From NCBI GenBank assembly GCA_963169045.1, contig CAUJDF010000003.1, forward strand, positions 62,001 through 126,000: a stretch of 64,000 nucleotides of DNA. The letters are read 5' to 3'. A program made the translations under genes and the position numbers. Below are positions 1 to 64,000 of this stretch, one piece after another. This stretch comes from Myxococcota bacterium (GTDB taxonomy: Bacteria > Myxococcota_A > Bradymonadia > UBA7976 > UBA1532). The notes below the pieces were generated by a model, which worked only from the letters and a program-made list of their open reading frames with translations, was not told where the DNA came from and made no database searches. Every line of letters starts with the position of its first letter. Positions within the stretch are counted from its first letter, which is position 1.

Positions 1-2804
1 CCGAGGACGAGGCGCCGAAGAAGAAGAAGCGCCCGCCGACGCCGACGCTCGGGCGCGTCGGCGTGAACCTCTCGAAGCAGGCGGCGGCGCACGACCTCGA
101 CCATGCCTTCGGCCGCGACGCGCCGCTGGCCGATCTCATCGCCCGGCTGCGCGCCCCGGGCGGCCTGGCGCTGGTGATCATCGGCGAGTCCGGCGTGGGC
201 AAGACGGCGCTGCTCGACGAGCTCGTCCATCGCCTGCGCGCCGACGAGCACCTGAAGGACCGCCCGGTGTGGTTCGCCGATGCCAACCGCCTCGTGGCCG
301 GCGACGGTGGCTTCGGCGAATGGCAGCGACAATGCCTCGACATCGCCCGCGAAGCCATCGACGCCGAAGCCATCTGGTACCTCGGCAATCCGCTGGCCCT
401 GCTCGACGCCGGCAAGTCCGAGCACTCGGACCAGAACGTGGCGCAGGTGCTCAAGCCGTACCTCTCGGGCCGCGAGCTCACGGTCATCGCCGAGTGCACG
501 CCGCGCGCGTGGGCGCAGGTGGAGCTGCGCGAGGCGGGCTTCGCGCGCCTGTTCGTGCCGTACCGTCTCGAGGAGCCGCCCCCGGCCGAGGCGCACGACA
601 TCCTGGCCGCCGTCGCCCGCCAGCTGCGCGAGGACACCGGCGTCGAGCTGCGCCCCGACGGCCTGCGCGCGGTGGAGGATCTGGCCGAGCGCTTCCGCGG
701 CGACCAGAGCCGCCTCGGCCACGCCGCCCACTTCCTGCGACGCGTCGTCGACGAGGCCGCGCTGCGCGCCGAGGGCCGCACCGTCGCGCTCGACCGCGGC
801 GCCGTCGTCGACCGCTTCTGCGCCGAGACCGGCATGCCCGCGTTCCTGGTGCGCGACGACCTGCCGCTCGACCCCGACGCCCTGCACGCTCACTTCCGCG
901 GCCGCCTCATCGGTCAGGACGAGGCCGTCCGCCGCATGACCGACCTCGTGGCGCTCGTGAAGGCCGGCCTCTCCGACGTGCGACGCCCGCTCGGCTCGTT
1001 CCTCTTCGTCGGCCCCACCGGCGTCGGCAAGACCGAGATGGCCAAGGCGCTCGCCGAGCTGCTCTTCGGCCGCGGGCGCGAGCATCTGTTGCGCTTCGAC
1101 ATGGGCGAGTTCGTGACCGCCGACAGCGTGCACCGCTTCCTCGGGGACGCCGGCCAGCCCGGCTCGCTGATCGCCCAGGTGCGCCGCTCGCCCTTCGCGG
1201 TGCTGCTGCTCGACGAGATCGAGAAGGCGCACCCGGCGCTCTTCGACGTGCTGCTGCAGGTGCTCGGCGAGGCGCGGTTGACCGACCAGGCCGGCCGCAC
1301 CGCGGACTTCCGCAACACCGTGGTCCTGATGACCTCGAACCTCGGCGTGGAGACGTTCCGGCGCAGCCCCGGCTTCGGCGGCGAGGCGCCCGGCTCGCTC
1401 ACCGAGCACTTCGTCGGCGAGGCGCGCCGCTTCTTCCGGCCCGAGCTGTTCAACCGCATCGACCACGTCGTGCCGTTCATGCCCCTCGAGCGGCAGGCCA
1501 TCGATCGCATCACCACGCGCGAGCTCGATGCCTTCCTCGGGCGTGAAGGCATCCGCCAGCGCGGCCTCGACGTGAGCCTCGAAGAGGGACTGCCCGACTG
1601 GCTGGCCGAGCGTGGCGTGGACCCGCGCTACGGCGCGCGGCCGCTGAAGCGCGTCATCGAGGCGCGGCTCGCGGCGCCGCTGGCGCGGTATCTGTCGGGC
1701 GCCGAGGCGACGCCGGCGGTGCGCGTGGAGACGGCGGACGACGCGCTGCGGTTCGTCGGACGGGACGCGCGCGCCGGCAGGGCGGCCGGCCGCGAGAAGC
1801 TGCGCCGGCAGCTGGCCGAGGTGGGCCGCGTGCGCCAGCAGCTCCAGCAGTGGCGCGCCTCGCAGCCCTACACCGACCTCGCCCACGGCCTGCGCCTGCT
1901 CGACCGCCTGACGCAGACGCGCGGCTTCTGGGACGACGCCGCCGCCGCCGACGCCCGCATGCGTCGCGCCGAGCCCGGCCGGCAGCTGCACCATGCCTTC
2001 GAGGCGCTGTGGACGCGGGTCGGCTCCCTCGAGGACATGGCGTACGAGGCGTGGTACGAAGGCAAGGACGACCCCCTCCCGCTGCTCGAGCAGGAGCTGG
2101 CCGCGGTGACCGAGACGCTCCGCGGCCTCGAGCTCGACCTCTATGGTCGCCGGTTCCGGCGCCCCGACGCCGCGATGCTCTACCTCGAGGGGCCCGGGGC
2201 CGCGCTGCGGGCGATGGTCGACCTCTATCTGCGGCTCGCCGTCGAGCGGCAGTGGGCGGTGGCCGGCTGGTTCGCCGACGAGCGCGCCGCCGAGACGCGC
2301 AAGCCGCGCAACGAAGAAGCGGCACGCCGCGGGCGCCCTCGCCGCAGCAAGGACCCGGAGGCGTGGCTCTGGTACGTGCGCGGCGGGATCGACGCCGCGT
2401 CCGACAACCCGATGAAGCAGCAGGAGCGGCTGCTGCGGGCGCTGACCGACGAGGCCCCCGGGCAGCCGCGCGCGCTGCGCTTCACGGGGCCGCACGCGGC
2501 CGCGCTGTTGTCCCGCGAGACCGGCGTGCACCTCGTCGTCAACGCGGGCAGCGACGACGTGAAGGTCCGCTTCGCCGACGACCCGGAGCCCACCCACCCG
2601 CTCGATGTCATGCGCGCCTGGGACCTGAAGCGGCGGCGCGTCATCCACCATGGGAGACACACCGTCGAGGACCTCGAGCTGAGTCAATCGCTGCCGCTGG
2701 AGCCGCGGGTGCACCGCCTCTACGAGCGCTTCATGCAGCAGGGGTTCTACGCGGCGGTCTTCGGGGAGATGCACGCCCTCTTCACCGCGCGGGGGCCGGC
2801 ATGA
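1..2804 (+). CDS. Clp-type double AAA+ ATPase with release-factor (PCRF)-like C-terminal domain, 5' end outside window
   Basis: The frame (codons from base 3) is open to the left edge. Its paralogues have about 200 more N-terminal residues, so the apparent GTG at 63 is not the start. The first AAA+ domain has Walker A GESGVGKT (183-206), but its Walker B position reads IWYLGNP (372-392), without the acidic pair. The second is ClpA/ClpC-like: Walker A GPTGVGKT (1011-1034), Walker B LLLDE (1203-1217), the FRPELFNRID finger and a YGARPLKR sensor 2. There is no ClpB coiled-coil middle domain. The GYVG pore loop after the RFLG motif is replaced by a short GDAGQPG segment. From about 1800 to 2740 an extension of about 310 residues follows the order of RF2: an FWDD helix, an acidic stretch, LELDLYGRRF, LYLEGPGAALRAMVDLYLR and SRETGVHLV (ETGVH at 2517-2531). 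No GGQ is present. Its stop overlaps the next start (ATGA). The Clp assignment is firm; the PCRF homology rests on my reading of motif order. Confidence 0.9.
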   Translation, partial: EDEAPKKKKRPPTPTLGRVGVNLSKQAAAHDLDHAFGRDAPLADLIARLRAPGGLALVIIGESGVGKTALLDELVHRLRADEHLKDRPVWFADANRLVAGDGGFGEWQRQCLDIAREAIDAEAIWYLGNPLALLDAGKSEHSDQNVAQVLKPYLSGRELTVIAECTPRAWAQVELREAGFARLFVPYRLEEPPPAEAHDILAAVARQLREDTGVELRPDGLRAVEDLAERFRGDQSRLGHAAHFLRRVVDEAALRAEGRTVALDRGAVVDRFCAETGMPAFLVRDDLPLDPDALHAHFRGRLIGQDEAVRRMTDLVALVKAGLSDVRRPLGSFLFVGPTGVGKTEMAKALAELLFGRGREHLLRFDMGEFVTADSVHRFLGDAGQPGSLIAQVRRSPFAVLLLDEIEKAHPALFDVLLQVLGEARLTDQAGRTADFRNTVVLMTSNLGVETFRRSPGFGGEAPGSLTEHFVGEARRFFRPELFNRIDHVVPFMPLERQAIDRITTRELDAFLGREGIRQRGLDVSLEEGLPDWLAERGVDPRYGARPLKRVIEARLAAPLARYLSGAEATPAVRVETADDALRFVGRDARAGRAAGREKLRRQLAEVGRVRQQLQQWRASQPYTDLAHGLRLLDRLTQTRGFWDDAAAADARMRRAEPGRQLHHAFEALWTRVGSLEDMAYEAWYEGKDDPLPLLEQELAAVTETLRGLELDLYGRRFRRPDAAMLYLEGPGAALRAMVDLYLRLAVERQWAVAGWFADERAAETRKPRNEEAARRGRPRRSKDPEAWLWYVRGGIDAASDNPMKQQERLLRALTDEAPGQPRALRFTGPHAAALLSRETGVHLVVNAGSDDVKVRFADDPEPTHPLDVMRAWDLKRRRVIHHGRHTVEDLELSQSLPLEPRVHRLYERFMQQGFYAAVFGEMHALFTARGPA

Positions 2805-5800
2805 TCCTGCGCGTCCCGGTGATGGTGTCGGTGAACGAGCGCGGCGTGCACGACGTGACGCTGCCGGGCTGGTCGCTGCGCAGCTTCCACGGCACGAGCC
2901 TGTCGGAGCTGCTCGACGACGTGGCGCTGCACCTGATGGAGACGCTGCCGCAGGCCTCGCCGCGCGGCCTCGAGCGCCTGCGCGTGTGCCCCGACCTGGA
3001 GCTGCGGCGCGTGAGCGTCACCGTCGAGCTGCCCGGCCCCGACAAGAAGAAGCCGACGTGGACGGGCCGGCTGGCGGTGGTGGTCACGCGCTGGCGCGAC
3101 GAGGACTTCGACGAGGTGTTCGTGCCGCGCCTGTCGACGGCGGCCTTCGCGGTGGCCTCCGGCGCCGAGCTGACGGCGGGCCTGACCGGCTTCGTCGAGG
3201 AGCTCGCGAAGGGCGTCCCGCGCGCGGTCCTCGACGCCGCCGTCTGCCGCAAGGACGACTACCTCGACGTGCTCGAGGTCGACGCCGAGCTGCCCACGGT
3301 GCTGCCGAGCCGCCCGGCGAAGAAGCGCCGCGAGAAGAAGAAGGTTTCGCGGCCCGACGAGCCGAAGAAGCCGCGCAAGCGCGAGCTCGTGATGCCGCGC
3401 ACGCTGCGCGAGGTGGGCGCCGACCTCACGCACCAGGCGCTCGACGGTCGGCTCCCGCAGGCCCACGGCCGGGATGCCATCGTCGAGCAGGTGCTGCGTC
3501 AGATCCGGCGCCCCGGGGCGGCGGTGCTGCTCGTCGGCCCGCCGGGCGTGGGCAAGACCGCCATCGTGCACGAGGTCGTGCGGCGCATGGCCGCCGAGGG
3601 CCTGCCGCTGCACGAGCGCACCGACGTGTGGTCGGTCGAGAGCAACCGCTTCATCGCCGGCATGATGTACGTCGGCGCCTGGGAGCAACGCTGCCATCAG
3701 ATGGTCGAGGAGCTCGAGCAGCGCAACGACGTCGTCTACGTGCCCGACCTGCCATCGCTCGTCTACACCGGCCGCTCGGCGCACTCGGACGCCAACGTCG
3801 CGCTCTTCCTCGAGCCGCATCTGCGCCGCGGGGCGCTGCGCATCCTCGGCGAGTGCACGGCCGAGCGCCTGGAAGCCACCCGCGCCGAGGCGCCCGGCTT
3901 CTTCGCGCGCTTCCAGGTCGTGCCGGTGCCGGCGCTCGACGAGCGACACACGCTGCAGGTGCTCGTGCAGACGACGCGGGCCCTCGAGGCGCGCGAGCCG
4001 GTGGTCGTCGAGCCGGAGGTGCTCGAGGGCGTGCTCGCGCTCACCCGCCGGTTCCTGCCGCGCCAGCCGCACCCGGGCAAGGCGGTCACGCTGCTGCGCG
4101 GCCTCGTCGACGACCACCAGAAGGTCGAGCACGACGCGTTCGGCCGGCGGCGCGTCGCCCGCGACCACCTCGTCGATCACTTCGGGAGACAGACGGGGCT
4201 GCCTGCCTTCGTGCTCTGGGAGAAGCAGGCGCGCCCCTGGGAGGAGGTCGCCGCCCACTTCGCGCGCCGCATCATCGGCCAGCCGCTCGCCAGCCAGGCG
4301 GCGGCCGAGGTCGTCTGCACGCTCCAGCAGGGCCTCAACGACCCGGAGAAGCCCCTGGCGACGATGCTCTTCGTGGGACCGACCGGCGTCGGCAAGACCG
4401 AGACCGCCAAGGCGCTCGCCGAGTATCTGTTCGGCCACGCCGACCGGCTCGTGCGCTTCGACATGAGCGAGCTTCGCGATCCCTGGTCGGCGGCGCGTCT
4501 GTTCGGCGATCGGCTGCAGCCGGAGGGCGAGCTCACGCGCCGCGTGCAGCAGCACCCGTTCTCGGTCGTGCTCTTCGACGAGATCGAGAAGGGCCACCCG
4601 CGTGTCTTCGACGCGCTGCTGCAGGTGCTCGGCGAGGGCCGGCTGACCAACGCCGCCGGGCGCACCACCGACTTCTGCAACACGATCCTGGTGATGACGA
4701 GCAACCTCGGCGTGCGCGACGCGCAGCACGGGCTGGGCTTCATGGGGACGTCGGAGGCCGCCGAGGGTCAGCACTACCGCAAGGCCGCCGAGGCCTTCTT
4801 CCGCCCCGAATTCTTCAATCGAATCGACCGGATCGTGGCCTTTCGCAGCCTCGGCCGCGAGGACCTCGCGCCGCTCGTCGCGCGCACGCTGGAGGGCCTG
4901 CTCGGCCGGCGCGGGCTGCGGCGCAGCGGCGTGCTCGTCGAGGTCGAGCCGGCGCTGCCCGACCTGCTCGTGGCGCAGGGCTTCGATGCGCGCTACGGAG
5001 CGCGCTCGCTGCGGCGCGCGCTGGAGCAGCGCCTCACCGTGCCGCTCGCGCGGCAGCTCGTGTCGCAGCCGGTGGATCGCACCACGCGGGTGGAGCTGTA
5101 TCGCAGCGGGGACGACGTGGGCATGCGCCTCGAGGCGCTCGAGGACGCGCCCGCCGAGCCGGGCCTGCCACCGCCGGCCGCGGACTGGGCGACGTTCCTG
5201 GCCGGCTACCACGCGGCGCGGGCCGTGGCGACGGCGCTGGCGTCCCACCCCACGCTGGCCGCGCTGCGCGAGGAGCACGCGGCGCTGCTCGAACGCTTCA
5301 ACGCCGGCGCCCTGGCGCCCGACGGTCTCGACCGGCTCGGTGTGACCGGGGAGGCGATCGACGGCGTCGCCGGTCTGTTCGAGGATCTGGACGATCTCTA
5401 CGAGACCTGGCTGTTGCCCTACGAGGTGGTCGAACAGACCGAGCTCGTGCCTTTCGACGGCCGATACATCCGCAACGAGGACGCGCGCCGGCAACGGCCG
5501 CAGCTCGTGGTGCAGTCGATGATCGCGACCGCCGACCGCGAGGCGCAGCTGCCGCAGGCGGCGGCCGCCCTGGCGTCGCTGGAACATCGCGTCGCGTGGG
5601 TGCGCCGCCTCCTCCTGGTGCTCGTCGAGCCGGTCGAGGCGGTCGTGCTGCGGCTGCTGCCGGTGACCGAAGGCGCCGGATCCCGCGCCCTCGCGCGCCG
5701 CCTGATGAGCGCCATGGCCTCCACGTGGCACCCCTGGGGGCACGTGACGCTGTGGGTCCGCATCGCCGGCGAATGGCAGGTCGGCCCGGATGAACCCGCG

Positions 5801-6190
5801 GATGCCCTGGTGGCCGGCGATCCCGAGCTGCAAGACCGCTCGCGGTTCGGCAAGCCGCCGGAGGTGGCCGCCTGGGAGGCCTGCGCCGTCGAGGTGCGCG
5901 GCCACGGCGTGCGCCGACTGGTCGAGGCCGAGGTCGGCTACCACCTGCAGTCCCGGCACGCGGGACCGGACCTGGTGCTCGATCTGGTGCGCGCCGAGAC
6001 GGTCGGTGACGCGCCGGCACGACTGACCGGGCTCGACCGCGAGCTGGCCGACTTCCGCGAGGCGCGCCGCGCGGGCGCGCCGTGTGCCGATCCCTTGCCC
6101 GCGCTGCTCGTCCGCCGCCGCTACGCGGGCAGCGAGTCCCTGGCGGACGTCGCGGCCGAGGCGCTGCTGGCGCGCCTGGTGGGAGGCTGA
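2801..6190 (+). CDS. Clp-type double AAA+ ATPase paralogue 2, with diverged PCRF-like C-terminal extension
   Basis: 1129 residues; the ATG overlaps the previous stop by 4 bases, implying translational coupling. Residues 1-180 form an N-domain unlike the Clp-N repeat, followed by a Lys/Arg-rich linker (about 185-210). The first AAA+ domain has Walker A GPPGVGKT (246-253) and a retained MMYVG pore-loop tyrosine, but its Walker B reads VVYVPDLP instead of hhhhDE. The second AAA+ domain is intact for catalysis: GPTGVGKT (526-533), VLFDEIEK, FRPEFFNRID and YGARSLRR. It lacks the GYVG pore loop (GDRLQPEGELT instead). A GLGFMG loop sits where ClpA/ClpC/ClpX carry the ClpP-binding [LIV]G[FL] tripeptide. 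Residues about 785-1129 are an extension whose VVLRLLPVTEGAGSRALA and EVGYHLQSR segments match RF2 PCRF positions in order and spacing, more weakly than in the upstream gene. Confidence 0.88.
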   Translation: MILRVPVMVSVNERGVHDVTLPGWSLRSFHGTSLSELLDDVALHLMETLPQASPRGLERLRVCPDLELRRVSVTVELPGPDKKKPTWTGRLAVVVTRWRDEDFDEVFVPRLSTAAFAVASGAELTAGLTGFVEELAKGVPRAVLDAAVCRKDDYLDVLEVDAELPTVLPSRPAKKRREKKKVSRPDEPKKPRKRELVMPRTLREVGADLTHQALDGRLPQAHGRDAIVEQVLRQIRRPGAAVLLVGPPGVGKTAIVHEVVRRMAAEGLPLHERTDVWSVESNRFIAGMMYVGAWEQRCHQMVEELEQRNDVVYVPDLPSLVYTGRSAHSDANVALFLEPHLRRGALRILGECTAERLEATRAEAPGFFARFQVVPVPALDERHTLQVLVQTTRALEAREPVVVEPEVLEGVLALTRRFLPRQPHPGKAVTLLRGLVDDHQKVEHDAFGRRRVARDHLVDHFGRQTGLPAFVLWEKQARPWEEVAAHFARRIIGQPLASQAAAEVVCTLQQGLNDPEKPLATMLFVGPTGVGKTETAKALAEYLFGHADRLVRFDMSELRDPWSAARLFGDRLQPEGELTRRVQQHPFSVVLFDEIEKGHPRVFDALLQVLGEGRLTNAAGRTTDFCNTILVMTSNLGVRDAQHGLGFMGTSEAAEGQHYRKAAEAFFRPEFFNRIDRIVAFRSLGREDLAPLVARTLEGLLGRRGLRRSGVLVEVEPALPDLLVAQGFDARYGARSLRRALEQRLTVPLARQLVSQPVDRTTRVELYRSGDDVGMRLEALEDAPAEPGLPPPAADWATFLAGYHAARAVATALASHPTLAALREEHAALLERFNAGALAPDGLDRLGVTGEAIDGVAGLFEDLDDLYETWLLPYEVVEQTELVPFDGRYIRNEDARRQRPQLVVQSMIATADREAQLPQAAAALASLEHRVAWVRRLLLVLVEPVEAVVLRLLPVTEGAGSRALARRLMSAMASTWHPWGHVTLWVRIAGEWQVGPDEPADALVAGDPELQDRSRFGKPPEVAAWEACAVEVRGHGVRRLVEAEVGYHLQSRHAGPDLVLDLVRAETVGDAPARLTGLDRELADFREARRAGAPCADPLPALLVRRRYAGSESLADVAAEALLARLVGG

Positions 6191-6191
6191 C

Positions 6192-8444
6192 GTGATCGAG
6201 CGCTTCCATCTGTTCGTGCGCCAGCATGCCAACGACTGGCTCACCGCGTCGGTGCTCACGCACCCCGACTACGCCGCGTTCGGCCCGTCGATCGGCCCGC
6301 TGCGCGAAGAGCTGGCCGCGGTGCTGGCCGACGAGCTGGCCGCGGGCGCCATCGCGCCGGGCGAGCACTTCTTCCCGGAGCTCCGGCGGCGCACGCTGAC
6401 GCTCGACCTGAAGGCGGTGCAGCACGACCGGCTGATCCACGTGCCGATGCGCTTCACCCTGCTCTGGCGGCCGCTGTCCGAGACGGACGATCTGTTCGAG
6501 GTGCGCATCCCGCGCATCGGCGAGACCTTCCGCATCCTCGGCGAGGACAACGTCGAGCCCTGGGCCGAGGAGGTGCTGCGCGGGCGCTTCCACCTCGCGT
6601 CCGTGGAGACGCTGCTCGGCTACCTTCACGAGCGGGGCGAGCGCGTCGAGCCGCTCGACGTCACGTGGTCGCGCGGACAGTCCCGCGTCTCGCGCAAGCG
6701 CCGCGAGCGCGACACGCACCTCGACCTCGAGCCGCCGGACGCCACCCCGCTGGCCACGGTGGGCACGAACCTCGTCGCCGCCGCCCGCGACGGCCGCCTG
6801 CCGCGCGCGCACTTCCGCGACGCCGAGCTGCGCCAGCTCGCCAGCATCCTCGCCGGGGGCAGCGCGCTGCTCGTCGGCGCCTCCGGCGTCGGCAAGACCG
6901 CGCTCGTGCACGAGCTCGCGCACCGGGTCGCGCGTGGCCTCGTGCCCGGGGCGCTCGAGGACGCCCCGCTGTGGCACGTGACCGGCGGTCGCATCATCGC
7001 CGGCATGAAGTACCTGGGACAGTGGCAGGCGCGGTGCCTCGCCGTGATCGAAGAGATCCGCCGCGAGCGAGGCATCCTCTTCGTCGACCACCTGCTCGAG
7101 CTCGTGAGCGCCGGCCACGGCGAGGACGGCCTGGGCGTGGCGCAGATGCTCCTGCCGCCCGTCGCGAGCGGCGAGCTGACGGTCGTCGCCGAGGCCACGC
7201 CCGACGCGCTGCTGCTCGCCGAGCAGAAGGCGCCGGCGTTCGTGCGCGCCCTCCGCCGCCTGCCGGTGCCGCCCTTGGACGCGGAGCGGGCCTACGAGGT
7301 GCTCGCCCTCTCTGCCGCCGCGCTCGAGAAGCCCAACAAGGTGCAGTTCACGCCGCCGGCGCTGTCGCGCGCGCTGGATCTCATCGCGCGGTTCGGCGAC
7401 GCCGACGCGCTGCCCGGCGCCGGCCTCGCCCTCATCGAACAGATGGCGCGCCTGCCCGGCGGCCGCCGCACGCTGCACCCGGCCGACGCCGTGACGGCGT
7501 TCTCGCGCGCGAGCGGCTTCTCGCGCGTGCTGGTCGACCCCGAGGAGCGCCTCGACCCCGACGCCGTGCGCGCCTGGTTCGAGGCCCGCCTCATCGGCCA
7601 GCCGGATGCCACCGAGCGGCTCGCCGACCTCGTGCTGCTGCTGAAGTCCGGCCTCAACGACCCGGACCGCCCCCTCGGCTCGTTCCTCTTCATGGGACCC
7701 ACCGGCGTCGGCAAGACCGAGTCGGCGCTCACGCTCGCCGAGCATCTGTTCGGCGACCGCGATCGGCTCGTGCGCTTCGACATGAGCGAGTACGGCTACC
7801 CCGGCAGCGCCACGCGCCTGGTCGACGGCCCCCGCGGCGAGGGCGACCTCACGCGGCGCGTGCGCGAGCAGCCGTTCTGCGTGCTGCTGCTCGACGAGAT
7901 CGAGAAGGCCGATCCCGAAGTGTTCGACGTGCTGCTGCAGGTGCTCGGCGAGGGCCGCCTCACCGATGCCACCGGGCGCACCGTGCGCTTCCGCCATGCC
8001 ATCGTCGTCATGACCAGCAACCTCGGCGCCGGCGCCGACCGCCGCCCCGGCCTCGTGCGCGGCCCCGACGTGCCCGCCGCCGACCACTACCGCCAGGCGG
8101 CGCGCGCCTTCTTCCGCCCCGAGCTCGTCAACCGCATCGACTTCCTCGTGCCCTTCCGCCCGCTCGACCGCAAGGCCCTGCGCGACATCGCCCGCCGCAT
8201 GCTCGACGACGCGCTCGGCCGCGAAGGCTTCGCCCGCCGCGGCCTCGCCGTCACCTACGACGACAGCGTCCTCGACCTGCTCCTGTCCCACGGCCACGAC
8301 CCGCGCTACGGCGCCCGCCCCATGAAGCGCGCCATCGAGCAGCACGTCCTCGTGCCGCTGTCGCGCCGCCTCGTGCGCGGTGAGGCCGCGCGCCGCCTCG
8401 CGCTGACCGCGCGCGACGGGGCGGTGCTCGCCGACGCCCCCTGA
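6192..8444 (+). CDS. Clp-type double AAA+ ATPase paralogue 3, no C-terminal extension
   Basis: 750 residues; the GTG start lies 1 base after the previous stop. The N-domain (about 1-160) aligns with that of paralogue 2: beta-rich stretches around VHVPMRFTLLWRPLSETDDL match the segment ending in VVVTRWRDEDFDEV. A basic RKRRERD linker follows. The first AAA+ domain has Walker A GASGVGKT (229-236), pore-loop MKYLG, and Walker B ILFVDHLLEL, in which the Asp is kept and the catalytic Glu is His. The second has GPTGVGKT (502-509), LLLDEIEK, FRPELVNRID and YGARPMKR, so it should hydrolyse ATP, but the GYVG loop is again replaced (VDGPRGEGDL). The protein ends soon after the D2 small domain, unlike its two upstream relatives. 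The three probably work together, possibly as a mixed hexamer. No substrate can be read from the sequence. Confidence 0.9.
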   Translation: MIERFHLFVRQHANDWLTASVLTHPDYAAFGPSIGPLREELAAVLADELAAGAIAPGEHFFPELRRRTLTLDLKAVQHDRLIHVPMRFTLLWRPLSETDDLFEVRIPRIGETFRILGEDNVEPWAEEVLRGRFHLASVETLLGYLHERGERVEPLDVTWSRGQSRVSRKRRERDTHLDLEPPDATPLATVGTNLVAAARDGRLPRAHFRDAELRQLASILAGGSALLVGASGVGKTALVHELAHRVARGLVPGALEDAPLWHVTGGRIIAGMKYLGQWQARCLAVIEEIRRERGILFVDHLLELVSAGHGEDGLGVAQMLLPPVASGELTVVAEATPDALLLAEQKAPAFVRALRRLPVPPLDAERAYEVLALSAAALEKPNKVQFTPPALSRALDLIARFGDADALPGAGLALIEQMARLPGGRRTLHPADAVTAFSRASGFSRVLVDPEERLDPDAVRAWFEARLIGQPDATERLADLVLLLKSGLNDPDRPLGSFLFMGPTGVGKTESALTLAEHLFGDRDRLVRFDMSEYGYPGSATRLVDGPRGEGDLTRRVREQPFCVLLLDEIEKADPEVFDVLLQVLGEGRLTDATGRTVRFRHAIVVMTSNLGAGADRRPGLVRGPDVPAADHYRQAARAFFRPELVNRIDFLVPFRPLDRKALRDIARRMLDDALGREGFARRGLAVTYDDSVLDLLLSHGHDPRYGARPMKRAIEQHVLVPLSRRLVRGEAARRLALTARDGAVLADAP

Positions 8445-8448
8445 GCGC

Positions 8449-9435
8449 GTGCATCCCATCGGCACGCAGTGGCTTCGGCGGCAGGCGGTCGGCGCGCCCG
8501 GGACGTACTCGGCGTCGCTCGGCGCGCTCGCGTTCGTGCTCACGCTCGGCGCCGGCGCGGTGACCGCCGCCGGCTTCCTCGGCGAGCTGCACTGGCTGCT
8601 CGATCTCTGGAGCCATTTCCGCGTCCACGCAGCGGCGACGCTGGCGGTCGCGACGCTGCTCGCGATGCTCGCCGGCCGCAAGCGCCTGGCGGCGACGGCG
8701 TTCGCGCTCGCCGTCGCGAACGCGGCGGTCGTCGCGCCGCTGTTCGCGGGGCGGCGCGAGGCGCCCGCCGGCGCGCGCACGCTGAAGATCGTCGTCGCGA
8801 ACGTGCTGACGGAGAACACGGACGCCGCGGGCCTCGCCGCGTTCATCCGCGCGCGCGACCCGGACGTCGTCGGCCTCGTCGAGGTGAGCGACCGCTGGCT
8901 GCGCGACCTGGCGCCGCTGTTCGCCGGCTGGCCGGAGCCCGTCGCGGAGCCGCGCCCGGACAACTTCGGCGTCGCGCTGTTCTCGCGCGTCCCGATGACG
9001 GGACGCATCGAGCGCTTCGGTCCGATCGGCGAGCCGACCGTCGTCGCGCGCCTCGAGTCCGCCGCCGGACCGCTCACCGTCGTCGTCACGCACCCCATCC
9101 CGCCGATGTCGCGCGAGACGGCCGCCGCGCGCGACGCGCACCTCGACGCGCTGGCGGCGGCGCGCCCGGCGTGGGGGCGCTCGGCGGTGGTGATGGGCGA
9201 TCTGAACGCGACGCCGTGGTCGGCGCCGTTCCGCCGCCTCGTCGCCCGCGCCGGCCTGCTGGACGCGCGCCGCGGCTTCGGCGTCGTGCCGACGTGGCCG
9301 GCGAACCTGCCCGTCCCGGGCATCCCGATCGACCACGTCCTGCTCACCCCGGAGCTCGTCCCGCTGCGCTTCGAGCGCGGCCCCGCGATCGGCTCGGACC
9401 ACTTCCCGCTGTTCGTCGAGATCGCGCTGCCTTGA
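8449..9435 (+). CDS. Membrane-anchored endonuclease/exonuclease/phosphatase (EEP) family protein
   Basis: 328 residues with a GTG start 4 bases after the third Clp gene, so probably the same transcript. Three hydrophobic segments (about 22-42, 57-76 and 79-100) precede an EEP domain. The metal-site motifs appear in order: NVLTEN (about 119), LVEV, THPIPPMSRE, GDLNATPW (250), IDHVLL and GSDHFPL (315). The family includes nucleases, sphingomyelinases and inositol phosphatases. The N-terminal triple-TM layout is common in uncharacterised bacterial members, and the catalytic domain would face the periplasm if it follows them. Substrate is unknown. Its place directly behind the AAA+ genes makes it a possible partner or effector, but that is inference. 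Confidence 0.85.
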   Translation: MHPIGTQWLRRQAVGAPGTYSASLGALAFVLTLGAGAVTAAGFLGELHWLLDLWSHFRVHAAATLAVATLLAMLAGRKRLAATAFALAVANAAVVAPLFAGRREAPAGARTLKIVVANVLTENTDAAGLAAFIRARDPDVVGLVEVSDRWLRDLAPLFAGWPEPVAEPRPDNFGVALFSRVPMTGRIERFGPIGEPTVVARLESAAGPLTVVVTHPIPPMSRETAAARDAHLDALAAARPAWGRSAVVMGDLNATPWSAPFRRLVARAGLLDARRGFGVVPTWPANLPVPGIPIDHVLLTPELVPLRFERGPAIGSDHFPLFVEIALP

Positions 9436-9487
9436 CCCCCACTGGCCGCGTACGGCCGCGTGCTATCCTGGCAGCGGAGGTGTCGCG

Positions 9488-10054
9488 ATGTCGGTCCGAG
9501 CCGAGCGCGAGGTTCGGCGTTTCACCGTGGACGAGGTGGAGCGGATGGTCGAGGCCGGGATCATCCGCGAAGATGAGCCGCTCGAGCTCCTCGAAGGAGA
9601 GCTTGTCGTCGTGAGCCCGCAGGGACCACCCCACGCCAGCGTCACCAGTCTTCTGCACGACGCCGTCCGCGACGCGTACCGTGGCGCGTTCGCCGTGCGC
9701 GAAGCGAAGCCGATGGTGGCGGGGCCGCGCGGCCTCCCCGAGCCGGACATCGCCGTCTTCCGCGGGACGCAGCGCGACTTCCTCTCGCGGCACCCCCGCG
9801 GCGACGAGGCGGTGCTCGTCGTCGAGGTCGCCCACACCTCCCATGCCGAGGACCACGAGAAGGCGGCGGTCTACGCGCGCGCCGGGGTGCCGGTGTACTG
9901 GCTGCTCGACCTCCCGAACCGGCGCCTCGAGGTCTACGCGGCGCCGCTGGCGGACGAGGGTCGCTACGCACTCGTCCGGCTGCTGCGCGAGGACGAAGAG
10001 GTCGAGCTGCCGGCGCTCGACGTCCGCTGGCGCGTCGCCACGCTCCTGCCCTGA
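9488..10054 (+). CDS. Uma2-family (DUF820) PD-(D/E)XK nuclease-like protein
   Basis: 188 residues with a GGAGGT ribosome-binding site just before the ATG. The Uma2 fold is recognisable: an N-terminal helical segment with LLEGELV, then LPEPDIAVF (active-site PD), LVVEVAHTS (E-x-V) and EKAAVYARAGVPVYWLLDL (Lys plus the typical VxEYWLxD-like strand). Uma2 proteins are very numerous in cyanobacteria, Planctomycetes and Myxococcota. They are restriction-endonuclease-like, but few have a known role. It lies 52 bases after the EEP gene and may be an independent unit. Its TGA stop abuts the stop of the opposite-strand gene with no gap. Confidence 0.88.
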   Translation: MSVRAEREVRRFTVDEVERMVEAGIIREDEPLELLEGELVVVSPQGPPHASVTSLLHDAVRDAYRGAFAVREAKPMVAGPRGLPEPDIAVFRGTQRDFLSRHPRGDEAVLVVEVAHTSHAEDHEKAAVYARAGVPVYWLLDLPNRRLEVYAAPLADEGRYALVRLLREDEEVELPALDVRWRVATLLP

Positions 10055-12283
10055 TCAGCGACCCCAGACGAGCAGGTGCCCGGTGCGGTTGCTCGCGCCG
10101 AAGAGCAGGCCGTCGGCGGCGGTGAGCGGGCCCCAGGCGTGGGTGGCGCCGAAGAGGACGTGGCGCGCGCCCCGCAACGCGGCGCCGTCGAGCGTCCAGA
10201 CGTTGGCGGCGCCGTCGTGATCGCGGACGCCGACCGCCTCGTGGCGGCCGTCGCCGTCGAGGTCGGGGCAGGCGACGGCGGCCCAGCGCGAGGCGGGGCC
10301 GTAGCTGTCGATCTCGGCGACGACGTCGAGCGACGCCCCGTTCGGGCGCAGCACGAGGACGTGGGCGTCGCGGTTGCGCACGGCGACGATCTCGGCCAGG
10401 TCGTCGCCGTCCAGGTCCGCCGCGCAGACGCCGGCCCAGGCGGCGTCGGCGCCGAACGCGCGCTCGGCCAGGGTTCGGCCGCCGGCGCGCACGAGGATCG
10501 CGCCGTCCGGCGCGTTGCGGGCGACGACGAGCGCCAGGCCGCCGGCGAAGCGGCCCGCGGCGAGGCCGGCGAAGCGCGAGCCGGCGAGGCGCTCGGTGGC
10601 GGCGAGCACGAGGCGGCCGTCGTCGCCGCGGACGAGCGTGCGGAGCGTCGCGTCGTCGTTCCGGGCGGCGACGACCTCGTCGCGGCCGTCGCCGTCGAGG
10701 TCGACCGCGGCCATGCCGGACCACGCCGCACCCTCATCGGCGCCGAGCCCGCCCCCGCCGCCGCCGAGCGTGCCGTCCGCCGCCATCGCGTACTGGAACA
10801 CCTGGCCGTCGAAGCGGCGCGCGGCGACGAGGGTCGGCGGCGCGTCCGGGCCGCCGAAGCGCGCGACCGCCAGGCCGCCCCAGTCCGAGCTGCGCCCGGG
10901 GACGAGCGTCAGGCCGCGGAGCGCCAGCGGCGACTCGTGCTGCGCGAGCAGCGCGACGCCGAGCAGGGTGCTGCCGTTCGCGCGCTCCCAGCCCAGCGCC
11001 TCGTCGAAGCGCCCCTGGATGGTGAAGTACAGGGCGCCGGCGCGGTCCCACGGCGCGAGCTCGAGCCAGCGCGCGGCCTGCAGGTCGTAGTCGCCGCTGG
11101 CGCCGGTGCCGTCGACGCGGTCGTGCACGGCGGCCTCGCCGGCGGCGACGAGGTCGGTGAACGTGGCGACGAAGCGCGCCATCGCCTCGTCGCCGAAGAC
11201 CGCGCCGGCGCGGCGGGCGCGCGCCGCGAACTGCACGTTGATCGCGGCGTGGGAGATGTCCTCGCCGGGGCCGTCGTAGTCGCGGTCGTCGGGAAGGCGG
11301 TCCCAGTAGTCCCAGACGTAGGCGTCGCCGCGCGTGGCGAGCGCGCGGGCGAAGAGGCGCGCGAGGCGCGTGGCGCGGTCGAGGTACGCGGCCTCGCCCG
11401 TGAGGGCGTGCAGGCCGAAGTAGACGCTGCCGAGCACGTTCTGCTGGTTGGCGGGCTGGTTGCCGCGCGGGACGCCGGCGGGCGCGTCGGCGGGGAAGAC
11501 GTAGTGGCCCTCGTCGGCGCGCGGTCCGGCGCGCCACTCGTGGTCGTGGGCCGCGACCGACGCGCGCGCGGCGGCGACGTAGCGTTCGGCCTTGGCGCCG
11601 AGCGTCTCGCCGTCGGGACCGGGAAGCGCGGCGAGCGCGGCGTCGGTGGCGACCACGCGCGCGAAGTCGACGAGCGGCAGCAGGATCTGGCCGGTGTGGA
11701 CGGCGTAGCAGTAGGGCTCGCGCCGATCCTGGTAGTGCAGGTTGCGCCAGCACGGGCGCGCGCCGACGCCGCGCACGTCGTCGCGCTGCAGGAGGACGGC
11801 GTCGGCGTGCTCGGCGAGCTTGATCAGGTAACGCGGCTCGCCGGTGGCGGCGTACATCGCGAGGTAGCCCTGCTGGACGTAGGACTCGCCCCAGGCGAGG
11901 CCGGCGCTCTCGTTGTCGCCGTCGGAGAGGCCGCGGCCGCCGTTGAGCGCGGCGTCGAGCGCGTCGAAGAGGGCGACGAGGCGGCGCGGCGGCGGGGCGG
12001 GGCGCGGCGGGCCGGCGTCGGATGCCGCGTCGGCTGCGCCGGCGTCAAGCGCGGTCGCGCCGTCGGGCGCGGCGGCGTCGGCGGCCGCGGCGTCGAGCGC
12101 GGCGGCGTCTGCCGCCGCGTCGGCGTCGGCTGCCGCCGCGTCGGCGTCCGGCTCCGCGTCGCGCCCCGGCGCGCCGTCGGGCGCCTGCGCGTCCGCCCCT
12201 GCCGTCGCCGCGTCGCCCGCGCGGTCCGTCGCGTCCGCGCACCCGAGCAGCGCCGCCAGCACCCAGAGTCGTCGCCAGGCCAT
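10055..12283 (-). CDS. Secreted lipoprotein: alpha-barrel carbohydrate-enzyme-like domain plus FG-GAP/VCBS repeats
   Basis: 742 residues. The lipobox is LLGC near residue 15, followed by a long Asp/Ala/Pro linker (about 20-95), a style typical of Myxococcota surface lipoproteins. Residues about 100-420 are helical and Trp/Tyr-rich, with recurring hairpins (YVQQGYLAMYAATGE, HTGQILLPLVDFAR, YVWDYWDRLPD), which suggests an (alpha/alpha) toroid such as polysaccharide lyases or glucuronyl epimerases. No family is certain. The C-terminal part has at least three FG-GAP-type calcium-loop motifs: DLDGDGRDEVVA, DLDGDDLAEIVA and DLDGDGRHEAVG. It is probably exposed at the cell surface and binds or acts on a polysaccharide. 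Confidence 0.75.
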   Translation of the reverse strand: MAWRRLWVLAALLGCADATDRAGDAATAGADAQAPDGAPGRDAEPDADAAAADADAAADAAALDAAAADAAAPDGATALDAGAADAASDAGPPRPAPPPRRLVALFDALDAALNGGRGLSDGDNESAGLAWGESYVQQGYLAMYAATGEPRYLIKLAEHADAVLLQRDDVRGVGARPCWRNLHYQDRREPYCYAVHTGQILLPLVDFARVVATDAALAALPGPDGETLGAKAERYVAAARASVAAHDHEWRAGPRADEGHYVFPADAPAGVPRGNQPANQQNVLGSVYFGLHALTGEAAYLDRATRLARLFARALATRGDAYVWDYWDRLPDDRDYDGPGEDISHAAINVQFAARARRAGAVFGDEAMARFVATFTDLVAAGEAAVHDRVDGTGASGDYDLQAARWLELAPWDRAGALYFTIQGRFDEALGWERANGSTLLGVALLAQHESPLALRGLTLVPGRSSDWGGLAVARFGGPDAPPTLVAARRFDGQVFQYAMAADGTLGGGGGGLGADEGAAWSGMAAVDLDGDGRDEVVAARNDDATLRTLVRGDDGRLVLAATERLAGSRFAGLAAGRFAGGLALVVARNAPDGAILVRAGGRTLAERAFGADAAWAGVCAADLDGDDLAEIVAVRNRDAHVLVLRPNGASLDVVAEIDSYGPASRWAAVACPDLDGDGRHEAVGVRDHDGAANVWTLDGAALRGARHVLFGATHAWGPLTAADGLLFGASNRTGHLLVWGR

Positions 12284-12494
12284 GCGCGAGAGACTCCCAG
12301 AGCCGGCGCGCGCGCGCCAGCCCGGACGCGACCCCGGGCCCCGAAACCTCGCGCTCCGGGTTCCGGCGCACGTCCCCCCTCGAGCGGTGGGCGAAGGCGG
12401 GCCAAGAGGCCCGTCGAGCTCGTCTCGAGGCGCCCCGGCGGGGAGCGCCCCGGAAGGCGGCCTCGCAGCCGGCGGCTCCTTTCAGCCGACCCTC

Positions 12495-12773
12495 TCAATC
12501 GATGTCGACCTCGGTCGCGACGAGGACGCCGTCGGCGCCCTTCGTGCCTTCGACCTCGACCTTCTTCGCCTTGGCCACGTCGGCGCACGTGCCGTCGTCG
12601 AACTCGGTCTTGTCGTTGGTGACGACCTTCGTGCCCGCCACCTCGAAGGCGAGCGCAGGGCACGTGCCGGCGGGCTGCGTGACGGGGCCTTCCACCTCGA
12701 CCTCGCCCTTGTCGCCCGCCCATGCCACGCCGGCGAGGAGGAGAGAGGCCAATGCTGTGATGCGTACCAACAT
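12495..12773 (-). CDS. Small secreted DUF5666-like protein
   Basis: 92 residues with a clear signal peptide (positive start, ITALASLLLAGVAWA, cleavage after AWA) and a strong AGGAGGT site upstream of the ATG. The mature part is beta-rich and acidic, with repeats of the VEVEGP and VEVEGT type and an ending VLVATEVDID, resembling the DUF5666 OB-like fold of periplasmic proteins. Two cysteines may form a disulfide. Function is unknown. The 211 bases downstream, before the next minus-strand start, hold no recognisable gene. Confidence 0.7.
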   Translation of the reverse strand: MLVRITALASLLLAGVAWAGDKGEVEVEGPVTQPAGTCPALAFEVAGTKVVTNDKTEFDDGTCADVAKAKKVEVEGTKGADGVLVATEVDID

Positions 12774-12826
12774 GGGGGCACCTCCTGATGTCCACCCCGA
12801 GGGGAAGCATCGGGCGTGCCCGGCGG

Positions 12827-13966
12827 TCAGTCGACGCGGCCGTCGCAGTCGTCGTCGACGTCGTTGTCAGGCGCTTCCGGCGACTCGTCGGGCTCGCAGC
12901 GGCGCGAGTCGCAGGCGAGGCGGCCCGTGCGGCAGCGCGTCTCGAACGTGGAGAAAGTGAGGGTGGCGCGCTGCAGGCCGCTCCCGCCACGGTCCGCACG
13001 GCCGTTCGACACCGTGTCGAGGCCGAGGAAGAGCAGGCGGTCGGGCGCGCCCTCGACCTCGCCTGCCGCCTCGTCGAGCTGGAACATGTGCGGGCTGACC
13101 AGCTCGAGGCGCGAGCCGGCGGGGTCGGCGGCGTGCTCGAAGCGCACGCGGCCGTTGGCGTAGGCGACGGTGACGGTCGTGCACTGTCCCGGCGCGAGCG
13201 CGGGCAGCCAATCCTGCCACTCCTGGACGGCGACGCCGTGGCCGCGCGCCACGTCGCCGGGGTACACGCCGACGCGCCGGTCCGCCACGAGCACCTCGGT
13301 GTCGTAGCTGTTGTCGCCGCCGTCGCCGCCGAAGCCGTCGTTCGAGGGGGAGTTGCCGATCGCGAGCAGCACGCCCTGCGCGGGGCCGCACACCTCGGCG
13401 TCGACGCGCAGCTCGGCGTGGGCGGCGAGGTCGAGGCGGCCGAAGGCGCGGGTCGCGTCCTGGACGAGGCCGGCGGCGGGCGTGCCGGCGCAGTCGTTGC
13501 GGCCGGCGGCGATGTCGACGGTGCACGCGACGTGCGCGTCGCGGCCGGGGACCGCGCACGCGACGCCGCACGGCGCCGCGGCGTCGGCCGGAGGCGGGGT
13601 GGCGTCTGGGGGCGGCGCCACGTCGTCGGGCGGAGTGGCGTCTGGGGGCGGCGCCGCGTCGTCGGGCGGGGTGGCGTCTGGGGGCGGCGCCGCGTCGTCG
13701 GGCGGGGTGGCGTCTGGGGGCGGCGCCGCGTCGTCGGGCGGGTTCGCGTCCGCCGCGGCCGGGCCGGTGTCGGGAGGCGGCGGCTCCGCGTCGCGGCCGT
13801 CGGCCGCCAGCGCGTCGCCGGCGCCGCCGTCCCGCGGGGCGAGCGTCACCTGCGCGTCTCGCGCGCGCCCCGCCGGGATGAGCCGCCGCTCCGGCGCCTG
13901 CTCGTCGGCGCACCCCGCCACCCAAACGCTCAGGACCATCGCCGCGCGCACGCCTGTCTGCCCCAT
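12827..13966 (-). CDS. Asp/Pro-rich lipoprotein with short tandem repeats and a lectin-like domain
   Basis: 379 residues. The signal peptide has lipobox VAGC at about residues 16-19. A low-complexity linker (about 60-130) contains four 12-residue units of the DDAAPPPDATPP type, encoded by a perfect-period DNA repeat. Residues about 140-345 form a beta-sandwich-like region (LVSPHMFQLDEAAGEVEG; LATL-type strands) that resembles legume-lectin or concanavalin-like secreted domains, but I do not recognise a family. The C-terminus carries Cys pairs and ends in DNDVDDDCDGRVD, the Asp pattern seen in MopE-type metal-binding repeats. Probably a surface lipoprotein of unknown role. Confidence 0.7.
   Translation of the reverse strand: MGQTGVRAAMVLSVWVAGCADEQAPERRLIPAGRARDAQVTLAPRDGGAGDALAADGRDAEPPPPDTGPAAADANPPDDAAPPPDATPPDDAAPPPDATPPDDAAPPPDATPPDDVAPPPDATPPPADAAAPCGVACAVPGRDAHVACTVDIAAGRNDCAGTPAAGLVQDATRAFGRLDLAAHAELRVDAEVCGPAQGVLLAIGNSPSNDGFGGDGGDNSYDTEVLVADRRVGVYPGDVARGHGVAVQEWQDWLPALAPGQCTTVTVAYANGRVRFEHAADPAGSRLELVSPHMFQLDEAAGEVEGAPDRLLFLGLDTVSNGRADRGGSGLQRATLTFSTFETRCRTGRLACDSRRCEPDESPEAPDNDVDDDCDGRVD
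13599..13742. repeat. 36-bp tandem repeat, four copies, inside a lipoprotein linker
   Basis: The unit starts with GTGGCGTCTGGGGGCGG at 13599, 13635, 13671 and 13707, a strict 36-base period, with only a few substitutions in the first two copies. It encodes the DDAAPPPDATPP linker on the minus strand. Near-identity at DNA level implies recent expansion, so copy number may vary between strains. Confidence 0.9.
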
Positions 13967-14023
13967 GGCGCGACATTAACCGATTCGCGCGCGAGCGCAC
14001 GAACGGCGGTCACGCGCCGCGGA

Positions 14024-14290
14024 TCACCAGGACCGGCGCTCCGGCGTGTGACCGCCGTGCCGCAGCGGCGCGCCGCCGAAGCCGCCGCGCAGGTCGCCGA
14101 TCAGACCGCCGAGGCCGCCGCGCCGGCTGCCGAGGCCGACGCCGCGCCGGCCGCCGGTCATCCGCTTGCGGTACCAGAGCGCGCCGATGCCGAAGGCGAT
14201 GGCCAGCAACGGATGACGGGCGAGCGTGCGCAGGCCGAACTTGCCCGCCTTGTAGTGTGCGAGACCGCGGGCCATGTTCCCGATGGGCAT
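14024..14290 (-). CDS. Small membrane protein of unknown function, Gly/Arg-rich tail
   Basis: 88 residues from an ATG preceded by GAGGAGG at good spacing; a longer upstream extension in the same frame is less likely for that reason. It has an N-terminal amphipathic part, one hydrophobic segment (HPLLAIAFGIGALWY, about 28-42), and a basic, glycine-rich tail with RRGVGLGSRRGGLGG. It probably sits in the inner membrane with the basic tail in the cytoplasm. I do not recognise a family. Confidence 0.55.
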   Translation of the reverse strand: MPIGNMARGLAHYKAGKFGLRTLARHPLLAIAFGIGALWYRKRMTGGRRGVGLGSRRGGLGGLIGDLRGGFGGAPLRHGGHTPERRSW

Positions 14291-14382
14291 GAGGGTCCTC
14301 CTCGGCTGGTGTGTCTCCGCGAAACCGGTTGCACGCCCGATGCCAGCCTCCGGAGAATGCCCCATCCATTCCGGGGGTCGAC

Positions 14383-16866
14383 ATGCGCTGGGGACGAGCC
14401 TTCCTGTGCCTGCTGTTGTGGGGCTGCGGCGGCGGCGAAGACGGGGGGGCGACCTGCACGCCGGGCGAGATCCGGCCGTGCGTGTGCTTTCCGTCGGAGG
14501 CGCGCGGCGAGGCCATCTGCGGGCCCGACGGCGTGCTGCGGGCGTGCGCGTGCGGCGCCGACGCGGGCGCGCCGGGGGCGGACGGCGGTACGCCCGGGGA
14601 CTGCCGCCCCGACTGCGCCGGCCGCGCCTGCGGCGACGACGGCTGCGGCGGCACCTGCGGCGCGTGCGCGGGAGGCCGCGTCTGCGACGTCCTCGGCGCG
14701 TGCGTCGAGCCGCCGGCCACCTGCGGGAACGGCGAGTGCGGCGCCGGCGAGGACTGCGGCAACTGCCCCGGCGACTGCGGCCAGTGTTGCGGCGACGGGC
14801 GCTGCGCGCGCGACGAGGACTGCGGCACCTGCGCCGCCGACTGCGGCTGCGCCCAGGGGCGCGAGTGCCGCGCCGGCGCCTGCGAGCCCACCGGCTGCGA
14901 GGGCCCGCAGTGCGGCGCGCCGCCCCGCTTCCTGGTGTTCAACGTGGACGTCCGCACCCTCACCGAGGGCGGCGCCGTGACGTTCACCGCCGTCGTCACC
15001 GATCCCGACGGCATCGGCGACCTGATCGGCGGCGTGCTCGAGGACCCGGCCGGCGCCTCCTACGGCGCGTTCGCCACCCAGGGCGAGGAGGGCGCCTACA
15101 GCCTCGCGCTCACGTGGGGGGCCATCCACGCCGTGCGCACCATCGAGTTCCGCAACGGCGAGGACCGCGTCTTCGTCGGCGCCTTCTTCGACCAGGCCGG
15201 CAACCGCGTCACGAGCGAGATCACGCTCACGCTGCACTGCGACGACCGCGGCGGCGCCGCCTGCGGGGGCGCCTGCACCTCGCTCGACAGCGAGGCGAAC
15301 TGCGGCGGTTGCGGCCGGATTTGCGAGGAGATCTGCGACGATGGCGAGTGCCGGTGCCCCGACGGGCTGACGCGCTGCGGCGACGAGTGCGTCGACGTGC
15401 GCGCCGACGTGGCGCACTGCGGGCGCTGCGACAACGCGTGCCCCGGCGCCGAGGGCGGCGCGCCGCGGTGCGACGGGGGCGAGTGCGCCGATCCGTGCGC
15501 GGCGGGGGGCGAGCGGGCGTGCGGCGGGGCGTGCACGGACGTGTCGAGCGACGTCGACCACTGCGGTCGGTGTGGCAACGACTGCCCCGCGCCGGACGAC
15601 GGCCGCGCCACGTGCGGCGGCGGGCGCTGCGGCGTCGAGTGCGACCGCGGCTTCCGGCTCTGCGACGAGGCGTGCGCGTCCTGCCCGGACGAGGGCGTGG
15701 CCGCGACCGAATGCGCCGGCGCCGCGTGCGTGGCCACCGCCTGCGACGCGGACTTCCTGCTCTGCGACGGCGCCTGCGCGCGCTGCCCGGCCGACCGCAA
15801 CGTCGTCGCCACCGGCTGCGCCGGCGACCGCTGCGTCGCGACCGCCTGCATCGCCGGCACGCACCCGTGCGCCGAGGGCTGCTGCCCCTGGCGCGGCGAG
15901 GACCTCGAGCCGTCGGCGTACTTCCGCGCCGACGTGGCCGTCGGCCCCGACGGCGCGCCCCACGTCGCCTTCGGACGGCCGCAGGCGGTCGCCTACGGGC
16001 GCCGCCAGGGCCCCGACCGCTGGACGTTCGAGTCCGTCCGCGAGCTCGGCGAGCGGCCGCAGCACCCGCCCGAGGTGGCCCTCGCGGTCGCCGGCGAGCG
16101 CGTCCACGTCGCCTGGTCGGCCATCTACCCGCCGCCTCCGGGCGGCAGCGCCGTCGGCGAGGTCGAGTATCAGGTGCGCAACAACGGCCGATGGAGCGAG
16201 CCCCAGGGGCGCAACGGCTTCGGCCTCGCGGCGCCCTCGAGCCCGGCCATCGCCATCGACGCCGCCGGCGGCGTCCACGTCTGCTACGACAGGGACGCGG
16301 TGGAGTGCGTGGAGATCGGCCGCAACGGCTGGAACCCGGTCGCGATCTCCGGCAACGAGGGCTGGTCGCCGTCGATCTTCGCCGTCGGCCGCGATCTGCA
16401 CGTCGCCTGGTGGTACCTCGGCGCCCGCAACCTCGGCTACGCCACGCGGATCGGCGGCGTCTGGTCCATGCCCGAGCGGCCGTCGGTGAACGCGGGCACC
16501 GGCCTGTCGCCGCGCGTCGTCGTCGAGGCCGACGGCGAGGCGCTGTTCGTGCACATGGACGAGAACCAGAGTCGCCTGTCGATGACCTACCGCGAGGACG
16601 GCGCCTGGCGCACCGGCGGCATGCCGCGCTCGGCCCCGCCCGGGCGCAGCGGCGACATGACCCTCACCCCCGCCGGCTGGGCCGCCGTCTGCGTCGTGCA
16701 CGAGAACATCGTCGCCTACGGCCAGTTCGACGGCCGCGCCTGGACGTTCGGCACCGCCGCCGAGGACGCCGACGGCTACGGCTGCGCGCTGGCCGTCGAC
16801 CCCGCCGGCGGCGCGCACCTCCTGTACCGCCAGGCCGGCACCGGCATGCTCCGCTACCTCTACTGA
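14383..16866 (+). CDS. Large Cys-rich (MXAN_6577-like) lipoprotein with C-terminal beta-propeller-like domain
   Basis: 827 residues. The ATG at 14383 gives a signal peptide with lipobox LLWGC; in-frame codons upstream add no signal. Residues about 25-505 are extremely Cys-rich, with repeated units such as CGNGECGAGEDCGNCPGDC and the DVSSDVDHCGRCGNDCP type, which match the myxobacterial MXAN_6577-like cysteine-rich module. A Cys-poor beta domain (about 185-290) is inserted. Residues about 505-827 hold repeated VAVGPDGAPHVAF / AIDAAGGVHVCY / AVDPAGGAHLLY blades, as in bacterial beta-propellers. It is likely a disulfide-stabilised surface protein used in adhesion or contact with prey or substrate; the role is inferred. 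Confidence 0.8.
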   Translation: MRWGRAFLCLLLWGCGGGEDGGATCTPGEIRPCVCFPSEARGEAICGPDGVLRACACGADAGAPGADGGTPGDCRPDCAGRACGDDGCGGTCGACAGGRVCDVLGACVEPPATCGNGECGAGEDCGNCPGDCGQCCGDGRCARDEDCGTCAADCGCAQGRECRAGACEPTGCEGPQCGAPPRFLVFNVDVRTLTEGGAVTFTAVVTDPDGIGDLIGGVLEDPAGASYGAFATQGEEGAYSLALTWGAIHAVRTIEFRNGEDRVFVGAFFDQAGNRVTSEITLTLHCDDRGGAACGGACTSLDSEANCGGCGRICEEICDDGECRCPDGLTRCGDECVDVRADVAHCGRCDNACPGAEGGAPRCDGGECADPCAAGGERACGGACTDVSSDVDHCGRCGNDCPAPDDGRATCGGGRCGVECDRGFRLCDEACASCPDEGVAATECAGAACVATACDADFLLCDGACARCPADRNVVATGCAGDRCVATACIAGTHPCAEGCCPWRGEDLEPSAYFRADVAVGPDGAPHVAFGRPQAVAYGRRQGPDRWTFESVRELGERPQHPPEVALAVAGERVHVAWSAIYPPPPGGSAVGEVEYQVRNNGRWSEPQGRNGFGLAAPSSPAIAIDAAGGVHVCYDRDAVECVEIGRNGWNPVAISGNEGWSPSIFAVGRDLHVAWWYLGARNLGYATRIGGVWSMPERPSVNAGTGLSPRVVVEADGEALFVHMDENQSRLSMTYREDGAWRTGGMPRSAPPGRSGDMTLTPAGWAAVCVVHENIVAYGQFDGRAWTFGTAAEDADGYGCALAVDPAGGAHLLYRQAGTGMLRYLY

Positions 16867-16873
16867 ACGCGGT

Positions 16874-17248
16874 TCAGGCCGCGGCCTCGTCGTCGCCGCC
16901 GATCAGGACGTCGGCGGAGATGCCGAGCGCGCGCCGCAGCCGCCGGATCATCCCGAGCGTGAGCGGCCGCCTGCGGTTCAGGACCTCCGAGACGCGTGCC
17001 CGGCTGCCGAGGATCGGCACGAGGTCGGCGCGGGTCAGCCCCTGCTGCTCGACGCGGAAGAGGATCGCCTCGATGGGATCGGGCGGATCGATGCGGTGGT
17101 GCTTCGTCTCGTAGGCGTCGACGAGCGTCACGAGCACCTCCAGCGCCTCCGCCTCGGCCGATCCCTCCGGTGCGCCCCACAGCCGTTCGATCTCGGCGAG
17201 CGCGCGCGCGTGGTCCTCGTCGTTGCGGATCGGATGAATCGGATTCAT
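16874..17248 (-). CDS. higA: HigA-family antitoxin / XRE regulator, toxin partner lost
   Basis: 124 residues from ATG 17248 (MNPIHPIRND). The N-terminal half has the HigA pattern: IRNDEDHARALAEIERLWGA, then LVTLVDAYETKHHRIDPPDPIEAI. It is followed by a helix-turn-helix (LTRADLVPILGSRARVSEVL, then RRPLTLGMIRRLRRALGI). In intact loci HigA binds HigB toxin and represses the operon. Here the toxin gene is reduced to 24 codons fused in frame upstream. The stop lies 7 bases from the stop of the convergent Cys-rich lipoprotein gene. Confidence 0.85.
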   Translation of the reverse strand: MNPIHPIRNDEDHARALAEIERLWGAPEGSAEAEALEVLVTLVDAYETKHHRIDPPDPIEAILFRVEQQGLTRADLVPILGSRARVSEVLNRRRPLTLGMIRRLRRALGISADVLIGGDDEAAA

Positions 17249-17320
17249 GACGTCGACCGCGTCGTACTCGCGATGGGTGCCCACGAACTTGATCCAGACG
17301 GTCTGTCCCGGGAACCACAC
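17249..17320 (-). pseudogene. higB: HigB toxin C-terminal fossil
   Basis: These 24 codons read in frame into higA and contain VWIKFVGTHREYDAVDV, the C-terminal strand of HigB-type mRNA interferases (typically IKFIGTHAEYDxIDA). They begin directly after the TAG stop of the metalloprotease gene, so the rest of higB is gone. The catalytic body is absent, and no toxin can be made from this remnant. Confidence 0.7.
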
Positions 17321-20173
17321 CTACTGCTGGACGGCTTCGCTGCTGATGCTGATGCCGATCTCGATGGGGTCCTGGGAGCCGTCGGCGGCGGCGCTCACCT
17401 CGAGGAAGTAGCCGCGGCCGACGAAGGGCGTGGCGCCGCGCACGCCGGGGGTGACGTACTGGGCGCCGGCGGCGGGCGTGAAGTCGTACTGCATCAGGAA
17501 GCCGCGGCCGGTGCGGCCGACGCGCTCGCCGCGGTCGACCACGTTGCCGAGCTGGTCGACGATGCGGATGGAGTGGGACGGCGGCACCTCGAGGATGACC
17601 TGCGTGCGGATGTCGTCGAAGAACCAGCCGCCGCAGTCGATGCACGCGGGGATGGCCACCATGTCGAGCGGGTGCACGAAGGTGTGGGCCTCCTCGGGGA
17701 TCTCGGGGCCGCACGCGCTGCCCGGGATCGGGATCTCGAGGTCGTCGCAGGCGCTGCCGATGCCGTCGCCGTCGCAGTCCTCCTGGTCGGGGTTGGCGAC
17801 GCGCACGCAGTTGTCGCAGACGTCGCCCACGCGGTCGCGATCGCCGTCGCGCTGGTCGGGGTTGCCCTCGAGCGGGCAGTTGTCGTTCGCGTCGAGGTCG
17901 CCGTCGCCGTCGTCGTCGTTGTCGCAGGCGTCGCCGGCGCCGTCGCCGTCGGTGTCCTCCTGCCCGTAGTTGCGCACGCCGGGGCAGTTGTCGTTCACGT
18001 CGAGGTGGCCGTCGCCGTCGCCGTCGTCGCAGGCGTTGCCCACGCCGTCGCCGTCCGCGTCGGCCTGGTTGCCGTTGGCCACCGTCGGGCAGTTGTCGTC
18101 GGCGTCGAGGTCGCCGTCGTTGTCGTCGTCTTCATCGCAGGCGTCGCCCTGGGCGTCGCCGTCGGCGTTCTGTTGCAGCACGTTCGCGTGGAGCGGGCAG
18201 TTGTCGTAGCCGTCGGTCACCGAGTCGCCGTCGTTGTCCCCGTCGTCGGCGTCCTCCTCCCCGTCGCAGTCGGTGTCGGCGCCGCTCGTGCGCACGCCCA
18301 CCGACGCCCACGCGTTGCGGATCTGGCACACGTCGTTCGCCGTGAAGCCGTGCTTGTCGACGGCGTCCCAGTAGATCGCCCGGCCGACGAAGAGGTCGCG
18401 CGCGTCGGCGAAGCTGCTGTTCGACGTCACGCCGCTGCGCAGCACGCTCAGGTACAGGCGCGCGACCTTGTTGCGGCCGATCGCCTGGATCTGCCGGCCG
18501 GCGTGCGTGTCGCCCTGCATCAGCAGGTACGCGACCTTGTTGGGGATTCCGCTGTTCGTGTGGACGAAGCCCTCGTCGTTGCAGTCCTGCGGGGTCGAGC
18601 CGCACCCGGCCGGGTTGTTCGCCGCGATGGTGCGCAGGCCGACGCCGTCGCCGCTGAGCGCCGCGGTCATGTGGTCCGGCTGGCCGCGGTCCGGCGGGTT
18701 CTGGAAGTCGCGGATGGGGTTCTGGCGGATGTCGTTGGGGATGTCCTCGCCGAGGTCCCAGTCGTCGGGGTCGATCAGCGCGCCGAACACGTCGGCGAAG
18801 CTCTCGTCGAGCGCGCCCGACTGGTTGCGGTAGGCGAGGTTCGCCGCGTAGTTGTCGATGCCGTGAGTGAACTCGTGGGCGACGATGTCGTCGGTGACGT
18901 AGCCCTCGCCGAACGCCGTCAGGCCGCACCCGGGCCGGAACTGCGCGTTGCGCCAGTTGTTGCCGACGTAGACGGTGATCTCCCACTGCCCCTCGTCGCC
19001 GTCCCACGAGTGCAGGCCGCGCGCGTGGAAGAAGTCGAACACCTCGTGCGCGATCTGGTACGCGTGGATGCCGTCGTCGCGCGGGTCGTCGCCCGGCTCG
19101 TAGCCGTCGTTGCCGTCCTCGTCGAACCAGTCGTCGTCCTGCGTCTCCCCCGGCGCCGCCCAGCACGTGTCGCTCTCGGTGAAGGCGGCGGTCTCGACGA
19201 GCAGGTCCTTCCAGTCGCCGTGGGTGGGATCCTCGCGCACGGCGTCCACCACGGTGCCGTCGTGCGCGTCGACGTACACCGTCCACTGGCGCACGCCGAG
19301 GCGCTCGGGCGAGACGGCGGAGAAGCGCCAGACGAGGCGCGGGTCCGGCGCCGCGTCGTGGGCCGCGCCGGCGTCGAGGATGCCGAGCTGCGGCACGCCG
19401 GCGGGGCGCGCGCCGCGGCCGATCCAGAGCGCCGCGGCCTGCTGCGCCGCGACCGGTGTCACGCGCGGCGGCGGGAACGCCGGGATGCGGGGCATCCAGC
19501 GGCCGTTCGTCATGTAGATGCGCTCGGCGTCCATGTGCACGACGAGCTCGCTGTCGAAGACCGGCAGGCCCTCGTGGCGCTGGCGGAAGACGAGGTGCCG
19601 CTCGCCCTCCTCGCCAAGGCTCGACGCCCGGTCGAGGAAGAGCTCCCGCGCCGGGTCCTCGAGCGCGTAGAAGTTCTTGAATTCGCTCAGGAACGCAAGC
19701 GCGTTCGGCACGGCGTCGATCGGGCGCGCGCCGGGGACGGGCACGTCGAGGATGACCGTCGCCGGCACGCCGCGCTCGGTGCGCACCCGCGGGGGGATGC
19801 GCGACGTGGTCGTCAACAGGGCGAGCTCGGCCGAGGCCGGGTCGTCCGGGGGCGGCGGCGGGCCCGCGTCGGGATCGGGGCCGGCGTCCGCGGCGACGTC
19901 GCCGTCCGGCGCCGCGCCGTCGGGCTCCACCGCGCCGTCCGCGTCACCGGCGTCCGCGGCGACCGCGCCGTCCGGGTCGACCGCGCCGTCGGGCGCCGCG
20001 CCGTCCGCGGCGACCGCACCGTCCGGCGCCGCCGCGTCCGGGCGCGCCGCGCCGTCGGGCGTCGCACTCATGTCGACCGCCGGCGCCGCGTCGCCCTGAG
20101 GCGTCTCGTCACCGTTCCCCGCATCGCATGCGCCCAGCGCGAGCAGCGCCAGCGCGAGTCCAGCTCGTCGCAT
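17321..20173 (-). CDS. M4 (thermolysin-like) metalloprotease lipoprotein with thrombospondin type-3 repeats
   Basis: 950 residues. The ATG at 20173 has a GGGAGGAA site and gives lipobox LGAC; an Asp/Ala/Pro linker (about 25-115) follows. Next come an FTP/PepSY-like propeptide (about 130-280) and the M4 catalytic domain with HEFTH at 433-437 and [12 protein letters not shown] supplying the third zinc ligand. Residues about 630-812 hold at least five thrombospondin type-3 calcium repeats ([16 protein letters not shown]-like). The C-terminal part, up to residue 950, is a PPC-like beta domain ([19 protein letters not shown]). It is an extracellular or surface zinc protease, probably autoprocessed and calcium-stabilised. 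The stop codon is followed at once by the HigB remnant. Confidence 0.92.
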
Positions 20174-20260
20174 CGTTTCCTCCCCGAAGTTCGCTGACAG
20201 TATGGGCGACGGCCGGGGCGCCGCCACGACAGACGCGCCCCCGAAACGAGGGGAGGGGCC

Positions 20261-21910
20261 TCAGCGGGGCGACGGGCGCCGACGGGCGCGTGCGAGGCCG
20301 AGCGCCAGCAGGAGCGCGGCGACGGCGCCGCCCGGCGCCCGCGACGCCGCGCAGCCGCCGCCGTCGCCGCCCGCCGCGGCGTCGGGGTGCGCCGCCGCGG
20401 CGTCGGCGAGCGCCGCATCGGGCAGGCTCGACGACGCAGCGTCTGCGGCTTCGCCTGTCGCATCGGGCACCGCGGCGTCGGCGAGCGCCGCGTCGGGCAC
20501 CGCGGCGTCGGGCGGCGTCTCGGGCACCCCCGTCGCGCGGCGGATGGCCCGCGCCGGGTCGACGATGCCCCAGCCGTAGGTGCGATCGTGGCCGCGCGCG
20601 TCGGGCTGCGCGTACGGCGCCGGGCGCGCCGTCTCGATCAGGATGCGCTCGAGCTCGGACGCCCGCAGGGCCGGCGCGGCGCTCACGAGCAGCCCCGCCA
20701 CGCCCGCGGCCACGGGCGCCGCCGAGGACGTCCCGCCGAAATGTGTCGTGTAATCGCCGGGATCCCCGCCGCCGGGTCCCGAGACGTCCGTCGTGATCGT
20801 GCCGGCGGGCGCGCTCACGTCGACCGTCGCGCCGTGGTTCGTGAAGACCGTCGCCTCGTCGAAGATGTTGAGCGCGCCGACGCCGATGACGCCCCGCACG
20901 CCGAGGAGCTCGTCGTCGCGGACCTCGCGGTCCTCGTTGCCGGCGGCGAACAGCACGAGCGCGCCTTTGCCGCCGCGCCCGCGGTCGTAGACCTCGCCGA
21001 TCGCCGTGGCGAGCGGGCCGGGCGCGGGGATGGCCTCGACGAAGCCCCAGCTGTTCGACACGACGGCGGCGTCCGTCTCGAGCGCGAACGTGAACGCCTC
21101 CACGTCGGCGGAGATGGGCGTGGGGCGCTCGTCGTCGGGCAGCAGGCGCACGCAGCGCAGGCGGCACTCCGGACACGTGCCGGCGATGCCCTCGCCGTTG
21201 TCGGTGGCGGCGGCGACGAGGCCGGCGCAGGCGGTCCCGTGCTCGGTGCCGGGGCCGCCGCGGACGGCGGACGGGTCGTCGTCGCCGTCGAGCGTGTCGC
21301 GGCCGGGATCGAGCTTCGCGGCGAGGTCCGGGTGGACGAGGTCGCAGCCGTTGTCGACGACGACCACCGTCACCGACGGATCGCCGTCGGAGAGCGACCA
21401 GGCGTCGGCGATGTCGATGCGGTCGAGGTACCACTGCCCGCGGTAGCGCGGGTCGTCGGGCGGCGTCTCGCGGCGGCCGGCGGCGCGGTGGACGAGCCGC
21501 AGATCGGGGACCGCCTCGCGCAGCGGTCCCGCGGGGCCGACGAGCGGGGCGAGGCGCGCGGCCGTGTCGAGGCCGTCTCCGCCGCGGGCGTCGCGCACGC
21601 GCCACAGGCCGGCGGAGGGCATGAGCGCGCGGTCGGGCACGAGGCCCAGCCTCGCCATCTCCGCGCGCGCCGCCGCCTCGTCCGCCGGCAGCTGGACGAT
21701 GGCCCAGGCGTCGACGCCGGCGCGCACCCGCACGCCGAGCGCCGGGTACTCGAGCGTCACGGCGGTGGGCGACAGGCGCCGGGCGTGCACCACGCGCCCC
21801 GCGTCGCGGTACTCCAACGCGGGCGGCGGTGGCGGCGGTGGCGGCGCGAGCATTCCCAATCCTCCGATTGCCGCGAATCCGGCAGTTGCGTACGTTTCGG
21901 GCCACAACAT
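20261..21910 (-). CDS. Subtilisin-like serine protease (S8) with MYXO-CTERM-like sorting tail
   Basis: 549 residues from ATG 21910. An alternative ATG at 21853 has a better CGGAGG site but gives MLAPPPPPPPP and no signal. An N-terminal prodomain-like region (about 35-160) precedes the catalytic triad: VVVVDNGCD (Asp, about 185), EHGTACAG (His, about 223) and GGTSSAAP (Ser, about 391). AAGNED supplies the oxyanion Asn. The C-terminal part is an Ala/Asp-rich linker, then GGGCAASRAPG, a hydrophobic helix and RARRR, the MYXO-CTERM pattern of anchored or sorted myxobacterial exoproteins. It is transcribed divergently from the HmuY/metalloprotease pair. The weak N-terminal signal is odd for a secreted enzyme. 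Confidence 0.88.
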   Translation of the reverse strand: MLWPETYATAGFAAIGGLGMLAPPPPPPPPALEYRDAGRVVHARRLSPTAVTLEYPALGVRVRAGVDAWAIVQLPADEAAARAEMARLGLVPDRALMPSAGLWRVRDARGGDGLDTAARLAPLVGPAGPLREAVPDLRLVHRAAGRRETPPDDPRYRGQWYLDRIDIADAWSLSDGDPSVTVVVVDNGCDLVHPDLAAKLDPGRDTLDGDDDPSAVRGGPGTEHGTACAGLVAAATDNGEGIAGTCPECRLRCVRLLPDDERPTPISADVEAFTFALETDAAVVSNSWGFVEAIPAPGPLATAIGEVYDRGRGGKGALVLFAAGNEDREVRDDELLGVRGVIGVGALNIFDEATVFTNHGATVDVSAPAGTITTDVSGPGGGDPGDYTTHFGGTSSAAPVAAGVAGLLVSAAPALRASELERILIETARPAPYAQPDARGHDRTYGWGIVDPARAIRRATGVPETPPDAAVPDAALADAAVPDATGEAADAASSSLPDAALADAAAAHPDAAAGGDGGGCAASRAPGGAVAALLLALGLARARRRPSPR

Positions 21911-21928
21911 AACCGGAGAGAACGGACC

Positions 21929-22972
21929 ATGAGGAGAGGCATCGGCCGCGCCGCGATCTGCGCGGGACTGCTGGCGCTCGCGGCGGCGGGCTGCGACGAC
22001 GGCGGCGGCGAGGGGGGCGCGGGCGGTGCCGGTGGCGCCGGCGGCATGGGCGCCGCGGGCGGTCAGGGCGGCGAAGGCGGCGCGGGCGGCGCGGGCGGGG
22101 CCGGCGGGGCCGGCGGCGCAGGCGGGGCCGGCGGTGAAGGTGGCGCGGGCGGGGCCGGCGGCGCCGGCGGTGAAGGTGGCGCGGGCGGGGCCGGCGGCGC
22201 CGGCGGTGAAGGTGGCGCGGGCGGGGCCGGCGGGGCCGGCGGCGCGGGCGGCGCGGGCGGCGCCGGCGGCGAAGGCGGCGCGGGCGGCGGCCCGGCGCCG
22301 CTCTGTAGCGAGCCGACCGAGGTCCCCTGCGAGGACCAGATGATCCAGGAGATGCAGCTCCAGGACAGCGTCGCCGCGGGCGACATCGAGAACACGGCCG
22401 AGGGCGACACGTGGCACAGCCTCGTCGACGCCACCGCCGGCGGCTTCGAGGCCAACCCGCCCGACGCCTACGTGTATGCGCGCTTCACGCCCGACGGCCT
22501 CGAGAAGGTCGAGATCTCCGACGAGGACGCCCTCTACTCGATGGAATGGGACGTGGCGTTCCGGCGCTACGTCATCCGGCTGAACGGCGGCGCCTCGGGG
22601 CCGTCGTGCGTCACGGCGGCGCGCACCCCGCCGGACACGACGTTCGAGACGGCCGCGGCGCCGGCCGACGAGCACCTGTACCGCGTCGACTCGCAGTACA
22701 CCGAGGCGTGCGACTTCGTCGGCGACGGCTCGGGCCTGCCGACGTCGCCGGCCACGGCCCTGTCGAGCTACTACACGTACAGCGGCTGCGTGCAGATGTC
22801 GGGCAACGTCTATGTGATCCGCCTCGCCGACACGCGCCTCGTCAAGCTGCGCGTCGACGGGTACTACCACCCGCTCGACCGCCAGCGGGTCTGCGACGAG
22901 ACCGGCTCGGCGCCGATGCCCTCGGGCTCGGGGCGGGTCAACGTGACCTGGGCCTTCCTGCCCACCCCATGA
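21929..22972 (+). CDS. HmuY-like haem-binding lipoprotein with Gly-rich linker
   Basis: 347 residues. A signal peptide with lipobox AAAGC is followed by a linker of about 95 residues made of GGAGGAGGE units. Residues about 125-347 match the HmuY family: YVYARFTPDGLEKVEI, EWDVAFRRYVIRLNGG, and a C-terminal SGCVQMSGNVYVIRLAD strand. HmuY takes haem from host proteins in Porphyromonas; related proteins occur widely in Myxococcota, often beside TonB receptors, and not all bind haem. The stop overlaps the start of the following metalloprotease (ATGA). Confidence 0.82.
   Translation: MRRGIGRAAICAGLLALAAAGCDDGGGEGGAGGAGGAGGMGAAGGQGGEGGAGGAGGAGGAGGAGGAGGEGGAGGAGGAGGEGGAGGAGGAGGEGGAGGAGGAGGAGGAGGAGGEGGAGGGPAPLCSEPTEVPCEDQMIQEMQLQDSVAAGDIENTAEGDTWHSLVDATAGGFEANPPDAYVYARFTPDGLEKVEISDEDALYSMEWDVAFRRYVIRLNGGASGPSCVTAARTPPDTTFETAAAPADEHLYRVDSQYTEACDFVGDGSGLPTSPATALSSYYTYSGCVQMSGNVYVIRLADTRLVKLRVDGYYHPLDRQRVCDETGSAPMPSGSGRVNVTWAFLPTP
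22015..22296. repeat. Gly-linker tandem repeat with 36-bp core period
   Basis: The stretch encodes only Gly, Ala and occasional Glu. Within it GGTGAAGG recurs at 22133, 22169 and 22205, giving three near-identical 36-base units (GEGGAGGAGGAG). The flanks are degenerate GGCGCGGGC repeats. It is a coding spacer, and slippage-prone. Confidence 0.85.
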
Positions 22973-24543
22973 GAACGCGCCTGACGTGGGCCGTCGCCGT
23001 GGCGGCCGGCTGCGCCTCGCCGTCCGAGGCGCCGCCGTTCGCCGCGCGCGAGCTGGCGGTCCGTCCCACCGAGGGGGAGCGCGCGCCGCTGTGGCGCTAC
23101 GACGCCGACGACGTGGTCGAGCACCACGACTCGGCGCGCTTCCGCGTCCACTTCACGCGCGAAGGCAGGCACCGGGTCCCCGCCGCCGACGAGGACGCCG
23201 ACGGCGTGCCCGACTTCGTCCAGCAGGTCGCGGCCACCTACGAGGAGGTGCTGACCTTCTACACGGGGCTCGGCTTCCGGGCGCCGCTCTCCGACGCCGA
23301 TCTGCGGGGCGACAACGGCGGCGACGGCCGCTTCGACGTGTACCTCATCGACTTCGCGCGGGCGGCCGACGGCAACTTCGGCGTCGACGCGTGCGACGGC
23401 CAGCGCTGCCTCGGCCACGTGGTGCAGGAGAACGACTTCGCGGGCTACGGCTACCCGAACCGCCTCTTCGGGACGCGCGTCCTCGCGAGCCACGAGTTCT
23501 TCCACGCCATCCAGGCGGCCTACGACCACGACCAGGGTGTGATCCCTTCCGAGGGCTCGGCGGTCTGGGCCAGCGAGGCGTTCGACCCGACGTTGCGCGA
23601 GGTGGAGGCCTTCGCCGCCGGCTACCTCGACGATCCGGGCCGCTCCCTCGACGTGTCGCCGGGCGGCCCCGTGCCGCGCTTCGCCTACGGCGCCGGGCTG
23701 TTCTTCCAGTTCCTCGCGGAGCGCTACGACCGCGATCTGATCCGCACGTTGTGGGAGCGCCTCGAGGACGGCCGCGGCGCCGGCGCGAACCCCGCCGATC
23801 CGCAGTGGCTCGACGAGCTCGCGACGCTGCTGTCCGGCGAGTATGCGTCGTCCTTCGCCGAGGCGCTCACCGACTTCGCGCGCTGGAACCTCTTCACCGG
23901 CCGGCGCGCGGACGCGGAGGGGGCCTATGCGCGCGGCGAGCGCTATCCGGACGTGGCGATGGAGGCCGTCGAGGCGCCGTTCTCGGACGAGCGGCTGCGC
24001 GTCTTCCACGCGTCGACGCAGTACTTCGCCGCCGTGCCCGCCGGCCGCGCGCAGATGACCGCGGCGCTCGTGGCCGACGACCCCGAGAAGTTGAATGGTC
24101 TCGCGCTCTTCCTGACGACGGAGCGCGACGGACGGTGGACGCCGGTCGAGCGCGCGGATCCCGCGGCGGGCACGACCGCCGTCGACACGGACGGCGCCAC
24201 GCGCTTCGTCGCGTACGTCGTGAACACGGCGATCGAGGGGGAGAGCCGCCGGCCGGGGCTGTGCCTCGGCAGCCCGGACGAGGTCGTCGCGTGCCGGCGC
24301 ATCCTGACCGGCGCCGTCGACGCCGGCGCGCCGGACGCCGCGCCCGAGCCGGACGCCGCGCCCGACGCCGCGCCGCTGCACGACGCCGCGCCCGCACCGG
24401 ACGCGGCGGCCGAGGCCGACGCCGCGCCCCCCGACGAGGACGGGGGCGGCGGCGGCTGCGTGATCGCCGGCGACGTCGCCCCGCTCTGGCTCGCGCTCCC
24501 CGCGCTCGCCCTGCGCCGCCGCCGTCGCTGCACGCAGGGATGA
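22969..24543 (+). CDS. MXAN_6640-family putative metalloprotease with MYXO-CTERM tail
   Basis: 524 residues; the ATG overlaps the HmuY stop by 4 bases. The zinc motif HEFFH (residues 175-179) sits in LASHEFFHAIQAAYD, followed by GSAVWASEAFDP, the arrangement of the MXAN_6640 family of myxobacterial putative metalloproteases. The N-terminus is short and signal-like (WAVAVAAGC, a possible lipobox). An Ala/Asp/Pro linker (about 450-495) leads to GGGGGCVIAGD, a hydrophobic helix and RRRRR, a MYXO-CTERM-type tail. The tight coupling suggests that protease and haem binder act together, for example in releasing haem from proteins; this is inference. Confidence 0.85.
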   Translation: MRTRLTWAVAVAAGCASPSEAPPFAARELAVRPTEGERAPLWRYDADDVVEHHDSARFRVHFTREGRHRVPAADEDADGVPDFVQQVAATYEEVLTFYTGLGFRAPLSDADLRGDNGGDGRFDVYLIDFARAADGNFGVDACDGQRCLGHVVQENDFAGYGYPNRLFGTRVLASHEFFHAIQAAYDHDQGVIPSEGSAVWASEAFDPTLREVEAFAAGYLDDPGRSLDVSPGGPVPRFAYGAGLFFQFLAERYDRDLIRTLWERLEDGRGAGANPADPQWLDELATLLSGEYASSFAEALTDFARWNLFTGRRADAEGAYARGERYPDVAMEAVEAPFSDERLRVFHASTQYFAAVPAGRAQMTAALVADDPEKLNGLALFLTTERDGRWTPVERADPAAGTTAVDTDGATRFVAYVVNTAIEGESRRPGLCLGSPDEVVACRRILTGAVDAGAPDAAPEPDAAPDAAPLHDAAPAPDAAAEADAAPPDEDGGGGGCVIAGDVAPLWLALPALALRRRRRCTQG

Positions 24544-24674
24544 CGCGGCCACCACGTCGGACCCCTCGAGCGCCGAGCCTCGACGCGGCGGACGCCCGCG
24601 CGAACGGTGACCGCGTCGGCGCTCGGCCGAACGTCCGTGCGCTTCCCCCCGCGTCGTCGCGTAGACTCGCCGCC

Positions 24675-25988
24675 ATGCGTTCGATGGCCGCCTGTCTGTT
24701 CTCCCTGACCCTCACCGCCTGCGGAGCGGCGCCGTCGCCGGCCCCCGATCCCGGCCACGCCGCCCGCGTCGAGGCGCTCGCGCGCCCCGTGGTCGAGGCG
24801 GAGCACGCCGCCGCGCTCGCCATCGGCCTCGTGACGCCGAACGGCAACGAGATCCACACGTTCGGCGTCGCCGCGCCGCCGGCGGAGGCCCCGCACGGCG
24901 GCACGACGTTCGAGATCGGCTCGGTCACGAAGGTCTTCACGGCGCTCGCGCTGGCGCTGGCCATCGAGCGAGGCGAGGTGACGCCCGAGACGACGGTGGA
25001 CGCGCTGCTGCCGTGTCCCGCGCCGCCGCTGAAGCTCGTCGACCTCGCGTCGCACACGGCGGGCCTGCCGCGCCTCCCGCCGAACTTCGCCCCGGCGGAC
25101 CGCGCCGATCCGTACGCCGACTACGACGGGACGAAGCTGTGCGCCGCGCTCGCGACGCTGACGCCCGCGGCGGGGGCCTACGACTACAGCAACCTGGGCG
25201 CGGGCCTGCTCGGCCACGCGCTGGCGGCGAAGGCGGGCGCGGCGTACCCGGACCTCGTGCGCGACCGCATCGCCGCGCCGCTCGGCCTGCCCTCGGTGAG
25301 CGCCGCCGATCCTGCCGCGCGGGGGCACGACGCGGACGGCCGGCCCGTGCCGCCCTGGCATCTCGACGCGCTGGCCGGCGCCGGCGCGCTCCGGGCAAGC
25401 GCCGCCGACCTCGTCCGCTTCGTCGAGGCCAACCTCCGCCCGCCCGAGGGCCCGCTCGGCGCCGCCCTGCGCGCGACCCACGCGCCCCGCGCCGACCGTC
25501 GCGGCGGGCGGATCGGGCTCGGCTGGCACATCGGCCTCGGCGCCGATCCCGAGGTCCGCTGGCACAACGGCGCCACCGCCGGCGCGTCCAGCTTCGTCGC
25601 CTTCGACGCGGCGGCGGGCGTGGGCGTGGTCGTCCTCGCCAACCAGTCGACGCCGCTGACCGACGCGCTCGGCGCCGCGCTGCTCGACATGCTGCGCGGC
25701 CGGCCCTACGCGCTCGACGTCCCCAAGACGGTCGCCGTCGACGAAGCCGCGCTCGAGGGTTACGTCGGCGAGTACGCCGCCGACGTCGGAGGCCAGCCGC
25801 TCGTCTTCACGGTGACGCGCGACGGCCCGCGCCTCTCCGTGCAGCTCACCGGCCAGCCGGCCTTCCGCGTGTACGCCGAGTCGCCGACGCGCTTCCGCTA
25901 CCGGGTCGTCGAGGCCGCGATCACCTTCGAGCCGGGCGCCCTCGTCCTGCACCAGGGCGGGCGCGACCTGCGCGCCGTCCGCCGATAG
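24675..25988 (+). CDS. Serine hydrolase, beta-lactamase class C / esterase family, lipoprotein
   Basis: 437 residues with a signal peptide and lipobox LTAC. Motifs of the penicillin-binding-protein-like fold are present: SVTK (83-86), YSN (171-173) and HNG (297-299, in place of the KTG of true beta-lactamases). GLGWHIG and AGVGVVVLANQS follow, with a C-terminal lipocalin-like DUF3471-type domain (about 350-437). Family members include esterases, D-aminopeptidases and AmpC-like enzymes. The HNG variant and lipid anchor argue for a peptidase or esterase rather than drug resistance. It stands alone, 131 bases after the metalloprotease gene. Confidence 0.88.
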   Translation: MRSMAACLFSLTLTACGAAPSPAPDPGHAARVEALARPVVEAEHAAALAIGLVTPNGNEIHTFGVAAPPAEAPHGGTTFEIGSVTKVFTALALALAIERGEVTPETTVDALLPCPAPPLKLVDLASHTAGLPRLPPNFAPADRADPYADYDGTKLCAALATLTPAAGAYDYSNLGAGLLGHALAAKAGAAYPDLVRDRIAAPLGLPSVSAADPAARGHDADGRPVPPWHLDALAGAGALRASAADLVRFVEANLRPPEGPLGAALRATHAPRADRRGGRIGLGWHIGLGADPEVRWHNGATAGASSFVAFDAAAGVGVVVLANQSTPLTDALGAALLDMLRGRPYALDVPKTVAVDEAALEGYVGEYAADVGGQPLVFTVTRDGPRLSVQLTGQPAFRVYAESPTRFRYRVVEAAITFEPGALVLHQGGRDLRAVRR

Positions 25989-26019
25989 CGCCGCGCGCCG
26001 ACGTCCGGTCCCGCCACGA

Positions 26020-26585
26020 CGACGGATCGCGCGAACCCCCTTGCTTCCGCCGCCTCTGGGCCGGCCGTCTCGCCACCGTCTCCGCCGTCCAGGTTCAGGG
26101 GGCGGCGCTGGCGTGACAGGTCGACGACCTGGCGCGGCGCGAGCACGGCGTCCAACGAGCTCGGCGAGCTCGAGAGCGGCCTCGCCGCGCGCTTCCTCGG
26201 CCCGGTCGGGGCCGCCGTCTTCGGCGGCGTCGGATCGCTCGCCGCCACGCGCGAACGGGCTCGCGGCGGGCGGCCTCGGCCTCGTCGCCGCCGTCACGCT
26301 GCTGACCGCCGACTCCCCGGCGCTGCGCCTGCCGGCCCTGCTGTGCTTCGCGTCGCTGGCGGCGCCGCAGAACGCCGTGTTCGTGTCGGCGCTCGACACG
26401 CGCACGGACCCGGCGTTCCGGGCGACGATCCTCTCCGCCGAGAACCAGGCGCACGCTGGACCTACGCGCTGAGCGCGCTCGGCGTCGGCCTGCCCGCCGC
26501 CTTCCCCGGCATGGCGGCGGTGGTGGCCGCCGGCCTGCCGATCGCGAGGCTGACGCGGCGCCGGGCCGCTGCCGCCGTCGCCTGA
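26020..26585 (+). pseudogene. Decayed MFS transporter (EntS-like) fragments
   Basis: Pieces of an MFS exporter occur in different frames. CFRRLWAGRLATVSAVQVQGAALA ends at a TGA (26114-26116) where the family has Trp of a WQVYDL motif. A second-frame fragment, ELGELESGLAARFLGPVGAAVFGG, resembles the NELGEFESG segment of the C-terminal half. Further hydrophobic pieces follow (LAAGGLGLVAAVTLL about 26262-26306; a terminal ALSALGVGLPAAFPGMAAVV about 26467-26526). At least two frameshifts, one nonsense codon and a large internal deletion are needed to explain this. The last frame ends at TGA 26583-26585, abutting the opposite gene. Confidence 0.65.
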
Positions 26586-27176
26586 TCAGCGCCCGTACGT
26601 CTCGCGGAACGCGCCGAGGCTGTCGCCGATGGCGTCGACCTCCGCGCCGTCGGGCGTCAGCAGCCAGTACCAGTCGTAGGACCCGCCGCCGAGGAAGTAC
26701 TTGTGCTTCTGCACGACGAGGTGGCCCGCGTAGCGGCCCTTCTGCAACACCTCGAGCGAGTTGCCGGCGGAGACGAAGCGCACCGCGCCCGTGGCGAGGT
26801 CGACGCGGTGGATGGCGCCCGACGTCGCCCACGCGGCGCTCGTGAAGTAAACGCGCCTGCCGTCGGGCGAGAACTGCGGGTCGGACAGGCCGCCGAGCAG
26901 CCTCTCCGGCTCGGCGTGCGTCGCCGATTTCACCAGTAGTTTCGAGTCTTTGCCGCCGACGTCGGCGATGCGCAGCTCGTTCGCCTCGACGTCGCCGCTG
27001 CCCGCCGCGACCTTGCCGTCGCCGCCGCGGACGAACACGACGTGGCGCCCGTCCGGCGACAGGACCGCCTGGGAGTCGCGGCCGCCGCCGGGGAGGCGGC
27101 GCCCGTCGACGACGACATGCCCCGCGGAGACGGAGACGGTCGCCAGGAGGGCGACCCACAGGAGCGCTGCGTGCAT
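26586..27176 (-). CDS. Secreted WD40/PD40-like (TolB-type) beta-propeller fragment protein
   Basis: 196 residues from ATG 27176, with signal peptide ALLWVALLATVSVSAG. Two PD40 motifs are visible (LSPDGRHVVFVRGGDG and FSPDGRRVYFTSAAW), plus one weaker blade near the end (GGGSYDWYWLLTPDG). PD40 repeats form TolB-like propellers, but three blades are too few for a closed ring, so it may be a small variant or assemble as an oligomer. No strong ribosome-binding site was seen. It lies 14 bases downstream of the next lipoprotein gene and may be co-transcribed with it. Confidence 0.75.
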   Translation of the reverse strand: MHAALLWVALLATVSVSAGHVVVDGRRLPGGGRDSQAVLSPDGRHVVFVRGGDGKVAAGSGDVEANELRIADVGGKDSKLLVKSATHAEPERLLGGLSDPQFSPDGRRVYFTSAAWATSGAIHRVDLATGAVRFVSAGNSLEVLQKGRYAGHLVVQKHKYFLGGGSYDWYWLLTPDGAEVDAIGDSLGAFRETYGR

Positions 27177-27190
27177 CGCCGGAAGGTGGA

Positions 27191-27904
27191 TCAGCCGCCG
27201 GCGTCGACGGCCGCGTCGGCGCCGCCCGCGTCGATGGCGCCCGCGTCGATGGCGCCCGCGTCGGCCGCGCCCGCGTCGCTCGCGCCGCCCGCCGTGAACA
27301 CGCCGGGGCACTCCTGCTGGACCTGCACGCAGGCCTCGGTCATCGGCGCCTCGTCGCCGACGGCGATGCGCCCCGAGTCCGCCAGGCCCTCGAGCGACAG
27401 CGTCTCGCAGCTCACGGCGCGCAGCGAGCCCACCGCCACCTGCGCCACGTCGTTGAGGCAGGTGCGCAGCGTCGCCGCCGTCGTGGCGCACGCGGAGAGG
27501 TCGCCGCCGAACAGCGCGCAGTCGCCCGTCGGGATCGCGGGGATCTCGTCCTCGGCCGCGCCGCCCACCGCCGCCGCCGCCTGGCACGGATCGACGATGT
27601 CGGCGCAGCGGTCGCGCACGGCGTCGAGGCCCTCCATCGCCGCCGAGGCCGAGCCGAGCAGGCCCGCCACGTCGCACTTGTCGGTGGCCGGCACCGCGCG
27701 CTGCACGGCGTCGGCGACCGCGCCGCACATCGCCGTCTTCTGCTCGGCGGTGAGCGACGACACCGGCGCGTCGTCCGCGATGGGCAACCGCACGTCGACC
27801 GGGCCGGCGTCCTCGCCGCCCAGGGCCTCTTCGGCCGCCTTCTTCGCCTCGTCGCAGCCGCCCGCGAGCAGCGCGAGCGCGAGCAGCGTTCCCGTCCGGG
27901 TCAT
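27191..27904 (-). CDS. Lipoprotein of unknown function with Ala/Asp/Gly tail
   Basis: 237 residues; GGAGGA precedes the ATG. Signal peptide with lipobox LAGGC. The mature domain (about 45-200) is helical, with eight or more regularly spaced cysteines (MCGAV, DKCDV, DRCAD, DPCQA, GDCAL, SACATT, RTCL, SCETL) that suggest disulfide-linked helical hairpins. The tail is a run of DAGAIDAGA units. No family recognised. Probably lipid-anchored and periplasmic or surface-exposed. Confidence 0.7.
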   Translation of the reverse strand: MTRTGTLLALALLAGGCDEAKKAAEEALGGEDAGPVDVRLPIADDAPVSSLTAEQKTAMCGAVADAVQRAVPATDKCDVAGLLGSASAAMEGLDAVRDRCADIVDPCQAAAAVGGAAEDEIPAIPTGDCALFGGDLSACATTAATLRTCLNDVAQVAVGSLRAVSCETLSLEGLADSGRIAVGDEAPMTEACVQVQQECPGVFTAGGASDAGAADAGAIDAGAIDAGGADAAVDAGG

Positions 27905-27968
27905 GTCTTCCTCCGTGTGCGCGGCACTCTACTTCGGACGGGGCGGACGCGCCCGCGCTTTCGGATCT

Positions 27969-28832
27969 TCAGTGGGGCGCGCGGGCGGCGAGCAGGAGGG
28001 TGCCGGTGGCGAAGCGCGGCCAGACGGCGCCGACGCGGTAGCGCAGGAAGGCGAGCGCGCGCTCGGCGGCGGCGCGGCCGGCGACGACGCGCTCCGCGTC
28101 GGCGGCGCGGCCCCCCGCCACCGGCGGCGCGGCAGGGCGACGGCGCAGGGTGCGGATCGCGCGCAGGGCGAGGATGTACGGCGCGAGGTCGAACTCGGCG
28201 CGCGCGACCTCGTCGAGGCCGGCGCGGGCGAGCGTCCGGCGCAGCGCGGCGTCGGTGTAGAACCAGCGGTGCGCGTCGAGGCCCGGGTTGCGGTTCCAGC
28301 GAGCCCACGCGTGCGGGCCGCCAGTGAGCAGGCCCACCTCGAAGCACACGAGGCCGCCGGGACGGGCGATGCGGGCCATCGCGCGCAAGGCGCCGACCGG
28401 GTCGACGAAGTGGCTCAACAGATCGGTGTGATACACGACGTCGTGGCGCGCGTCGGGCACGAAATCCTCGAGCGAGATCGCGGGGATGGACAGACCGAGG
28501 CGCTCGGCGGCGGCGTTGGCGTGGTCCGGATCGGCGTCGATGCCGGCGACGCCGTAGCCGAGGCGGCCGAAGGCCTCGAGCTGGGATCCGCGGCCGCAGC
28601 CGACCTCGAAGACGCGGGCGGGCGGCGGCGCGACGCCGGCGAGCCAGCGCGCGCGGTAGTCGGCCGGCGCGGCGTAGAACGGCTCGGCGTGCTTGTGGCG
28701 CAGGTCGCCCGCGACCTCGGGCGGCGGCGCGGGCGTGGTGTACACGACGCCGCACGGGCACCTGCGGGCCTCGTACGGGGCCTCGCGCCAGACGACCTCG
28801 CCGGACGTGCCGCCGCAGAGAAAGCAGCTCAC
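27969..28832 (-). CDS. Class I SAM-dependent methyltransferase with N-terminal zinc-ribbon
   Basis: 287 residues; the GTG start overlaps the stop of the glycosyltransferase gene (GTGA). The N-terminus has CFLCGG and CPCGVVYTTP, a four-Cys ribbon typical of methyltransferases acting on sugars or natural products. The Rossmann core has VFEVGCGRGSQLEAF (motif I), GIDADPDHA (motif II) and a YHTDLLSHFVDPVGALR post-I region, with RPGGLVCFEV (motif III). It is probably a sugar or glycan O- or C-methyltransferase working with the coupled glycosyltransferase. Confidence 0.88.
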   Translation of the reverse strand: MSCFLCGGTSGEVVWREAPYEARRCPCGVVYTTPAPPPEVAGDLRHKHAEPFYAAPADYRARWLAGVAPPPARVFEVGCGRGSQLEAFGRLGYGVAGIDADPDHANAAAERLGLSIPAISLEDFVPDARHDVVYHTDLLSHFVDPVGALRAMARIARPGGLVCFEVGLLTGGPHAWARWNRNPGLDAHRWFYTDAALRRTLARAGLDEVARAEFDLAPYILALRAIRTLRRRPAAPPVAGGRAADAERVVAGRAAAERALAFLRYRVGAVWPRFATGTLLLAARAPH

Positions 28833-30037
28833 GGCAGCCTCCAGCGCGGCCGCTCGACCGCCTCCGCGAACACGTCCTCGAGCGTCCGGGTCATGCGCTC
28901 CGGCGTGTGCCGCGCCGCGTAGCGCGCGCGGGCCCCGTCGCCGAGCCGGCGCGCCTCCGCCGGATCGAGCAGCAGGTCGGCGACCGCCTCCGCGACGAGG
29001 TCCGGCCTCCCCGGCGGCAGCACGCGCCCGGTCACGCCGTCCGCGACGAGCTCGGGGATGCCGCCGATCGCGGTCGTCACCACCGGCCGCCCCAGCGCCA
29101 TGCCTTCGAGGATGGCGATCGGCGACGAGTCCAACAGCGTGGGGTGGCAGTGCAGGTCGGTCAGCGTCCACACGTCGGCCGACGGCCCGGGGTAGGGGGC
29201 GATGCGCACGCGGTCGCGCAGCCCGAGGCGCGCCACGTCGTCGCGCAGCCGCCGCGCGTAGTCGTCGGAGAGCTGCGCGTAGCCGCAGATCAGGAAGTGC
29301 GCGTCGGGCGCGCGCTCGAGGATGCGCGGCGCGGCCTCGAGCAGCAGGTGCTGCCCCTTGAACGGCTGCAGGCGCGCGATCTGGCCGACGATCGGGACGT
29401 CGTGCGGCAGCCCGAAGTGCGCGGCCATCTCGCGGCGCGCGCGGCGCGCGACCGGCACCGGGATGCCGTTCGGCACCATCGCCCCGCGCGGCGGCCAGCG
29501 GAAGCACGCCAGGATCTCGTCGAGCCGCGCCTGCGAGTCGCAGACGAACGTGTCGAGGCCCGCGTGCAGCGCGCTGCCGAGCGGCCGGAAGGCGGGCTTC
29601 GCCCAGTGATGCGCCATGTAGTCGGTGCCGACGACGGCGCGCACGCCCGCCATCCGGCCCGCCACCGTGCCGAGCGCGATGCCGCGCCACAGCCGGGCGT
29701 CGACGACGTCGATACGGCGGTCGCGCAGGAGGCGCGCGAGCCGCGTCACGACCTCCGCCGCCGTGACGCCCGCGCGCGCTTTCGCCAGCGGCGCAGGCAG
29801 CCGGCGCCGAAGCCGGAACGGCGTCTGCTCCAGGTCGACGACCTCGATGCCCGCCTCCTCGAAGCGCCAGCGCATGGGACCGCCCTTCGCCTCGCTCTCT
29901 TCCGTCGGCGGGACGACGGTCACCACGATGTGCTGAAATCGGCGCCGGTCGAAGGTGGTCAGATAGCTCAACAGGCGGTTCTCGTCGCCGCCGATGTGCA
30001 GCGCGGTGATGACGGATGCGACGCGGATGGTCGACAC
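28829..30037 (-). CDS. GT4-family glycosyltransferase
   Basis: 402 residues from GTG 30037 (MSTIRVASVITALHIGGDEN); earlier in-frame codons would run into the divergent gene. GT-B fold: an N-terminal domain with GGDENRL (the GGxE acceptor loop), VGTDY and VPNGIPV; a C-terminal domain with GQIARLQPFKGQHLLLEA and the E-x7-E nucleotide-sugar motif in SSPIAILEGMALGRPVVT. This is a retaining glycosyltransferase, cytoplasmic or membrane-associated. The downstream methyltransferase is translationally coupled. It probably transfers the sugar made by the neighbouring genes. Confidence 0.92.
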   Translation of the reverse strand: MSTIRVASVITALHIGGDENRLLSYLTTFDRRRFQHIVVTVVPPTEESEAKGGPMRWRFEEAGIEVVDLEQTPFRLRRRLPAPLAKARAGVTAAEVVTRLARLLRDRRIDVVDARLWRGIALGTVAGRMAGVRAVVGTDYMAHHWAKPAFRPLGSALHAGLDTFVCDSQARLDEILACFRWPPRGAMVPNGIPVPVARRARREMAAHFGLPHDVPIVGQIARLQPFKGQHLLLEAAPRILERAPDAHFLICGYAQLSDDYARRLRDDVARLGLRDRVRIAPYPGPSADVWTLTDLHCHPTLLDSSPIAILEGMALGRPVVTTAIGGIPELVADGVTGRVLPPGRPDLVAEAVADLLLDPAEARRLGDGARARYAARHTPERMTRTLEDVFAEAVERPRWRLP

Positions 30038-30040
30038 GGC

Positions 30041-30053
30041 GAAGGGTGCCTTC
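30041..30053. promoter_or_regulatory. Short dyad in the divergent promoter between glycosyltransferase and aminotransferase genes
   Basis: GAAGG-GTG-CCTTC is a perfect 5-base inverted repeat within the 49 bases separating the two divergent starts. It could be an operator half-site pair or chance. No clear -35/-10 pair was seen. Confidence 0.25.
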
Positions 30054-30086
30054 CTCGATGAACGGACGTTGGACCACCGGGGCGCG

Positions 30087-31199
30087 ATGACTATCCCGAC
30101 CAAAGCCATCCCGACGAAAGACTATGCGCGACAGTACCGGGCGCTGTGGCCCGAGATCTCGGCGGCGCTCGAGCGCTGCTTCTTCGAGGACGAGCCGGTG
30201 CTCGGCGCGGCGGTCGAGCGCTTCGAGCGGGCGCTGGCGGCGTGGCACGGCGCGCGCGCGGCGGTCGGTCTCAACTCGGGGACGGACGCCGCGCTGCTGC
30301 TGTACCGCGCGCTCGACCTCGGACCCGGCGACGAGGTCGTGACGTGCGCCCACACGTTCAGCGGCGTGGTGAGCGCGATCCTGCTGGCGGGGCTGAGACC
30401 GGTGCTCGTCGACGCCGATCCCGCGACCGGGCTGCTCGCGCCGGCGGCGGTGGAGCGGGCGATCGGACCGCGCACACGCGCCGTCCTGGCGGTCCATCTG
30501 TACGGGCACCCGGTCGACGTGGACGCGCTGGCGCCGCTGTGCGCGTCGCGCGGCGTGCACCTGATCGAGGACACGGCCCAGGCCCACGGCGCGACGCTGC
30601 GCGGCCGTCGCCTCGGCTGCCACGGCGCGGGCACGATCCTGAGCTTCCATCCGAGCAAGAACCTGGGGGCGTTCGGCGACGGCGGGGCCGTGCTGACGAA
30701 CGACGAGGCGCTGGCGGCGCGCCTGCGCGTCCTCCGCAACCTCGGCAAGGACGGCAAGTACGCCTTCGCCGAGGTCGGCACCAACAGCAAGCTCGACACG
30801 ATCCAGGCGGCGCTGCTCGAGGTGAAGCTGCGCCACCTCGAGGTCTGGGTCGCGCGGCGCCGCGCGCTCGCGAGGCGGTATCTCGAAGGATTGCACGGAC
30901 TTCCGGACCTCGAGCTGCCGGCGGACGACCCCGGACACGCATGGCACCTGTTCGTGGTCCGCACGCCGCGGCGCGACGCGCTCCGCGAGTCGCTGGCCGC
31001 CGCGGGCGTGAAGACCGGCCTGCACTACCCCATCGCGCCGCACCGGCAGCCGGGGCTCGCGCCGCACTTCGCCGGCGCCTCGTTCCCGGTGGCCGAGGCG
31101 TGGGCCGACACCGTCGTGACGCTGCCGCTCTCGCACGAGCACACCGACGACGAGATCGATCGCGCGATCGCGGCCGTGCGCCGCTTCTTCGGGGCGTGA
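30087..31199 (+). CDS. DegT/DnrJ/EryC1/StrS-family PLP aminotransferase
   Basis: 370 residues from ATG 30087. Family motifs: GLNSGTDAALLLYRAL, GDEVVTCAHTF, HLYGHPVDVDAL, LIEDTAQAHGA (Asp pairing with the PLP ring nitrogen), and FHPSKNLGAFGDGG with the Schiff-base Lys. These enzymes move an amino group onto keto-sugars or keto-cyclitols. It opens a four-gene coupled operon and its stop overlaps the next start by 1 base (TGATG). The keto substrate could come from the GH4-like NAD enzyme or the sugar-phosphate cyclase nearby. Confidence 0.93.
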   Translation: MTIPTKAIPTKDYARQYRALWPEISAALERCFFEDEPVLGAAVERFERALAAWHGARAAVGLNSGTDAALLLYRALDLGPGDEVVTCAHTFSGVVSAILLAGLRPVLVDADPATGLLAPAAVERAIGPRTRAVLAVHLYGHPVDVDALAPLCASRGVHLIEDTAQAHGATLRGRRLGCHGAGTILSFHPSKNLGAFGDGGAVLTNDEALAARLRVLRNLGKDGKYAFAEVGTNSKLDTIQAALLEVKLRHLEVWVARRRALARRYLEGLHGLPDLELPADDPGHAWHLFVVRTPRRDALRESLAAAGVKTGLHYPIAPHRQPGLAPHFAGASFPVAEAWADTVVTLPLSHEHTDDEIDRAIAAVRRFFGA

Positions 31200-32269
31200 T
31201 GCGGCTCGCGGTGCTCGGGGGCGGCGCGTACGTCCCGAAGATGTGCGACGTGCTGGCCGACGCCGTGCCGGGGCCGGTGTCGGTGACGCTCGCCGCCCGC
31301 GACGCGGACCGGCTCGCCGCCGTCGCGCGGCACGCGGCGGCGCGCGTGGCGGCGCGCGGCTGGACGGTGCGCGGCACGACCGACACCGGCACGGCGCTCG
31401 ACGGCGCCGACGTCGTCGTGCTGCTCGTGCGCGTCGGCGGCCTGGCGGCGCGCGCGCACGACGAGGCGTTCCCGCGCCGGTTCGGCCTCGCCGGCGACGA
31501 GGGCCTCGGCCCCGGCGGGATCGCGAACGCGTGGCGCACCGTGCCGTGGCTCTCGGCGATCGCGCCGCGGCTGCGCGGCGCGCGCGTGCTCAACCTGATG
31601 GCGCCGCTCGGCATCACCACGCGCGTGCTGCTCGACGGCGGCGTCGACGCCGTCGGCCTGTGCGAGCTGCCGCTCGTGACGCTGCGCGCGCACGGCGCGA
31701 CGTCGTTCCGCTACGGCGGCCTCAACCACCTCGGCTGGTTCTGGGACATGCCCGGACGGCCGGGCGTCCATCCGCTGAAGTACCTCGAGCGGGTGTTCGC
31801 GCCCGCGTCGCTGCCGCCCGCGGGGCGCGCCGAGGCGCTGCGCGCCCTCTCCGACCGCCTCGTCGCCGCGTTCGCGGCGGGCGACGCGCCGCCGGCCGCC
31901 GAGGCGGAGCGCCCGACGCCGTGGTTCGACGACGCGCTGGCGCCCTTCCTGGCGGCGCGCGCCGGCGGTCCGCCCTGGGACGGCTTCGTGAACGTCGCCA
32001 ACGACGGCCTGCTGCCGGAGTTGCCCGGCGACGCGGTGGTCGAGGTGGCCGCGCGCGTCTCCGCGCAGGGCGCGCGGCCGGTCGCGCCGGGCCCGCTGCC
32101 GGCGGAGATCGTGCCGTTCCTGCAGGCGGTCGCGCGCGCCGACGCGCTCGCGCTCGCCGCCGCCCGCGCCCGCGATCCGCGCCTCGTCGCCGAGGCGATG
32201 GCCGCGCTGCCGTTGCCGATCGGCGACGCCGAAGGGCTCGCCCGCGAAGCCATCCGGGAGGTGTCATGA
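31199..32269 (+). CDS. Glycoside hydrolase family 4-like NAD-dependent enzyme
   Basis: 356 residues. The Rossmann start LAVLGGGAYVPKM is followed by GDADVVVLLVRVGG-like strands, GLGPGGIANAWRTVP, LNLMAPLGITTRVL, GLCELPL (catalytic-site Cys) and GLNHLGWFWD, all GH4 landmarks (family: GPGG, NPAG, GLCN, GLNH). GH4 enzymes oxidise C3 of a sugar with NAD+ and use a divalent metal. This protein is shorter than the usual 420-450 residues, mainly in the C-terminal part. In this cluster it may act as a dehydrogenase or a ring-modifying enzyme rather than as a glycosidase. It overlaps the next gene by ATGA. Confidence 0.82.
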   Translation: MRLAVLGGGAYVPKMCDVLADAVPGPVSVTLAARDADRLAAVARHAAARVAARGWTVRGTTDTGTALDGADVVVLLVRVGGLAARAHDEAFPRRFGLAGDEGLGPGGIANAWRTVPWLSAIAPRLRGARVLNLMAPLGITTRVLLDGGVDAVGLCELPLVTLRAHGATSFRYGGLNHLGWFWDMPGRPGVHPLKYLERVFAPASLPPAGRAEALRALSDRLVAAFAAGDAPPAAEAERPTPWFDDALAPFLAARAGGPPWDGFVNVANDGLLPELPGDAVVEVAARVSAQGARPVAPGPLPAEIVPFLQAVARADALALAAARARDPRLVAEAMAALPLPIGDAEGLAREAIREVS

Positions 32270-33222
32270 AGCTGGGAGTCTGCGCGCAGGTGCTCTACCA
32301 CCTGCCCTTCGAAGAGGCGCTGCGCACGGTGGCTGAGCTCGGCCTCGAGGCCATCGAGCTGCCGCTGCACGCCGGCAACCCGTTCGTCGACGTCGAGGGG
32401 GCGCTCGAGGGCGGCTGGCGCGCGCTCTTGCGCCAGGTGAGCGACGCGGGCCTGACGATCTCGGCGCTGTCGATCCACCAGGAGTCGCAGCTGCTCCTGG
32501 GACCGCACGGCGAGGACACCGATGGCATCTTCCGCGGCACGCCGGACGAGAAGTCCGCGTGGGCGGCGGCGCGCGTGGCCCGCGCGGCGGCGCTGGCAGA
32601 GCGTCTCGAGGTGCCGACGCTCATCGGCTTCACCGGGTGCGCCGACTACTCGCGGTGGTTCCCCTGGCCGCTGAGCGACGGTTACGAGCGCATGGCGCCG
32701 CGCCTCCGCGAGGCGCTGCTGCCGGTGCTCGACGACTGCGCGCGGCGGGGCGTGACCTTCGCGCACGAGTGCCACCCGCGGCAGTTCGCCTACGACCTCG
32801 AGACGGCGCAGTGGGCGGTGCGGCTCGTCGACGGCCACCCGGCCTTCGGCTTCAACTTCGATCCGGCGAACCTCATGCTCTCGGGCATGGATCCCGTCGT
32901 CTTCATCGCGGAATTGGGGGACCGCATCCGCCACGTGCACGCGAAGGACGGCGAGCGCGTCGCGCACCACGTCGCGCGCAGCGGCCTGCTCGCCCACGGC
33001 GCCTGGGACCGCCCGGACCGCGGCTTCCGCTTCCGCGTCGCCGGCTGGGGCGATCTGTCGTGGAGGCGCATCGTCACCGAGCTGCAGATCGCCGGCTACC
33101 GCGGCGTCCTCGCCATCGAGCACGAGGATCCCACGATGAGCCGCATGGAGGGCCTGCGGCAGGCCGTCGCCCATCTGTCGCCGATCGTGCTGCGCGACCC
33201 GCCGGAGCCGCGCTGGTGGTAG
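32266..33222 (+). CDS. Sugar phosphate isomerase/epimerase (xylose isomerase-like TIM barrel)
   Basis: 318 residues; ATG coupled to the previous stop. AP endonuclease 2/xylose-isomerase-like barrel: MKLGVCAQVLYHLPFEEAL, LGLEAIELPLH, FAHECHPRQFAYD (metal Glu and His), GFNFDPANLM, IRHVHAKDGE, and GVLAIEHEDP with the last metal Glu. The family includes inosose isomerases/dehydratases (IolE, IolI) and tagatose epimerases, which fits a cyclitol or sugar pathway. The substrate cannot be read from the sequence. Confidence 0.9.
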   Translation: MKLGVCAQVLYHLPFEEALRTVAELGLEAIELPLHAGNPFVDVEGALEGGWRALLRQVSDAGLTISALSIHQESQLLLGPHGEDTDGIFRGTPDEKSAWAAARVARAAALAERLEVPTLIGFTGCADYSRWFPWPLSDGYERMAPRLREALLPVLDDCARRGVTFAHECHPRQFAYDLETAQWAVRLVDGHPAFGFNFDPANLMLSGMDPVVFIAELGDRIRHVHAKDGERVAHHVARSGLLAHGAWDRPDRGFRFRVAGWGDLSWRRIVTELQIAGYRGVLAIEHEDPTMSRMEGLRQAVAHLSPIVLRDPPEPRWW

Positions 33223-34931
33223 ACGTCGTCCGCGATCCGGCGGCGCATCAGGTGAACCTGCGGCCGCCCGTCCATCCCACCCGCACGGCGGTGCTCGCGC
33301 TGCCGCGGCCCGCGCTCTGTCGACGTCTCGTGCCGGATGTGTTCGCGGCGAGGCGCGCGGCCGAGCTGGCGTCGCTGGCCGCCGAGGTGGGCGGCGGCGA
33401 CGGGCCGGCGCCCATCGTCGACCTCGAGGAGGGGACCGTCGAAGAGACGCTCGCCGGCCTCGGAGGCGTCCGGCGCCTCGTCGTCTACGGCGCGGTGGAC
33501 CAGCCGGGCTTCGCGCGCGCGATCGCCTGCCGCTGGCCGGGCGGCCTCGAGCTGCGCGGCAGCCTGCTCTCGCCCCTCATGGACGACCCGGCGCCGGTGG
33601 TGTGGCTCGCGCCGGACGTGGCGCGCGTCTCCGGCGGACCGCGCCCCGACGCGCGCGTCGTGCTGACGGCCTGCGTCGACGGGCCGCAGGGGACGCACCC
33701 GTACGCGCTCGACCCGTCGCGGACCCGCGGCCCGTGGAGCGGCTGCGTCCCGCCGCGCGGCGCGCACGCGCCGTGGGCCGAGGTGTTCGGCCACGAGGTC
33801 GTGCGCGACGCGGTGCTCGGCCTCGACCCCGAGCTCGAGCGCCGCCTCGCGCCGCCGCGCGACGCGCGCGCCCCGATCGCCGCGCGCGTCTACGTCGTGA
33901 CCGGCATGGACGGCAGCGGGAAGTCGACCCACGCGCGCCGCCTCGCCGACACGCTCGAGGCGCGCGGCGTCCGCACCGCCGTGCTGAAGATCTACCGGCA
34001 GGGGGCGTTCCTCGAGCTCGCCGACGAGCTGAGCGGCCGGACGCGCCGCGGCGCGCCGCTCTCGAACTTCCGGCTGTCGCGCGTCGTGAAGCTCGTCGAC
34101 TCGCTGCGCGCGCTGCGGGACGCGGTGCTGCCGGCGGGGCAGGCGTGCGGCGCGCTCGTGATGGACCGCTACCTCGAGACGCACATCGCCGCCGCGGAGA
34201 CGCAGCTCGGCTGGGACCTGCGCGCCCACGCCGCGCTGCGCGCCTTCCCGCCCGCGGACCGGGTGTGCTGGCTCGAGCTGCCGTTCGGGCAGGCGCTGGC
34301 CCGGCTGGCCGATCGCGGCGAGCGCCTCAGCGCCGACGAGCACCCCGCCGGCCTCGCGGGTTACGCGGAGAGCTTCGCGGCGCAGGCCGGCGGCCCCGGC
34401 CACCTGCGCCTCGACGCGCGCGCGCCGTTCGCGGCCAACGCCGCGTCCATCGCCGCGCACGTCCTCGACGCCGCGCCGCCCGGCGGCCGCGCGGTCGACG
34501 TGCCCATCGCGTCCGCGCCGTCGCGCCCGCGCCCCGGGCCGACGCGCGTCGTCGTCGGCCGTTTCCCCGACCGCCCGCAGCTCGGCGCCGGCGTGCTCGC
34601 GCTGCGCGCCCTCGTCGACGCCGCCGCCGTCCCCGAGCAGCTCTGGATCGAGGCCTACGCCGCCCAGCTCGTCCTCGACCTGCGCGCCGGCGCGCCCGAC
34701 GGCGCCTGCGTGCCGGTCTGGCCCGCCGCGCTGCGCCGCCTCTGGCCCGACCTCGAGTCGCTCGCCGAGCTCACCCGCCTGCTCGAGGCCGAGGCCGAGG
34801 TCGAGTCGTGGACGCCGGAGCCCGGCCCGTTTTTCGAGTCGTTCTGCGCGGTTGCGGCCGCGCGCCGCCTCGCCGAGGCCACCGCGCGCGCCACGCGCGA
34901 CGTCGCGCTCGCCGACGCCTGGCCCGCCTGA
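33216..34931 (+). CDS. Two-domain protein: unknown N-domain plus thymidylate-kinase-like P-loop kinase
   Basis: 571 residues from GTG 33216, overlapping the previous gene by 7 bases. Residues 1-220 are an unrecognised alpha/beta domain (LVVYGAVDQPGFARA; VVWLAPDVAR). Residues about 223-420 are a TMPK-like P-loop kinase: VVTGMDGSGKSTHARR (229-237), a Lys/Arg-rich acceptor region, ALVMDRYLETHIA (DR(Y/H) motif) and DRGERLSADE as lid. The C-terminal 140 residues are Ala-rich and contain VVVGRFPDRPQLGAGV, again of unknown fold. Nucleotide kinase activity is improbable in this setting; phosphorylation of a sugar, cyclitol or nucleoside intermediate is plausible. Confidence 0.75.
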   Translation: MVDVVRDPAAHQVNLRPPVHPTRTAVLALPRPALCRRLVPDVFAARRAAELASLAAEVGGGDGPAPIVDLEEGTVEETLAGLGGVRRLVVYGAVDQPGFARAIACRWPGGLELRGSLLSPLMDDPAPVVWLAPDVARVSGGPRPDARVVLTACVDGPQGTHPYALDPSRTRGPWSGCVPPRGAHAPWAEVFGHEVVRDAVLGLDPELERRLAPPRDARAPIAARVYVVTGMDGSGKSTHARRLADTLEARGVRTAVLKIYRQGAFLELADELSGRTRRGAPLSNFRLSRVVKLVDSLRALRDAVLPAGQACGALVMDRYLETHIAAAETQLGWDLRAHAALRAFPPADRVCWLELPFGQALARLADRGERLSADEHPAGLAGYAESFAAQAGGPGHLRLDARAPFAANAASIAAHVLDAAPPGGRAVDVPIASAPSRPRPGPTRVVVGRFPDRPQLGAGVLALRALVDAAAVPEQLWIEAYAAQLVLDLRAGAPDGACVPVWPAALRRLWPDLESLAELTRLLEAEAEVESWTPEPGPFFESFCAVAAARRLAEATARATRDVALADAWPA

Positions 34932-34943
34932 CGCGCGCCGCGC

Positions 34944-34959
34944 TCCCGAGTCTTCGGGG
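34944..34959. terminator. Possible hairpin between convergent operons
   Basis: TCCCGA-GTCT-TCGGGG forms a 5-6 bp stem with a 4-base loop in the 43-base gap between the kinase stop and the opposite-strand ROK stop. No U-tract follows on either strand, so it is a weak bidirectional terminator candidate. Confidence 0.3.
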
Positions 34960-34974
34960 CGCGAGCTCGAATCT

Positions 34975-35787
34975 TCACCGCGCGAGCGGGACACCTCGCG
35001 CCGGCACGAGGAGGGCGGCGCCCAGCGCGCCCGCTTCGTAGCCGGCGCGCGCGAGCTCCACGCGGCAGGCGGCGACGGCCTCGGGGAACGCGACCGACTC
35101 CAGGCCGGCGCGCACGTGGTCGAGCAGCGCCGGACCGACGGACGCGAGGCCGCCGCCGATCACGACGAGCGACGGGTTGAGCAGGTTGACGACGTTGCCG
35201 AGGCCGACGCCGAGCGTCTCCGCCGCCGCGGCCCAGTCCACGCCCGCCCGCCCCGCGGCGAACGCGTTCAGCGTGCCGCGGCGGCCGGCCCAGTCCCGCG
35301 GCCCCGCGCGGAAGTCGACCGTCGTGTTGCCGATCTCGCCCGCGAGGCCCGCGGCGCCGCGCCACAGCCGTCCGCCGAGCACGATCGCGCCGCCGACCCC
35401 GGTGCCCGCCGCGACGAACACCATGCTGTGCACTTCGCCGCGCTGCCGGACCTCGGCGAGCGCGTGCGCGTTCACGTCGTTGTCGACCGCGCAGGGCACG
35501 CCGAAGCGGTCGGCCATCTGCGCCGCCAGCGGCACCTCGGACCAGCCGTCCAGCATGATCGACGAGCGCACGAGGCCGCGCTCGCCGTCGACGAGCCCGG
35601 GGAAGCCGAGCCCGATGCCGCGGACGGGCGCGTCGAGCTCGGACAACGCGTCGGCGACGAGGTCGAGGACGCGCGCCGGTCCGGTGCCGGCGCCGGTCGG
35701 GCGGCGCACGGCGCGCACGAGGCCGCCGGCGTCGTCGACGAGCGCCGCGAGCAGCTTCGTCCCGCCGAGGTCGACGCCGAGCTTCAC
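34975..35787 (-). CDS. ROK-family sugar/cyclitol kinase lacking the zinc motif
   Basis: 270 residues; the GTG overlaps the stop of the upstream fusion gene (GTGA). ATP-binding motifs: GVDLGGTKLLAAL (phosphate-1), DNDVNAHALAE (catalytic Asp region), GTGVGGAIVLGG (phosphate-2) and VVIGGGLA (adenosine). The usual ROK zinc element is gone: the GE-x-GH His is Asn (GLAGEIGNTTVD) and there is no CxCGxxGC. Validamycin and acarbose pathways use ROK-type cyclitol kinases, so a cyclitol or sugar kinase role fits. It is the last gene of a six-gene minus-strand series. Confidence 0.88.
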   Translation of the reverse strand: MKLGVDLGGTKLLAALVDDAGGLVRAVRRPTGAGTGPARVLDLVADALSELDAPVRGIGLGFPGLVDGERGLVRSSIMLDGWSEVPLAAQMADRFGVPCAVDNDVNAHALAEVRQRGEVHSMVFVAAGTGVGGAIVLGGRLWRGAAGLAGEIGNTTVDFRAGPRDWAGRRGTLNAFAAGRAGVDWAAAAETLGVGLGNVVNLLNPSLVVIGGGLASVGPALLDHVRAGLESVAFPEAVAACRVELARAGYEAGALGAALLVPARGVPLAR

Positions 35788-37913
35788 GCGAACCGCGCCT
35801 CGGCCGCCACGGCGCCTCGCGCCACCGCGTCCATCGCCCGCGCCAGCTCGTCGATGCCCACCTCGGGCACGATGCGCACGCGGTCGATCGCCGCGGGCAT
35901 CACGAAGTGCAGGTGCCCGCCGCGCACGAGCCGGATCTCGCGCAGCCGCGCCAGCGACGCGAGGCGCCGCGCCCGCGGGATCTCCGGCGGCAGGCCGTAC
36001 GCGTCCAGCAGGCGCCGGATGCGCGACGCCACCGACGGCGGACACACCCCGCGCGCCCGCGCCACCTCGGTGGCGACGGCGATGCCGAAGCCGACGGCCT
36101 CTCCGTGCAGCAGCCCGGCGTACTCCATCTCCGTCTCGAGCGGGTGCGCGAGCGTGTGCCCGAGGTTGAGCGCGCGGCGCAGGTCGACCTCGTACGGATC
36201 GGGGTCGAGCAGCGCGATCTTCCGACGCGCGGCGCGGCGCACGATGGTCGCGAGCAGCGCGGCGTCCTGCCCCGCGAGCACGTCCTCGGCGTGCGCCTCG
36301 AGCAGGCCGAACAGCGTCGCGTCGCCCGTCAGCGCCACCTTGATCGCCTCGGCGACGCCGGCGGCCAGGTTTCGACGGTCCAGCGTCGCCAGCACGCCCG
36401 GATCGCAATACACCGCCCTGGGATGGTGGAACGCGCCGACGAACTTCTTCGCCCACGGCGCATTGACGGCCACCTTGCCGCCGATGCCGCTGTCGTGCTG
36501 CGCCAGCAGCGTCGTCGGCACGTTCACGTACGGCACGCTGCGCATGTACGTGGCGGCCACGAACCCGCCGACGTCGGTGATGAGACCGCCGCCGAGGCAC
36601 ACCAGGACGGAGCGGCGCCCGAACCCGGCGGCGTGCATCCGCTCGATGACCTCCTGGTAGGGATCCATCGCCTTGGAGCGCTCGCCCGCAGCCAGCACGA
36701 CGACCGAGGTGTCGATGCCGGCGTCGCGCATGGCATCGTGCAGCGCGCGGCCGTACAGACAGTGCACGACGTCGTCGGTCAGCACGGTCATCGACACGCC
36801 GGGGAAGCGGCCGCGCAGTCGCTCGGGCAGCCGGCTCAACAGACCGGGCTCCACCTCGATCGGATAGCTCCACGTGGCGCGGACCTCGACGCCCAGCGGC
36901 TCTTCGTCTTCGCCGTCGTGCGCGGCGGCGGCGGCCACCTCGTCGCGGTACCAGGCGACGAGGTCGGCGAGCGCGTCGGCGAGCGCGTGTCGCGGCGCCC
37001 AGCCGAGCGCGCGCAGGCGTTCGATCGCCGCGAAATGACGGGGGATGTCGCCGGCGCGCCCCGGCAGCCGGTGGATCTCGACGTCGCCGAACAGCGTCTG
37101 CAGCAACGCCTCGCCGCTCGTCTCGACGCCGCTGCCCACGTTGTACGCGCGCCCCGGCTCGCCGGCGATCGCGAGCGTGCGCAGCGCGTCCGCCACGTCG
37201 CGGACGTCGACGAAGTCGCGCGTCGTGTCGAGCGGTCCGACCTCGACGCGCGGCGGCGTCAGGCCGTCGGCGATCTCCGCGGCCTGGCGCGCGAGGTGCC
37301 CCGCGAGGTGGCGCTCGTCCTGACCGGGCCCGACCGGGTTGAAGATGCGCGCGACGACGATCGGCAGGCCGTCGCGCGCGGCCAGCACCGCGGCGGCGTC
37401 CTCGGCGGCGCGCTTGCTGACCGCGTAGAGGTCTGCGGGCGCGCCGGCCATCGCTTCGTCGAGCGGCAGCGCCGTAGGACGGCCGTACACCGCGCCGGTC
37501 GATCCGAGCACGACGCGCGGCGGCGCCACGCCCGCGCCGGCGATCGCCTCGAGCAGCGAGACCACGGCCTCGACGTTGTTGCGCATGAGCGCCGCCGGCG
37601 GCTCGTCCCGCAGCGACGTCGCCAGGTGCACGACGACGTCGGGCCGCACCGAGCGCAGCAGGTCCATGAGCGCCGGCCGGTCCAGCATGTCGACGCGCTC
37701 GTAGCGGTGGCGCGCGTCGGCGAGCGGCGCGCGCAGGGCGTGCGGCAGCGGCGCGCGGACCCGCGTCGAGCCGCGGTGCACGAAGTGCGTGAAGCCGTCG
37801 AGCCGCGGCGAGCGCCCGACGCCGACGATCTCGACCTGCGGATCGGCGGCCAGCCAGCGCGCGACCGTGTACCGCCCGATGAACCCCTGCGCCCCCGTGA
37901 CGAGCACCCTCAT
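35784..37913 (-). CDS. Fusion of NAD-dependent epimerase/dehydratase and 3-dehydroquinate-synthase-like sugar-phosphate cyclase
   Basis: 709 residues in one uninterrupted frame; the ATG overlaps the preceding gene's stop (ATGA). Residues 1 to about 320 are an extended SDR: VTGAQGFIGRY, then STGAVYG, YAVSKRAAEDAA (YxxxK), ARIFNPVGPGQ and FVDVRDVADAL. An acidic linker (about 328-342, HDGEDEEP) joins it to a complete DHQS-superfamily domain (about 343-709): LAAGERSKAMDP, LGGGLITDVGGFVAATY, VPTTLLAQHDSGIGGK, GAFHHPRAVYCD, AAGVAEAIK, LNLGHTLAHPLE and GLLHGEAV. Metal and catalytic residues look intact. The subfamily (DHQS, EEVS-like or inosose-type) is unresolved; the setting favours secondary cyclitol synthesis over aromatic amino-acid synthesis. 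The upper half might epimerise the product made by the lower half. Confidence 0.88.
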   Translation of the reverse strand: MRVLVTGAQGFIGRYTVARWLAADPQVEIVGVGRSPRLDGFTHFVHRGSTRVRAPLPHALRAPLADARHRYERVDMLDRPALMDLLRSVRPDVVVHLATSLRDEPPAALMRNNVEAVVSLLEAIAGAGVAPPRVVLGSTGAVYGRPTALPLDEAMAGAPADLYAVSKRAAEDAAAVLAARDGLPIVVARIFNPVGPGQDERHLAGHLARQAAEIADGLTPPRVEVGPLDTTRDFVDVRDVADALRTLAIAGEPGRAYNVGSGVETSGEALLQTLFGDVEIHRLPGRAGDIPRHFAAIERLRALGWAPRHALADALADLVAWYRDEVAAAAAHDGEDEEPLGVEVRATWSYPIEVEPGLLSRLPERLRGRFPGVSMTVLTDDVVHCLYGRALHDAMRDAGIDTSVVVLAAGERSKAMDPYQEVIERMHAAGFGRRSVLVCLGGGLITDVGGFVAATYMRSVPYVNVPTTLLAQHDSGIGGKVAVNAPWAKKFVGAFHHPRAVYCDPGVLATLDRRNLAAGVAEAIKVALTGDATLFGLLEAHAEDVLAGQDAALLATIVRRAARRKIALLDPDPYEVDLRRALNLGHTLAHPLETEMEYAGLLHGEAVGFGIAVATEVARARGVCPPSVASRIRRLLDAYGLPPEIPRARRLASLARLREIRLVRGGHLHFVMPAAIDRVRIVPEVGIDELARAMDAVARGAVAAEARFA

Positions 37914-38743
37914 GACCGCAACCCCTCCTCGAGCCCGATGCGGGCGCGCCAGCCGAGCGCCCGTTCGATGTGGCCCACGTCCGCCACCATCTCCATCACG
38001 TCCGCCGCGCGGCGCCGCTCCGGCCGCTCGACGATCGGCAGCGGCCGGCCGGCGGCGCGGACGGCGGCCTCGGCCAGCGCGCCGATCGACACGCCGCGGC
38101 CGCTGCCCACGTTGAACGCGCCGCGCGCCTCGCCCTCGACGGCGGCGCGGATCGCCGCCGCCACGTCGTCCACGTGGCAGAAGTCGCGCACCGGCCGCAG
38201 GTCGGCGAGCTCGACCGCCCGCGCCGCCGGATCGGCCAGCTGCCGCAGCACGTGCCCGACGACGCCGGCGCCGCGCGGCCCGTACACGCAGAAAGGCCGC
38301 AGAACGACTGCCGAAACGCCGGCGGCGCCGATCACCGCCTCGGCGCCGACCTTCGCCGCGCCGTAGGGCGACACGGGCCGCAGCGGCGCGTCCTCGGCCA
38401 CCGGGTTGCGCGCGGGCCGGCCATAGACCTCGGCCGACGACACGTAGACCAGTCGCGTCCCCGCCGGGAGCGCGGCCACGAGCGCCGCCGTCCCGACGAC
38501 GTGCGCGCGCGCGTGCTCCACCGGCCGCGCGAAGGAGTCGGCCACCGACGGCGGCCCGGCGAGGTGCACCACCGCGTCGACGCCCGAGACCAGCGATCCG
38601 ATCGCCTCGACGTCGGCCCGCGCCCAGTCCGCCGGACCCGGCGCCCCCGGCGGTCCGGCATGGGCGCGGATCGCATGATCGCGGAGCGCCCGCACCACCG
38701 CCCGCCCGAGGAACCCGCCCGCCCCCGTGACCAGCACCCTCAT
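37910..38743 (-). CDS. NAD-dependent sugar epimerase/dehydratase (extended SDR)
   Basis: 277 residues. VTGAGGFLGRAVVRAL (GxxGxxG), VDAVVHLAGPPS, VYVSSAEVYG, SPYGAAKVGAEA (YxxxK), LRPFCVYGPRG, and FCHVDDVAAAI, followed by NVGSGRGVSIGAL. It is shorter than typical UDP-glucose 4-epimerases (about 330), with a compressed middle. ATGA overlaps on both sides couple it to the radical SAM gene upstream and the epimerase/cyclase fusion downstream. It probably acts on a nucleotide-linked sugar or cyclitol. It is a relative of the N-terminal half of the next gene. Confidence 0.92.
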   Translation of the reverse strand: MRVLVTGAGGFLGRAVVRALRDHAIRAHAGPPGAPGPADWARADVEAIGSLVSGVDAVVHLAGPPSVADSFARPVEHARAHVVGTAALVAALPAGTRLVYVSSAEVYGRPARNPVAEDAPLRPVSPYGAAKVGAEAVIGAAGVSAVVLRPFCVYGPRGAGVVGHVLRQLADPAARAVELADLRPVRDFCHVDDVAAAIRAAVEGEARGAFNVGSGRGVSIGALAEAAVRAAGRPLPIVERPERRRAADVMEMVADVGHIERALGWRARIGLEEGLRS

Positions 38744-39738
38744 TCGTCGTCGACCACCCACGGATAGTCGCAGCCGGCGCAGATGGAGCCCGCCCCGAAG
38801 TCGTCGCGTAGGTGCGCGCGCCGGACGGCGCGATAGCGCGCGCCCTGCCAGATCTGTTCGACGGTGCGTTCGCCGATGCGACCGAGCGACACACGCCGCC
38901 GCCAGTCGCAGTTGCACAACACGCACTCGCCGTCGTGCATGACATAGAGCTTCACGAACGGGCGCTGGCACAGCGGCCGGCGCGGGCGCGGCTTGTGGCG
39001 CGAGCTGCCGAGCCCCTGTGTCACCTCGGCGACGGTGCGCTCGTTCGAGAACCCCTTGAGCAGCACGTACGGCCCGAGCTCCGATGGCATGTGCGGCAGC
39101 GTCGCCACGACCTCGGGCACGTCGCCGGTCACGATCTGCAGGTGCAGGCGACCGAGCTCGCCGCGGGCGTGCGCCGGCACGACCGCGCGCAGGTTGCCGA
39201 GCACGCGCTCGAACGACAGGCCGCCCATCACGCGCTCGTACGTCGTCCGCTCGAAGCCGTGGACGGAGACGCAGAGCTCGTCGAGGCCGGCGTCGGCGAG
39301 GCGGCGGGCCAGGTCGGGCGTCAGCGCCGCGCCGTTGCTGAACAGCCCGATCTTCGTCGACGGCAGCGCGGCGCGGGCGCGCGCGATCCAGTCCGGCAGC
39401 CGCTTGTCGAGCAGCGGCTCGTTCATCAGGAACGGCGAGAGACGCTCGACGCCGCGACCCGCGAGCTCGCCGAGGATGCGATCGAACATCGCCTCGCTCA
39501 TGCGTTCGTGCACGAAGCCCGGCTCGGCGGTGACCCCGGGGTAGGGGCACATCTCGCAGGCCGCGTTGCAGCGCGTGTACGTCTGCAGCTGCACCTTGAG
39601 CGGGAAGGGCGGCACCTCGGCGTCGAGCACGGTGTCGAGGAAGGCATCCGTCGCGTCCGGCCGCTCGCGCAGGGCGGAGAGCGTGCGCAGCGAGTCGGCC
39701 TCGCGCGCGCCGGTCGTGCGCTGGTCGAAGGCGCGCAT
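38740..39738 (-). CDS. Radical SAM/SPASM-domain enzyme
   Basis: 332 residues from ATG 39738. Radical SAM cluster motif CNAACEMCPYP (about 56-66) on the first strand of the partial TIM barrel, then SPFLMNEPLLDKRL, LFSNGAALT and LCVSVHGFERTTYERVMGG. The C-terminal SPASM region holds CQRPF, CVLCNCDW and CAGCDYP for auxiliary Fe-S clusters. Relatives include BtrN-type aminocyclitol dehydrogenases, peptide-modifying maturases and sugar C-epimerases. With no peptide precursor seen nearby, a sugar or cyclitol substrate is more likely. An open leader of 166 bases lies upstream (39739-39904). Confidence 0.9.
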   Translation of the reverse strand: MRAFDQRTTGAREADSLRTLSALRERPDATDAFLDTVLDAEVPPFPLKVQLQTYTRCNAACEMCPYPGVTAEPGFVHERMSEAMFDRILGELAGRGVERLSPFLMNEPLLDKRLPDWIARARAALPSTKIGLFSNGAALTPDLARRLADAGLDELCVSVHGFERTTYERVMGGLSFERVLGNLRAVVPAHARGELGRLHLQIVTGDVPEVVATLPHMPSELGPYVLLKGFSNERTVAEVTQGLGSSRHKPRPRRPLCQRPFVKLYVMHDGECVLCNCDWRRRVSLGRIGERTVEQIWQGARYRAVRRAHLRDDFGAGSICAGCDYPWVVDDE

Positions 39739-39904
39739 CAGACTCGAGTTCCGCCACTTCGGCGTCGCCGAGGCCGAGCAACGACCGAGGCGCGGCAAGG
39801 AGCGAAGCGAATTGGCGTGCTCGACGCACGTCGAGACCGAGATTCGTCGAGCGACGCGGCCGCGACCGGTCGGGGCCGGCCGCAGGCAGCCGAAGATGGC
39901 GAAG
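39739..39904 (-). promoter_or_regulatory. Leader region between nucleotidyltransferase/Nudix and radical SAM genes
   Basis: The only sizeable gap in the minus-strand sugar unit (166 bases), so a promoter or internal start for the radical SAM gene may lie here. The radical SAM frame stays open through it, but without a convincing start. No clear -35/-10 pair or hairpin was seen. Confidence 0.3.
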
Positions 39905-40990
39905 TCATGGGGCTCCGTAGGCGAGCGCGCGCGCCGCCGGGACGGCGAGCGGGCCCGGTGCGTCGCCCGACCAGGCGAGGCGCTGGCCGAGGCGGGGGAC
40001 GACGGCGAGCTCGCCGAGCGCGGCGGTGAACACGTGATGCCGGAAGCGGCGGCCGCTCGTGGGATCGACGTCGTCGAACACAGCGAGCGGGCGCAGCTCG
40101 GCGTCGCCCAGGCCCAGCTCCTCGTCGAGCTCGCGCCGGATGGCGTCGCCCGCCGTCTCGCCGGGCTCGATCTTGCCGCCCGGCGTGTCCCAGAGACCGG
40201 CGTAGCAGCGCGCGCCGGCGGGGCGCGCCTCGAGCAGCGCGCCGCGCGGCCCGGTGAGCAGCGCGCCGACGACCTCGACCTCGGGCGCGAACCAGCGCTC
40301 GAACACCGCCGCATGGTCGCGGACGAGCGCCGCCGCACGGGCGACCGCCGAGGCGTCGTTCACGTCGATCCACGGCGCGGCGTGCCCGAAGGCGCGCACC
40401 TCCTCGCCCGACTCGAGGAGCGCGCGCACCAGGTCCGGCGCGTCGACGCGCCCGGACGCGGGCAGGCGCGCGAGCGCGGCGCGACCGAGCACGTACGTGC
40501 CGCTGCACACGCGCACGGGCAGCGCCGGCTTCTCGCGATACGCGGTGAGGCGCCCGCCCTCGACGTCGACCGCGCCGAACGGCACGCGGAACGGCTCGAC
40601 GTGCGTCGCCACCGTCATCGTCGCGCCGTCGTGGTGCGCGACGAGCGCGGCGAGGTCGAGCGCCGTCAGGTTGTCGGCGTTGACCACCAGCACGTCGCCC
40701 CCGTCCCGCAGCTCGGCGGCGGCGCCGATCGTGCCGCGCGGCGCCGGCTCCTCGTAGACGGCGACCGCGCCGCCGAACGCGCGCGCGATCACCGAACGTT
40801 CAACGAATTCGCGGATCTCGGGGCGCGCCGCCGGCGTGACGACCGTCACGTCGCGCAGGCCGGCGGCGAAGAGGAGCGCCAGGTTGCGCTCGAGCAGCGG
40901 CAGCCCCAGCACCGGCACCAGCGGCTTCGGCGTCGCGCCGCCCATGCGCTCGCCGCGCCCGCCCGCCTGCACCAGCGCGCGCACGTTCAC
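39905..40990 (-). CDS. Fusion of sugar nucleotidyltransferase and Nudix hydrolase
   Basis: 361 residues from GTG 40990, whose GTGA overlaps the cupin stop. Residues 1 to about 220 are an NTP_transferase: VQAGGRGERMGGATPKPLVPVLG (signature split by the P-loop Lys), VVNADNLTALDL (metal Asp) and HAAPWIDVNDASAV. Residues about 235-361 are a Nudix domain with a perfect box GGKIEPGETAGDAIRRELDE followed by ELGL (about 269-291). Such a pairing could make and trim an NDP-sugar or NDP-cyclitol, or regulate NTP supply. Confidence 0.9.
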   Translation of the reverse strand: MNVRALVQAGGRGERMGGATPKPLVPVLGLPLLERNLALLFAAGLRDVTVVTPAARPEIREFVERSVIARAFGGAVAVYEEPAPRGTIGAAAELRDGGDVLVVNADNLTALDLAALVAHHDGATMTVATHVEPFRVPFGAVDVEGGRLTAYREKPALPVRVCSGTYVLGRAALARLPASGRVDAPDLVRALLESGEEVRAFGHAAPWIDVNDASAVARAAALVRDHAAVFERWFAPEVEVVGALLTGPRGALLEARPAGARCYAGLWDTPGGKIEPGETAGDAIRRELDEELGLGDAELRPLAVFDDVDPTSGRRFRHHVFTAALGELAVVPRLGQRLAWSGDAPGPLAVPAARALAYGAP

Positions 40991-41379
40991 GCGCCGACCT
41001 CGAACACGAAGATCGTCAGGTCGACGTCGCCGGTGTTCTCGAGGCCGTGCTCGCCGCCGGGCCGGTTGCGCACGAGGTCGCCAGCCCGCACGTCGAAGGA
41101 CTCGCCGTCGCGCCACATGCGCCCGCGCCCCGCGAGGACGAGGTAGTACTCCTCCTCGTCGTCGGCGTGCCGGTGCCGGCCGATGCTCGCGCCCGGCGGC
41201 AGGACGGCCACGTCGATGAAGTGACACGTGCCGCTGCCTTCGACGAGCCGCCGGAACCGGATCTCCCCCGCGCCGCCGTGCGCCCGGACGAGCGCGAGCG
41301 GTTCGGCGAACAGGTTCGTGCGGAGGTTGCCCGCGCGCGCCGGGGGCGCCGCAGCGTCGTTTCGGTCGTCGTGTCGCAT
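40987..41379 (-). CDS. Small cupin-domain protein
   Basis: 130 residues forming one cupin barrel: motif 1 is GRHRHADDEEEYYLVLAG (two His, Glu) and motif 2 is GDLVRNRPGGEHGLEN (Gly, His). The N-terminal arm has FRRLVEGSGTCHFIDVAVLP. Cupins in sugar clusters serve as isomerases, epimerases or ligand sensors. It is the first gene of the minus-strand sugar/cyclitol unit, coupled to the nucleotidyltransferase/Nudix gene. Confidence 0.88.
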   Translation of the reverse strand: MRHDDRNDAAAPPARAGNLRTNLFAEPLALVRAHGGAGEIRFRRLVEGSGTCHFIDVAVLPPGASIGRHRHADDEEEYYLVLAGRGRMWRDGESFDVRAGDLVRNRPGGEHGLENTGDVDLTIFVFEVGA

Positions 41380-41438
41380 GCGTCGGATGGACCCCGCCGT
41401 TCAGCGGCGTGTCCCGGCGCGCGCGAAGATCGCGGCCC

Positions 41439-42479
<1,041 letters not shown>

Positions 42480-42488
42480 CGGTGCAGG

Positions 42489-42508
42489 GGATACCACCGA
42501 CGGTATCC
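42489..42508. promoter_or_regulatory. Perfect 7-bp inverted repeat in a divergent promoter
   Basis: GGATACC-ACCGAC-GGTATCC lies in the middle of the 39 bases between the lectin lipoprotein start and the truncated haemoglobin start. A 20-base dyad with a 6-base spacer is the size of a dimeric repressor site. It is not Fur-like. It could coordinate both genes. Confidence 0.45.
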
Positions 42509-42518
42509 TGCCGTCACC

Positions 42519-42914
42519 ATGAACGAACCTACCGGCACGACCCCCTACGAGGCGCTGGGCGCCGAGCCCGCCGTGCGCGCGCTCGTCGACCGCTTCTACG
42601 ACCTGATGGACACCCTGCCCGAGGCGGCCACCATCCGGGCGATGCACCCGGCCGACCTGACCGAGTCGCGGGAGAAGCTCTTCCTGTTCCTGACCGGCTG
42701 GCTCGGCGGGCCGCCGGTCTACGTCGAGAAGCGCGGGCACCCGCGGCTGCGCATGCGTCACCTGCCGTTCGCGGTCGACGAGGCGGCGCGCGACGCGTGG
42801 TTGCGATGCATGTTCCAGGCGCTCGACGAGCAGGTCGCCGACGAGCTGCTGCGGCTGCAGCTGCGCACGGGCATGGCGCGCATCGCCGACCACATGCGCA
42901 ACGTACGGTTTTGA
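42519..42914 (+). CDS. glbO: Group II truncated haemoglobin (trHbO-like)
   Basis: 131 residues. Pattern of group II truncated globins: YEALGAEPAVRALVDRFYDLM, AATIRAMHP, KLFLFLTGWLGGPPVYVEKRGHPRLRMRHLPF (proximal His in RMRHLPF), ARDAWLRCMFQAL. It binds haem and oxygen or NO; roles in oxidative or nitrosative stress are known for the family. It lies just upstream of the iron locus, and its stop codon overlaps the Fur-like site. Confidence 0.92.
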   Translation: MNEPTGTTPYEALGAEPAVRALVDRFYDLMDTLPEAATIRAMHPADLTESREKLFLFLTGWLGGPPVYVEKRGHPRLRMRHLPFAVDEAARDAWLRCMFQALDEQVADELLRLQLRTGMARIADHMRNVRF

Positions 42915-42933
42915 GAATCAATTTCATTTTCTC
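42913..42933 (+). promoter_or_regulatory. Fur-box-like site upstream of tonB
   Basis: An AT-rich island in a >70% GC context, with inverted arms GAGAA...TTCTC over 21 bases. The 19-base GATAATGATAATCATTATC consensus matches at 13 of 19 positions by my count. It begins within the globin stop codon. Iron repression of the downstream genes is expected. Confidence 0.65.
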
Positions 42934-42987
42934 TTGCACCGTAATACGGAGCGGGGTCTACTCCGCATCGTGTCGGGGTCGAGAGGC

Positions 42988-43776
42988 ATGTGGCGTCCCT
43001 TCGACGTCTCCTTCGTTGTTTCGGCGGTGCTCCACGGCGCGTTGCTCGCGACGGGGGCGGCGCTGTGGTCCGGTGAGCCGGCGCGCGAGGCGCCGCCGGT
43101 GAACGAGCCGCAGAGGCCCGCCCTGGCGCAGGTCGAGTACGTCGTCTACCCGCCGCCGAAGATGTCGCCGCCGCCGCCGCCGGTGGCCGAGCCGCCGCCG
43201 GTGGCCGAGCCGCCGAAGGTCGCCAAGGCGCCGCCCCCGGTCGCGCGCCGGGCCGAGCCGCCGAAGCCGCAGTCCCCGCCGCCCGAGACGCCAGCCGCCG
43301 CGCCGGCCGACGAAGCGGCGCCGCGCCTCGGCCACCCCGAGGCATCCGCGCCCGCCGTGGCGAGCGGCGACGGCCCCGTCGCGGCGCCCGCCGCCGGCGG
43401 CGGTCCGCCGGTGGGCGCCGGCTCGCCCGAGGGCCGCGCGCTGGCCCAGGGCCGGCCCGACGCCCGCGGGACCGACGTCAAGGGTCTGCAGCGCGGCTAC
43501 TACCGCGATCTCAATCAGTTCCTGAAGCGGCGCTACGTCTACCCGCGCCGCGCCAGGGTCGCCGGCATCGAGGGCACCGTGCTCGTCGAGCTGGTGGTCG
43601 ACGTCGAGGGGCGCGTGGTGCGCACCCGCGTCGCGAAGTCGTCCGGCCACGCCGTGCTCGACGAGGCGGCGCTCGAGGCGGCCTCCCGCCTCGAGCGCGT
43701 GCCGCCGCCGCCGCGCGAGCTCGGCTGGACGGTCCGTCCCGTCCACATCCCGTTCCAGTACCAGTTGCAGGGTTAG
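42988..43776 (+). CDS. tonB: TonB-family energy transducer
   Basis: 262 residues from ATG 42988 (GAGAGG upstream). One N-terminal transmembrane helix (VSFVVSAVLHGALLATGAALW), a Pro-rich periplasmic linker (about 30-105, PPPPPVAEPPPVAEPP), and a C-terminal TonB domain (about 170-262) with YPRRARVAGIEGTVLVELVVD and VKSSGHAVLDEAAL-like motifs. It drives the TonB-dependent receptor encoded downstream. No exbB or exbD is present in the window, so those partners must come from elsewhere in the genome. Confidence 0.92.
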   Translation: MWRPFDVSFVVSAVLHGALLATGAALWSGEPAREAPPVNEPQRPALAQVEYVVYPPPKMSPPPPPVAEPPPVAEPPKVAKAPPPVARRAEPPKPQSPPPETPAAAPADEAAPRLGHPEASAPAVASGDGPVAAPAAGGGPPVGAGSPEGRALAQGRPDARGTDVKGLQRGYYRDLNQFLKRRYVYPRRARVAGIEGTVLVELVVDVEGRVVRTRVAKSSGHAVLDEAALEAASRLERVPPPPRELGWTVRPVHIPFQYQLQG

Positions 43777-43808
43777 GCACGCGGGTGCCTGAAGGGGAGC
43801 GATCGCTC

Positions 43809-45380
43809 ATGTTCGTGCGCTTTCTTGTTGAGAACGATTATCGATTTCGGGGGGCGCGCCGGGTCCTCGGCACGCTGGCGCTCGCGGCGGCGCTGACCGC
43901 CTGCAGCGGCGACAGCGACGTCGACGGCGGCGCGGGCGGCGGCGGCGGGGCCGGCGGCGCGGGCGGCGGCGGCGGGGCCGGCGGCGCGGGCGGCGGCGGC
44001 GGCGGGGCCGGCGGCGGCGGCGGCGGCGCTGAAGTGCAGGTGCCCGAGACTTACGTCTTCGAGAGCGGTGGCGAGAGCAGCGTGGCCTACAACGGCCAGG
44101 CCTTCCGCCACGTGCTCATCGCGGCGCTCACGCGCTACGTGGGCGGCCTGACCGCGCAGATCGACGACGGCTCGCTGGTGCCCGCCGCGGGCGACATCGT
44201 GGGCGCCCTCGACTTCTACTACGAGTTCGACGTGGCGAGCGCCGGCGGCGAGCCCCACGGCCTCTCCACCGATCCGGCCCCGAAGCAGGCCACCTGGGCC
44301 GACATCTCGGCGAGCGGCGCGAACCTGAAGGGCAAGATCGCCGGCAACGACCCCGAGGGGCAGCACGCCGACTGGTCGACGGCCTTCGTCGGCTGGGAGG
44401 ACCCGGCCGTCACGACGCCGGAGAGCCTCGTGCGCTTGTGGTTCGGCCAGCTCGAGGCCGCCGCGATCGACCGCGCCAACGGCAACATCCCCACCGATCC
44501 CGCCGGGCAGCCGATCGCGCTGGTGCAGGTGACGCCGCAGGGCCAGGACCTGCAGCAGCTGCTGCAGAAGTTCCTGCTCGGCGCGGTGGCCTTCTCGCAG
44601 GGGGCCGACGACTACCTGGACGACGACCTCGAGGGGAAGGGCCTGCTCTCGCCCAACACGCCGGACGGCGAGAACCCCTACACCGCGCTGGCGCACGGCT
44701 GGGACGAGGGCTTCGGCTACTTCGGCGCCGCCCGCGACTACGGCCTGTACACCGACGACGAGATCGCGGCGGCCGACGGCCGCGACGGCTGGAAGAAGGG
44801 CTACCACGACACCGACGGCGACGGCGCGATCGACCTGCGCGCGGAGTTCAACTTCGGCCACTCGACGAACGCCGCCAAGCGCGACCGCGGCAGCAACCCG
44901 AGCGCGCCCACCGACTTCACCCAGGGCGCGTGGGAGGCCTTCCTGACCGGCCGCGCGATCATCGCCGCCGCCGAGGGCCCGCTGACCACCGAGCAGCTCG
45001 AGGCGCTCCGCGCCGAGCGCGACGCGGCGATCGAGAACTGGGAGAAGGCCATCGCCGCGAGCGCGGTGCACTACATCAACGAAGTGCTCCACGACACGGC
45101 GGCCCTCGGCACCGCCGAGTACAGCTTCGCGGACCACGCGAAGCACTGGTCCGAGATGAAGGGCTTCGCGCTCTCGTTCCAGTTCAACCCGCGCTCGCCG
45201 CTGACGGACAGCCAGTTCGCGCAGCTCCACGAAAAGCTCGGGCAGGCGCCGGCGCTGGTTGCGGGCGCCGAGGCGGATGCGTACAAGAGCCGCCTGCTCG
45301 CGGCCCGGGACCTGCTGAAGACCGCGTACGGCTTCGCCGAGGCGAACATGGGCGACGCGAACGGGGAAGGCGGCTGGTGA
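43809..45380 (+). CDS. DUF4856 lipoprotein with Gly-rich linker
   Basis: 523 residues from ATG 43809; in-frame GTG 43815 is an alternative. Lipobox LTAC follows a long basic n-region. A Gly/Ala linker (about 40-75) precedes the DUF4856 domain: PETYVFESGGESSVAYNGQ, RHVLIAALTRYV, GYFGAARDYG, and NWEKAIAASAVHYINEVL near the end. DUF4856 proteins are typically found beside imelysins in iron-responsive loci; their biochemical role is unknown. The second Fur-like site overlaps its first codons. A single base separates it from the imelysin gene. Confidence 0.85.
   Translation: MFVRFLVENDYRFRGARRVLGTLALAAALTACSGDSDVDGGAGGGGGAGGAGGGGGAGGAGGGGGGAGGGGGGAEVQVPETYVFESGGESSVAYNGQAFRHVLIAALTRYVGGLTAQIDDGSLVPAAGDIVGALDFYYEFDVASAGGEPHGLSTDPAPKQATWADISASGANLKGKIAGNDPEGQHADWSTAFVGWEDPAVTTPESLVRLWFGQLEAAAIDRANGNIPTDPAGQPIALVQVTPQGQDLQQLLQKFLLGAVAFSQGADDYLDDDLEGKGLLSPNTPDGENPYTALAHGWDEGFGYFGAARDYGLYTDDEIAAADGRDGWKKGYHDTDGDGAIDLRAEFNFGHSTNAAKRDRGSNPSAPTDFTQGAWEAFLTGRAIIAAAEGPLTTEQLEALRAERDAAIENWEKAIAASAVHYINEVLHDTAALGTAEYSFADHAKHWSEMKGFALSFQFNPRSPLTDSQFAQLHEKLGQAPALVAGAEADAYKSRLLAARDLLKTAYGFAEANMGDANGEGGW
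43830..43848 (+). promoter_or_regulatory. Second Fur-box-like site, inside the 5' end of the DUF4856 gene
   Basis: GAGAACGATTATCGATTTC matches the 19-base Fur consensus at 13 positions by my count, including the central GATTATC. It lies about codons 8-14 of the annotated CDS. Either the true promoter and start differ, or Fur binds within the coding sequence as a roadblock. Confidence 0.6.
43922..44032. repeat. Gly/Ala linker tandem repeat
   Basis: Runs of GGCGGCGCGGGCGGCGG with a drifting 24-30 base period encode GGAGGGGGAGG. It is low-complexity coding DNA of the same kind as in the HmuY-like gene but not closely related in register. Confidence 0.75.
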
Positions 45381-45381
45381 C

Positions 45382-46578
45382 ATGCGCGCGCTGAGACTGG
45401 TGGCGATCGGGCTCGGGCTGGCGATGGGCTGCGACGACGGCGACGACGGCGGCTCGGCGCCGCCGGCCGACGACGGCGTCGACCGGCGCGCGATCGTCGC
45501 CAGCCTCGGCGAGCACGTCATCCTGCCGACGTACGAGCGCTTCGCGCAGGCGGCGACGGCGCTGCGCGACGCGGCGCAGGCCCACGCGACGGCGGGCCCG
45601 GCGGACGCTGCCGCGAAGCGCGCGGCGGCGCAGGCGGCGTGGCGCGCGGCGATGGCCGTCTGGCAGGAGGCCGAGGTCATGAAGGTCGGGCCGGCGGGCA
45701 TGGCCGACATGACCGTCGGCGGCCAGTCGCTCGGCGACGAGGTCTACTCGTGGCCGAACGTCAACCCGTGCCGCGTCGACCAGGAGATCGCCGCCGGCCG
45801 CTTCAGCGATCCGGCGCACTTCGAGACGCTCTTCCCGAACGCGTACGGCCTCGACGCGCTCGAGTACGTGCTCTTCGTGGAGGGCGCCGACAACGCGTGC
45901 GCGCCGCAGCAGGCGCCGAACAACAACGGCGCCTGGGCGGCGCTCGGGGCCGACGAGATCGCGAAGCGGCGGGCCGACTACGCCGCCGTCGTCGCGGGCC
46001 AGGTCGCGCGGGACGCCGAGGCGATCGTCGCCGCCTGGCGCGGCGGCTTCCTCGCGTCGCTGCAGGCGGCGGGGACGAGCGGGTCGGCGTTCCCCACGGC
46101 GCGCGCCGCGCTCGACGAGGTCTTCGCGGCGATGTTCTACGTCGATCTCACGACGAAGGACCTCAAGCTGGCGGTGCCCGCGGGCATCGCAGAGACGTGC
46201 GGCCCCGAGACGTGCCCGGACGACGCCGAGTCGCAGTTCGCCCACGTCTCGAAGGAGAACATCGCGGCGAACATGCGCGGCCTGCGCGCGGTGATCGTGG
46301 GCAACCGGCCCGGCGAGGCGGCGCGCCCCGGCTTCGACGACGCCCTGTCGGCGCTCGGCGCGGGCGCGCTCGCGACGTCGCTGGTGGCCGACATCGACGC
46401 GGCGATCGCCGCGGTCGAGGGCCTCGAGGGCACGCTACAGCAGGCGCTCGCCAGCGATCCGGCGAAGGTGCGCGCCGTCCACGCGGCGGTGAAGAAGGTC
46501 ACCGACGTCATGAAGAGCCAGATGGTGTCGGTGCTCGCGCTGACCCTCCCGCGGGAGGGCGCCGCGGACAATGACTGA
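45382..46578 (+). CDS. Imelysin-family iron-regulated lipoprotein
   Basis: 398 residues with signal peptide and lipobox AMGC. Imelysin features: VILPTYERFAQAATAL, AWRAAMAVWQEAEVMKVGP, SWPNVNPCRVDQEI, FPNAYGLDALEYVLF, and a second helical repeat with LKLAVPAGI and VSKENIAANMRGLRAVI. The GxHxxE motif of classic imelysins reads GLDALE here, as in the variant subfamily with Asp. It is a periplasmic, iron-linked helical protein, probably an iron-binding or relay factor (IrpA/EfeO-like). Its end overlaps the next gene by 8 bases. Confidence 0.9.
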   Translation: MRALRLVAIGLGLAMGCDDGDDGGSAPPADDGVDRRAIVASLGEHVILPTYERFAQAATALRDAAQAHATAGPADAAAKRAAAQAAWRAAMAVWQEAEVMKVGPAGMADMTVGGQSLGDEVYSWPNVNPCRVDQEIAAGRFSDPAHFETLFPNAYGLDALEYVLFVEGADNACAPQQAPNNNGAWAALGADEIAKRRADYAAVVAGQVARDAEAIVAAWRGGFLASLQAAGTSGSAFPTARAALDEVFAAMFYVDLTTKDLKLAVPAGIAETCGPETCPDDAESQFAHVSKENIAANMRGLRAVIVGNRPGEAARPGFDDALSALGAGALATSLVADIDAAIAAVEGLEGTLQQALASDPAKVRAVHAAVKKVTDVMKSQMVSVLALTLPREGAADND

Positions 46579-47899
46579 GCGGCTGCGCGCGCCGGTCGAC
46601 GCCGCGGCGCTCGCGGCGTTCCGGATCCTGTTCGGCCTGCTCATGTGCGCGGGAACATTGCGTTTCCTGCTCTCGGGCTGGGTGGCCGAGCAGTACGTGC
46701 GGCCCGCGCACTTCTTCAAGTACCCCGGCTTCGAGTGGGTGGTCGTCCCGCCGGAACCCGCGCTGTACGCGCTGTTCGGCGCGCTCGCCGTCCTGGCGCT
46801 GATGGTGGCGCTCGGCCTCTTCTACCGGGTCGCCATCGTCTTGTTCTGCCTGGGTTTTTCGTACGTCCAGCTCATGGACGCGACGAACTACCTCAACCAC
46901 TACTACTTCATCGCGCTCGTCAGCTTCGTGATGTGCTTCCTGCCGCTGCACGCGACGTGGTCGCTGGACGCGCGGCGGCGGCCCGGGATGGCGCGCCCCA
47001 CGCTGCCGGCGTGGATGCTGTGGCTGCTGCGCTTCCAGGTGGCGACGGTGTACTTCCACGCGGCGCTGGCCAAGGCGCAGCCGGACTGGCTGCTGCACGC
47101 GCAGCCGCTGCGGCTGTGGCTCGCGGCGCGTACCGACCTGCCGGTGATCGGGCCGTGGCTCGACGAGACGTGGGTCGCCTACGCGATGAGCTGGGCCGGC
47201 TTCCTGTACGACCTCACGATCGTCGGGTTCCTGCTGTGGCGGCGCACGCGCGTCTTCGCGTACGTCACCGTGCTCGTGTTCCACGGCCTGACGCACGCGC
47301 TGTTCGACATCGGGATGTTCCCGTTCATCATGGTCACGCTCACGCCGGTGTTCTTCGCGCCGGACTGGCCGCGGCGGCTGCTGCGGCGGCCCGCGCCCGT
47401 GATCGCCGCCGCGCCGGCCGCGCGATGGCCGGCGGTTGCCGTGACGGTCTGGTGCGTGTTCCACGCGCTGTTCCCGCTGCGGCACTTCGCGTGGCCGGGC
47501 GACGTGCTGTGGAACGAGGAGGGCATGCGCTGGTCGTGGAAGGTCATGGTCCGCGAGAAGTCGGGGAGCGTGACGTTCCACGTGCGGTCGCGCGAGACGG
47601 GGCGCGCGTGGCAGGTGAACCCGCTGCGCTTCCTGCAATGGCGGCAGGCCAGCGAGATGGCGGGGCAGCCGGACCTGATCGCGCAGGCGGCGCGCATGGT
47701 CGCCGGCGACTTTCGCGCGCGCGGTTTCGGCGACGTCGAGGTGCGCGCCGAGGCGTGGGTGTCGCTGAACGGGCGCGCGCCGGCGCTGCTGGTGGATCCG
47801 GACGTGGACCTGAGCCGCGTCGAGTGGACGTGGGCGCCGGCGGCGTGGATCCGCCCCGGGCCCGAGGGGCCGCCGCTGGCGGCGATGGCCGGGAGGTGA
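46571..47899 (+). CDS. HTTM / vitamin-K-dependent gamma-carboxylase-like membrane protein
   Basis: 442 residues. At least six hydrophobic segments, starting with AAFRILFGLLMCAGTLRFLL. HTTM landmarks: FFKYPGFEWV (conserved Lys region), NYLNHYYFIALVSFVMCFLPLHA, RFQVATVYFHAALAKAQPDWL, and FHGLTHALFDIGMFPFIM. The C-terminal beta part contains WNEEGMRWSWKVMVREKSG. Bacterial homologues do not make vitamin-K-dependent clotting factors; several sit next to imelysins in iron loci (for example cyanobacterial irpA/irpB). A membrane role in iron acquisition is inferred from position between imelysin and receptor. Confidence 0.88.
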   Translation: MTERLRAPVDAAALAAFRILFGLLMCAGTLRFLLSGWVAEQYVRPAHFFKYPGFEWVVVPPEPALYALFGALAVLALMVALGLFYRVAIVLFCLGFSYVQLMDATNYLNHYYFIALVSFVMCFLPLHATWSLDARRRPGMARPTLPAWMLWLLRFQVATVYFHAALAKAQPDWLLHAQPLRLWLAARTDLPVIGPWLDETWVAYAMSWAGFLYDLTIVGFLLWRRTRVFAYVTVLVFHGLTHALFDIGMFPFIMVTLTPVFFAPDWPRRLLRRPAPVIAAAPAARWPAVAVTVWCVFHALFPLRHFAWPGDVLWNEEGMRWSWKVMVREKSGSVTFHVRSRETGRAWQVNPLRFLQWRQASEMAGQPDLIAQAARMVAGDFRARGFGDVEVRAEAWVSLNGRAPALLVDPDVDLSRVEWTWAPAAWIRPGPEGPPLAAMAGR

Positions 47900-47900
47900 C

Positions 47901-50339
47901 GTGAGAGGGCTGGTTCTCGTCGCGGTGGTGGTCGGCGGGGCGGCGCACGCGCAGTCGGTGGACGCGGGCGCGCCGCCGCCGCAGGAGGAGGCGCCGCTCG
48001 GCCCCGAGGTGCTCGAGGAGGGCGCGGACGCCGCGGCGCCGCTCGGGCCCGAGGTGCTCGATGAGGCGCCGGCCGAGGGCGCGCCGGTGCCCGCGGCGCC
48101 GGCCGAGGGCGCGCCGGTGCCCGCGGCGCCGGCCGAGGGCGCGCCGCCGCCCGCGGCGCCGGCCGAGGGCGTGCCGCCGCCCGCCGCCGAGCCGCCCGCC
48201 GACCTGCCGGACGCGCCCGCCGACGACGCGGTGCGCCTCGACACGATCTCCATCCTCGGCGAGCGCGAGGACCTGCCGCGCGTCAGCGGCTCCGCCCACG
48301 TCGTCGGCAAGGAGCAGCTCGAGAAGTTCGAGCACGACGACATCCACCGCGTGCTCGAGAAGGTGCCCGGCGTCTACGTGCGCGACGAGGAGGGCTTCGG
48401 CCTGCGCCCGAACATCGGCCTGCGCGGCGCCACCTCCGACCGCAGCCGCAAGGTCACGCTCGAGGAGGACGGCGTGCTGATGGCGCCGGCGCCCTACGCC
48501 GCGCCCGCCGCCTACTTCTTCCCGTTGACGACGCGCATGGTCGGCGTCGAGGTCTTCAAGGGGCCGGCGTCGATCGAGCACGGGCCGCAGACGATCGGCG
48601 GCGCGATCAACATGGTCACGCGGCCGGTGCCCCGGAAGCTGTCGGGCGCGATCGACGTCGCCGGCGGTCAGTTCCGCTTCGGCAAGGCCCACGCCTGGGT
48701 GGGGCAGGGCGACGACCGCTGGGGCTTCCTCGTCGAGGGCGTGCACCTGCAGTCCGAGGGCTTCCGCGACCTCGACGGCGGCGGGAACACGGGCTTCGAC
48801 AAGAACGAGCTGATGCTCAAGGGTCGCTGGAACACGGATCTCGGCGACGACGTGTATCACCAGGTCGATCTGAAGCTCGGCTACGCGGACGAGGTGTCGC
48901 CCGAGACGTATCTGGGCCTCACCGAGGCCGACTTCGGCGACACGTCGTACCGCCGCTACGCCGGCAGTCAGCGCGACCTCATGGAGTGGACGCGCACGCA
49001 GATGGAGCTGCGTTACACGCTCACGGTCGGCGAGGACTTCGACGTGCGCGTGACCGGCTACCGGCACGACTTTGAACGAAGCTGGCGCAAGCTGAACCGC
49101 TTTCAGCGCGGCCCGGCGCTCGACGACCTGCTGAAGGACCCGGCGTCGGGCACGAACCCGGTGTACCTGGGCGTGTTGCGTGGCGACGAGGACTCCACCG
49201 CCGCCGAGACGCTGCTCGTGGGCGCCAACGACCGCGAGTTCGTCTCCCAGGGCGTGCAGGTGAATGGCACGTGGCGGCTGCCGGGCGACTGGTTCGGACA
49301 GTCGATCAAATTCGGGATCCGGCTGCACAATGACTCGATCGCGCGCGTGCACGACGAGCTCGGGCACCAGATGCTGAACGGGACGCTCGTGCCGGACCGC
49401 GGCGACGCCGACATCGTCACGAAGAACCGCGACGAGGCCCTGGCGTGGGCCTTCCACGCGCTCGACGAAGTGCGGCTCGGCGAGAGCCTCTACCTCACGC
49501 CGGGCGTGCGCCTCGAGATCATCCGCCTCGAGCATCGCGACGATCTGGCCGACACGTCCGACGACCGCACCGACGTCGTCGTCATCCCCGGCCTCGGCGC
49601 CTTCTACGCGATCACCGAGAACGTCGGCGCGCTGGCGGGCGTCCACCGCGGCTTCAGCCCGGTCGCGCCCGGGCAGGACGACGCGATCGACCCCGAGACG
49701 AGCATCAACTACGAGGCCGGCGTCCGCTTCGCCTGGCCGCTCACCCGCGGCGAGCTCATCGGATTCTTCAACGATTACGAGAACCTGAGCGGCGTCTGCA
49801 CCTTCTCGTCCGGCTGCGACCCGAACGACATCGACCGGCAGTTCGACGGCGGCGAGGTGGACGTGTACGGCGCCGAGGTGGCGCTGGGGCAGAAGGTGCC
49901 GCTGTGGGGCGCGGTAGCGCTGAACGTGGACGTGAGCTACACGCTGACGCTCGCGGAGTTCAAGACGAGCTTCACCTCCGACTTCGAGCAGTTCGGCGAC
50001 GTGCAGGAAGGCGACGCGCTGCCGTACGTGCCCGCGCACCAGGTGTCGGCGAGCGTCGGCCTCGGCAGCGACCGCTGGGGCGTGGACGTGTCGGTGCTCT
50101 ACACGGGCGAGATGCTCGACGTGGCCGGCGATCCCGACGCGCTGGCCGCCGCCGACAAGGTGCCCTCGCGCACCGTCGTCGACGTCGCCGCGCGCTACGG
50201 CCTCAGCGAGCGCGACGCGTTCTACGGCAAGGTCGACAACCTGCTCGACGAGGCGTACATCGCCTCGCGCCGTCCGTTCGGCGTCCGCGCGGGCAAGCCC
50301 CGGCAGGTCGTCGTCGGCTACAAGCATTCTTTCGAGTGA
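47901..50339 (+). CDS. TonB-dependent outer-membrane receptor, FecA-like
   Basis: 812 residues from GTG 47901 (GGGAGGT upstream). Signal peptide ending AHA, then a Pro/Ala/Glu linker with tandem repeats (about 30-95). Plug domain: ISILGEREDLPRVSGSAHVVGKEQLE, VLEKVPGVYVRDEEGFGLR, NIGLRGATSDRSRKVTL, VEVFKGPASIEHGPQTIGGAINMV. The beta-barrel ends in VVVGYKHSFE with terminal aromatic Phe one residue before the end. It resembles Fe(III)-dicitrate-type receptors. A TonB box is not obvious but would be near VRLDTISIL. Confidence 0.93.
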   Translation: MRGLVLVAVVVGGAAHAQSVDAGAPPPQEEAPLGPEVLEEGADAAAPLGPEVLDEAPAEGAPVPAAPAEGAPVPAAPAEGAPPPAAPAEGVPPPAAEPPADLPDAPADDAVRLDTISILGEREDLPRVSGSAHVVGKEQLEKFEHDDIHRVLEKVPGVYVRDEEGFGLRPNIGLRGATSDRSRKVTLEEDGVLMAPAPYAAPAAYFFPLTTRMVGVEVFKGPASIEHGPQTIGGAINMVTRPVPRKLSGAIDVAGGQFRFGKAHAWVGQGDDRWGFLVEGVHLQSEGFRDLDGGGNTGFDKNELMLKGRWNTDLGDDVYHQVDLKLGYADEVSPETYLGLTEADFGDTSYRRYAGSQRDLMEWTRTQMELRYTLTVGEDFDVRVTGYRHDFERSWRKLNRFQRGPALDDLLKDPASGTNPVYLGVLRGDEDSTAAETLLVGANDREFVSQGVQVNGTWRLPGDWFGQSIKFGIRLHNDSIARVHDELGHQMLNGTLVPDRGDADIVTKNRDEALAWAFHALDEVRLGESLYLTPGVRLEIIRLEHRDDLADTSDDRTDVVVIPGLGAFYAITENVGALAGVHRGFSPVAPGQDDAIDPETSINYEAGVRFAWPLTRGELIGFFNDYENLSGVCTFSSGCDPNDIDRQFDGGEVDVYGAEVALGQKVPLWGAVALNVDVSYTLTLAEFKTSFTSDFEQFGDVQEGDALPYVPAHQVSASVGLGSDRWGVDVSVLYTGEMLDVAGDPDALAAADKVPSRTVVDVAARYGLSERDAFYGKVDNLLDEAYIASRRPFGVRAGKPRQVVVGYKHSFE
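48065..48186. repeat. 30-bp tandem repeats in the receptor linker
   Basis: About four copies of a unit beginning GCGCCGGCCGAGGGCGCGCC encode APAEGAP(V/P)PA. The first two copies are almost identical in DNA; later ones drift. It is an extended periplasmic spacer before the plug domain. Confidence 0.8.
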
Positions 50340-50353
50340 CGGGGAAGACACAG

Positions 50354-51421
50354 ATGCGTCTCGGAGTGGGCCTCATCGCGCTGCTGACGTTGTTGGCGGC
50401 GTGCAACGGCAAGGAACAGAAGGGCGGCGACACGAAGGCGGCGCCGGTGAGCGAGGCGATGGCGCCCGCCCCCGCGACCGAGGCACCGAAGGCGCAGCGC
50501 CTCGTCGTCTACAGCGGACGCGGCGCGGTGCTCGTCGAGAAGCTGCTGGCGAAGTTCCAGGCCGACACCGGCATCCCGCTCGACGTGCGTTACGGCGGCG
50601 GCACGCAGGAGCTCGCCGACCAGCTCGCCACCGAGGGCGCCGAGACGACCGCCGACGCCTTCTTCGCGCAGGACTCGGGCTACCTCGGCGCGCTCGCCAA
50701 GGCCGGCCACCTGCGCACGCTGCCCCAGGGCCTGCTCGACCAGGTGGAGCCGCGCTTCCGCGACGCCGGCGGCCACTGGGTCGGCACCAGCGGCCGCGCG
50801 CGCGTCCTCGTCTACAACCCCGAGAAGCTGAAGCCCGAGGACCTTCCGCGCACGCTCGAGGCGCTCGCCGACCCGAAGTTCAAGGGCCGCTTCGGCTGGG
50901 CGCCGACGAACGCCAGCTTCCAGTCGCACGTCAGCGGCCTGCGCCACGCGTGGGGCGAGGAGAAGGCGCGCGCCTGGCTCGAGAAGATGAAGGCGATCGA
51001 GCCGGTCGCGTACGCGAAGAACGGCCTGATCGTCACCGCCGTCGGCAAGGGCGAGATCGACCTCGGCTGGGTCAACCACTACTACCTGCTGAAGCAGAAG
51101 AGCACCGAGCCGGACATCAAGGCGGCCAACTACGTCTTCCCCGAGGCCGGCGACCCCGGCAACGTGATGATGGTCAGCGGCGTGGGCATCACCGCGCACT
51201 CGAAGAACCCCGAGCTCGCCGAGAAGCTCGTCGCGTACCTCGTCTCCGAGGAGGCGCAGAAGTACTTCACGCAGGAGACGTTCGAGTACCCGACGCGCCC
51301 CGGCCTCGCGCCGCCCGCCGACGTGCCCGCCATCGGCGACCGCCTGGCGACGATCGACCAGGGCGCGCTCACCGATCTCGCGCCGACGCTCGAGCTGCTC
51401 AAGTCCTTGAATCTCCTCTGA
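50354..51421 (+). CDS. Fe(III) ABC transporter substrate-binding lipoprotein (FbpA/FutA-like)
   Basis: 355 residues, lipobox LAAC. Class C periplasmic-binding features: LVVYSGRGAVLVEKLLAKF, VRYGGGTQELADQL, TSGRARVLVYNPEKL, GWAPTNASFQSHV, and WVNHYYLLKQK, with the paired Tyr that coordinates ferric iron in FbpA/FutA proteins. VMMVSGVGITAHSKNP and PTRPGLAPP follow. It receives iron delivered through the outer-membrane receptor and passes it to the permease encoded 6 bases downstream. Confidence 0.93.
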   Translation: MRLGVGLIALLTLLAACNGKEQKGGDTKAAPVSEAMAPAPATEAPKAQRLVVYSGRGAVLVEKLLAKFQADTGIPLDVRYGGGTQELADQLATEGAETTADAFFAQDSGYLGALAKAGHLRTLPQGLLDQVEPRFRDAGGHWVGTSGRARVLVYNPEKLKPEDLPRTLEALADPKFKGRFGWAPTNASFQSHVSGLRHAWGEEKARAWLEKMKAIEPVAYAKNGLIVTAVGKGEIDLGWVNHYYLLKQKSTEPDIKAANYVFPEAGDPGNVMMVSGVGITAHSKNPELAEKLVAYLVSEEAQKYFTQETFEYPTRPGLAPPADVPAIGDRLATIDQGALTDLAPTLELLKSLNLL

Positions 51422-51427
51422 GTTTCG

Positions 51428-52984
51428 GTGTCTCGCGCCCTCCTTCGCGCCCTGGCCGCGGCCGTCGTCGGGCTGGCGGTGCTGCCTGTGCTCGGGCTGG
51501 CGCTGGGGTGGTTCCGGCCGCCGGGTCTGCTCGCCCCGCCGCCGGTCACGCTCGACCGCGTCCTGCCGCTCGCAGGCAAGACGCTGGCGCTCGCCGCGTG
51601 CGTGTCGGCGCTGTCGCTGGCGCTCGGGACGTGGCTCGGCTGGATGGAGCAGCGCGCGCGCTACCGCGGCGTCCGGCTGCTGGCGCTGTTCTCGATGCTG
51701 CCGATGGCCGTGCCGAGCTACCTGCTGGCGACGGTGCTGCGCGAGGTGTTCGCGCCGGGCGGGTGGTTCGGGGCGCCGCTCGGCCTGACGGGCCGCTTCA
51801 CCGGCTTCTGGCCGTCGGTGCTGGCCCTCACGATCGGCTGCACGCCGTACGTCCAGCTGCTCGTCGGCGCGGCGCTGCGGCGCTTCCCCGAGGCGCAGGA
51901 GGAGGCGGCGCGCAGCCTCGGCGCGGGGCCCTGGCGTCGGTTCGCGCAGGTGGTGGCGCCGCACCTGCGGCCGACGTGGGCCTTCGCGCTGGTGCTCGTC
52001 GCGGTCTACGTCGTGAGCGACTTCGGCGCGGTGGCGGTGCTGGACTGCGAGGTGCTGACCTGGGCGCTGTACAAGGCGCGCAGCGGGCGCGACGCCGTCC
52101 TGCTCGGCTTCGGCATCATGGCGATGGTGCTGCCGATCCTGGTCGCCGTGCGGCTCGTCGAAGGCCGCCTCGAGCACGCCCCCGGGGCCTCGAACGAGCG
52201 TTCCGGGACGCGTCGCGCGCCGCGCCGGTCGGCGCTCGCCCTCACCTACGGACTGCACGCCGTGATGATCGGGCTCGGGTTCGCGCTGCCGGTGGCGGCC
52301 CTGACGGCGTGGACGCTGCGCGGCGTGGTGCACGGCGCGTCGTTCGTGGCGATCGGTGCTTCCGTGCGCGACACGCTGTTGTTCGCGGCGGCGGGCGCCG
52401 TGGTGACGGTGCTGCTGGCGCTCGCGCCGGCGTGGAGCAACGGGCGCCGCCGCGACCGGACGGCGCGGCTGCTCGAGCACGGCGCGTACGTGGCGAGCGG
52501 CCTGCCGGGCGTGCTCGTCGCGTTCGGCCTGCTGCAGCTGCTGCTGGCGCTGCGACGGACGTCGCCCGACCTGCCATGGCAGGCGCTCGAGCGCGCCGGT
52601 CTGCTGCTCATGCTCGGCTATGCGCTGCGCTACCTCGCCACGGGCTACGCGGCGATCAAGCCGGCCGTCCTGCGCCTCGATCCACGCCAGGAGGAGAGCG
52701 CGCGCAGCCTCGGCGCCGGTCGCTTCCGGCGCTTCCTCCGCTTGTCGCTGCCCGGCCTCGCGCCCGGCCTGGCGGCGGCGTTCGCGCTCGTCTTCCTCGC
52801 CCTGCTCAAGGAACTCCCGATCACGCTGCTGCTGACGCCCATCGGCAGCACGACGCTGGCGTTCCGCGTGTTCGACGCGCAGCGCGAGGGATCGCTGCCG
52901 GACGTCGGCCTCGCGGGCCTCGTGCTGCTGACCCTGGCGCTGGGCGTAAAGCTCGCGCTGCAACGCTGGAGGACGCACGCATGA
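51428..52984 (+). CDS. Iron ABC transporter permease (FbpB-like, fused double domain)
   Basis: 518 residues; GTG start. Two homologous halves, each with about six transmembrane helices and an EAA coupling loop: EEAARSLGAGPWRRF (about residues 157-171) and EESARSLGAGRFRRF (about 421-435). The final helices include LVFLALLKELPITLLLTP, diagnostic for FbpB permeases. Stop overlaps the ATPase start (ATGA). Confidence 0.95.
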   Translation: MSRALLRALAAAVVGLAVLPVLGLALGWFRPPGLLAPPPVTLDRVLPLAGKTLALAACVSALSLALGTWLGWMEQRARYRGVRLLALFSMLPMAVPSYLLATVLREVFAPGGWFGAPLGLTGRFTGFWPSVLALTIGCTPYVQLLVGAALRRFPEAQEEAARSLGAGPWRRFAQVVAPHLRPTWAFALVLVAVYVVSDFGAVAVLDCEVLTWALYKARSGRDAVLLGFGIMAMVLPILVAVRLVEGRLEHAPGASNERSGTRRAPRRSALALTYGLHAVMIGLGFALPVAALTAWTLRGVVHGASFVAIGASVRDTLLFAAAGAVVTVLLALAPAWSNGRRRDRTARLLEHGAYVASGLPGVLVAFGLLQLLLALRRTSPDLPWQALERAGLLLMLGYALRYLATGYAAIKPAVLRLDPRQEESARSLGAGRFRRFLRLSLPGLAPGLAAAFALVFLALLKELPITLLLTPIGSTTLAFRVFDAQREGSLPDVGLAGLVLLTLALGVKLALQRWRTHA

Positions 52985-53994
52985 CGGCGCTGCGCATCGA
53001 ACGGCTGGGGCACGCGTACGGCGCGGCGCGCGTGCTGTCCGACGTGAGTTTCGCAGTCGAACCGGGCACTTGCGTCGCGGTGCTCGGCGCGTCGGGCTCG
53101 GGCAAGACGACGCTGCTCCGCTCGGTGGCGGGGTTCGTCACCCCCGCCCAGGGACGCATCTTCGTGCGCGGCGCGGTCGTCGTCGAGGACGGGCGGGAGC
53201 GCGTGCCGGCGGAGCGGCGGCGCGTGGGCATGGTCTTCCAGGACTACGCGCTGTTCGCCCACATGACGGTGCGCGAGAACGTCGAGTTCGGCATCCACCG
53301 GGATCCGGACCGCGCCGAGCGCGTGCGTGGGCTGCTCGCGCTCGTCGGCCTCTCCGAGCTCGCCGGCCGGCGCCCCACCGAGCTGTCGGGCGGGCAGCAG
53401 CAGCGGGTGGCCCTGGCGCGGGCGCTGGCGCCGCGGCCGGCGGTCATCCTTCTGGACGAGCCCTTCGCGAATCTGGACGCGGCACTGCGGGCGCGCCTCG
53501 GCGAGGAGGTGCGCGACATCCTGCGCGCAGCGGGGGTGGCGACGCTGCTCGTGACGCACGACCGGGCTGACGCGCTGTCGCTGGCCGACCGCGTCGCGGT
53601 GCTCGGGGGGACGCCGGCGCGGCTGCTGCAGCTCGACACGCCCGAGGCGGTGTACGCGCGGCCGGCGACGCGCGCGGTGGCGGCGCTCACGGGCGAGGTG
53701 TCGTTCCTGTCGGGGACGGCGCGGGGCCAGGTGGCGGAGACGCCGCTCGGTCCGGTGGCGCTCACGGCGGCGGCGCAGGGCGCGGTCACCCTCGCGGTGC
53801 GGCCCGAGCAGCTGCGCTTCGATGCGGGCGAGGGGACGTCGCGCGTCCTGTCGCGCCGCTACTTCGGGCCGCGCTCGCATCTGCGCGTGGCGACGCCGGC
53901 GGGCGAGCTGGGCATGGACGCCGCCGATGCCCCCGCGCCGGGCACGGCAGGCTCGGTGCGCGTCGTCGGGGCGTGTGCTGCCGTCGCGGACTGA
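52981..53994 (+). CDS. Iron ABC transporter ATP-binding protein (FbpC-like)
   Basis: 337 residues. Walker A GASGSGKTT, Q-loop VFQDYALF, signature LSGGQQQRVALARAL, Walker B VILLDEPFANLD, H-loop LLVTHDRADAL, and a C-terminal TOBE-like regulatory domain (about 245-337). It energises ferric iron import with the two genes upstream, and ends the iron locus. Confidence 0.95.
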   Translation: MTALRIERLGHAYGAARVLSDVSFAVEPGTCVAVLGASGSGKTTLLRSVAGFVTPAQGRIFVRGAVVVEDGRERVPAERRRVGMVFQDYALFAHMTVRENVEFGIHRDPDRAERVRGLLALVGLSELAGRRPTELSGGQQQRVALARALAPRPAVILLDEPFANLDAALRARLGEEVRDILRAAGVATLLVTHDRADALSLADRVAVLGGTPARLLQLDTPEAVYARPATRAVAALTGEVSFLSGTARGQVAETPLGPVALTAAAQGAVTLAVRPEQLRFDAGEGTSRVLSRRYFGPRSHLRVATPAGELGMDAADAPAPGTAGSVRVVGACAAVAD

Positions 53995-54049
53995 ACCGCG
54001 ATCGCCCGTGAGGGCCGCCCGCCGATCGCGTCCATGTCGCGCACGCGCC

Positions 54050-54751
54050 TCAGGTGCTGGTATCGACCTCGGAGTACACCGGCGCGTCGCCGAGGAGCCA
54101 TCGGGCGGCGATGCGTCGCTCGGAGGCGATGCTCTCACACCTGGCGAGGAGGGCGTCGTCGGCCCGCGCGATCGGACGACCGCCGATGGCGAGGTCGCCG
54201 CCCGAAAGCCGCGCGAGGTCGAGAGAGAGCGGCCCGAACCAGGCCGTGCGCGCGAACGCGGCGAGGTCCATCGCGGCCGGGTTCAACCGCTGCTCGCGCA
54301 GGCGCCAGTGCACCGTGAACATGCCTTCGGCGAACGCGGCGAGCTCGCCGCGCGGGCGCAGGCGCGGCGACGTCAGCACCGTCTCGTCGCGCGGTCGCTG
54401 GAAGCCCTGCGCATCGGCGACCGCGCGCGGGTCGACCTCGGCGTCGTACGGCGGCAGCTCGTCGCCACCCAGCGCCCAGGCGAGGACGGCCATGCCTTCG
54501 CACCGCCAGCTGGCGTTCATGCGCTGGCTCGCGGAGAGCGCGCCGAGCGGCGCGTCGAGCAGGGCCCGCTCCGCCGGCTCGAGCTCGCTGTCGGCCCCCA
54601 GCGTCGCGAACCAGCCGCGCACCTCGGACCAAAGGGGCACCGCGTCGTCGTCGCGCTCGACGAAGCCACGACAGGAGACGGCGGCGAGCACCAGCGCGCG
54701 CGCAGCGACCCGCGCGGGGGAGGGTGGGGCGGGAGTGGCGGCTTCGTCCAT
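54050..54751 (-). CDS. DUF4272-domain protein
   Basis: 233 residues from ATG 54751 (GGAGG 10 bases upstream). Pattern of DUF4272 cytosolic proteins: RVAARALVLAAVSCRGFVER, ASQRMNASWRCEGMAVLAWALG, LPPYDAEVDP, VHWRLREQRLNPAAMDL, and C-terminal GRPIARADDALLARCESIASER with RRIAARWLLG. Function unknown; the family is often linked to toxin immunity or polymorphic loci, but nothing here shows that. Confidence 0.8.
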   Translation of the reverse strand: MDEAATPAPPSPARVAARALVLAAVSCRGFVERDDDAVPLWSEVRGWFATLGADSELEPAERALLDAPLGALSASQRMNASWRCEGMAVLAWALGGDELPPYDAEVDPRAVADAQGFQRPRDETVLTSPRLRPRGELAAFAEGMFTVHWRLREQRLNPAAMDLAAFARTAWFGPLSLDLARLSGGDLAIGGRPIARADDALLARCESIASERRIAARWLLGDAPVYSEVDTST

Positions 54752-54814
54752 GCCAGGCGTCCTCCGTTCGGTGGCATCTTCGGCGGGTGGATCCACCGCC
54801 GCAAGCGGCACCGC

Positions 54815-55204
54815 TCACGCCGGCGCCGGCGTCGCGCGGAACACCCAACGCCTCATCATCGGGAAGGTGAACAGCGGCCACACGAGGGCGACGCTGAGCA
54901 CGTGGGCGAGGCGCGGGTCGAGGCCGGTGCCCGCGATGCGCGCCCACGCCGCCGTGGCCAGCGTGATCGAGGTCAGCGTCGTCAGCGCGAAGCGGACGCC
55001 CTGGGCGCGCTTGCGGTCGTCGCGACGGCCGAACGCCCAGCGGCGGTTGACGACGTAGTTCAGGCTCGAGCCGAAGGCGCCGACGGCCCAGCGGGCGACG
55101 ACGAGGCGCTTCGCCGGCAGGACGAGCGTGCAGGCGGCGAAGAGCGCGAGCTCGAGGCTGCCGGTGGCGAGGCTGCCGCAGAGGCTTCGGGTGCGCGTGG
55201 ACAT
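54815..55204 (-). CDS. GtrA-family small membrane protein
   Basis: 129 residues with GGGAGGA before the ATG. Four hydrophobic helices; the GtrA signature SSLNYVVNRRWAFGRR in the loop after helix 2, and a second RRWVF near the end. GtrA-type proteins flip or handle lipid-linked sugars, or serve as membrane partners of glycosyltransferases. It sits beside the DUF4272 gene, 63 bases away. Upstream is a 232-base divergent region to the SDR gene, GC-rich, with no obvious operator. Confidence 0.88.
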   Translation of the reverse strand: MSTRTRSLCGSLATGSLELALFAACTLVLPAKRLVVARWAVGAFGSSLNYVVNRRWAFGRRDDRKRAQGVRFALTTLTSITLATAAWARIAGTGLDPRLAHVLSVALVWPLFTFPMMRRWVFRATPAPA

Positions 55205-55436
55205 GTCGATCTCCTCCCGGGCGGGCGGGCACAGCAGGGAACGTGCCGCGCGCGGGGCCCCGAGCCACGCGGCGCGCGGTGTGCGCGGCGTTCACGCCTG
55301 TGACCCGGCAGCACGCGGTGCCGTCCGCGCCGGCGGGCGTCACCGACCCCTCCCGCCGACCGCGGCGCGGCGGGGGGGCGCGCGGTGGCACGCGTCGTGC
55401 TGCTCTAGGGTCTCGGCAGTCGGAAAGGAACGTTCG

Positions 55437-56204
55437 ATGGGACGCGTGAACGAGAAGGTGTGCATCGTGACCGGCGGCGCGCTCGGCATCGGCCGGGCGG
55501 CATGCCTGCTGCTGGCCCGGGAGGGCGCGAAGGTCGCCGTCACCGACGTGCTCGACCCAGAGGGCGAGACGCTGGTGGGTGAGATCCGGGCCGCGGGCGG
55601 CACCGCGCGCTACTGGCACCTCGACGTCGCGAAGGAGGCCGAAGTCGCCCGCGTGGTGGCCGACGTCGCGCAGGCCTTCGGGCGCATCGACGTGCTCGTG
55701 AACAACGCCGGCATCTCCGGCAAGAACGCGCCCACCGACCAGATCACCGAGGCCGAGTGGGACGCGGTCATGGCCGTGAACGTGAAGGGCCCGTTCTTCT
55801 GCACGAAGCACGTGGTGCCGCACCTGCGCGCGGCGGGCGGCGGCAGCATCGTGAACCTCTCGTCGATCTACGGCCTGGTCGGCGCGCCCGACGCGCCGCC
55901 GTACCATGCCTCGAAGGGGGCGCTGCGGCTGATGTCGAAGACCGACGCGCTGCTGTATGCGGCCGACGGCATCCGGGTGAACTCGGTGCACCCCGGCTTC
56001 ATCTGGACGCCGATGGTCGAGAGCTACGCCACGAGCCTCGGCGACGTGGAGGCGGCGCGCGCGGCGCTGAAGGCGCTGCATCCCATCGGACGCCTCGGCG
56101 AGGCGGACGACATCGCGTATGGCATCTTGTATCTCGCGTCCGACGAGTCGCGCTTCCTGACCGGCGCCGAGCTCGTGATCGACGGCGGCTACACGGCGCG
56201 CTGA
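55437..56204 (+). CDS. Short-chain dehydrogenase/reductase (classical SDR)
   Basis: 255 residues. TGGALGIGRA (TGxxxGxG), LVNNAGISG, NLSSIYG (catalytic Ser region), YHASKGAL (YxxxK), VHPGFIWTPM, and C-terminal SRFLTGAELVIDGGYTA. Resembles 3-hydroxy-acyl or cyclohexanol/steroid dehydrogenases of the FabG group; substrate unknown. GGAAAGGAA precedes the ATG. Its stop is 11 bases from the convergent desaturase-like gene. Confidence 0.93.
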   Translation: MGRVNEKVCIVTGGALGIGRAACLLLAREGAKVAVTDVLDPEGETLVGEIRAAGGTARYWHLDVAKEAEVARVVADVAQAFGRIDVLVNNAGISGKNAPTDQITEAEWDAVMAVNVKGPFFCTKHVVPHLRAAGGGSIVNLSSIYGLVGAPDAPPYHASKGALRLMSKTDALLYAADGIRVNSVHPGFIWTPMVESYATSLGDVEAARAALKALHPIGRLGEADDIAYGILYLASDESRFLTGAELVIDGGYTAR

Positions 56205-56215
56205 CGCCGACCGGG

Positions 56216-57787
56216 TCAGTTCGGTAGGGGGGCGGCGGGCGCGTGCGGGAGCACGCGCAGCGTCTGCCCGCGCGCATCGAGCAGCTCGTCGGGGCGCGCG
56301 CCGAGGACGCTCGCCGCCGCGGCGAGGCCGGACATGCCGGCGCCGAGCACGCCGTGGCTGAAGGTGCTCGCCCCGCACTGAAACAGACCTGGAATGTGCG
56401 TCCGCAGCGGGAACCCGAACGGACCGACCTGGGACAGACGCTTCTCGGTGCCGTACACGTTCCCTTCGGGTGCCATCAGATAGAACGTGTTGGTGAGCGG
56501 CGTGCCGAGCTCGCAGAACCGCAGCCGCGAGCGGACGCTGGGGATGACGCGCTCCACCGCGTCCAGCATCTTCTCGGTGAGCCGCGCCTTGAAGGCCAGG
56601 TATTCGGGCGTGCGCTCGCCGTCGGCCGGCCAGCGCGCGAAGGGCGCGTGCGGCACGAACGTGAACGCCTCGAGCGTGTGCAGGCCGTCGGCGCGGCGCC
56701 GCGGGTCCTTCAGCGTCGTGATCGTCACGAACAGACCGGCGAAGGGATCGGGTCCGTCGAGCGGCAGCGTCGGACGGTAGCCCGCGCTCACGTCGGTCGT
56801 GCGGCTGTACCAGTAGTTGCCGGAGTCGTAGCCGGCGAGGTCCTGGTCCGTCGCGAAGAACAGACTGAGCGCCGAGGTCGAGTAGCGCATGCGTCGCAGG
56901 CGCAGGCGCAGGCCGGCGGAGTGATGCTCGGCCGGCACGAGCCGGCCCCACGTGACGCCGGGATCGGCGTTCGAGACGACGACGTCGGCGCGCACCTCGG
57001 TGCCGTCGTCGAGGCGGACGCCCACCACGCGACCGTCCGCGATCAGGATGCGATCGACAGGGGTGCGCACGCGGATCTCGCCGCCCTGCCGCCGCAGCTC
57101 CCGAATGAACGCGCGGGGCAACGCGCGCCCGCCCCCGCGCGGGTAGGCGGCGCCGTCCATGTAGTGGCCGAGGATGCCCGCCTGCAGGATGGCCGGCGCG
57201 CGGTCCGGCGGCAGGCCGTGGTCGCCGGCCTGAATCGACAGGAGGGCGCGCAGGTGCGGGTCGCGGACGAAGTCGTCGAGGAAGCGGTCGAACGGGCGCC
57301 AGGCGTGGCGCAGCAGCGTGGCGGCGCGCAGCGGCACGCGCGCCCAGTCCGCGGGGCCCGACGCGCGCATCACCGCGTCGATCTCGCGGGTCATGCGCGC
57401 GCATGTGTCGAGATAGCGCCGGATGCCATCACGCTCGCGCGGGAAGCGCTCGACGAGCCGCGCCTCGTAGCGCTCGCGTCCGTTCGGGATGTCGAAGCGC
57501 TCGCCCGCGATCAGCGTGTGGTCGTAACCGTCCGGATTCAGGGCGAAAAACGTCAGGTCGTTCGCGACGCCGAGGCCCTCGAACAGGCGTCGCGACGCGC
57601 CGCCCGGTCCGAGCTCGCCGATGTAGTGCACGCCGGGGCTGAAGAGGAAGCCGCCGAGCGAGAACGAGTGCGTCCACCCGCCCGGCAGGTAGTGCTGCTC
57701 GAAGACCCGCACGCGCCGGCCGGCCCGCGCGAGCGCGACCGCGGCGGTGAGCCCGCCGATGCCCGATCCGATGACGACGACGTCCAT
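56216..57787 (-). CDS. FAD-dependent oxidoreductase, carotenoid isomerase / retinol saturase-like
   Basis: 523 residues. Dinucleotide-binding VVIGSGIGGLTAAVALARAG at the N-terminus, then FEQHYLPGGWTHSF, SPGVHYIGEL, and a C-terminal FAD motif GNVYGTEKRL...GLFQCGASTFSHGVLGAGMSG. This fits the CrtISO/RetSat/phytoene desaturase superfamily. No other carotenoid gene lies nearby, so the substrate may be another polyunsaturated lipid. Membrane-peripheral flavoprotein. Confidence 0.9.
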   Translation of the reverse strand: MDVVVIGSGIGGLTAAVALARAGRRVRVFEQHYLPGGWTHSFSLGGFLFSPGVHYIGELGPGGASRRLFEGLGVANDLTFFALNPDGYDHTLIAGERFDIPNGRERYEARLVERFPRERDGIRRYLDTCARMTREIDAVMRASGPADWARVPLRAATLLRHAWRPFDRFLDDFVRDPHLRALLSIQAGDHGLPPDRAPAILQAGILGHYMDGAAYPRGGGRALPRAFIRELRRQGGEIRVRTPVDRILIADGRVVGVRLDDGTEVRADVVVSNADPGVTWGRLVPAEHHSAGLRLRLRRMRYSTSALSLFFATDQDLAGYDSGNYWYSRTTDVSAGYRPTLPLDGPDPFAGLFVTITTLKDPRRRADGLHTLEAFTFVPHAPFARWPADGERTPEYLAFKARLTEKMLDAVERVIPSVRSRLRFCELGTPLTNTFYLMAPEGNVYGTEKRLSQVGPFGFPLRTHIPGLFQCGASTFSHGVLGAGMSGLAAAASVLGARPDELLDARGQTLRVLPHAPAAPLPN

Positions 57788-57836
57788 CCCGCACCTCCGA
57801 CAGAGGAGGCGCGGCGACGCGCGACCGTCGCCGAGA

Positions 57837-58655
57837 TCAGTCGCCGGAGGGGAACCAGTCGATCTCGACGTGGACGCGGCCGCCGGGCAGGTCGTGCACG
57901 TCGACCTTCCACTGCGGCTCGTCGTGCGTGTAGGCGACGCCGGGCACGCCCTGCGTCTGGAACTCGAGCTGGCCGTCGGCCGCCGCCTTCAGCTTCTCCT
58001 CGAGCGCCTGCTTCCAGGCGGCGTCGGCGACGACCTCGTAGCGGACCTCGCCGCCGGACGCCTCGCCGGCGCGGGCAGAGGCGCGCGCCAGGGGCACGTC
58101 CGCCAGGGCCTCGGCCACGAGGGGCAGCAGGTCGGCGGGGGCGAAGACCGGAAGGGCGGCGCGGGCGTCGGCGAGCCGGAAGGGTCCGGTGCTCGGTGAC
58201 ACGCGGCACGCGTAGGTGCCGCCGAGATCGGGGTCGTTCGCGACCGCCTCCATGCGGAGGGCGTGGGCCACCGGGCCCTCGTCCCAGCCGGCGAACGCCG
58301 CGAGCACGCCGTCCTTCGCCGGCGCCGGGTGCGCCGCCTGGCCGGTGACCGCGGCGAGGTGGCCGGCGAGCGCGTCGGCGTCGCGGACCGGCGCGCCGAC
58401 ACCGCCGGCGTCCCACACGATCCAGCGCCCGGCGGCGGGCACCGGGCCGTCGGCCTTCGTCGCGGCGACGAGCTCGACGAACATGTCGCCGCCCGGCGTG
58501 CCGATCGCCTTCTCGAAGAGCGGTGGCGGCGTGCCGTCGGCCGGGGTGGTGGGGCAGGCGCCCGTGGCGGCGACCGGGGACGCGGGCTTTGCGGGCGCGC
58601 CGCCGCAGCCGGCGGCGAGGGCGATGAGGGCGTAGCGTTTCATGGGCCGCGTCAT
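57837..58655 (-). CDS. Lipoprotein of unknown function
   Basis: 272 residues from ATG 58655; an internal ATG at 58643 is an alternative. Lipobox ALAAGC near residue 16. The mature part alternates helix and strand without a known motif. It contains a Cys pair (ACPTTP; TYACRV) and ends in DLPGGRVHVEIDWFPSGD. Lies in a minus-strand series but 38 bases from the methyltransferase. No family recognised. Confidence 0.65.
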   Translation of the reverse strand: MTRPMKRYALIALAAGCGGAPAKPASPVAATGACPTTPADGTPPPLFEKAIGTPGGDMFVELVAATKADGPVPAAGRWIVWDAGGVGAPVRDADALAGHLAAVTGQAAHPAPAKDGVLAAFAGWDEGPVAHALRMEAVANDPDLGGTYACRVSPSTGPFRLADARAALPVFAPADLLPLVAEALADVPLARASARAGEASGGEVRYEVVADAAWKQALEEKLKAAADGQLEFQTQGVPGVAYTHDEPQWKVDVHDLPGGRVHVEIDWFPSGD

Positions 58656-58693
58656 GCCACGCCCCCGCGCCGCCGACAAGCCTCCGCGGAGCT

Positions 58694-59458
58694 TCAGGCG
58701 CGGCGCAGCGCCACGAGCGTCTCGCCGGCGAGGTCGTCGAGCGCGCATGGCTGGTTGTCGGCGAGGCGCCACGCCCGCCACGCGCTCAGATGACGGGTGC
58801 GCGCGACGGCGTCGAGGAGGTCGGCGCCGCGCCAGATGCGCAGGTCGAACTCGTCGACGAGCGCGGGCGGCGCGCCGTCGACGCCCTGCTGGCGCACGGT
58901 GCGGCGCATGCGCTCGTGCCGCGTGGCGTCGCTCCAGGCGATCGTCTCGTACGTGATCCAGCCGCGGCCGCGCGGGCGCACGTCGACCGGTCCGAGCTCG
59001 TAGATGACGCGCGGGCGCGGCGCCTCCTGGTCGGGCTCCGGGAAGAAGATCGTCAGCAGCACGAGGCCGCCGGGGCGCACGTGGCGCTCGACTGCGGCCA
59101 GCAGCGCCTCGAAGTCGTTCGCCTCGCGCAGCATGCACGCCGTGCCCGCCGCCTCGAGCGCCACGTCGAACGGCCCGGTCTCGAAGCGCAGGTCGCGCAT
59201 GTCGCCGTGCAGGATCTCGGCGTCGGGCAGCTTCGCGCGCGCGAGCGCGACCATCCGCGCGGACAGGTCGTTGCCGGCCAGGCGCACGCCCGGCGCGGCG
59301 AACGGCGCCAGCCAGTTGCCCGGGCCGCAAGCCGGGTCCATCACGCTGCGCACGCCGCCGGGGAACACCTCGGCGAGCACCTCGCGGATCAGGGCCTGCG
59401 TCTCGTGGTCGGCCGCGCGCAACGCGTCGTACAGCTCGGGGAAGTCGTAGAGGTCCAT
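58694..59458 (-). CDS. Class I SAM-dependent methyltransferase
   Basis: 254 residues from ATG 59458 (MDLYDFPELYDAL). Motif I SVMDPACGPGNWLAPF, GNDLSARMVALAR (motif II), DAEILHGDMRDL, and FDVALEAAGTACML (motif IV). Topology and the short LYDFPELYDAL start are usual for small-molecule methyltransferases. Substrate unknown. An in-frame extension upstream to 59530 is rejected as it overlaps the sequence after the TolC stop and lacks a good site. Confidence 0.88.
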   Translation of the reverse strand: MDLYDFPELYDALRAADHETQALIREVLAEVFPGGVRSVMDPACGPGNWLAPFAAPGVRLAGNDLSARMVALARAKLPDAEILHGDMRDLRFETGPFDVALEAAGTACMLREANDFEALLAAVERHVRPGGLVLLTIFFPEPDQEAPRPRVIYELGPVDVRPRGRGWITYETIAWSDATRHERMRRTVRQQGVDGAPPALVDEFDLRIWRGADLLDAVARTRHLSAWRAWRLADNQPCALDDLAGETLVALRRA

Positions 59459-59513
59459 CAGGCGACACTGGCGCGTCGGGCCGCGGGCCCGGGGAGGTCG
59501 AGCGCGTGGATGA

Positions 59514-60794
59514 TCACGGCGCGGGGACACCGAGGCGCACGGCGGCGCGGTGCAGCTGCGCCTGGATGAGCTCGGTGCGCGCGTCGAGCAGCGCGCCGCG
59601 CGCGTCGGCGATGGCCTCGAGGTTGCCGGCGCCCTGCTCGTAGCGGTCCTCGGCGAGGCGCAGGCGGCTCTCGGCGGCGTTGACGAGCGTCGTGGCGAGC
59701 TCGATCTCGCTCTCGGCGCGGGCGAAGGCTTCGCGGCTGGCGACGGCGGCCCGCTCGAGCTGGGCGCGGGCGGCGGCGGCGCGCGCGCCGTAGGCCTCGG
59801 CCTGCGCGCGGGCCGCCGAGGCCTGGGCCGCTTCCGCGCCGCCGTCCCAGAGCGGGACGGTCATCTGCACGCCGGCTTCGTACGCCGGGAAGACCGACGT
59901 CTGCTGCGCGCGCACGCCGGCCTGGATGCCGGCGGAGAGCACCGGCCGGTGCCGGTTCTCGAAGCGGTCGGCGGTCGCGAGCGCTGCCGCCCGCTGGCGC
60001 TCGAGCGCCTCGGCGGTGGCGTCGATGCCCTCCGGCGCATCGGCGGGCGCCGTCTCGAGCATGGACAGATCGGGCTCGGCGCCCGGTGGAAGGGCGGCGC
60101 CCACCGCGTCGGCGAGATCGCGGCGGGCTCGCTCGAGCGCGCCCTCGGCGCGGACCGCCCCCAGCTTGGCGGCAGCCTCGGCGGCCACCGCCTCGGCGCG
60201 ATCGGCGGCGGGCCGGGCGCCCTCGGCGATGAGGCCCTCGACGCGCTGCCGGCGCCCATCGGCGGCGCGCGCCGCGGCGGCCGCCTCGCGGGCGACGGTG
60301 TGGGCGGCGATCCACTGGAGGTACGCGGCGCGCACCTGCTCGCGGACCTCGCGCGACTCGGAGCGGACGAGCGCCGCGGCGGCCTCGGCCCGCGACTCTG
60401 CGGCGCGGATGGCGGAGCCGGTGCGGCCGAAGTCGTAGATCAGGCCGCGTGCGCTCGCGCCGAGCGTGAAGCGAGGCCGGGGGATGAACGCCCCGCCCTC
60501 GCTGATGGTCCGCGTGCCGCTCACGACGAGCTCGGTGCCGTCGCGGTCGACGGTCACGAGCTCGCCGCCGGGCGTGGCCGTGGCCTCGATCGCCGCGGTC
60601 ACCACCGGGTAGTAGGCCGCGTTCGCCGCCTCGACGCCGGCCTGCGCCTCGTCGACATCGGCGCGGCTCGCGCGCAGATCGGTGCGGGCCTCGAGCGCGC
60701 GGCTCTCGAGCTCGGCCAGTGGCACGATGTCGGCCGTGGCCGTCCCCGACCACAGCAGGACGGACAGCAAGGTCAGCGGCGCCCCCCGGCGCAT
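59514..60794 (-). CDS. tolC: TolC-like outer membrane efflux protein
   Basis: 426 residues; GGGAGGG upstream of the ATG. Signal peptide ending ATA. Two TolC/OEP repeats: long alpha-helical coiled-coil segments rich in Ala/Glu/Arg (about 30-215 and 245-420), VRAAYLQWIAAHTV, NRHRPVLSAGIQAGV and LRLAEDRYEQGAGNLEAIADA near the end, typical of OEP proteins. Last gene of the MacA-MacB-MacB-TolC-type order; 29 bases after the permease gene. Confidence 0.92.
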   Translation of the reverse strand: MRRGAPLTLLSVLLWSGTATADIVPLAELESRALEARTDLRASRADVDEAQAGVEAANAAYYPVVTAAIEATATPGGELVTVDRDGTELVVSGTRTISEGGAFIPRPRFTLGASARGLIYDFGRTGSAIRAAESRAEAAAALVRSESREVREQVRAAYLQWIAAHTVAREAAAAARAADGRRQRVEGLIAEGARPAADRAEAVAAEAAAKLGAVRAEGALERARRDLADAVGAALPPGAEPDLSMLETAPADAPEGIDATAEALERQRAAALATADRFENRHRPVLSAGIQAGVRAQQTSVFPAYEAGVQMTVPLWDGGAEAAQASAARAQAEAYGARAAAARAQLERAAVASREAFARAESEIELATTLVNAAESRLRLAEDRYEQGAGNLEAIADARGALLDARTELIQAQLHRAAVRLGVPAP

Positions 60795-60823
60795 GGAACC
60801 CTCCCAAACCCCTGAGGAAGACG

Positions 60824-62038
60824 TCATTCCCGGCGCAGCGCCTGGATGGGGTCCATGCGCGCGGCGCGGCGCGCGGGCGTGAACCCGAAGACGACACCGA
60901 CGCCGACGCCGAAGAGCGTCGAGCCCGCGACGACCCACGGATCGATCGCCGAGGACCAGCCGAGCGGTTTGGCCATGAGCAACACGGCGATGATGCCCAT
61001 CGTCGCGCCCGCCAGCGATCCGACGAACGACAGCGTGATGGCCTCGGCGAGGAACTGCGTGAGGATCTGCCGCGGCGACGCGCCGATGGCCGAGCGGATG
61101 CCGATCTCGTGGGTGCGCTCGGTCACCGACACCAGCAGGATGTTCATGATGCCGATGCCGCCGACGAGCAACGACACCGCGGCGATGCCCGCCAGCAGGC
61201 GCGTGAGGATGCCGGCCGTCTGCTCGGCGGCCTTCACCACGTCTTCGGGGCTGCCCACGTAGAAGTCGTCGGGCTCCTCGGGCGGCAACTGGTGCGCCAT
61301 GCGCAGAATCTCGATCGCCTCGGCCCGCGCGGCGGCCATGTTGTCGGGATCCTTCGGGCTGACGTCGATGAACGTGTAGCCCTCGGGATCGCCGATCCAG
61401 GCGGCGTAGGTCGTCGCCGGCATGAGCAGCAGGTCGTCGAGGTCGCTGCCGCCGACGGAGCTGCCCTTCGGCGCGAGCACGCCGATGACGCGGCACACCA
61501 GGTTGTCGATGCTGATCGCCTTGCCGAGCGGCTCGTCGTCGCCGAAGAGGAACTTCGCGGTGCTCGCGCCGACGACGCAGACGCGGGTGGCGCCGGCGAC
61601 GTCCTCGTCGGTGAACATGCCGCCCTGGTCGACCGGCCACTGGCGCAGCGCGGTGAAGCCGGGGTGCGTGCCGTACATGAGCAGGCGGTGGTTCTTCGAG
61701 CCTGCCGACACGTACCGCGTGCGCCGATAGATGGGCACGACCTTGTCGAGCGTGGTGCCCAGCCGCTTGAGCGCCGACGCCTCGGCGTCGGTCAGCGGGC
61801 GCGCCATGCGGCCCGTCGGGCCGATCGTGCCCACGCGCGTCTTCAGGTTGAGCACGTGGGTGCCGAGCGCCTCGAACTGCGCCATGACCGACTTGCGGGC
61901 GCCGATGCCGAAGCTGACCATCGCGATGAAGGCGGCGACCCCGATCGCCAGGCCGAGCACGGTGAGCGCGCTGCGCCCCGGGCTGCGGAGCAGGACCTGG
62001 AAGGCCTGGGTGACGGTCTCAGTGTGCCGCGGCAGCAT
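60824..62038 (-). CDS. macB: MacB-type ABC transporter permease
   Basis: 404 residues. N-terminal helix ALTVLGLAIGVAAFIAMVSFG, a large periplasmic domain (MacB_PCD, about 60-270), then FtsX helices GIAAVSLLVGGIGIMNILLVSVTERTHEIGIR (characteristic MacB loop) and GIRSAIGASPRQILTQFLAEA. ATPase and permease are separate here, whereas E. coli MacB is one chain. It overlaps the ATPase gene by 20 bases. Confidence 0.94.
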   Translation of the reverse strand: MLPRHTETVTQAFQVLLRSPGRSALTVLGLAIGVAAFIAMVSFGIGARKSVMAQFEALGTHVLNLKTRVGTIGPTGRMARPLTDAEASALKRLGTTLDKVVPIYRRTRYVSAGSKNHRLLMYGTHPGFTALRQWPVDQGGMFTDEDVAGATRVCVVGASTAKFLFGDDEPLGKAISIDNLVCRVIGVLAPKGSSVGGSDLDDLLLMPATTYAAWIGDPEGYTFIDVSPKDPDNMAAARAEAIEILRMAHQLPPEEPDDFYVGSPEDVVKAAEQTAGILTRLLAGIAAVSLLVGGIGIMNILLVSVTERTHEIGIRSAIGASPRQILTQFLAEAITLSFVGSLAGATMGIIAVLLMAKPLGWSSAIDPWVVAGSTLFGVGVGVVFGFTPARRAARMDPIQALRRE

Positions 62039-62729
62039 GCTGCACTTCCTCGTCGGACACGACCTTGCCGTCCTGCATGCGGATGCGCCGGTCGGCCCAC
62101 GCCGCGACCTTCTCGTCGTGGGTGACGACGATCAGCGTGACGCCCGTCTCGTCGTGGAGCTCGCGCAGCAGCGTCAGCACCTCGACGCCCGTCTTCGAGT
62201 CGAGGGCGCCGGTGGGCTCGTCGGCCAGGATGATGCGCGGCCGGTTGACGATCGAGCGCGCGATGGCGACGCGCTGCCGCTGGCCGCCGGAGAGCTGGTT
62301 GGGGCGGTGGTCCATGCGCTCGCCCAGGTCCAGCCGCCGCAGCGCGGCCTCCGCCTGCGCGAAGCGCTCCTTGCGGGGCACGCCCGCGTAGTAGAGCGGC
62401 ATCGCCACGTTCTCGAGCGCGGTGGCATGGCCGATGAGGTGGAACGACTGGAAGATGAAGCCGAGGTAGCGCAGCCGCACCCACGCCTGCTCGGTGGGGC
62501 TGAGCGTCGACACGTCGCGCCCGCCGAGGTGGTAGGTGCCCTGCGTCGGGCGGTCGAGGCAGCCCAGGATGTTGAGCAGCGTCGACTTGCCGGAGCCCGA
62601 GGGGCCGAGCAGCGCCACGATCTCGCCGGCCCCGATGTCGAGGTCGACCCCGCGCAGGACCGGCACGTACATGCCGTTCTCGCCGTACACGCGGGTGACG
62701 CCGCGGATGGCGACGACGGGCGTCGTCAC
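62019..62729 (-). CDS. MacB-type ABC transporter ATPase
   Basis: 236 residues. Walker A LLGPSGSGKSTLLNIL, Q-loop FIFQSFHL, signature LSGGQRQRVAIAR, Walker B IILADEPTGALDSKT, H-loop VTHD. Belongs to the LolD/MacB group (ExbB-type promoter DEPTGALDSKT). Feeds the mechanotransmission pump with the downstream permease. Only 2 bases separate it from the adaptor gene. Confidence 0.95.
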   Translation of the reverse strand: MTTPVVAIRGVTRVYGENGMYVPVLRGVDLDIGAGEIVALLGPSGSGKSTLLNILGCLDRPTQGTYHLGGRDVSTLSPTEQAWVRLRYLGFIFQSFHLIGHATALENVAMPLYYAGVPRKERFAQAEAALRRLDLGERMDHRPNQLSGGQRQRVAIARSIVNRPRIILADEPTGALDSKTGVEVLTLLRELHDETGVTLIVVTHDEKVAAWADRRIRMQDGKVVSDEEVQHAAAAH

Positions 62730-62731
62730 GT

Positions 62732-64000
62732 CTACTTGCTCCCCAGGCTGATGCCGGCCTTGGGCTTCTCGCCGCCGGCGCCCCCGCGGGCGGTGCCGAC
62801 CGCCAGCTCGTCGCCGGGGCCGAGCTTCGCGTCGCCGGCGACCTTGACCGCGGTGAACGCGCCGTCGGAGATGCCGGGCTCCACGGTGATCGCCTGCACC
62901 GTGCGGGGCCCCGTCCGGAGGAACACGCGCGTGCGGGGCGGCGCGGCGGGCTGGTCCTCGGGGGTGAAGCGCAGCGCCGCTTCGGGCACCGAGAGCACGT
63001 CGTGCTCCTCGGCGACCTTCATGTGGACCGACGCGGTCATGCCCGGCAGCAGCAGGCCCTCGGTGTTCGTCGCCTGCAGGCCCACGGGATAGTAGACGAG
63101 CGCGCCGTCGCGGACCGGCTCGAGGCCGATGCCGACGACCTTCGCCGGGAAGCGCCGGCCGGGGTAGGCGAGCACCTCGAACTCGGCCTCCTGGCCGACC
63201 TGGACGGCGCCGATGTCGGCTTCGCCCACACGGGCCTCGACGCGCATCTCCTCGAGGGTCGAGCCGAGCACGAAGAGCGGCAGGCCGTCGGGGGCGACGG
63301 CGGCGCCCACGGCCTCGGGGGCGAGCATCACCACGCCGTCCTCGGGGGCGGTGATGTCGGTGAGGGCGGCGCCGAGGCGGGCCTGGGCGCGGCCCTGCTG
63401 GGCCACGGTGAGCGCGCCGCGGGCGGCGTCGACGGCGGCGATGGCCTGGCTCTCGCGCGTGCGGGCGGCGTCGGCCTCCTGCCGGCTGACGAGGCCGCGC
63501 TCGAGCAGGCGCTCGGCGCGCTCGCGCTCCCGCTTCGCCGCCTCGAGGGCGGCGCGGCTCTCGCGGACGCGGCCCTCGGCGGCGCCCACCTCGGCGTCGG
63601 CGGCGCCGGCGGCCAGCGTGGCGGCGCGCGCGTCGAGCTTGCCGAGCACCTGGCCCTGCTTCACCTGGTCGCGCACGCCGACGTTGATCTCGGTGAGCCG
63701 ACCCGGCACCGGCGCGGGGATGGCCACGCGGCGGCGCACGTCGAGGGAGCCGGTCGCGTCGACCATGCGCACGATGTCGCGCTTGTCGGCGGTGGCCGTG
63801 CGGTACTTCTCGCCGGGGACGACCTCTTCTTTCATGAAGAAGTAGGCGCCCGCGCCGCCGCCGGCGAGCAGCAGCACCACCAGCAGCCGCGTCCAGCGGG
63901 ACCGGCGTGGAATCGGCGGAATGGCCAGGCTCTCGGGTGCCGGCGGTGCGGGGCGCTCGCCCTGCGGGTCGGTACGCTGGGTGCTCGCGGTCATGGACAT
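62732..64000 (-). CDS. macA: HlyD/MacA-type periplasmic adaptor, possibly cut by the right edge
   Basis: 422 residues from the ATG at 64000; an in-frame ATG at 63994 is an alternative and the real start may lie beyond the window. One N-terminal membrane helix (LLVVLLLAGGGAGAYFFM), a lipoyl half-motif GRLTEINVGVRDQVKQGQVLGKLD, a long Arg/Glu/Ala coiled-coil hairpin (about 130-200), and beta-barrel parts GVGIGLEPV and ARVGEADIGAVQVGQEAEFEV. Links the inner-membrane pump to TolC. It is the first gene of the operon seen here. Confidence 0.9.
   Translation of the reverse strand: MSMTASTQRTDPQGERPAPPAPESLAIPPIPRRSRWTRLLVVLLLAGGGAGAYFFMKEEVVPGEKYRTATADKRDIVRMVDATGSLDVRRRVAIPAPVPGRLTEINVGVRDQVKQGQVLGKLDARAATLAAGAADAEVGAAEGRVRESRAALEAAKRERERAERLLERGLVSRQEADAARTRESQAIAAVDAARGALTVAQQGRAQARLGAALTDITAPEDGVVMLAPEAVGAAVAPDGLPLFVLGSTLEEMRVEARVGEADIGAVQVGQEAEFEVLAYPGRRFPAKVVGIGLEPVRDGALVYYPVGLQATNTEGLLLPGMTASVHMKVAEEHDVLSVPEAALRFTPEDQPAAPPRTRVFLRTGPRTVQAITVEPGISDGAFTAVKVAGDAKLGPGDELAVGTARGGAGGEKPKAGISLGSK

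Follow-up and report, generated by a model that had tools for sequence, protein, structure and literature searches.

A Clp-type AAA+ protein with a tail homologous to release factor 2, and its sister Clp genes

Gene 1 of the window (the whole 64,000-nucleotide stretch of DNA analysed here) encodes a Clp-type protein with two AAA+ modules and a C-terminal tail that is homologous to release factor 2 (RF2). It lies on the forward strand at 3-2804, with its 5' part beyond the window's left edge; the full reading frame (L003:6442-9804) has 1120 aa, and its last 933 codons fall inside the window. Two further genes follow on the same strand, both recognised through Pfam: gene 2 (2801-6190; 1129 aa), a sister double-AAA+ Clp whose start codon overlaps the gene 1 stop (ATGA), and gene 3 (6192-8444; 750 aa), a third Clp-like double-AAA+ protein, which has no tail in the window. 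Our favoured reading, to which we give a probability of about 0.38, is that such proteins would form a hetero-oligomeric ATPase ring of Clp-like subunits with RF2-derived docking tails.

The gene 1 tail (1770-2801, forward strand) is about 340 residues long and comprises RF domains 1, 2 and probably 4, without the catalytic domain 3. Its domain-1-like helices (1923-2147, forward) include GFWDD (1923-1937) and an acidic stretch, LEQELAAVTETLRGLELDLYG (2085-2147), while the part resembling RF2 domain 2, or PCRF (2178-2573, forward), contains LYLEGPGAALRAM (2178-2216) and LLSRETGVHLV (2505-2537), with its ETGVH; both parts were placed by hhalign and alignment to RF2. These four elements had been picked out by eye in an earlier, sequence-only reading of the window and are found where it put them. 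A short hairpin, VNAGSDDVKVRF (2538-2573), stands where RF2 has its SPF/HTSF loop. The domain-4-like C-terminus (2631-2735, forward), running from RRRVIHHGRHTVEDLEL to YERFM, is assigned from a relative's structural model with weak, mixed sequence support. Two relatives from outside the window's class read VKDLRTG in this C-terminal part.

As a single sequence, the window's tail has diverged beyond detection in Pfam or the PDB, matching no family and no chain at E≤10, and the homology is established through the family profile. Searched directly, it matched a GGQ-bearing RF2 gene only once among 95 genomes, and weakly (L019; E 3.1e-5 per one genome). Gene 1 tails are strongly diverged, with 19-39% identity to that of the window. 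Of 15 orthologous tails, 11 had a match to PCRF in Pfam at E≤10, the lowest being 1.2e-6. In a separate Pfam scan, which also took in gene 2 and gene 3 tails, the L050 tail scored 16.8 bits for PCRF, under the cut-off of 24, and no PCRF was seen in the L051 and L054 tails. A profile of the 15 tails, searched against 177,635 PDB sequences, placed RF2 in the first 21 positions (E 1.3e-10 to 6.4e-7), followed by RF1 only at E 0.003 and by the first unrelated protein at 0.03. Across the 57 genomes of the class, this profile retrieved the 15 fusions and ordinary RF2-sized genes. In hhalign comparisons, the tail family reached 97.9% against three release factors; against 17 RF2s, all 15 tails reached 98.7% and the window's own clade of six reached 97.6%. 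Reversed or column-shuffled gene 1 groups gave at most 0.71%, and the highest value across all controls was 0.75%. The fusion of an RF2-like tail to a Clp ATPase, as the sequence-only reading had it, is thus borne out by the orthologues and their profile, while the window's tail alone contributes no Pfam match.

Structure prediction gave a similarly divided answer. The AlphaFold model of the L050 tail matched RF2 over residues 9-299, spanning RF2 residues 5-366 (Foldseek E 3.7e-8), whereas the model of the window's own tail was poor (pLDDT 61), and helical bundles scored nearly level with RF2 in the structure search made with it. Other helical bundles also matched, among them de novo three-helix bundles with a Z of 12.5 on the domain-1 helices; because such bundles score as well, domain 1 alone is insufficient proof of kinship with RF2. 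The match extends into domain 2, however, and that coverage does establish kinship. One might still suppose that a helical, coiled-coil sequence resembles RF2 by chance, and the silence of the window's tail in Pfam and the PDB, together with the near-equal scores of helical bundles, would fit that view. We consider it barely credible: the profiles of all three kinds of tail (genes 1, 2 and 3) rank RF2 first rather than generic coiled coils, the hhalign controls fail, the alpha/beta ExGxHR part aligns with RF2 as well, and the L050 model retrieves RF2 with the Foldseek value given above.

By alignment and, for domain 4, by the model, the gene 1 tail covers RF domain 1, the PCRF part of domain 2 and apparently domain 4. 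We aligned 20 of the 24 tails found. The catalytic (GGQ) insert is absent from them, as had been noticed from the window alone; the letters GGQ occur in 3/20 tails, which we read as chance, and in 17/17 RF2s. SPF follows the ExGxH motif in none of the 20 tails (the letters appear elsewhere in one), and it is present in 13/17 RF2s, the remaining four having variants. In all 20 aligned tails a short hairpin stands in for the codon loop of RF2 (RISPF..RRHTSF), and the GAGGTE loop is lost. Having neither GGQ module nor SPF stop-codon loop, the tail is not a release factor, and the loss of the codon-reading and GAGGTE loops argues against canonical binding in the ribosomal A site. Of the 74 columns that RF2 conserves, 13 persist in 14 or more of the 20 tails, the other 61 falling below that, and the retained residues (FW, ExGxHR) look like the fold core. 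The 'ribosome-binding-type module' of the sequence-only reading is thus not supported. Domain 4 is probably kept. In a superdomain 2/4 comparison, the L050 model superposed on residues 103-348 of mitochondrial RF1a over 138 residues at 3.5 A; at the sequence level, the 15-tail profile carried no signal (0.24%, against 0.53% for the reversed control), and the value was 51% with only the five tails from outside the class and 1% with all 20.

The other two genes also have RF2-like tails, that of gene 3 in two genomes. The gene 2 tail (5075-6187, forward; profile and hhalign), which includes VEVRGHGVRRLVEAEVGYHLQSR at 5888-5956, is diverged and has no Pfam family of its own. Gene 3 carries a tail in its L055 and L056 orthologues. 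In PDB searches, RF2 came first for both profiles (E 5e-4 for gene 2 tails, 0.004 for gene 3 tails). Against RF2, hhalign gave 24.8% for gene 2 tails and, for those of the f6 family, 1.2%, hardly above the control (0.75%); PCRF was detected in none of the four gene 2 and gene 3 tails scanned against Pfam. These tails therefore appear RF2-like on weaker evidence than that of gene 1. In a tree, the L055/L056 gene 3 tail groups with the tails of gene 1, but only weakly (support 74/47), with a long-branch warning elsewhere; this tail may represent a second acquisition, or else an ancestral tail lost elsewhere. The sequence-only reading did not mention the RF2-like tail of the neighbouring gene 2.

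Turning to the ATPase part, gene 1 contains the Pfam domains AAA_2 and ClpB_D2-small, both in D2 (984-1715, forward; Pfam and motif reading). The ATPase motifs of D2 are intact, with Walker A at 1011-1034, Walker B at 1203-1229, the Arg finger at 1434-1463 and sensor 2 at 1632-1652; its pore loop is shortened to LGDAGQPG (1140-1163), without GYVG. In D1 (183-392, forward; motif reading), Walker A is kept (GESGVGKT, 183-206), the pore loop GGFGEW (306-323) keeps one aromatic residue, and Walker B is degenerate (WYLGNP, 375-392). No Pfam family was found for the N-terminal ~200 aa of genes 1 and 3; those of gene 2 gave only a sub-threshold DUF7542 match (Pfam, E 0.03), and the gene 1 N-domain profile retrieved one PDB chain, at E 0.47.

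These motif states recur across the family. In 36 members (genes 1-3) from 15 genomes, the D2 Walker A, Walker B, sensor 1, Arg-finger segment and sensor 2 are always kept, and the D1 Walker-B glutamate is always replaced (by Asp in 13/14 gene 2 proteins). D2 thus seems built to hydrolyse ATP, and D1 looks unable to. At the D2 pore loop, none of 45 members has GYVG, and five have a Tyr in another context; GYVG is kept in 4/4 ordinary Clp loci checked in the window's genome. An aromatic residue is present in the D1 loop of 7/7 gene 3, 7/15 gene 1 and 2/14 gene 2 proteins, and of 6/6 members of the window's gene 1 clade. Since D2 is without the chain-gripping motif, the ring would be more likely to remodel or switch a bound partner than to thread it like ClpB. 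Threading by these ATPases is doubtful on motif grounds, although it keeps some plausibility because many D1 loops are aromatic and 5/45 D2 loops hold a Tyr. The 'unfoldase' label given to gene 1 is doubtful likewise: the D2 loop and D1 Walker B speak against it, and the aromatic D1 loops of some members speak for it.

The profile census covered genomes of the window's phylum. The genomes with gene 1 were also those with gene 2, 24/346 across two classes, including cases in which the two genes are unlinked: the same 15/57 genomes of the window's class and the same 9/289 sampled genomes outside it, with E limits set for gene 2 to separate it from ordinary Clps and only part of the candidates per genome scored. 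Gene 2 adjoins gene 1 in 16/20 loci, the other four having it elsewhere in the genome. Two genomes without gene 1 (G055 and G050) gave weaker gene 2 matches (2e-42 and 1.6e-37). Scans with the window's tail produced no match in plasmids and, in genome contigs, 17 pattern matches with no relative among them; the L050 tail had no match in phages, and query A3 gave 54 pattern matches in viral contigs, again with no relative. A rough neighbour comparison, made over the window, the stretch upstream of it and 14 loci of the class with a gene caller that missed several genes, revealed no shared neighbour besides the sister Clp genes, non-Clp clusters reaching at most four loci. A defence role was also considered. 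PADLOC matched candidates of AAA type, PDC-M37B and DolB among them, with E values as low as 8e-26, and the role is not supported, the best stretches lying within the AAA modules. The window's genome carries two genes with PCRF, interpreted as RF1 and RF2, an RF3 match over the cut-off, and SmpB. RF3 is over the cut-off in 48/57 genomes of the class, including 14/15 with gene 1.

In the mechanism that we tentatively propose, genes 1 and 2, joined in some genomes by gene 3, would encode Clp-like AAA+ subunits that work as an obligate pair, probably in a mixed ring. ATP would be hydrolysed by D2, with D1 apparently inactive, and the ring would remodel or switch a bound partner rather than thread it as ClpB does, though D1 loops could still grip. 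The tails, descended from RF2 by excision of the GGQ domain and loss of the stop-codon loop with domains 1, 2 and probably 4 kept, would let a partner dock at the ring's C-terminal face. As a first guess, this partner may be something that the RF2 scaffold already touched, such as RF3, the GTPase centre of the ribosome or the ribosome as such. A serious competitor, which we hold with the same tentative confidence, is that the tail is an RF2 fold co-opted for structure or protein binding alone (for oligomerisation, as a substrate adaptor or as a gate), with no tie to the ribosome left. The quick divergence of the tails, the missing domain 3, the apparent fold-core nature of the retained residues and the 61/74 poorly kept RF2-conserved columns, codon-reading loop included, are all consistent with it. 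It accounts less readily for the retention of domains 1 and 2 together across two classes, or for RF2-like tails on gene 2 and on the L055/L056 gene 3.

Closer to translation, the tail might act as a termination decoy or regulator that binds an RF2 partner (RF3, PrmC or L11), with the ATPase cycle loading or removing it. PrmC modifies the GGQ domain of release factors, and this target is missing here; the partner is, moreover, putative. Even with RF3 in nearly all gene 1 genomes of the class and with domain 1 kept, which is described in PMC6514570 as GTPase-interacting, we judge this very improbable. Somewhat better placed, but still unlikely, is the proposal of the sequence-only reading that RF2-like docking brings an unfoldase to stalled ribosomes, for rescue or in a translation conflict. 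True RF2 homology, the presence of RF3 and the aromatic residues that gene 3 and some gene 1 and 2 proteins have in their D1 loops, which leave room for threading, agree with it, as does an analogy with eukaryotic Vms1 and the AAA+ ATPase Cdc48 (PMC6514570). The GGQ module, SPF loop and D2 GYVG are all missing, however, SmpB is already in the genome, and the plasmid, phage and viral-contig scans and the neighbourhoods gave it no backing.

Few translation proteins are as conserved as release factors, and the loss of both active ends amounts to a natural experiment on the rest of RF2. The matched occurrence of two diverged Clp paralogues, their RF2-like tails and the lack of a D2 gripping motif point to an undescribed ATPase machine. 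The RF2-like tails of gene 2 and of gene 3 (the latter in two genomes) are newly recognised, on the weaker evidence given above. No description of a Clp-RF2 fusion was found among the titles and abstract openings of the open-licence PMC papers listed, and the passages seen of PMC6514570 and PMC7159879 contain none.

Compared with RF2 (prfB), the gene 1 tail is homologous over domain 1 and PCRF/domain 2, with RF2 preferred to RF1, but it lacks the GGQ domain and the SPF/HTSF codon loop and is fused to an AAA+ protein. Genes 1-3 share two AAA modules, D2 ATPase motifs and ClpB_D2-small with ClpB, ClpA and ClpV (Hsp100), and differ from them in lacking D2 GYVG and the D1 Walker-B Glu, in an unrecognised N domain and in the extra RF2-like tail of genes 1 and 2 (and of gene 3 in L055/L056); their scores of 323.9, 339 and 364.4 bits compare with a ClpB equivalog cut-off in NCBIfam of 1232.1. 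Torsins are ER proteins with a single AAA domain. They have no release-factor module. With genes 1-3 they share a relation to Clp and a lack of aromatic pore loops (PMC5425593), although the D1 loops of genes 1-3 are partly aromatic; the likeness is one of analogy only. Vms1 is a release-factor-like protein that works with Cdc48 in eukaryotes (PMC6514570), but it belongs to a different release-factor superfamily, aeRF-1, and the two are separate proteins, whereas gene 1 is one chain without a hydrolase. A rather doubtful idea is that a two-subunit Clp ring with up to six gutted RF2 modules might be a bacterial counterpart in principle of Vms1-Cdc48, docking on ribosomes that are terminating or have stalled, or on the GTPase centre of these, for ATP-driven remodelling without peptidyl-tRNA hydrolysis.

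Three consecutive Clp-like genes, each encoding two AAA modules (D1 and D2), lie on the forward strand at the left end of the window, in a host genome of 9.0 Mb (GC of the window, about 75%). The class is probably Bradymonadia of the Myxococcota, as one related locus bears the label Lujinxingiaceae, which is a Bradymonadales family. Gene 1 encodes 1120 aa (L003:6442-9804, in the stretch holding the full ORF) and ends at window position 2804; gene 2 (2801-6190) has a start codon that shares ATGA with the gene 1 stop, and gene 3 (6192-8444) is third in the row. All three match AAA_2 and ClpB_D2-small in the second AAA module. Judged by score, they are distinct from the housekeeping ClpB, since they reach 324-364 bits versus a ClpB cut-off of 1232 and a separate ClpB above the cut-off is encoded at a different place in the same genome. 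Their N-terminal domains of about 200 aa (L003:6442-7071; window 2801-3445 and 6192-6806) gave no convincing match to a known family. Gene 3 is followed by an Exo_endo_phos family protein and a Uma2 putative endonuclease (8449-10054); a rough comparison of the loci revealed no common neighbour of either type. Upstream of gene 1 in the related locus L064 (9413-12316) is a gene for a multi-domain Mrp/Mbh-type antiporter. The window also encodes an M4 metallopeptidase with thrombospondin type 3 repeats (17324-20227, reverse strand) and tRNA-Thr (cgt) (58882-58975).

The C-terminal extension of gene 1, or tail, had been likened by eye to release factor 2 (RF2). A profile of 15 orthologous tails placed RF2 in all of its top 21 PDB matches (best E 1.3e-10); RF1 followed far lower (0.003), and no unrelated protein ranked better than 0.03. 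Using hhalign, gene 1 tails scored 97.9% against three release factors and, against 17 RF2s, 98.7% (15 tails) and 97.6% (the window's clade of six), percentages that stem from pairwise comparisons rather than a calibrated search of a database. In the controls, none of the six tail groups exceeded 0.75% against RF2 once reversed or shuffled, nor 1.24% once reversed in the group-versus-group comparisons. When 57 genomes of the class were scanned with this profile (E<=0.001), it retrieved 15 fusions, each with E below 1e-93, and also RF2-sized genes (frames of 349-552 aa). The window's tail as sole query retrieved itself and 14 Clp-sized frames (996-1242 aa) from 95 related genomes, plus one GGQ-bearing RF2 gene as a weak match (E 3.1e-5). 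By these sequence comparisons, the gene 1 tail is derived from RF2, which upholds the RF2-type tail of the sequence-only reading. Its assignment to Pfam PCRF stood in part: 11 of the 15 orthologous tails matched at E<=10 (best 1.2e-6), while the window's tail alone retrieved no Pfam family and no PDB chain.

AlphaFold models, built from six sequences only, reached pLDDT 80 and pTM 0.70 for the tail of the related locus L050, and pLDDT 61 and pTM 0.45 for that of the window. The first 30 Foldseek matches of the L050 model were release factors, RF2 being the top (E 3.7e-8). VIA-align placed its residues 9-299 on 5-366 of Bacillus subtilis RF2 (Z 14.7, 246 residues, rmsd 7.5 A) and 129-303 on 103-348 of mitochondrial RF1a (Z 10.8, 138 residues, rmsd 3.5 A), ranges that give end points only; the latter implies that, in the model, the alignment flanks the catalytic domain on both sides. 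Superposition on RF2 was obtained with the L050 model but only weakly with the window's, for which RF2 was again top (Foldseek E 1.3e-3; VIA-align Z 12.8 over 182 residues) and unrelated helical bundles scored up to 12.5. Support for domain 4 at the sequence level is mixed: this part gave no signal in the 15 tails (0.24%; reversed control, 0.53%), 51% in five tails from another class of the phylum (10 shuffles at or below 1.03%), two of which contain VKDLRTG in RF2 register, and 1% in all 20.

In RF2, 74 columns are shared by 15 or more of the 17 sequences. The 20 aligned tails, from 24 gene 1 genes found (the four left out came from the second-class sample), retain 13 of these columns in at least 14 members: S, F, W, D and A in the FW region, one L, one G and, around ExGxHR, G, L, E, G, H and R. 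In all 20, a short hairpin replaces the RF2 loop RISPF..RRHTSF after the conserved ExGxH. Column comparison with RF2 indicated loss of the GAGGTE loop, and the GGQ domain is missing, as had been noted from the sequence. Four of the 17 RF2 genes (L037, L044, L049 and L019) encode SPY or SKF in place of SPF. Because the SPF-type loop, the GAGGTE loop and the GGQ domain are gone, established RF2 biology suggests that the tail would be unable to recognise stop codons, or to hydrolyse peptidyl-tRNA, as RF2 does; the same losses make canonical A-site binding doubtful.

Gene 2 also encodes an RF2-like tail (window 5075-6187, forward strand). In the window's clade, gene 2 tails had RF2 at the top of the PDB list (E 5e-4) and aligned to RF2 at 24.8% (hhalign). 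A further group of gene 2 tails, the f6-family, reached 92.7% with other gene 2 tails and 1.2% with RF2 (reversed control, 0.75%), and is tied to RF2 only via the window-clade gene 2 tails. The window's gene 3 ends directly after D2, and its 64%-identical orthologue in L055 extends for about 250 residues. Two relatives have gene 3 tails (L055:15781-16602; L056:15400-16212); these retrieved only RF2 from the PDB (best E 0.004) and scored 91.5% against it by hhalign. A Pfam scan of four gene 2 and gene 3 tails detected no PCRF.

Gene 1 and gene 2 occurred in the same 15 of 57 genomes of the class (gene 2 at E 8.2e-50 or better) and in the same 9 of a sample of 289 genomes from a second class (E<=1e-16 and E<=1e-40, respectively; the gene 2 match in G530 spans query residues 190-437 only), counts that are uncorrected for kinship and for which only part of the candidates per genome were scored. 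Two genomes lacking gene 1 contained weaker gene-2-like matches. Gene 2 adjoined gene 1 in 16 of the 20 loci examined; it was at another place in the genome in G020, G324, G244 and G185, and on a different contig in G483. Gene 3 was close by in 9 of the 20 loci, among them L051, where it is about 3 kb further on; two of the other loci lie near contig ends.

D2 contains Walker A, Walker B, sensor 1, the RPE...R Arg-finger segment and sensor 2 in all 36 members (15 genomes). The D1 Walker B Glu is substituted in 36/36, and 13 of the 14 gene 2 proteins have Asp there. GYVG is missing from the D2 loop (GAPPGYVGYEEGG in the genome's ClpB) in all 36 and likewise in nine further members from the other class (45/45); it was present there in the four ordinary Clp loci checked. 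The same letters in the tail of one gene 1 protein are read as chance. Five of the 45 D2 loops contain Tyr in a different context (gene 1 and gene 3 of L054; gene 3 also of L051, L062 and L079), and aromatic D1 loops were found in 7/7 gene 3, 7/15 gene 1 (6/6 in the window's clade) and 2/14 gene 2 proteins; both features would speak against a simple 'no grip' reading of the family.

We propose that the products of genes 1 and 2 form a mixed Clp ring, which would be powered by ATP through D2, would display RF2-derived tails on its C-terminal face and would be likelier to remodel a partner than to thread it. The tails might contact the translation machinery or might have been borrowed as plain binding modules, two readings that we place level. 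Rescue of ribosomes by unfolding, proposed in the sequence-only reading, is less likely, owing to the losses in the ATPase part and in the tail (codon loop, GAGGTE loop and GGQ).

No description of a Clp-RF2 fusion was apparent in the titles and abstract openings of the papers retrieved from open-licence literature; the architecture may already be visible in databases, without comment, because Pfam may flag PCRF in certain relatives (best E 1.2e-6). Torsins, which the excerpt of PMC5425593 presents as relatives of Clp whose pore loops lack aromatic residues, are a precedent for proteins of this kind. According to the excerpt of PMC6514570, release factors have a catalytic domain inserted into the stop-codon-recognition domain, and this module is joined to an N-terminal GTPase-interacting domain; compared with that description, the tail would have the same layout minus the catalytic insert.

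Follow-up and report, generated by a model that had tools for sequence, protein, structure and literature searches.

Two questions are raised by a gene that joins an extended SDR to a 3-dehydroquinate synthase (DHQS)-like cyclase: whether the fusion is real, and whether its cyclase serves the shikimate pathway or another route. The gene was found on the minus strand at 35784-37913 of the window, by which we mean the whole 64,000-nucleotide stretch of myxococcotal DNA analysed. Translation gave one frame of 709 residues and a terminal stop, with no internal stop, which bears out the original prediction of an uninterrupted frame containing an acidic linker. The SDR half (residues 1 to 325; 36939-37913, minus strand) carries GAQGFIG, GSTGAVYG and YAVSK, and was matched over residues 3 to 260 by the whole Pfam Epimerase profile (148.6 bits; cut-off 20.9). 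The cyclase half (residues 348 to 700; 35814-36872, minus strand) was matched by DHQ_synthase (PF01761; residues 405 to 517, 131 bits) and DHQS_C (PF24621; residues 519 to 646, 105.8 bits), both above the curated Pfam cut-offs, placing it in the sugar phosphate cyclase (SPC) superfamily. Sequence matches in the PDB followed the same division, with sugar-nucleotide SDRs across residues 1 to 324 and DHQ synthases across 348 to 693. Between the halves lies a linker of approximately residues 326 to 347 (36873-36938, minus strand) containing AAHDGEDEE; the junction at 36880-36930, where a check for an assembly join had been proposed, falls at this linker.

An AlphaFold2 model built from a shallow, seven-sequence alignment showed two folded halves (mean pLDDT 79, pTM 0.53). 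Residues 330 to 348 of the linker were of low confidence, as were the cyclase active-site stretches 443 to 456, 478 to 495 and 571 to 574. Owing to the low pTM, the placement of the halves relative to each other cannot be read from this model.

The genome from which the window derives is a draft in 109 contigs, which leaves room for an artefact in which an error of assembly or sequencing fused two separate genes. A search of related genomes revealed a fused protein with 57% identity across residues 1 to 701 in a member of another genus of the same family (G002); a scan of GTDB contigs recovered the same genome (as L044) together with a fused protein from the cyanobacterium Elainella saxicola E1 (L045), 47% identical across residues 2 to 699. 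The length and sequence of the linker vary among the three fusions and the join is kept in all of them. A fourth member was found in another family of the phylum (G153), on a contig that ends inside the cyclase half. Two further genomes, assembled independently, carry this join within conserved neighbouring genes, which rules out an assembly join and reduces the likelihood of an artefact to practically nil. Thus, the fusion is real, as predicted, and is common to three genomes from two phyla.

The architecture had also been predicted to be unusual, and the survey agreed: beyond the three confirmed instances, no further SDR-cyclase fusion was found among 379 Myxococcota genomes sampled, 242 relatives of Elainella, 292 sampled Cyanobacteria, or 296 Actinomycetota and 301 Pseudomonadota genomes sampled. 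The fusion is therefore rare; limitation to three genomes is not implied, since these searches were samples in which few candidates were scored per genome, and the GTDB pattern scan would miss diverged copies. A contig scan with a single protein as query returned no relative, whereas the alignment-based scan did recover relatives. Searching plasmids with the SDR half yielded generic SDRs only (approximately 31-33%), and a phage collection yielded only DHQ-synthase matches across the cyclase half. A literature search covering open-access papers, and few subscription journals, yielded no account of an SDR-DHQS fusion.

We then considered the class of the cyclase. In two maximum-likelihood trees the fused cyclases formed one clade (support 100/99) outside AroB. 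The branch separating the fused cyclases, three Streptomyces SPCs and sedoheptulose 7-phosphate (S7P) cyclases from AroB and the 2-deoxy-scyllo-inosose synthase (DOIS)-like cyclases was supported at 100/97 and 100/98. When rooted on the S7P cyclases, the fused clade was the nearest sister of the AroB side (89/77), and the nearest row outside the clade by path length was an AroB; the fused clade is thus best worded as sister to AroB, not inside it. The fused cyclases grouped neither with 4p53 and 5tpr nor with 2d2x, and membership of the EEVS/DDGS and DOIS groups was ruled out by trees built without characterised EVS (2-epi-valiolone synthase) or aminoDHQ synthase. The tree sequences of 4p53, 5tpr, 2d2x and three AroBs were copied from printed phmmer alignments, and so represent aligned parts only in which small copying errors are possible. 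We take 4p53 (PDB label 'Cyclase') to be ValA and 5tpr (PDB label '3-dehydroquinate synthase') to be DDGS.

The DKK motif expected near the C-terminus of AroB is replaced by EIRLVRGG, with R661 at the position of K356 (IRLVRGG, residues 660 to 666; 35916-35936, minus strand). Against the NCBIfam aroB model TIGR01357 (cut-off 305 bits), the window protein (284.8) and its G002 relative (289.2) scored below the cut-off and the Elainella protein (317.9) above it. Furthermore, the genome encodes a separate DHQ synthase with the usual DKK on another contig (C55), beside an AroE-AroK fusion, and a second DHQ synthase is also present in Elainella and in G002. Tree, motif and context together led us to set aside an AroB isozyme as the class, although its substrate may yet be DAHP. 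On alignment and tree evidence, the cyclase half is assigned to a distinct subfamily of SPCs, a relative of AroB but not the shikimate AroB. The earlier label 'DHQS-type' holds for the fold; 'sugar phosphate cyclase' is the better name for a protein that lies outside the AroB clade, lacks DKK and coexists with a separate AroB. As a separate observation, the AroE-AroK fusion adjoining the AroB of this genome joins shikimate dehydrogenase and shikimate kinase in one frame (L001:2028-3329).

Alignment to the A. nidulans DHQS, whose residue numbering we assume for the catalytic site, revealed that the equivalents of R130, D146, K152, E194, K197, K250, E260, R264, N268, H271, H275 and H287 are all kept in the window cyclase. 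The N162 position is occupied by K490 in the window and by Asn in the G002 and Elainella fusions. The DExE..LR stretch of AroB reads DPYEVDLRR, within the signature LLDPDPYEVDLRR (residues 568 to 580; 36174-36212, minus strand) that is typical of the fused clade. Among the 108 SPC halves collected, a DKK-like motif was truly absent only from the fused cyclases and three Streptomyces SPCs, one further miss (L019, which has DKKV) being a slicing artefact. The fused clade is marked by the absence of DKK together with LLxxDPxExDLRR. ValA and DDGS lack K250, N268 and H275 (M, D/A and P in the alignment), whereas the fused cyclases keep them, so that the substrate may be an acid such as DAHP. The clade thus mixes AroB-like with S7P-cyclase-like features, and its substrate cannot be read from the sequence.

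Comparison with characterised enzymes placed these features in context. The fused cyclase shares with AroB the fold, the NAD and metal catalytic residue set and approximately 35-41% identity; it differs in its SDR, its loss of DKK, its own clade, its cluster context and the presence of another AroB in the genome. With the EEVS and DDGS enzymes (ValA, 4p53; 5tpr) it shares the SPC superfamily, a PDPYEVDLRR stretch resembling PNLWEHQLRR of ValA, and a pathway logic involving a ROK kinase and a nucleotidyltransferase, yet it retains the AroB-type K250, N268 and H275 and lies outside their clade. 2-Deoxy-scyllo-inosose synthase (2d2x) belongs to the same superfamily, and the aminotransferase and radical SAM genes near the fusion recall the butirosin context; the fusion, however, is without the KQAVN and EYGH-type motifs and groups elsewhere. 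EboD of the ebo operon is likewise a non-AroB SPC clade hidden under DHQS annotation, with a xylose-isomerase-like TIM-barrel neighbour (PMC5133447). By its description EboD is set apart from the fusion, being a separate protein in an operon with a UbiA-type prenyltransferase and a phosphodiesterase (PMC5133447).

The SDR half resembles extended SDRs such as GDP-6-deoxy-D-mannose reductase (6x3b) and GalE-like enzymes in its Epimerase domain and in the motifs of the window copy, where GxxGxxG, the Ser/Thr region and YxxxK are all intact. It differs from them in its fusion to a cyclase and in a catalytic Lys that is not conserved within the fused family: YxxxK reads YAVSK in the window, YAVTR in G002 and YGASA in Elainella, giving K, R and A at the catalytic position. 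The Elainella protein has additionally lost two Rossmann glycines (TNAQGFIERY). The prediction of intact motifs in both halves therefore stands for the window copy and fails for the SDR half of its relatives. In the three fusion pairs the SDR halves (51/41/32% identity) are less conserved than the cyclase halves (64/56/54%). With the Lys and the Rossmann glycines not conserved, the fused family as a whole cannot be taken to carry out an SDR reaction; judging from the motifs, the reaction may be real in the window lineage and decaying elsewhere, or the domain may have another purpose. An SDR half acting as a pseudoenzyme or structural module, for dimerisation or for cofactor or substrate handling, with only the cyclase catalytic, would fit the loss of these residues and the weaker conservation, and also the finding that another SDR, its motifs intact, is encoded beside the fusion in the window. 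Against it stand the full set of classical SDR motifs in the window copy and the retention of the domain across two phyla. We regard this as a serious contender that falls somewhat short of an even chance, and one compatible with our preferred reading of the cyclase.

The genes around the fusion were identified by Pfam and tblastn. Its start ATG overlaps the stop of SDR1, a second, unfused extended SDR (37910-38743, minus strand; ATGA), and its stop overlaps the start of a ROK-family kinase (34975-35787, minus strand; GTGA), which embeds it in a tight operon. Upstream on the same strand lie a radical SAM/SPASM protein (38740-39777, start approximate), an NTP_transferase fused to Nudix (39905-40990, start approximate) and a cupin (40987-41379). 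On the plus strand are a DegT/StrS-family aminotransferase (30087-31199, start approximate), a GH4-like protein with the fold of an NAD-dependent glycosidase (31196-32269), a xylose-isomerase/IolE-like TIM barrel (32266-33222) and a P-loop, dTMP-kinase-like kinase (33249-34931, start approximate). A group 1 (GT4-type) glycosyltransferase is encoded at 28829-30109 (minus strand, start approximate).

Eleven genes were found by tblastn to be collinear in G002 at 43-65% identity, in the order cupin, NTP-transferase-Nudix, radical SAM/SPASM, SDR1, fusion, ROK, DegT, GH4-like, TIM barrel, P-loop kinase and GT4; the SDR1 match (49%) covered the first third only, and the DegT-to-P-loop-kinase block is inverted in the window. 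In G153 the cyclase is followed by the ROK, TIM-barrel and P-loop kinase genes. In Elainella the cupin adjoins the fusion (58% identity, against 63% for the cupin in the G002 cluster), followed by a ROK kinase, a class III aminotransferase, an SDR, an APH-type kinase, a histidine phosphatase and an EamA transporter. An SPC, a ROK-type kinase, a nucleotidyltransferase and an aminotransferase thus occur together in one conserved cluster, a grouping that resembles C7-cyclitol and aminocyclitol pathways. Three smaller features of these genes were observed. The window ROK kinase lacks the Cys-rich motif of its G002 counterpart (GPRDWAGRRGTL versus GPPCRCGRRGCL); the NTP_transferase-Nudix fusion is conserved in G002 at 49% identity; and the GH4-like protein has CELP where GH4 enzymes presumably carry CN-P, and instead of a glycosidase it may be an oxidoreductase.

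In the synthesis of acarbose and validamycin, a DHQS-like enzyme cyclises sedoheptulose 7-phosphate as the first step and the ROK-family cyclitol 7-kinases AcbM and ValC phosphorylate the cyclitol; acarbose synthesis also involves an epimerase and a nucleotidyltransferase (PMC9200736). The 2-DOS pathways combine an SPC with an aminotransferase (PMC5461906), and butirosin synthesis employs the radical SAM dehydrogenase BtrN (PMC9012708). As the cyclase, ROK kinase, nucleotidyltransferase and aminotransferase of the cluster recall these systems, we infer an aminocyclitol-type pathway, and on balance consider it probable that a dedicated sugar phosphate cyclase with its fused SDR starts that pathway as the first committed step, and does not serve shikimate synthesis. 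The cyclase half would convert a ketose phosphate, most likely S7P, to a C7 ketocyclitol by the chemistry of DHQS (NAD-dependent oxidation, phosphate elimination, reduction, ring opening and intramolecular aldol reaction). The SDR half would most likely epimerise or reduce the cyclitol, or have been recruited for that purpose and become inactive in some relatives. The original suggestion that the fusion would channel a sugar phosphate to cyclisation, or act on NDP-linked forms of the product, stands as a hypothesis. Phosphorylation of the cyclitol would fall to the ROK kinase and its activation perhaps to the nucleotidyltransferase; the DegT aminotransferase, together with the oxidoreductases, would aminate it before glycosyl transfer. 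Substrate, product, the role of the SDR half and the order of steps are all inferred. An unfused SPC encoded on a Streptomyces plasmid has DPxE..LRR in common with the fused clade and likewise lacks DKK (RVRRVRNG); it adjoins a transketolase-like enzyme, a BadF-type kinase, an IMPase and an NDP-sugar synthase. The transketolase-like neighbour hints at S7P as substrate, but this SPC is distant (end branch 1.3) and falls outside the fused clade.

Two other readings of the cluster were weighed against an aminocyclitol-type pathway. The cyclase half might be a 3-dehydroquinate or aminoDHQ synthase in the strict sense, or nearly so, with DAHP or amino-DAHP as its substrate, and the cluster might draw on the shikimate or the aminoshikimate route. 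AHBA synthesis, with the ROK kinase RifN and the DegT enzyme RifK, would be a parallel. The retained DHQS catalytic residues, aroB HMM scores near the cut-off and, in Elainella, above it, and the ROK kinase and DegT enzyme adjoining the fusion are all consistent with such a role. Its position outside the AroB clade (100/97-98), the lost DKK motif, the separate AroB in the genome, and a scan of the cluster proteins in which no DAHP synthase or DHQ dehydratase domain was found nevertheless make this distinctly unlikely. Alternatively, the product of the cluster could be a building block, sugar or cyclitol, for a surface glycan instead of a secreted metabolite. DegT, ROK and NTP-transferase proteins also serve polysaccharide synthesis and catabolism, which counts against the aminocyclitol reading, and glycan loci typically contain NTP-transferase, GT4, DegT and SDR genes. 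The neighbouring genes scanned, however, included no polymerase, flippase or multi-glycosyltransferase set, and those of Elainella include an EamA transporter, an APH-type kinase and a class III aminotransferase, so that we regard a glycan role as somewhat doubtful.

The new elements are the fusion to an SDR, a cyclase clade of its own recognisable by a sequence mark, and the conserved cluster. Annotation will probably label proteins of this kind as shikimate DHQS. The fused copies make up a distinct clade of cyclases that bears a simple mark and is linked to a conserved cluster, as yet unstudied, in Myxococcota and at least one cyanobacterium. Should the product be an aminocyclitol, the compound class would be related in logic to the acarbose, validamycin and 2-deoxystreptamine drugs, and the fusion would point to an enzyme whose two active sites are coupled. 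We raise more tentatively the possibility that the fused clade constitutes a new functional class of SPC, with its own substrate or stereochemistry and an integral SDR reaction on what the cyclase makes, in a new aminocyclitol pathway of Myxococcota and at least one cyanobacterium.

Other cyclase variants were encountered during the searches. In the same family, an N-terminal nucleotidyltransferase is fused to a DOIS-like cyclase (L039:7845-9767, plus strand, with a matching locus in L038; 640 residues in G012), which groups with 2d2x at 98/96. The Streptomyces plasmid SPC clade (L131:11827-12966 and L132:11785-12900) has Ala at the R264 position and is followed by genes for a hypothetical protein and a flavoprotein.
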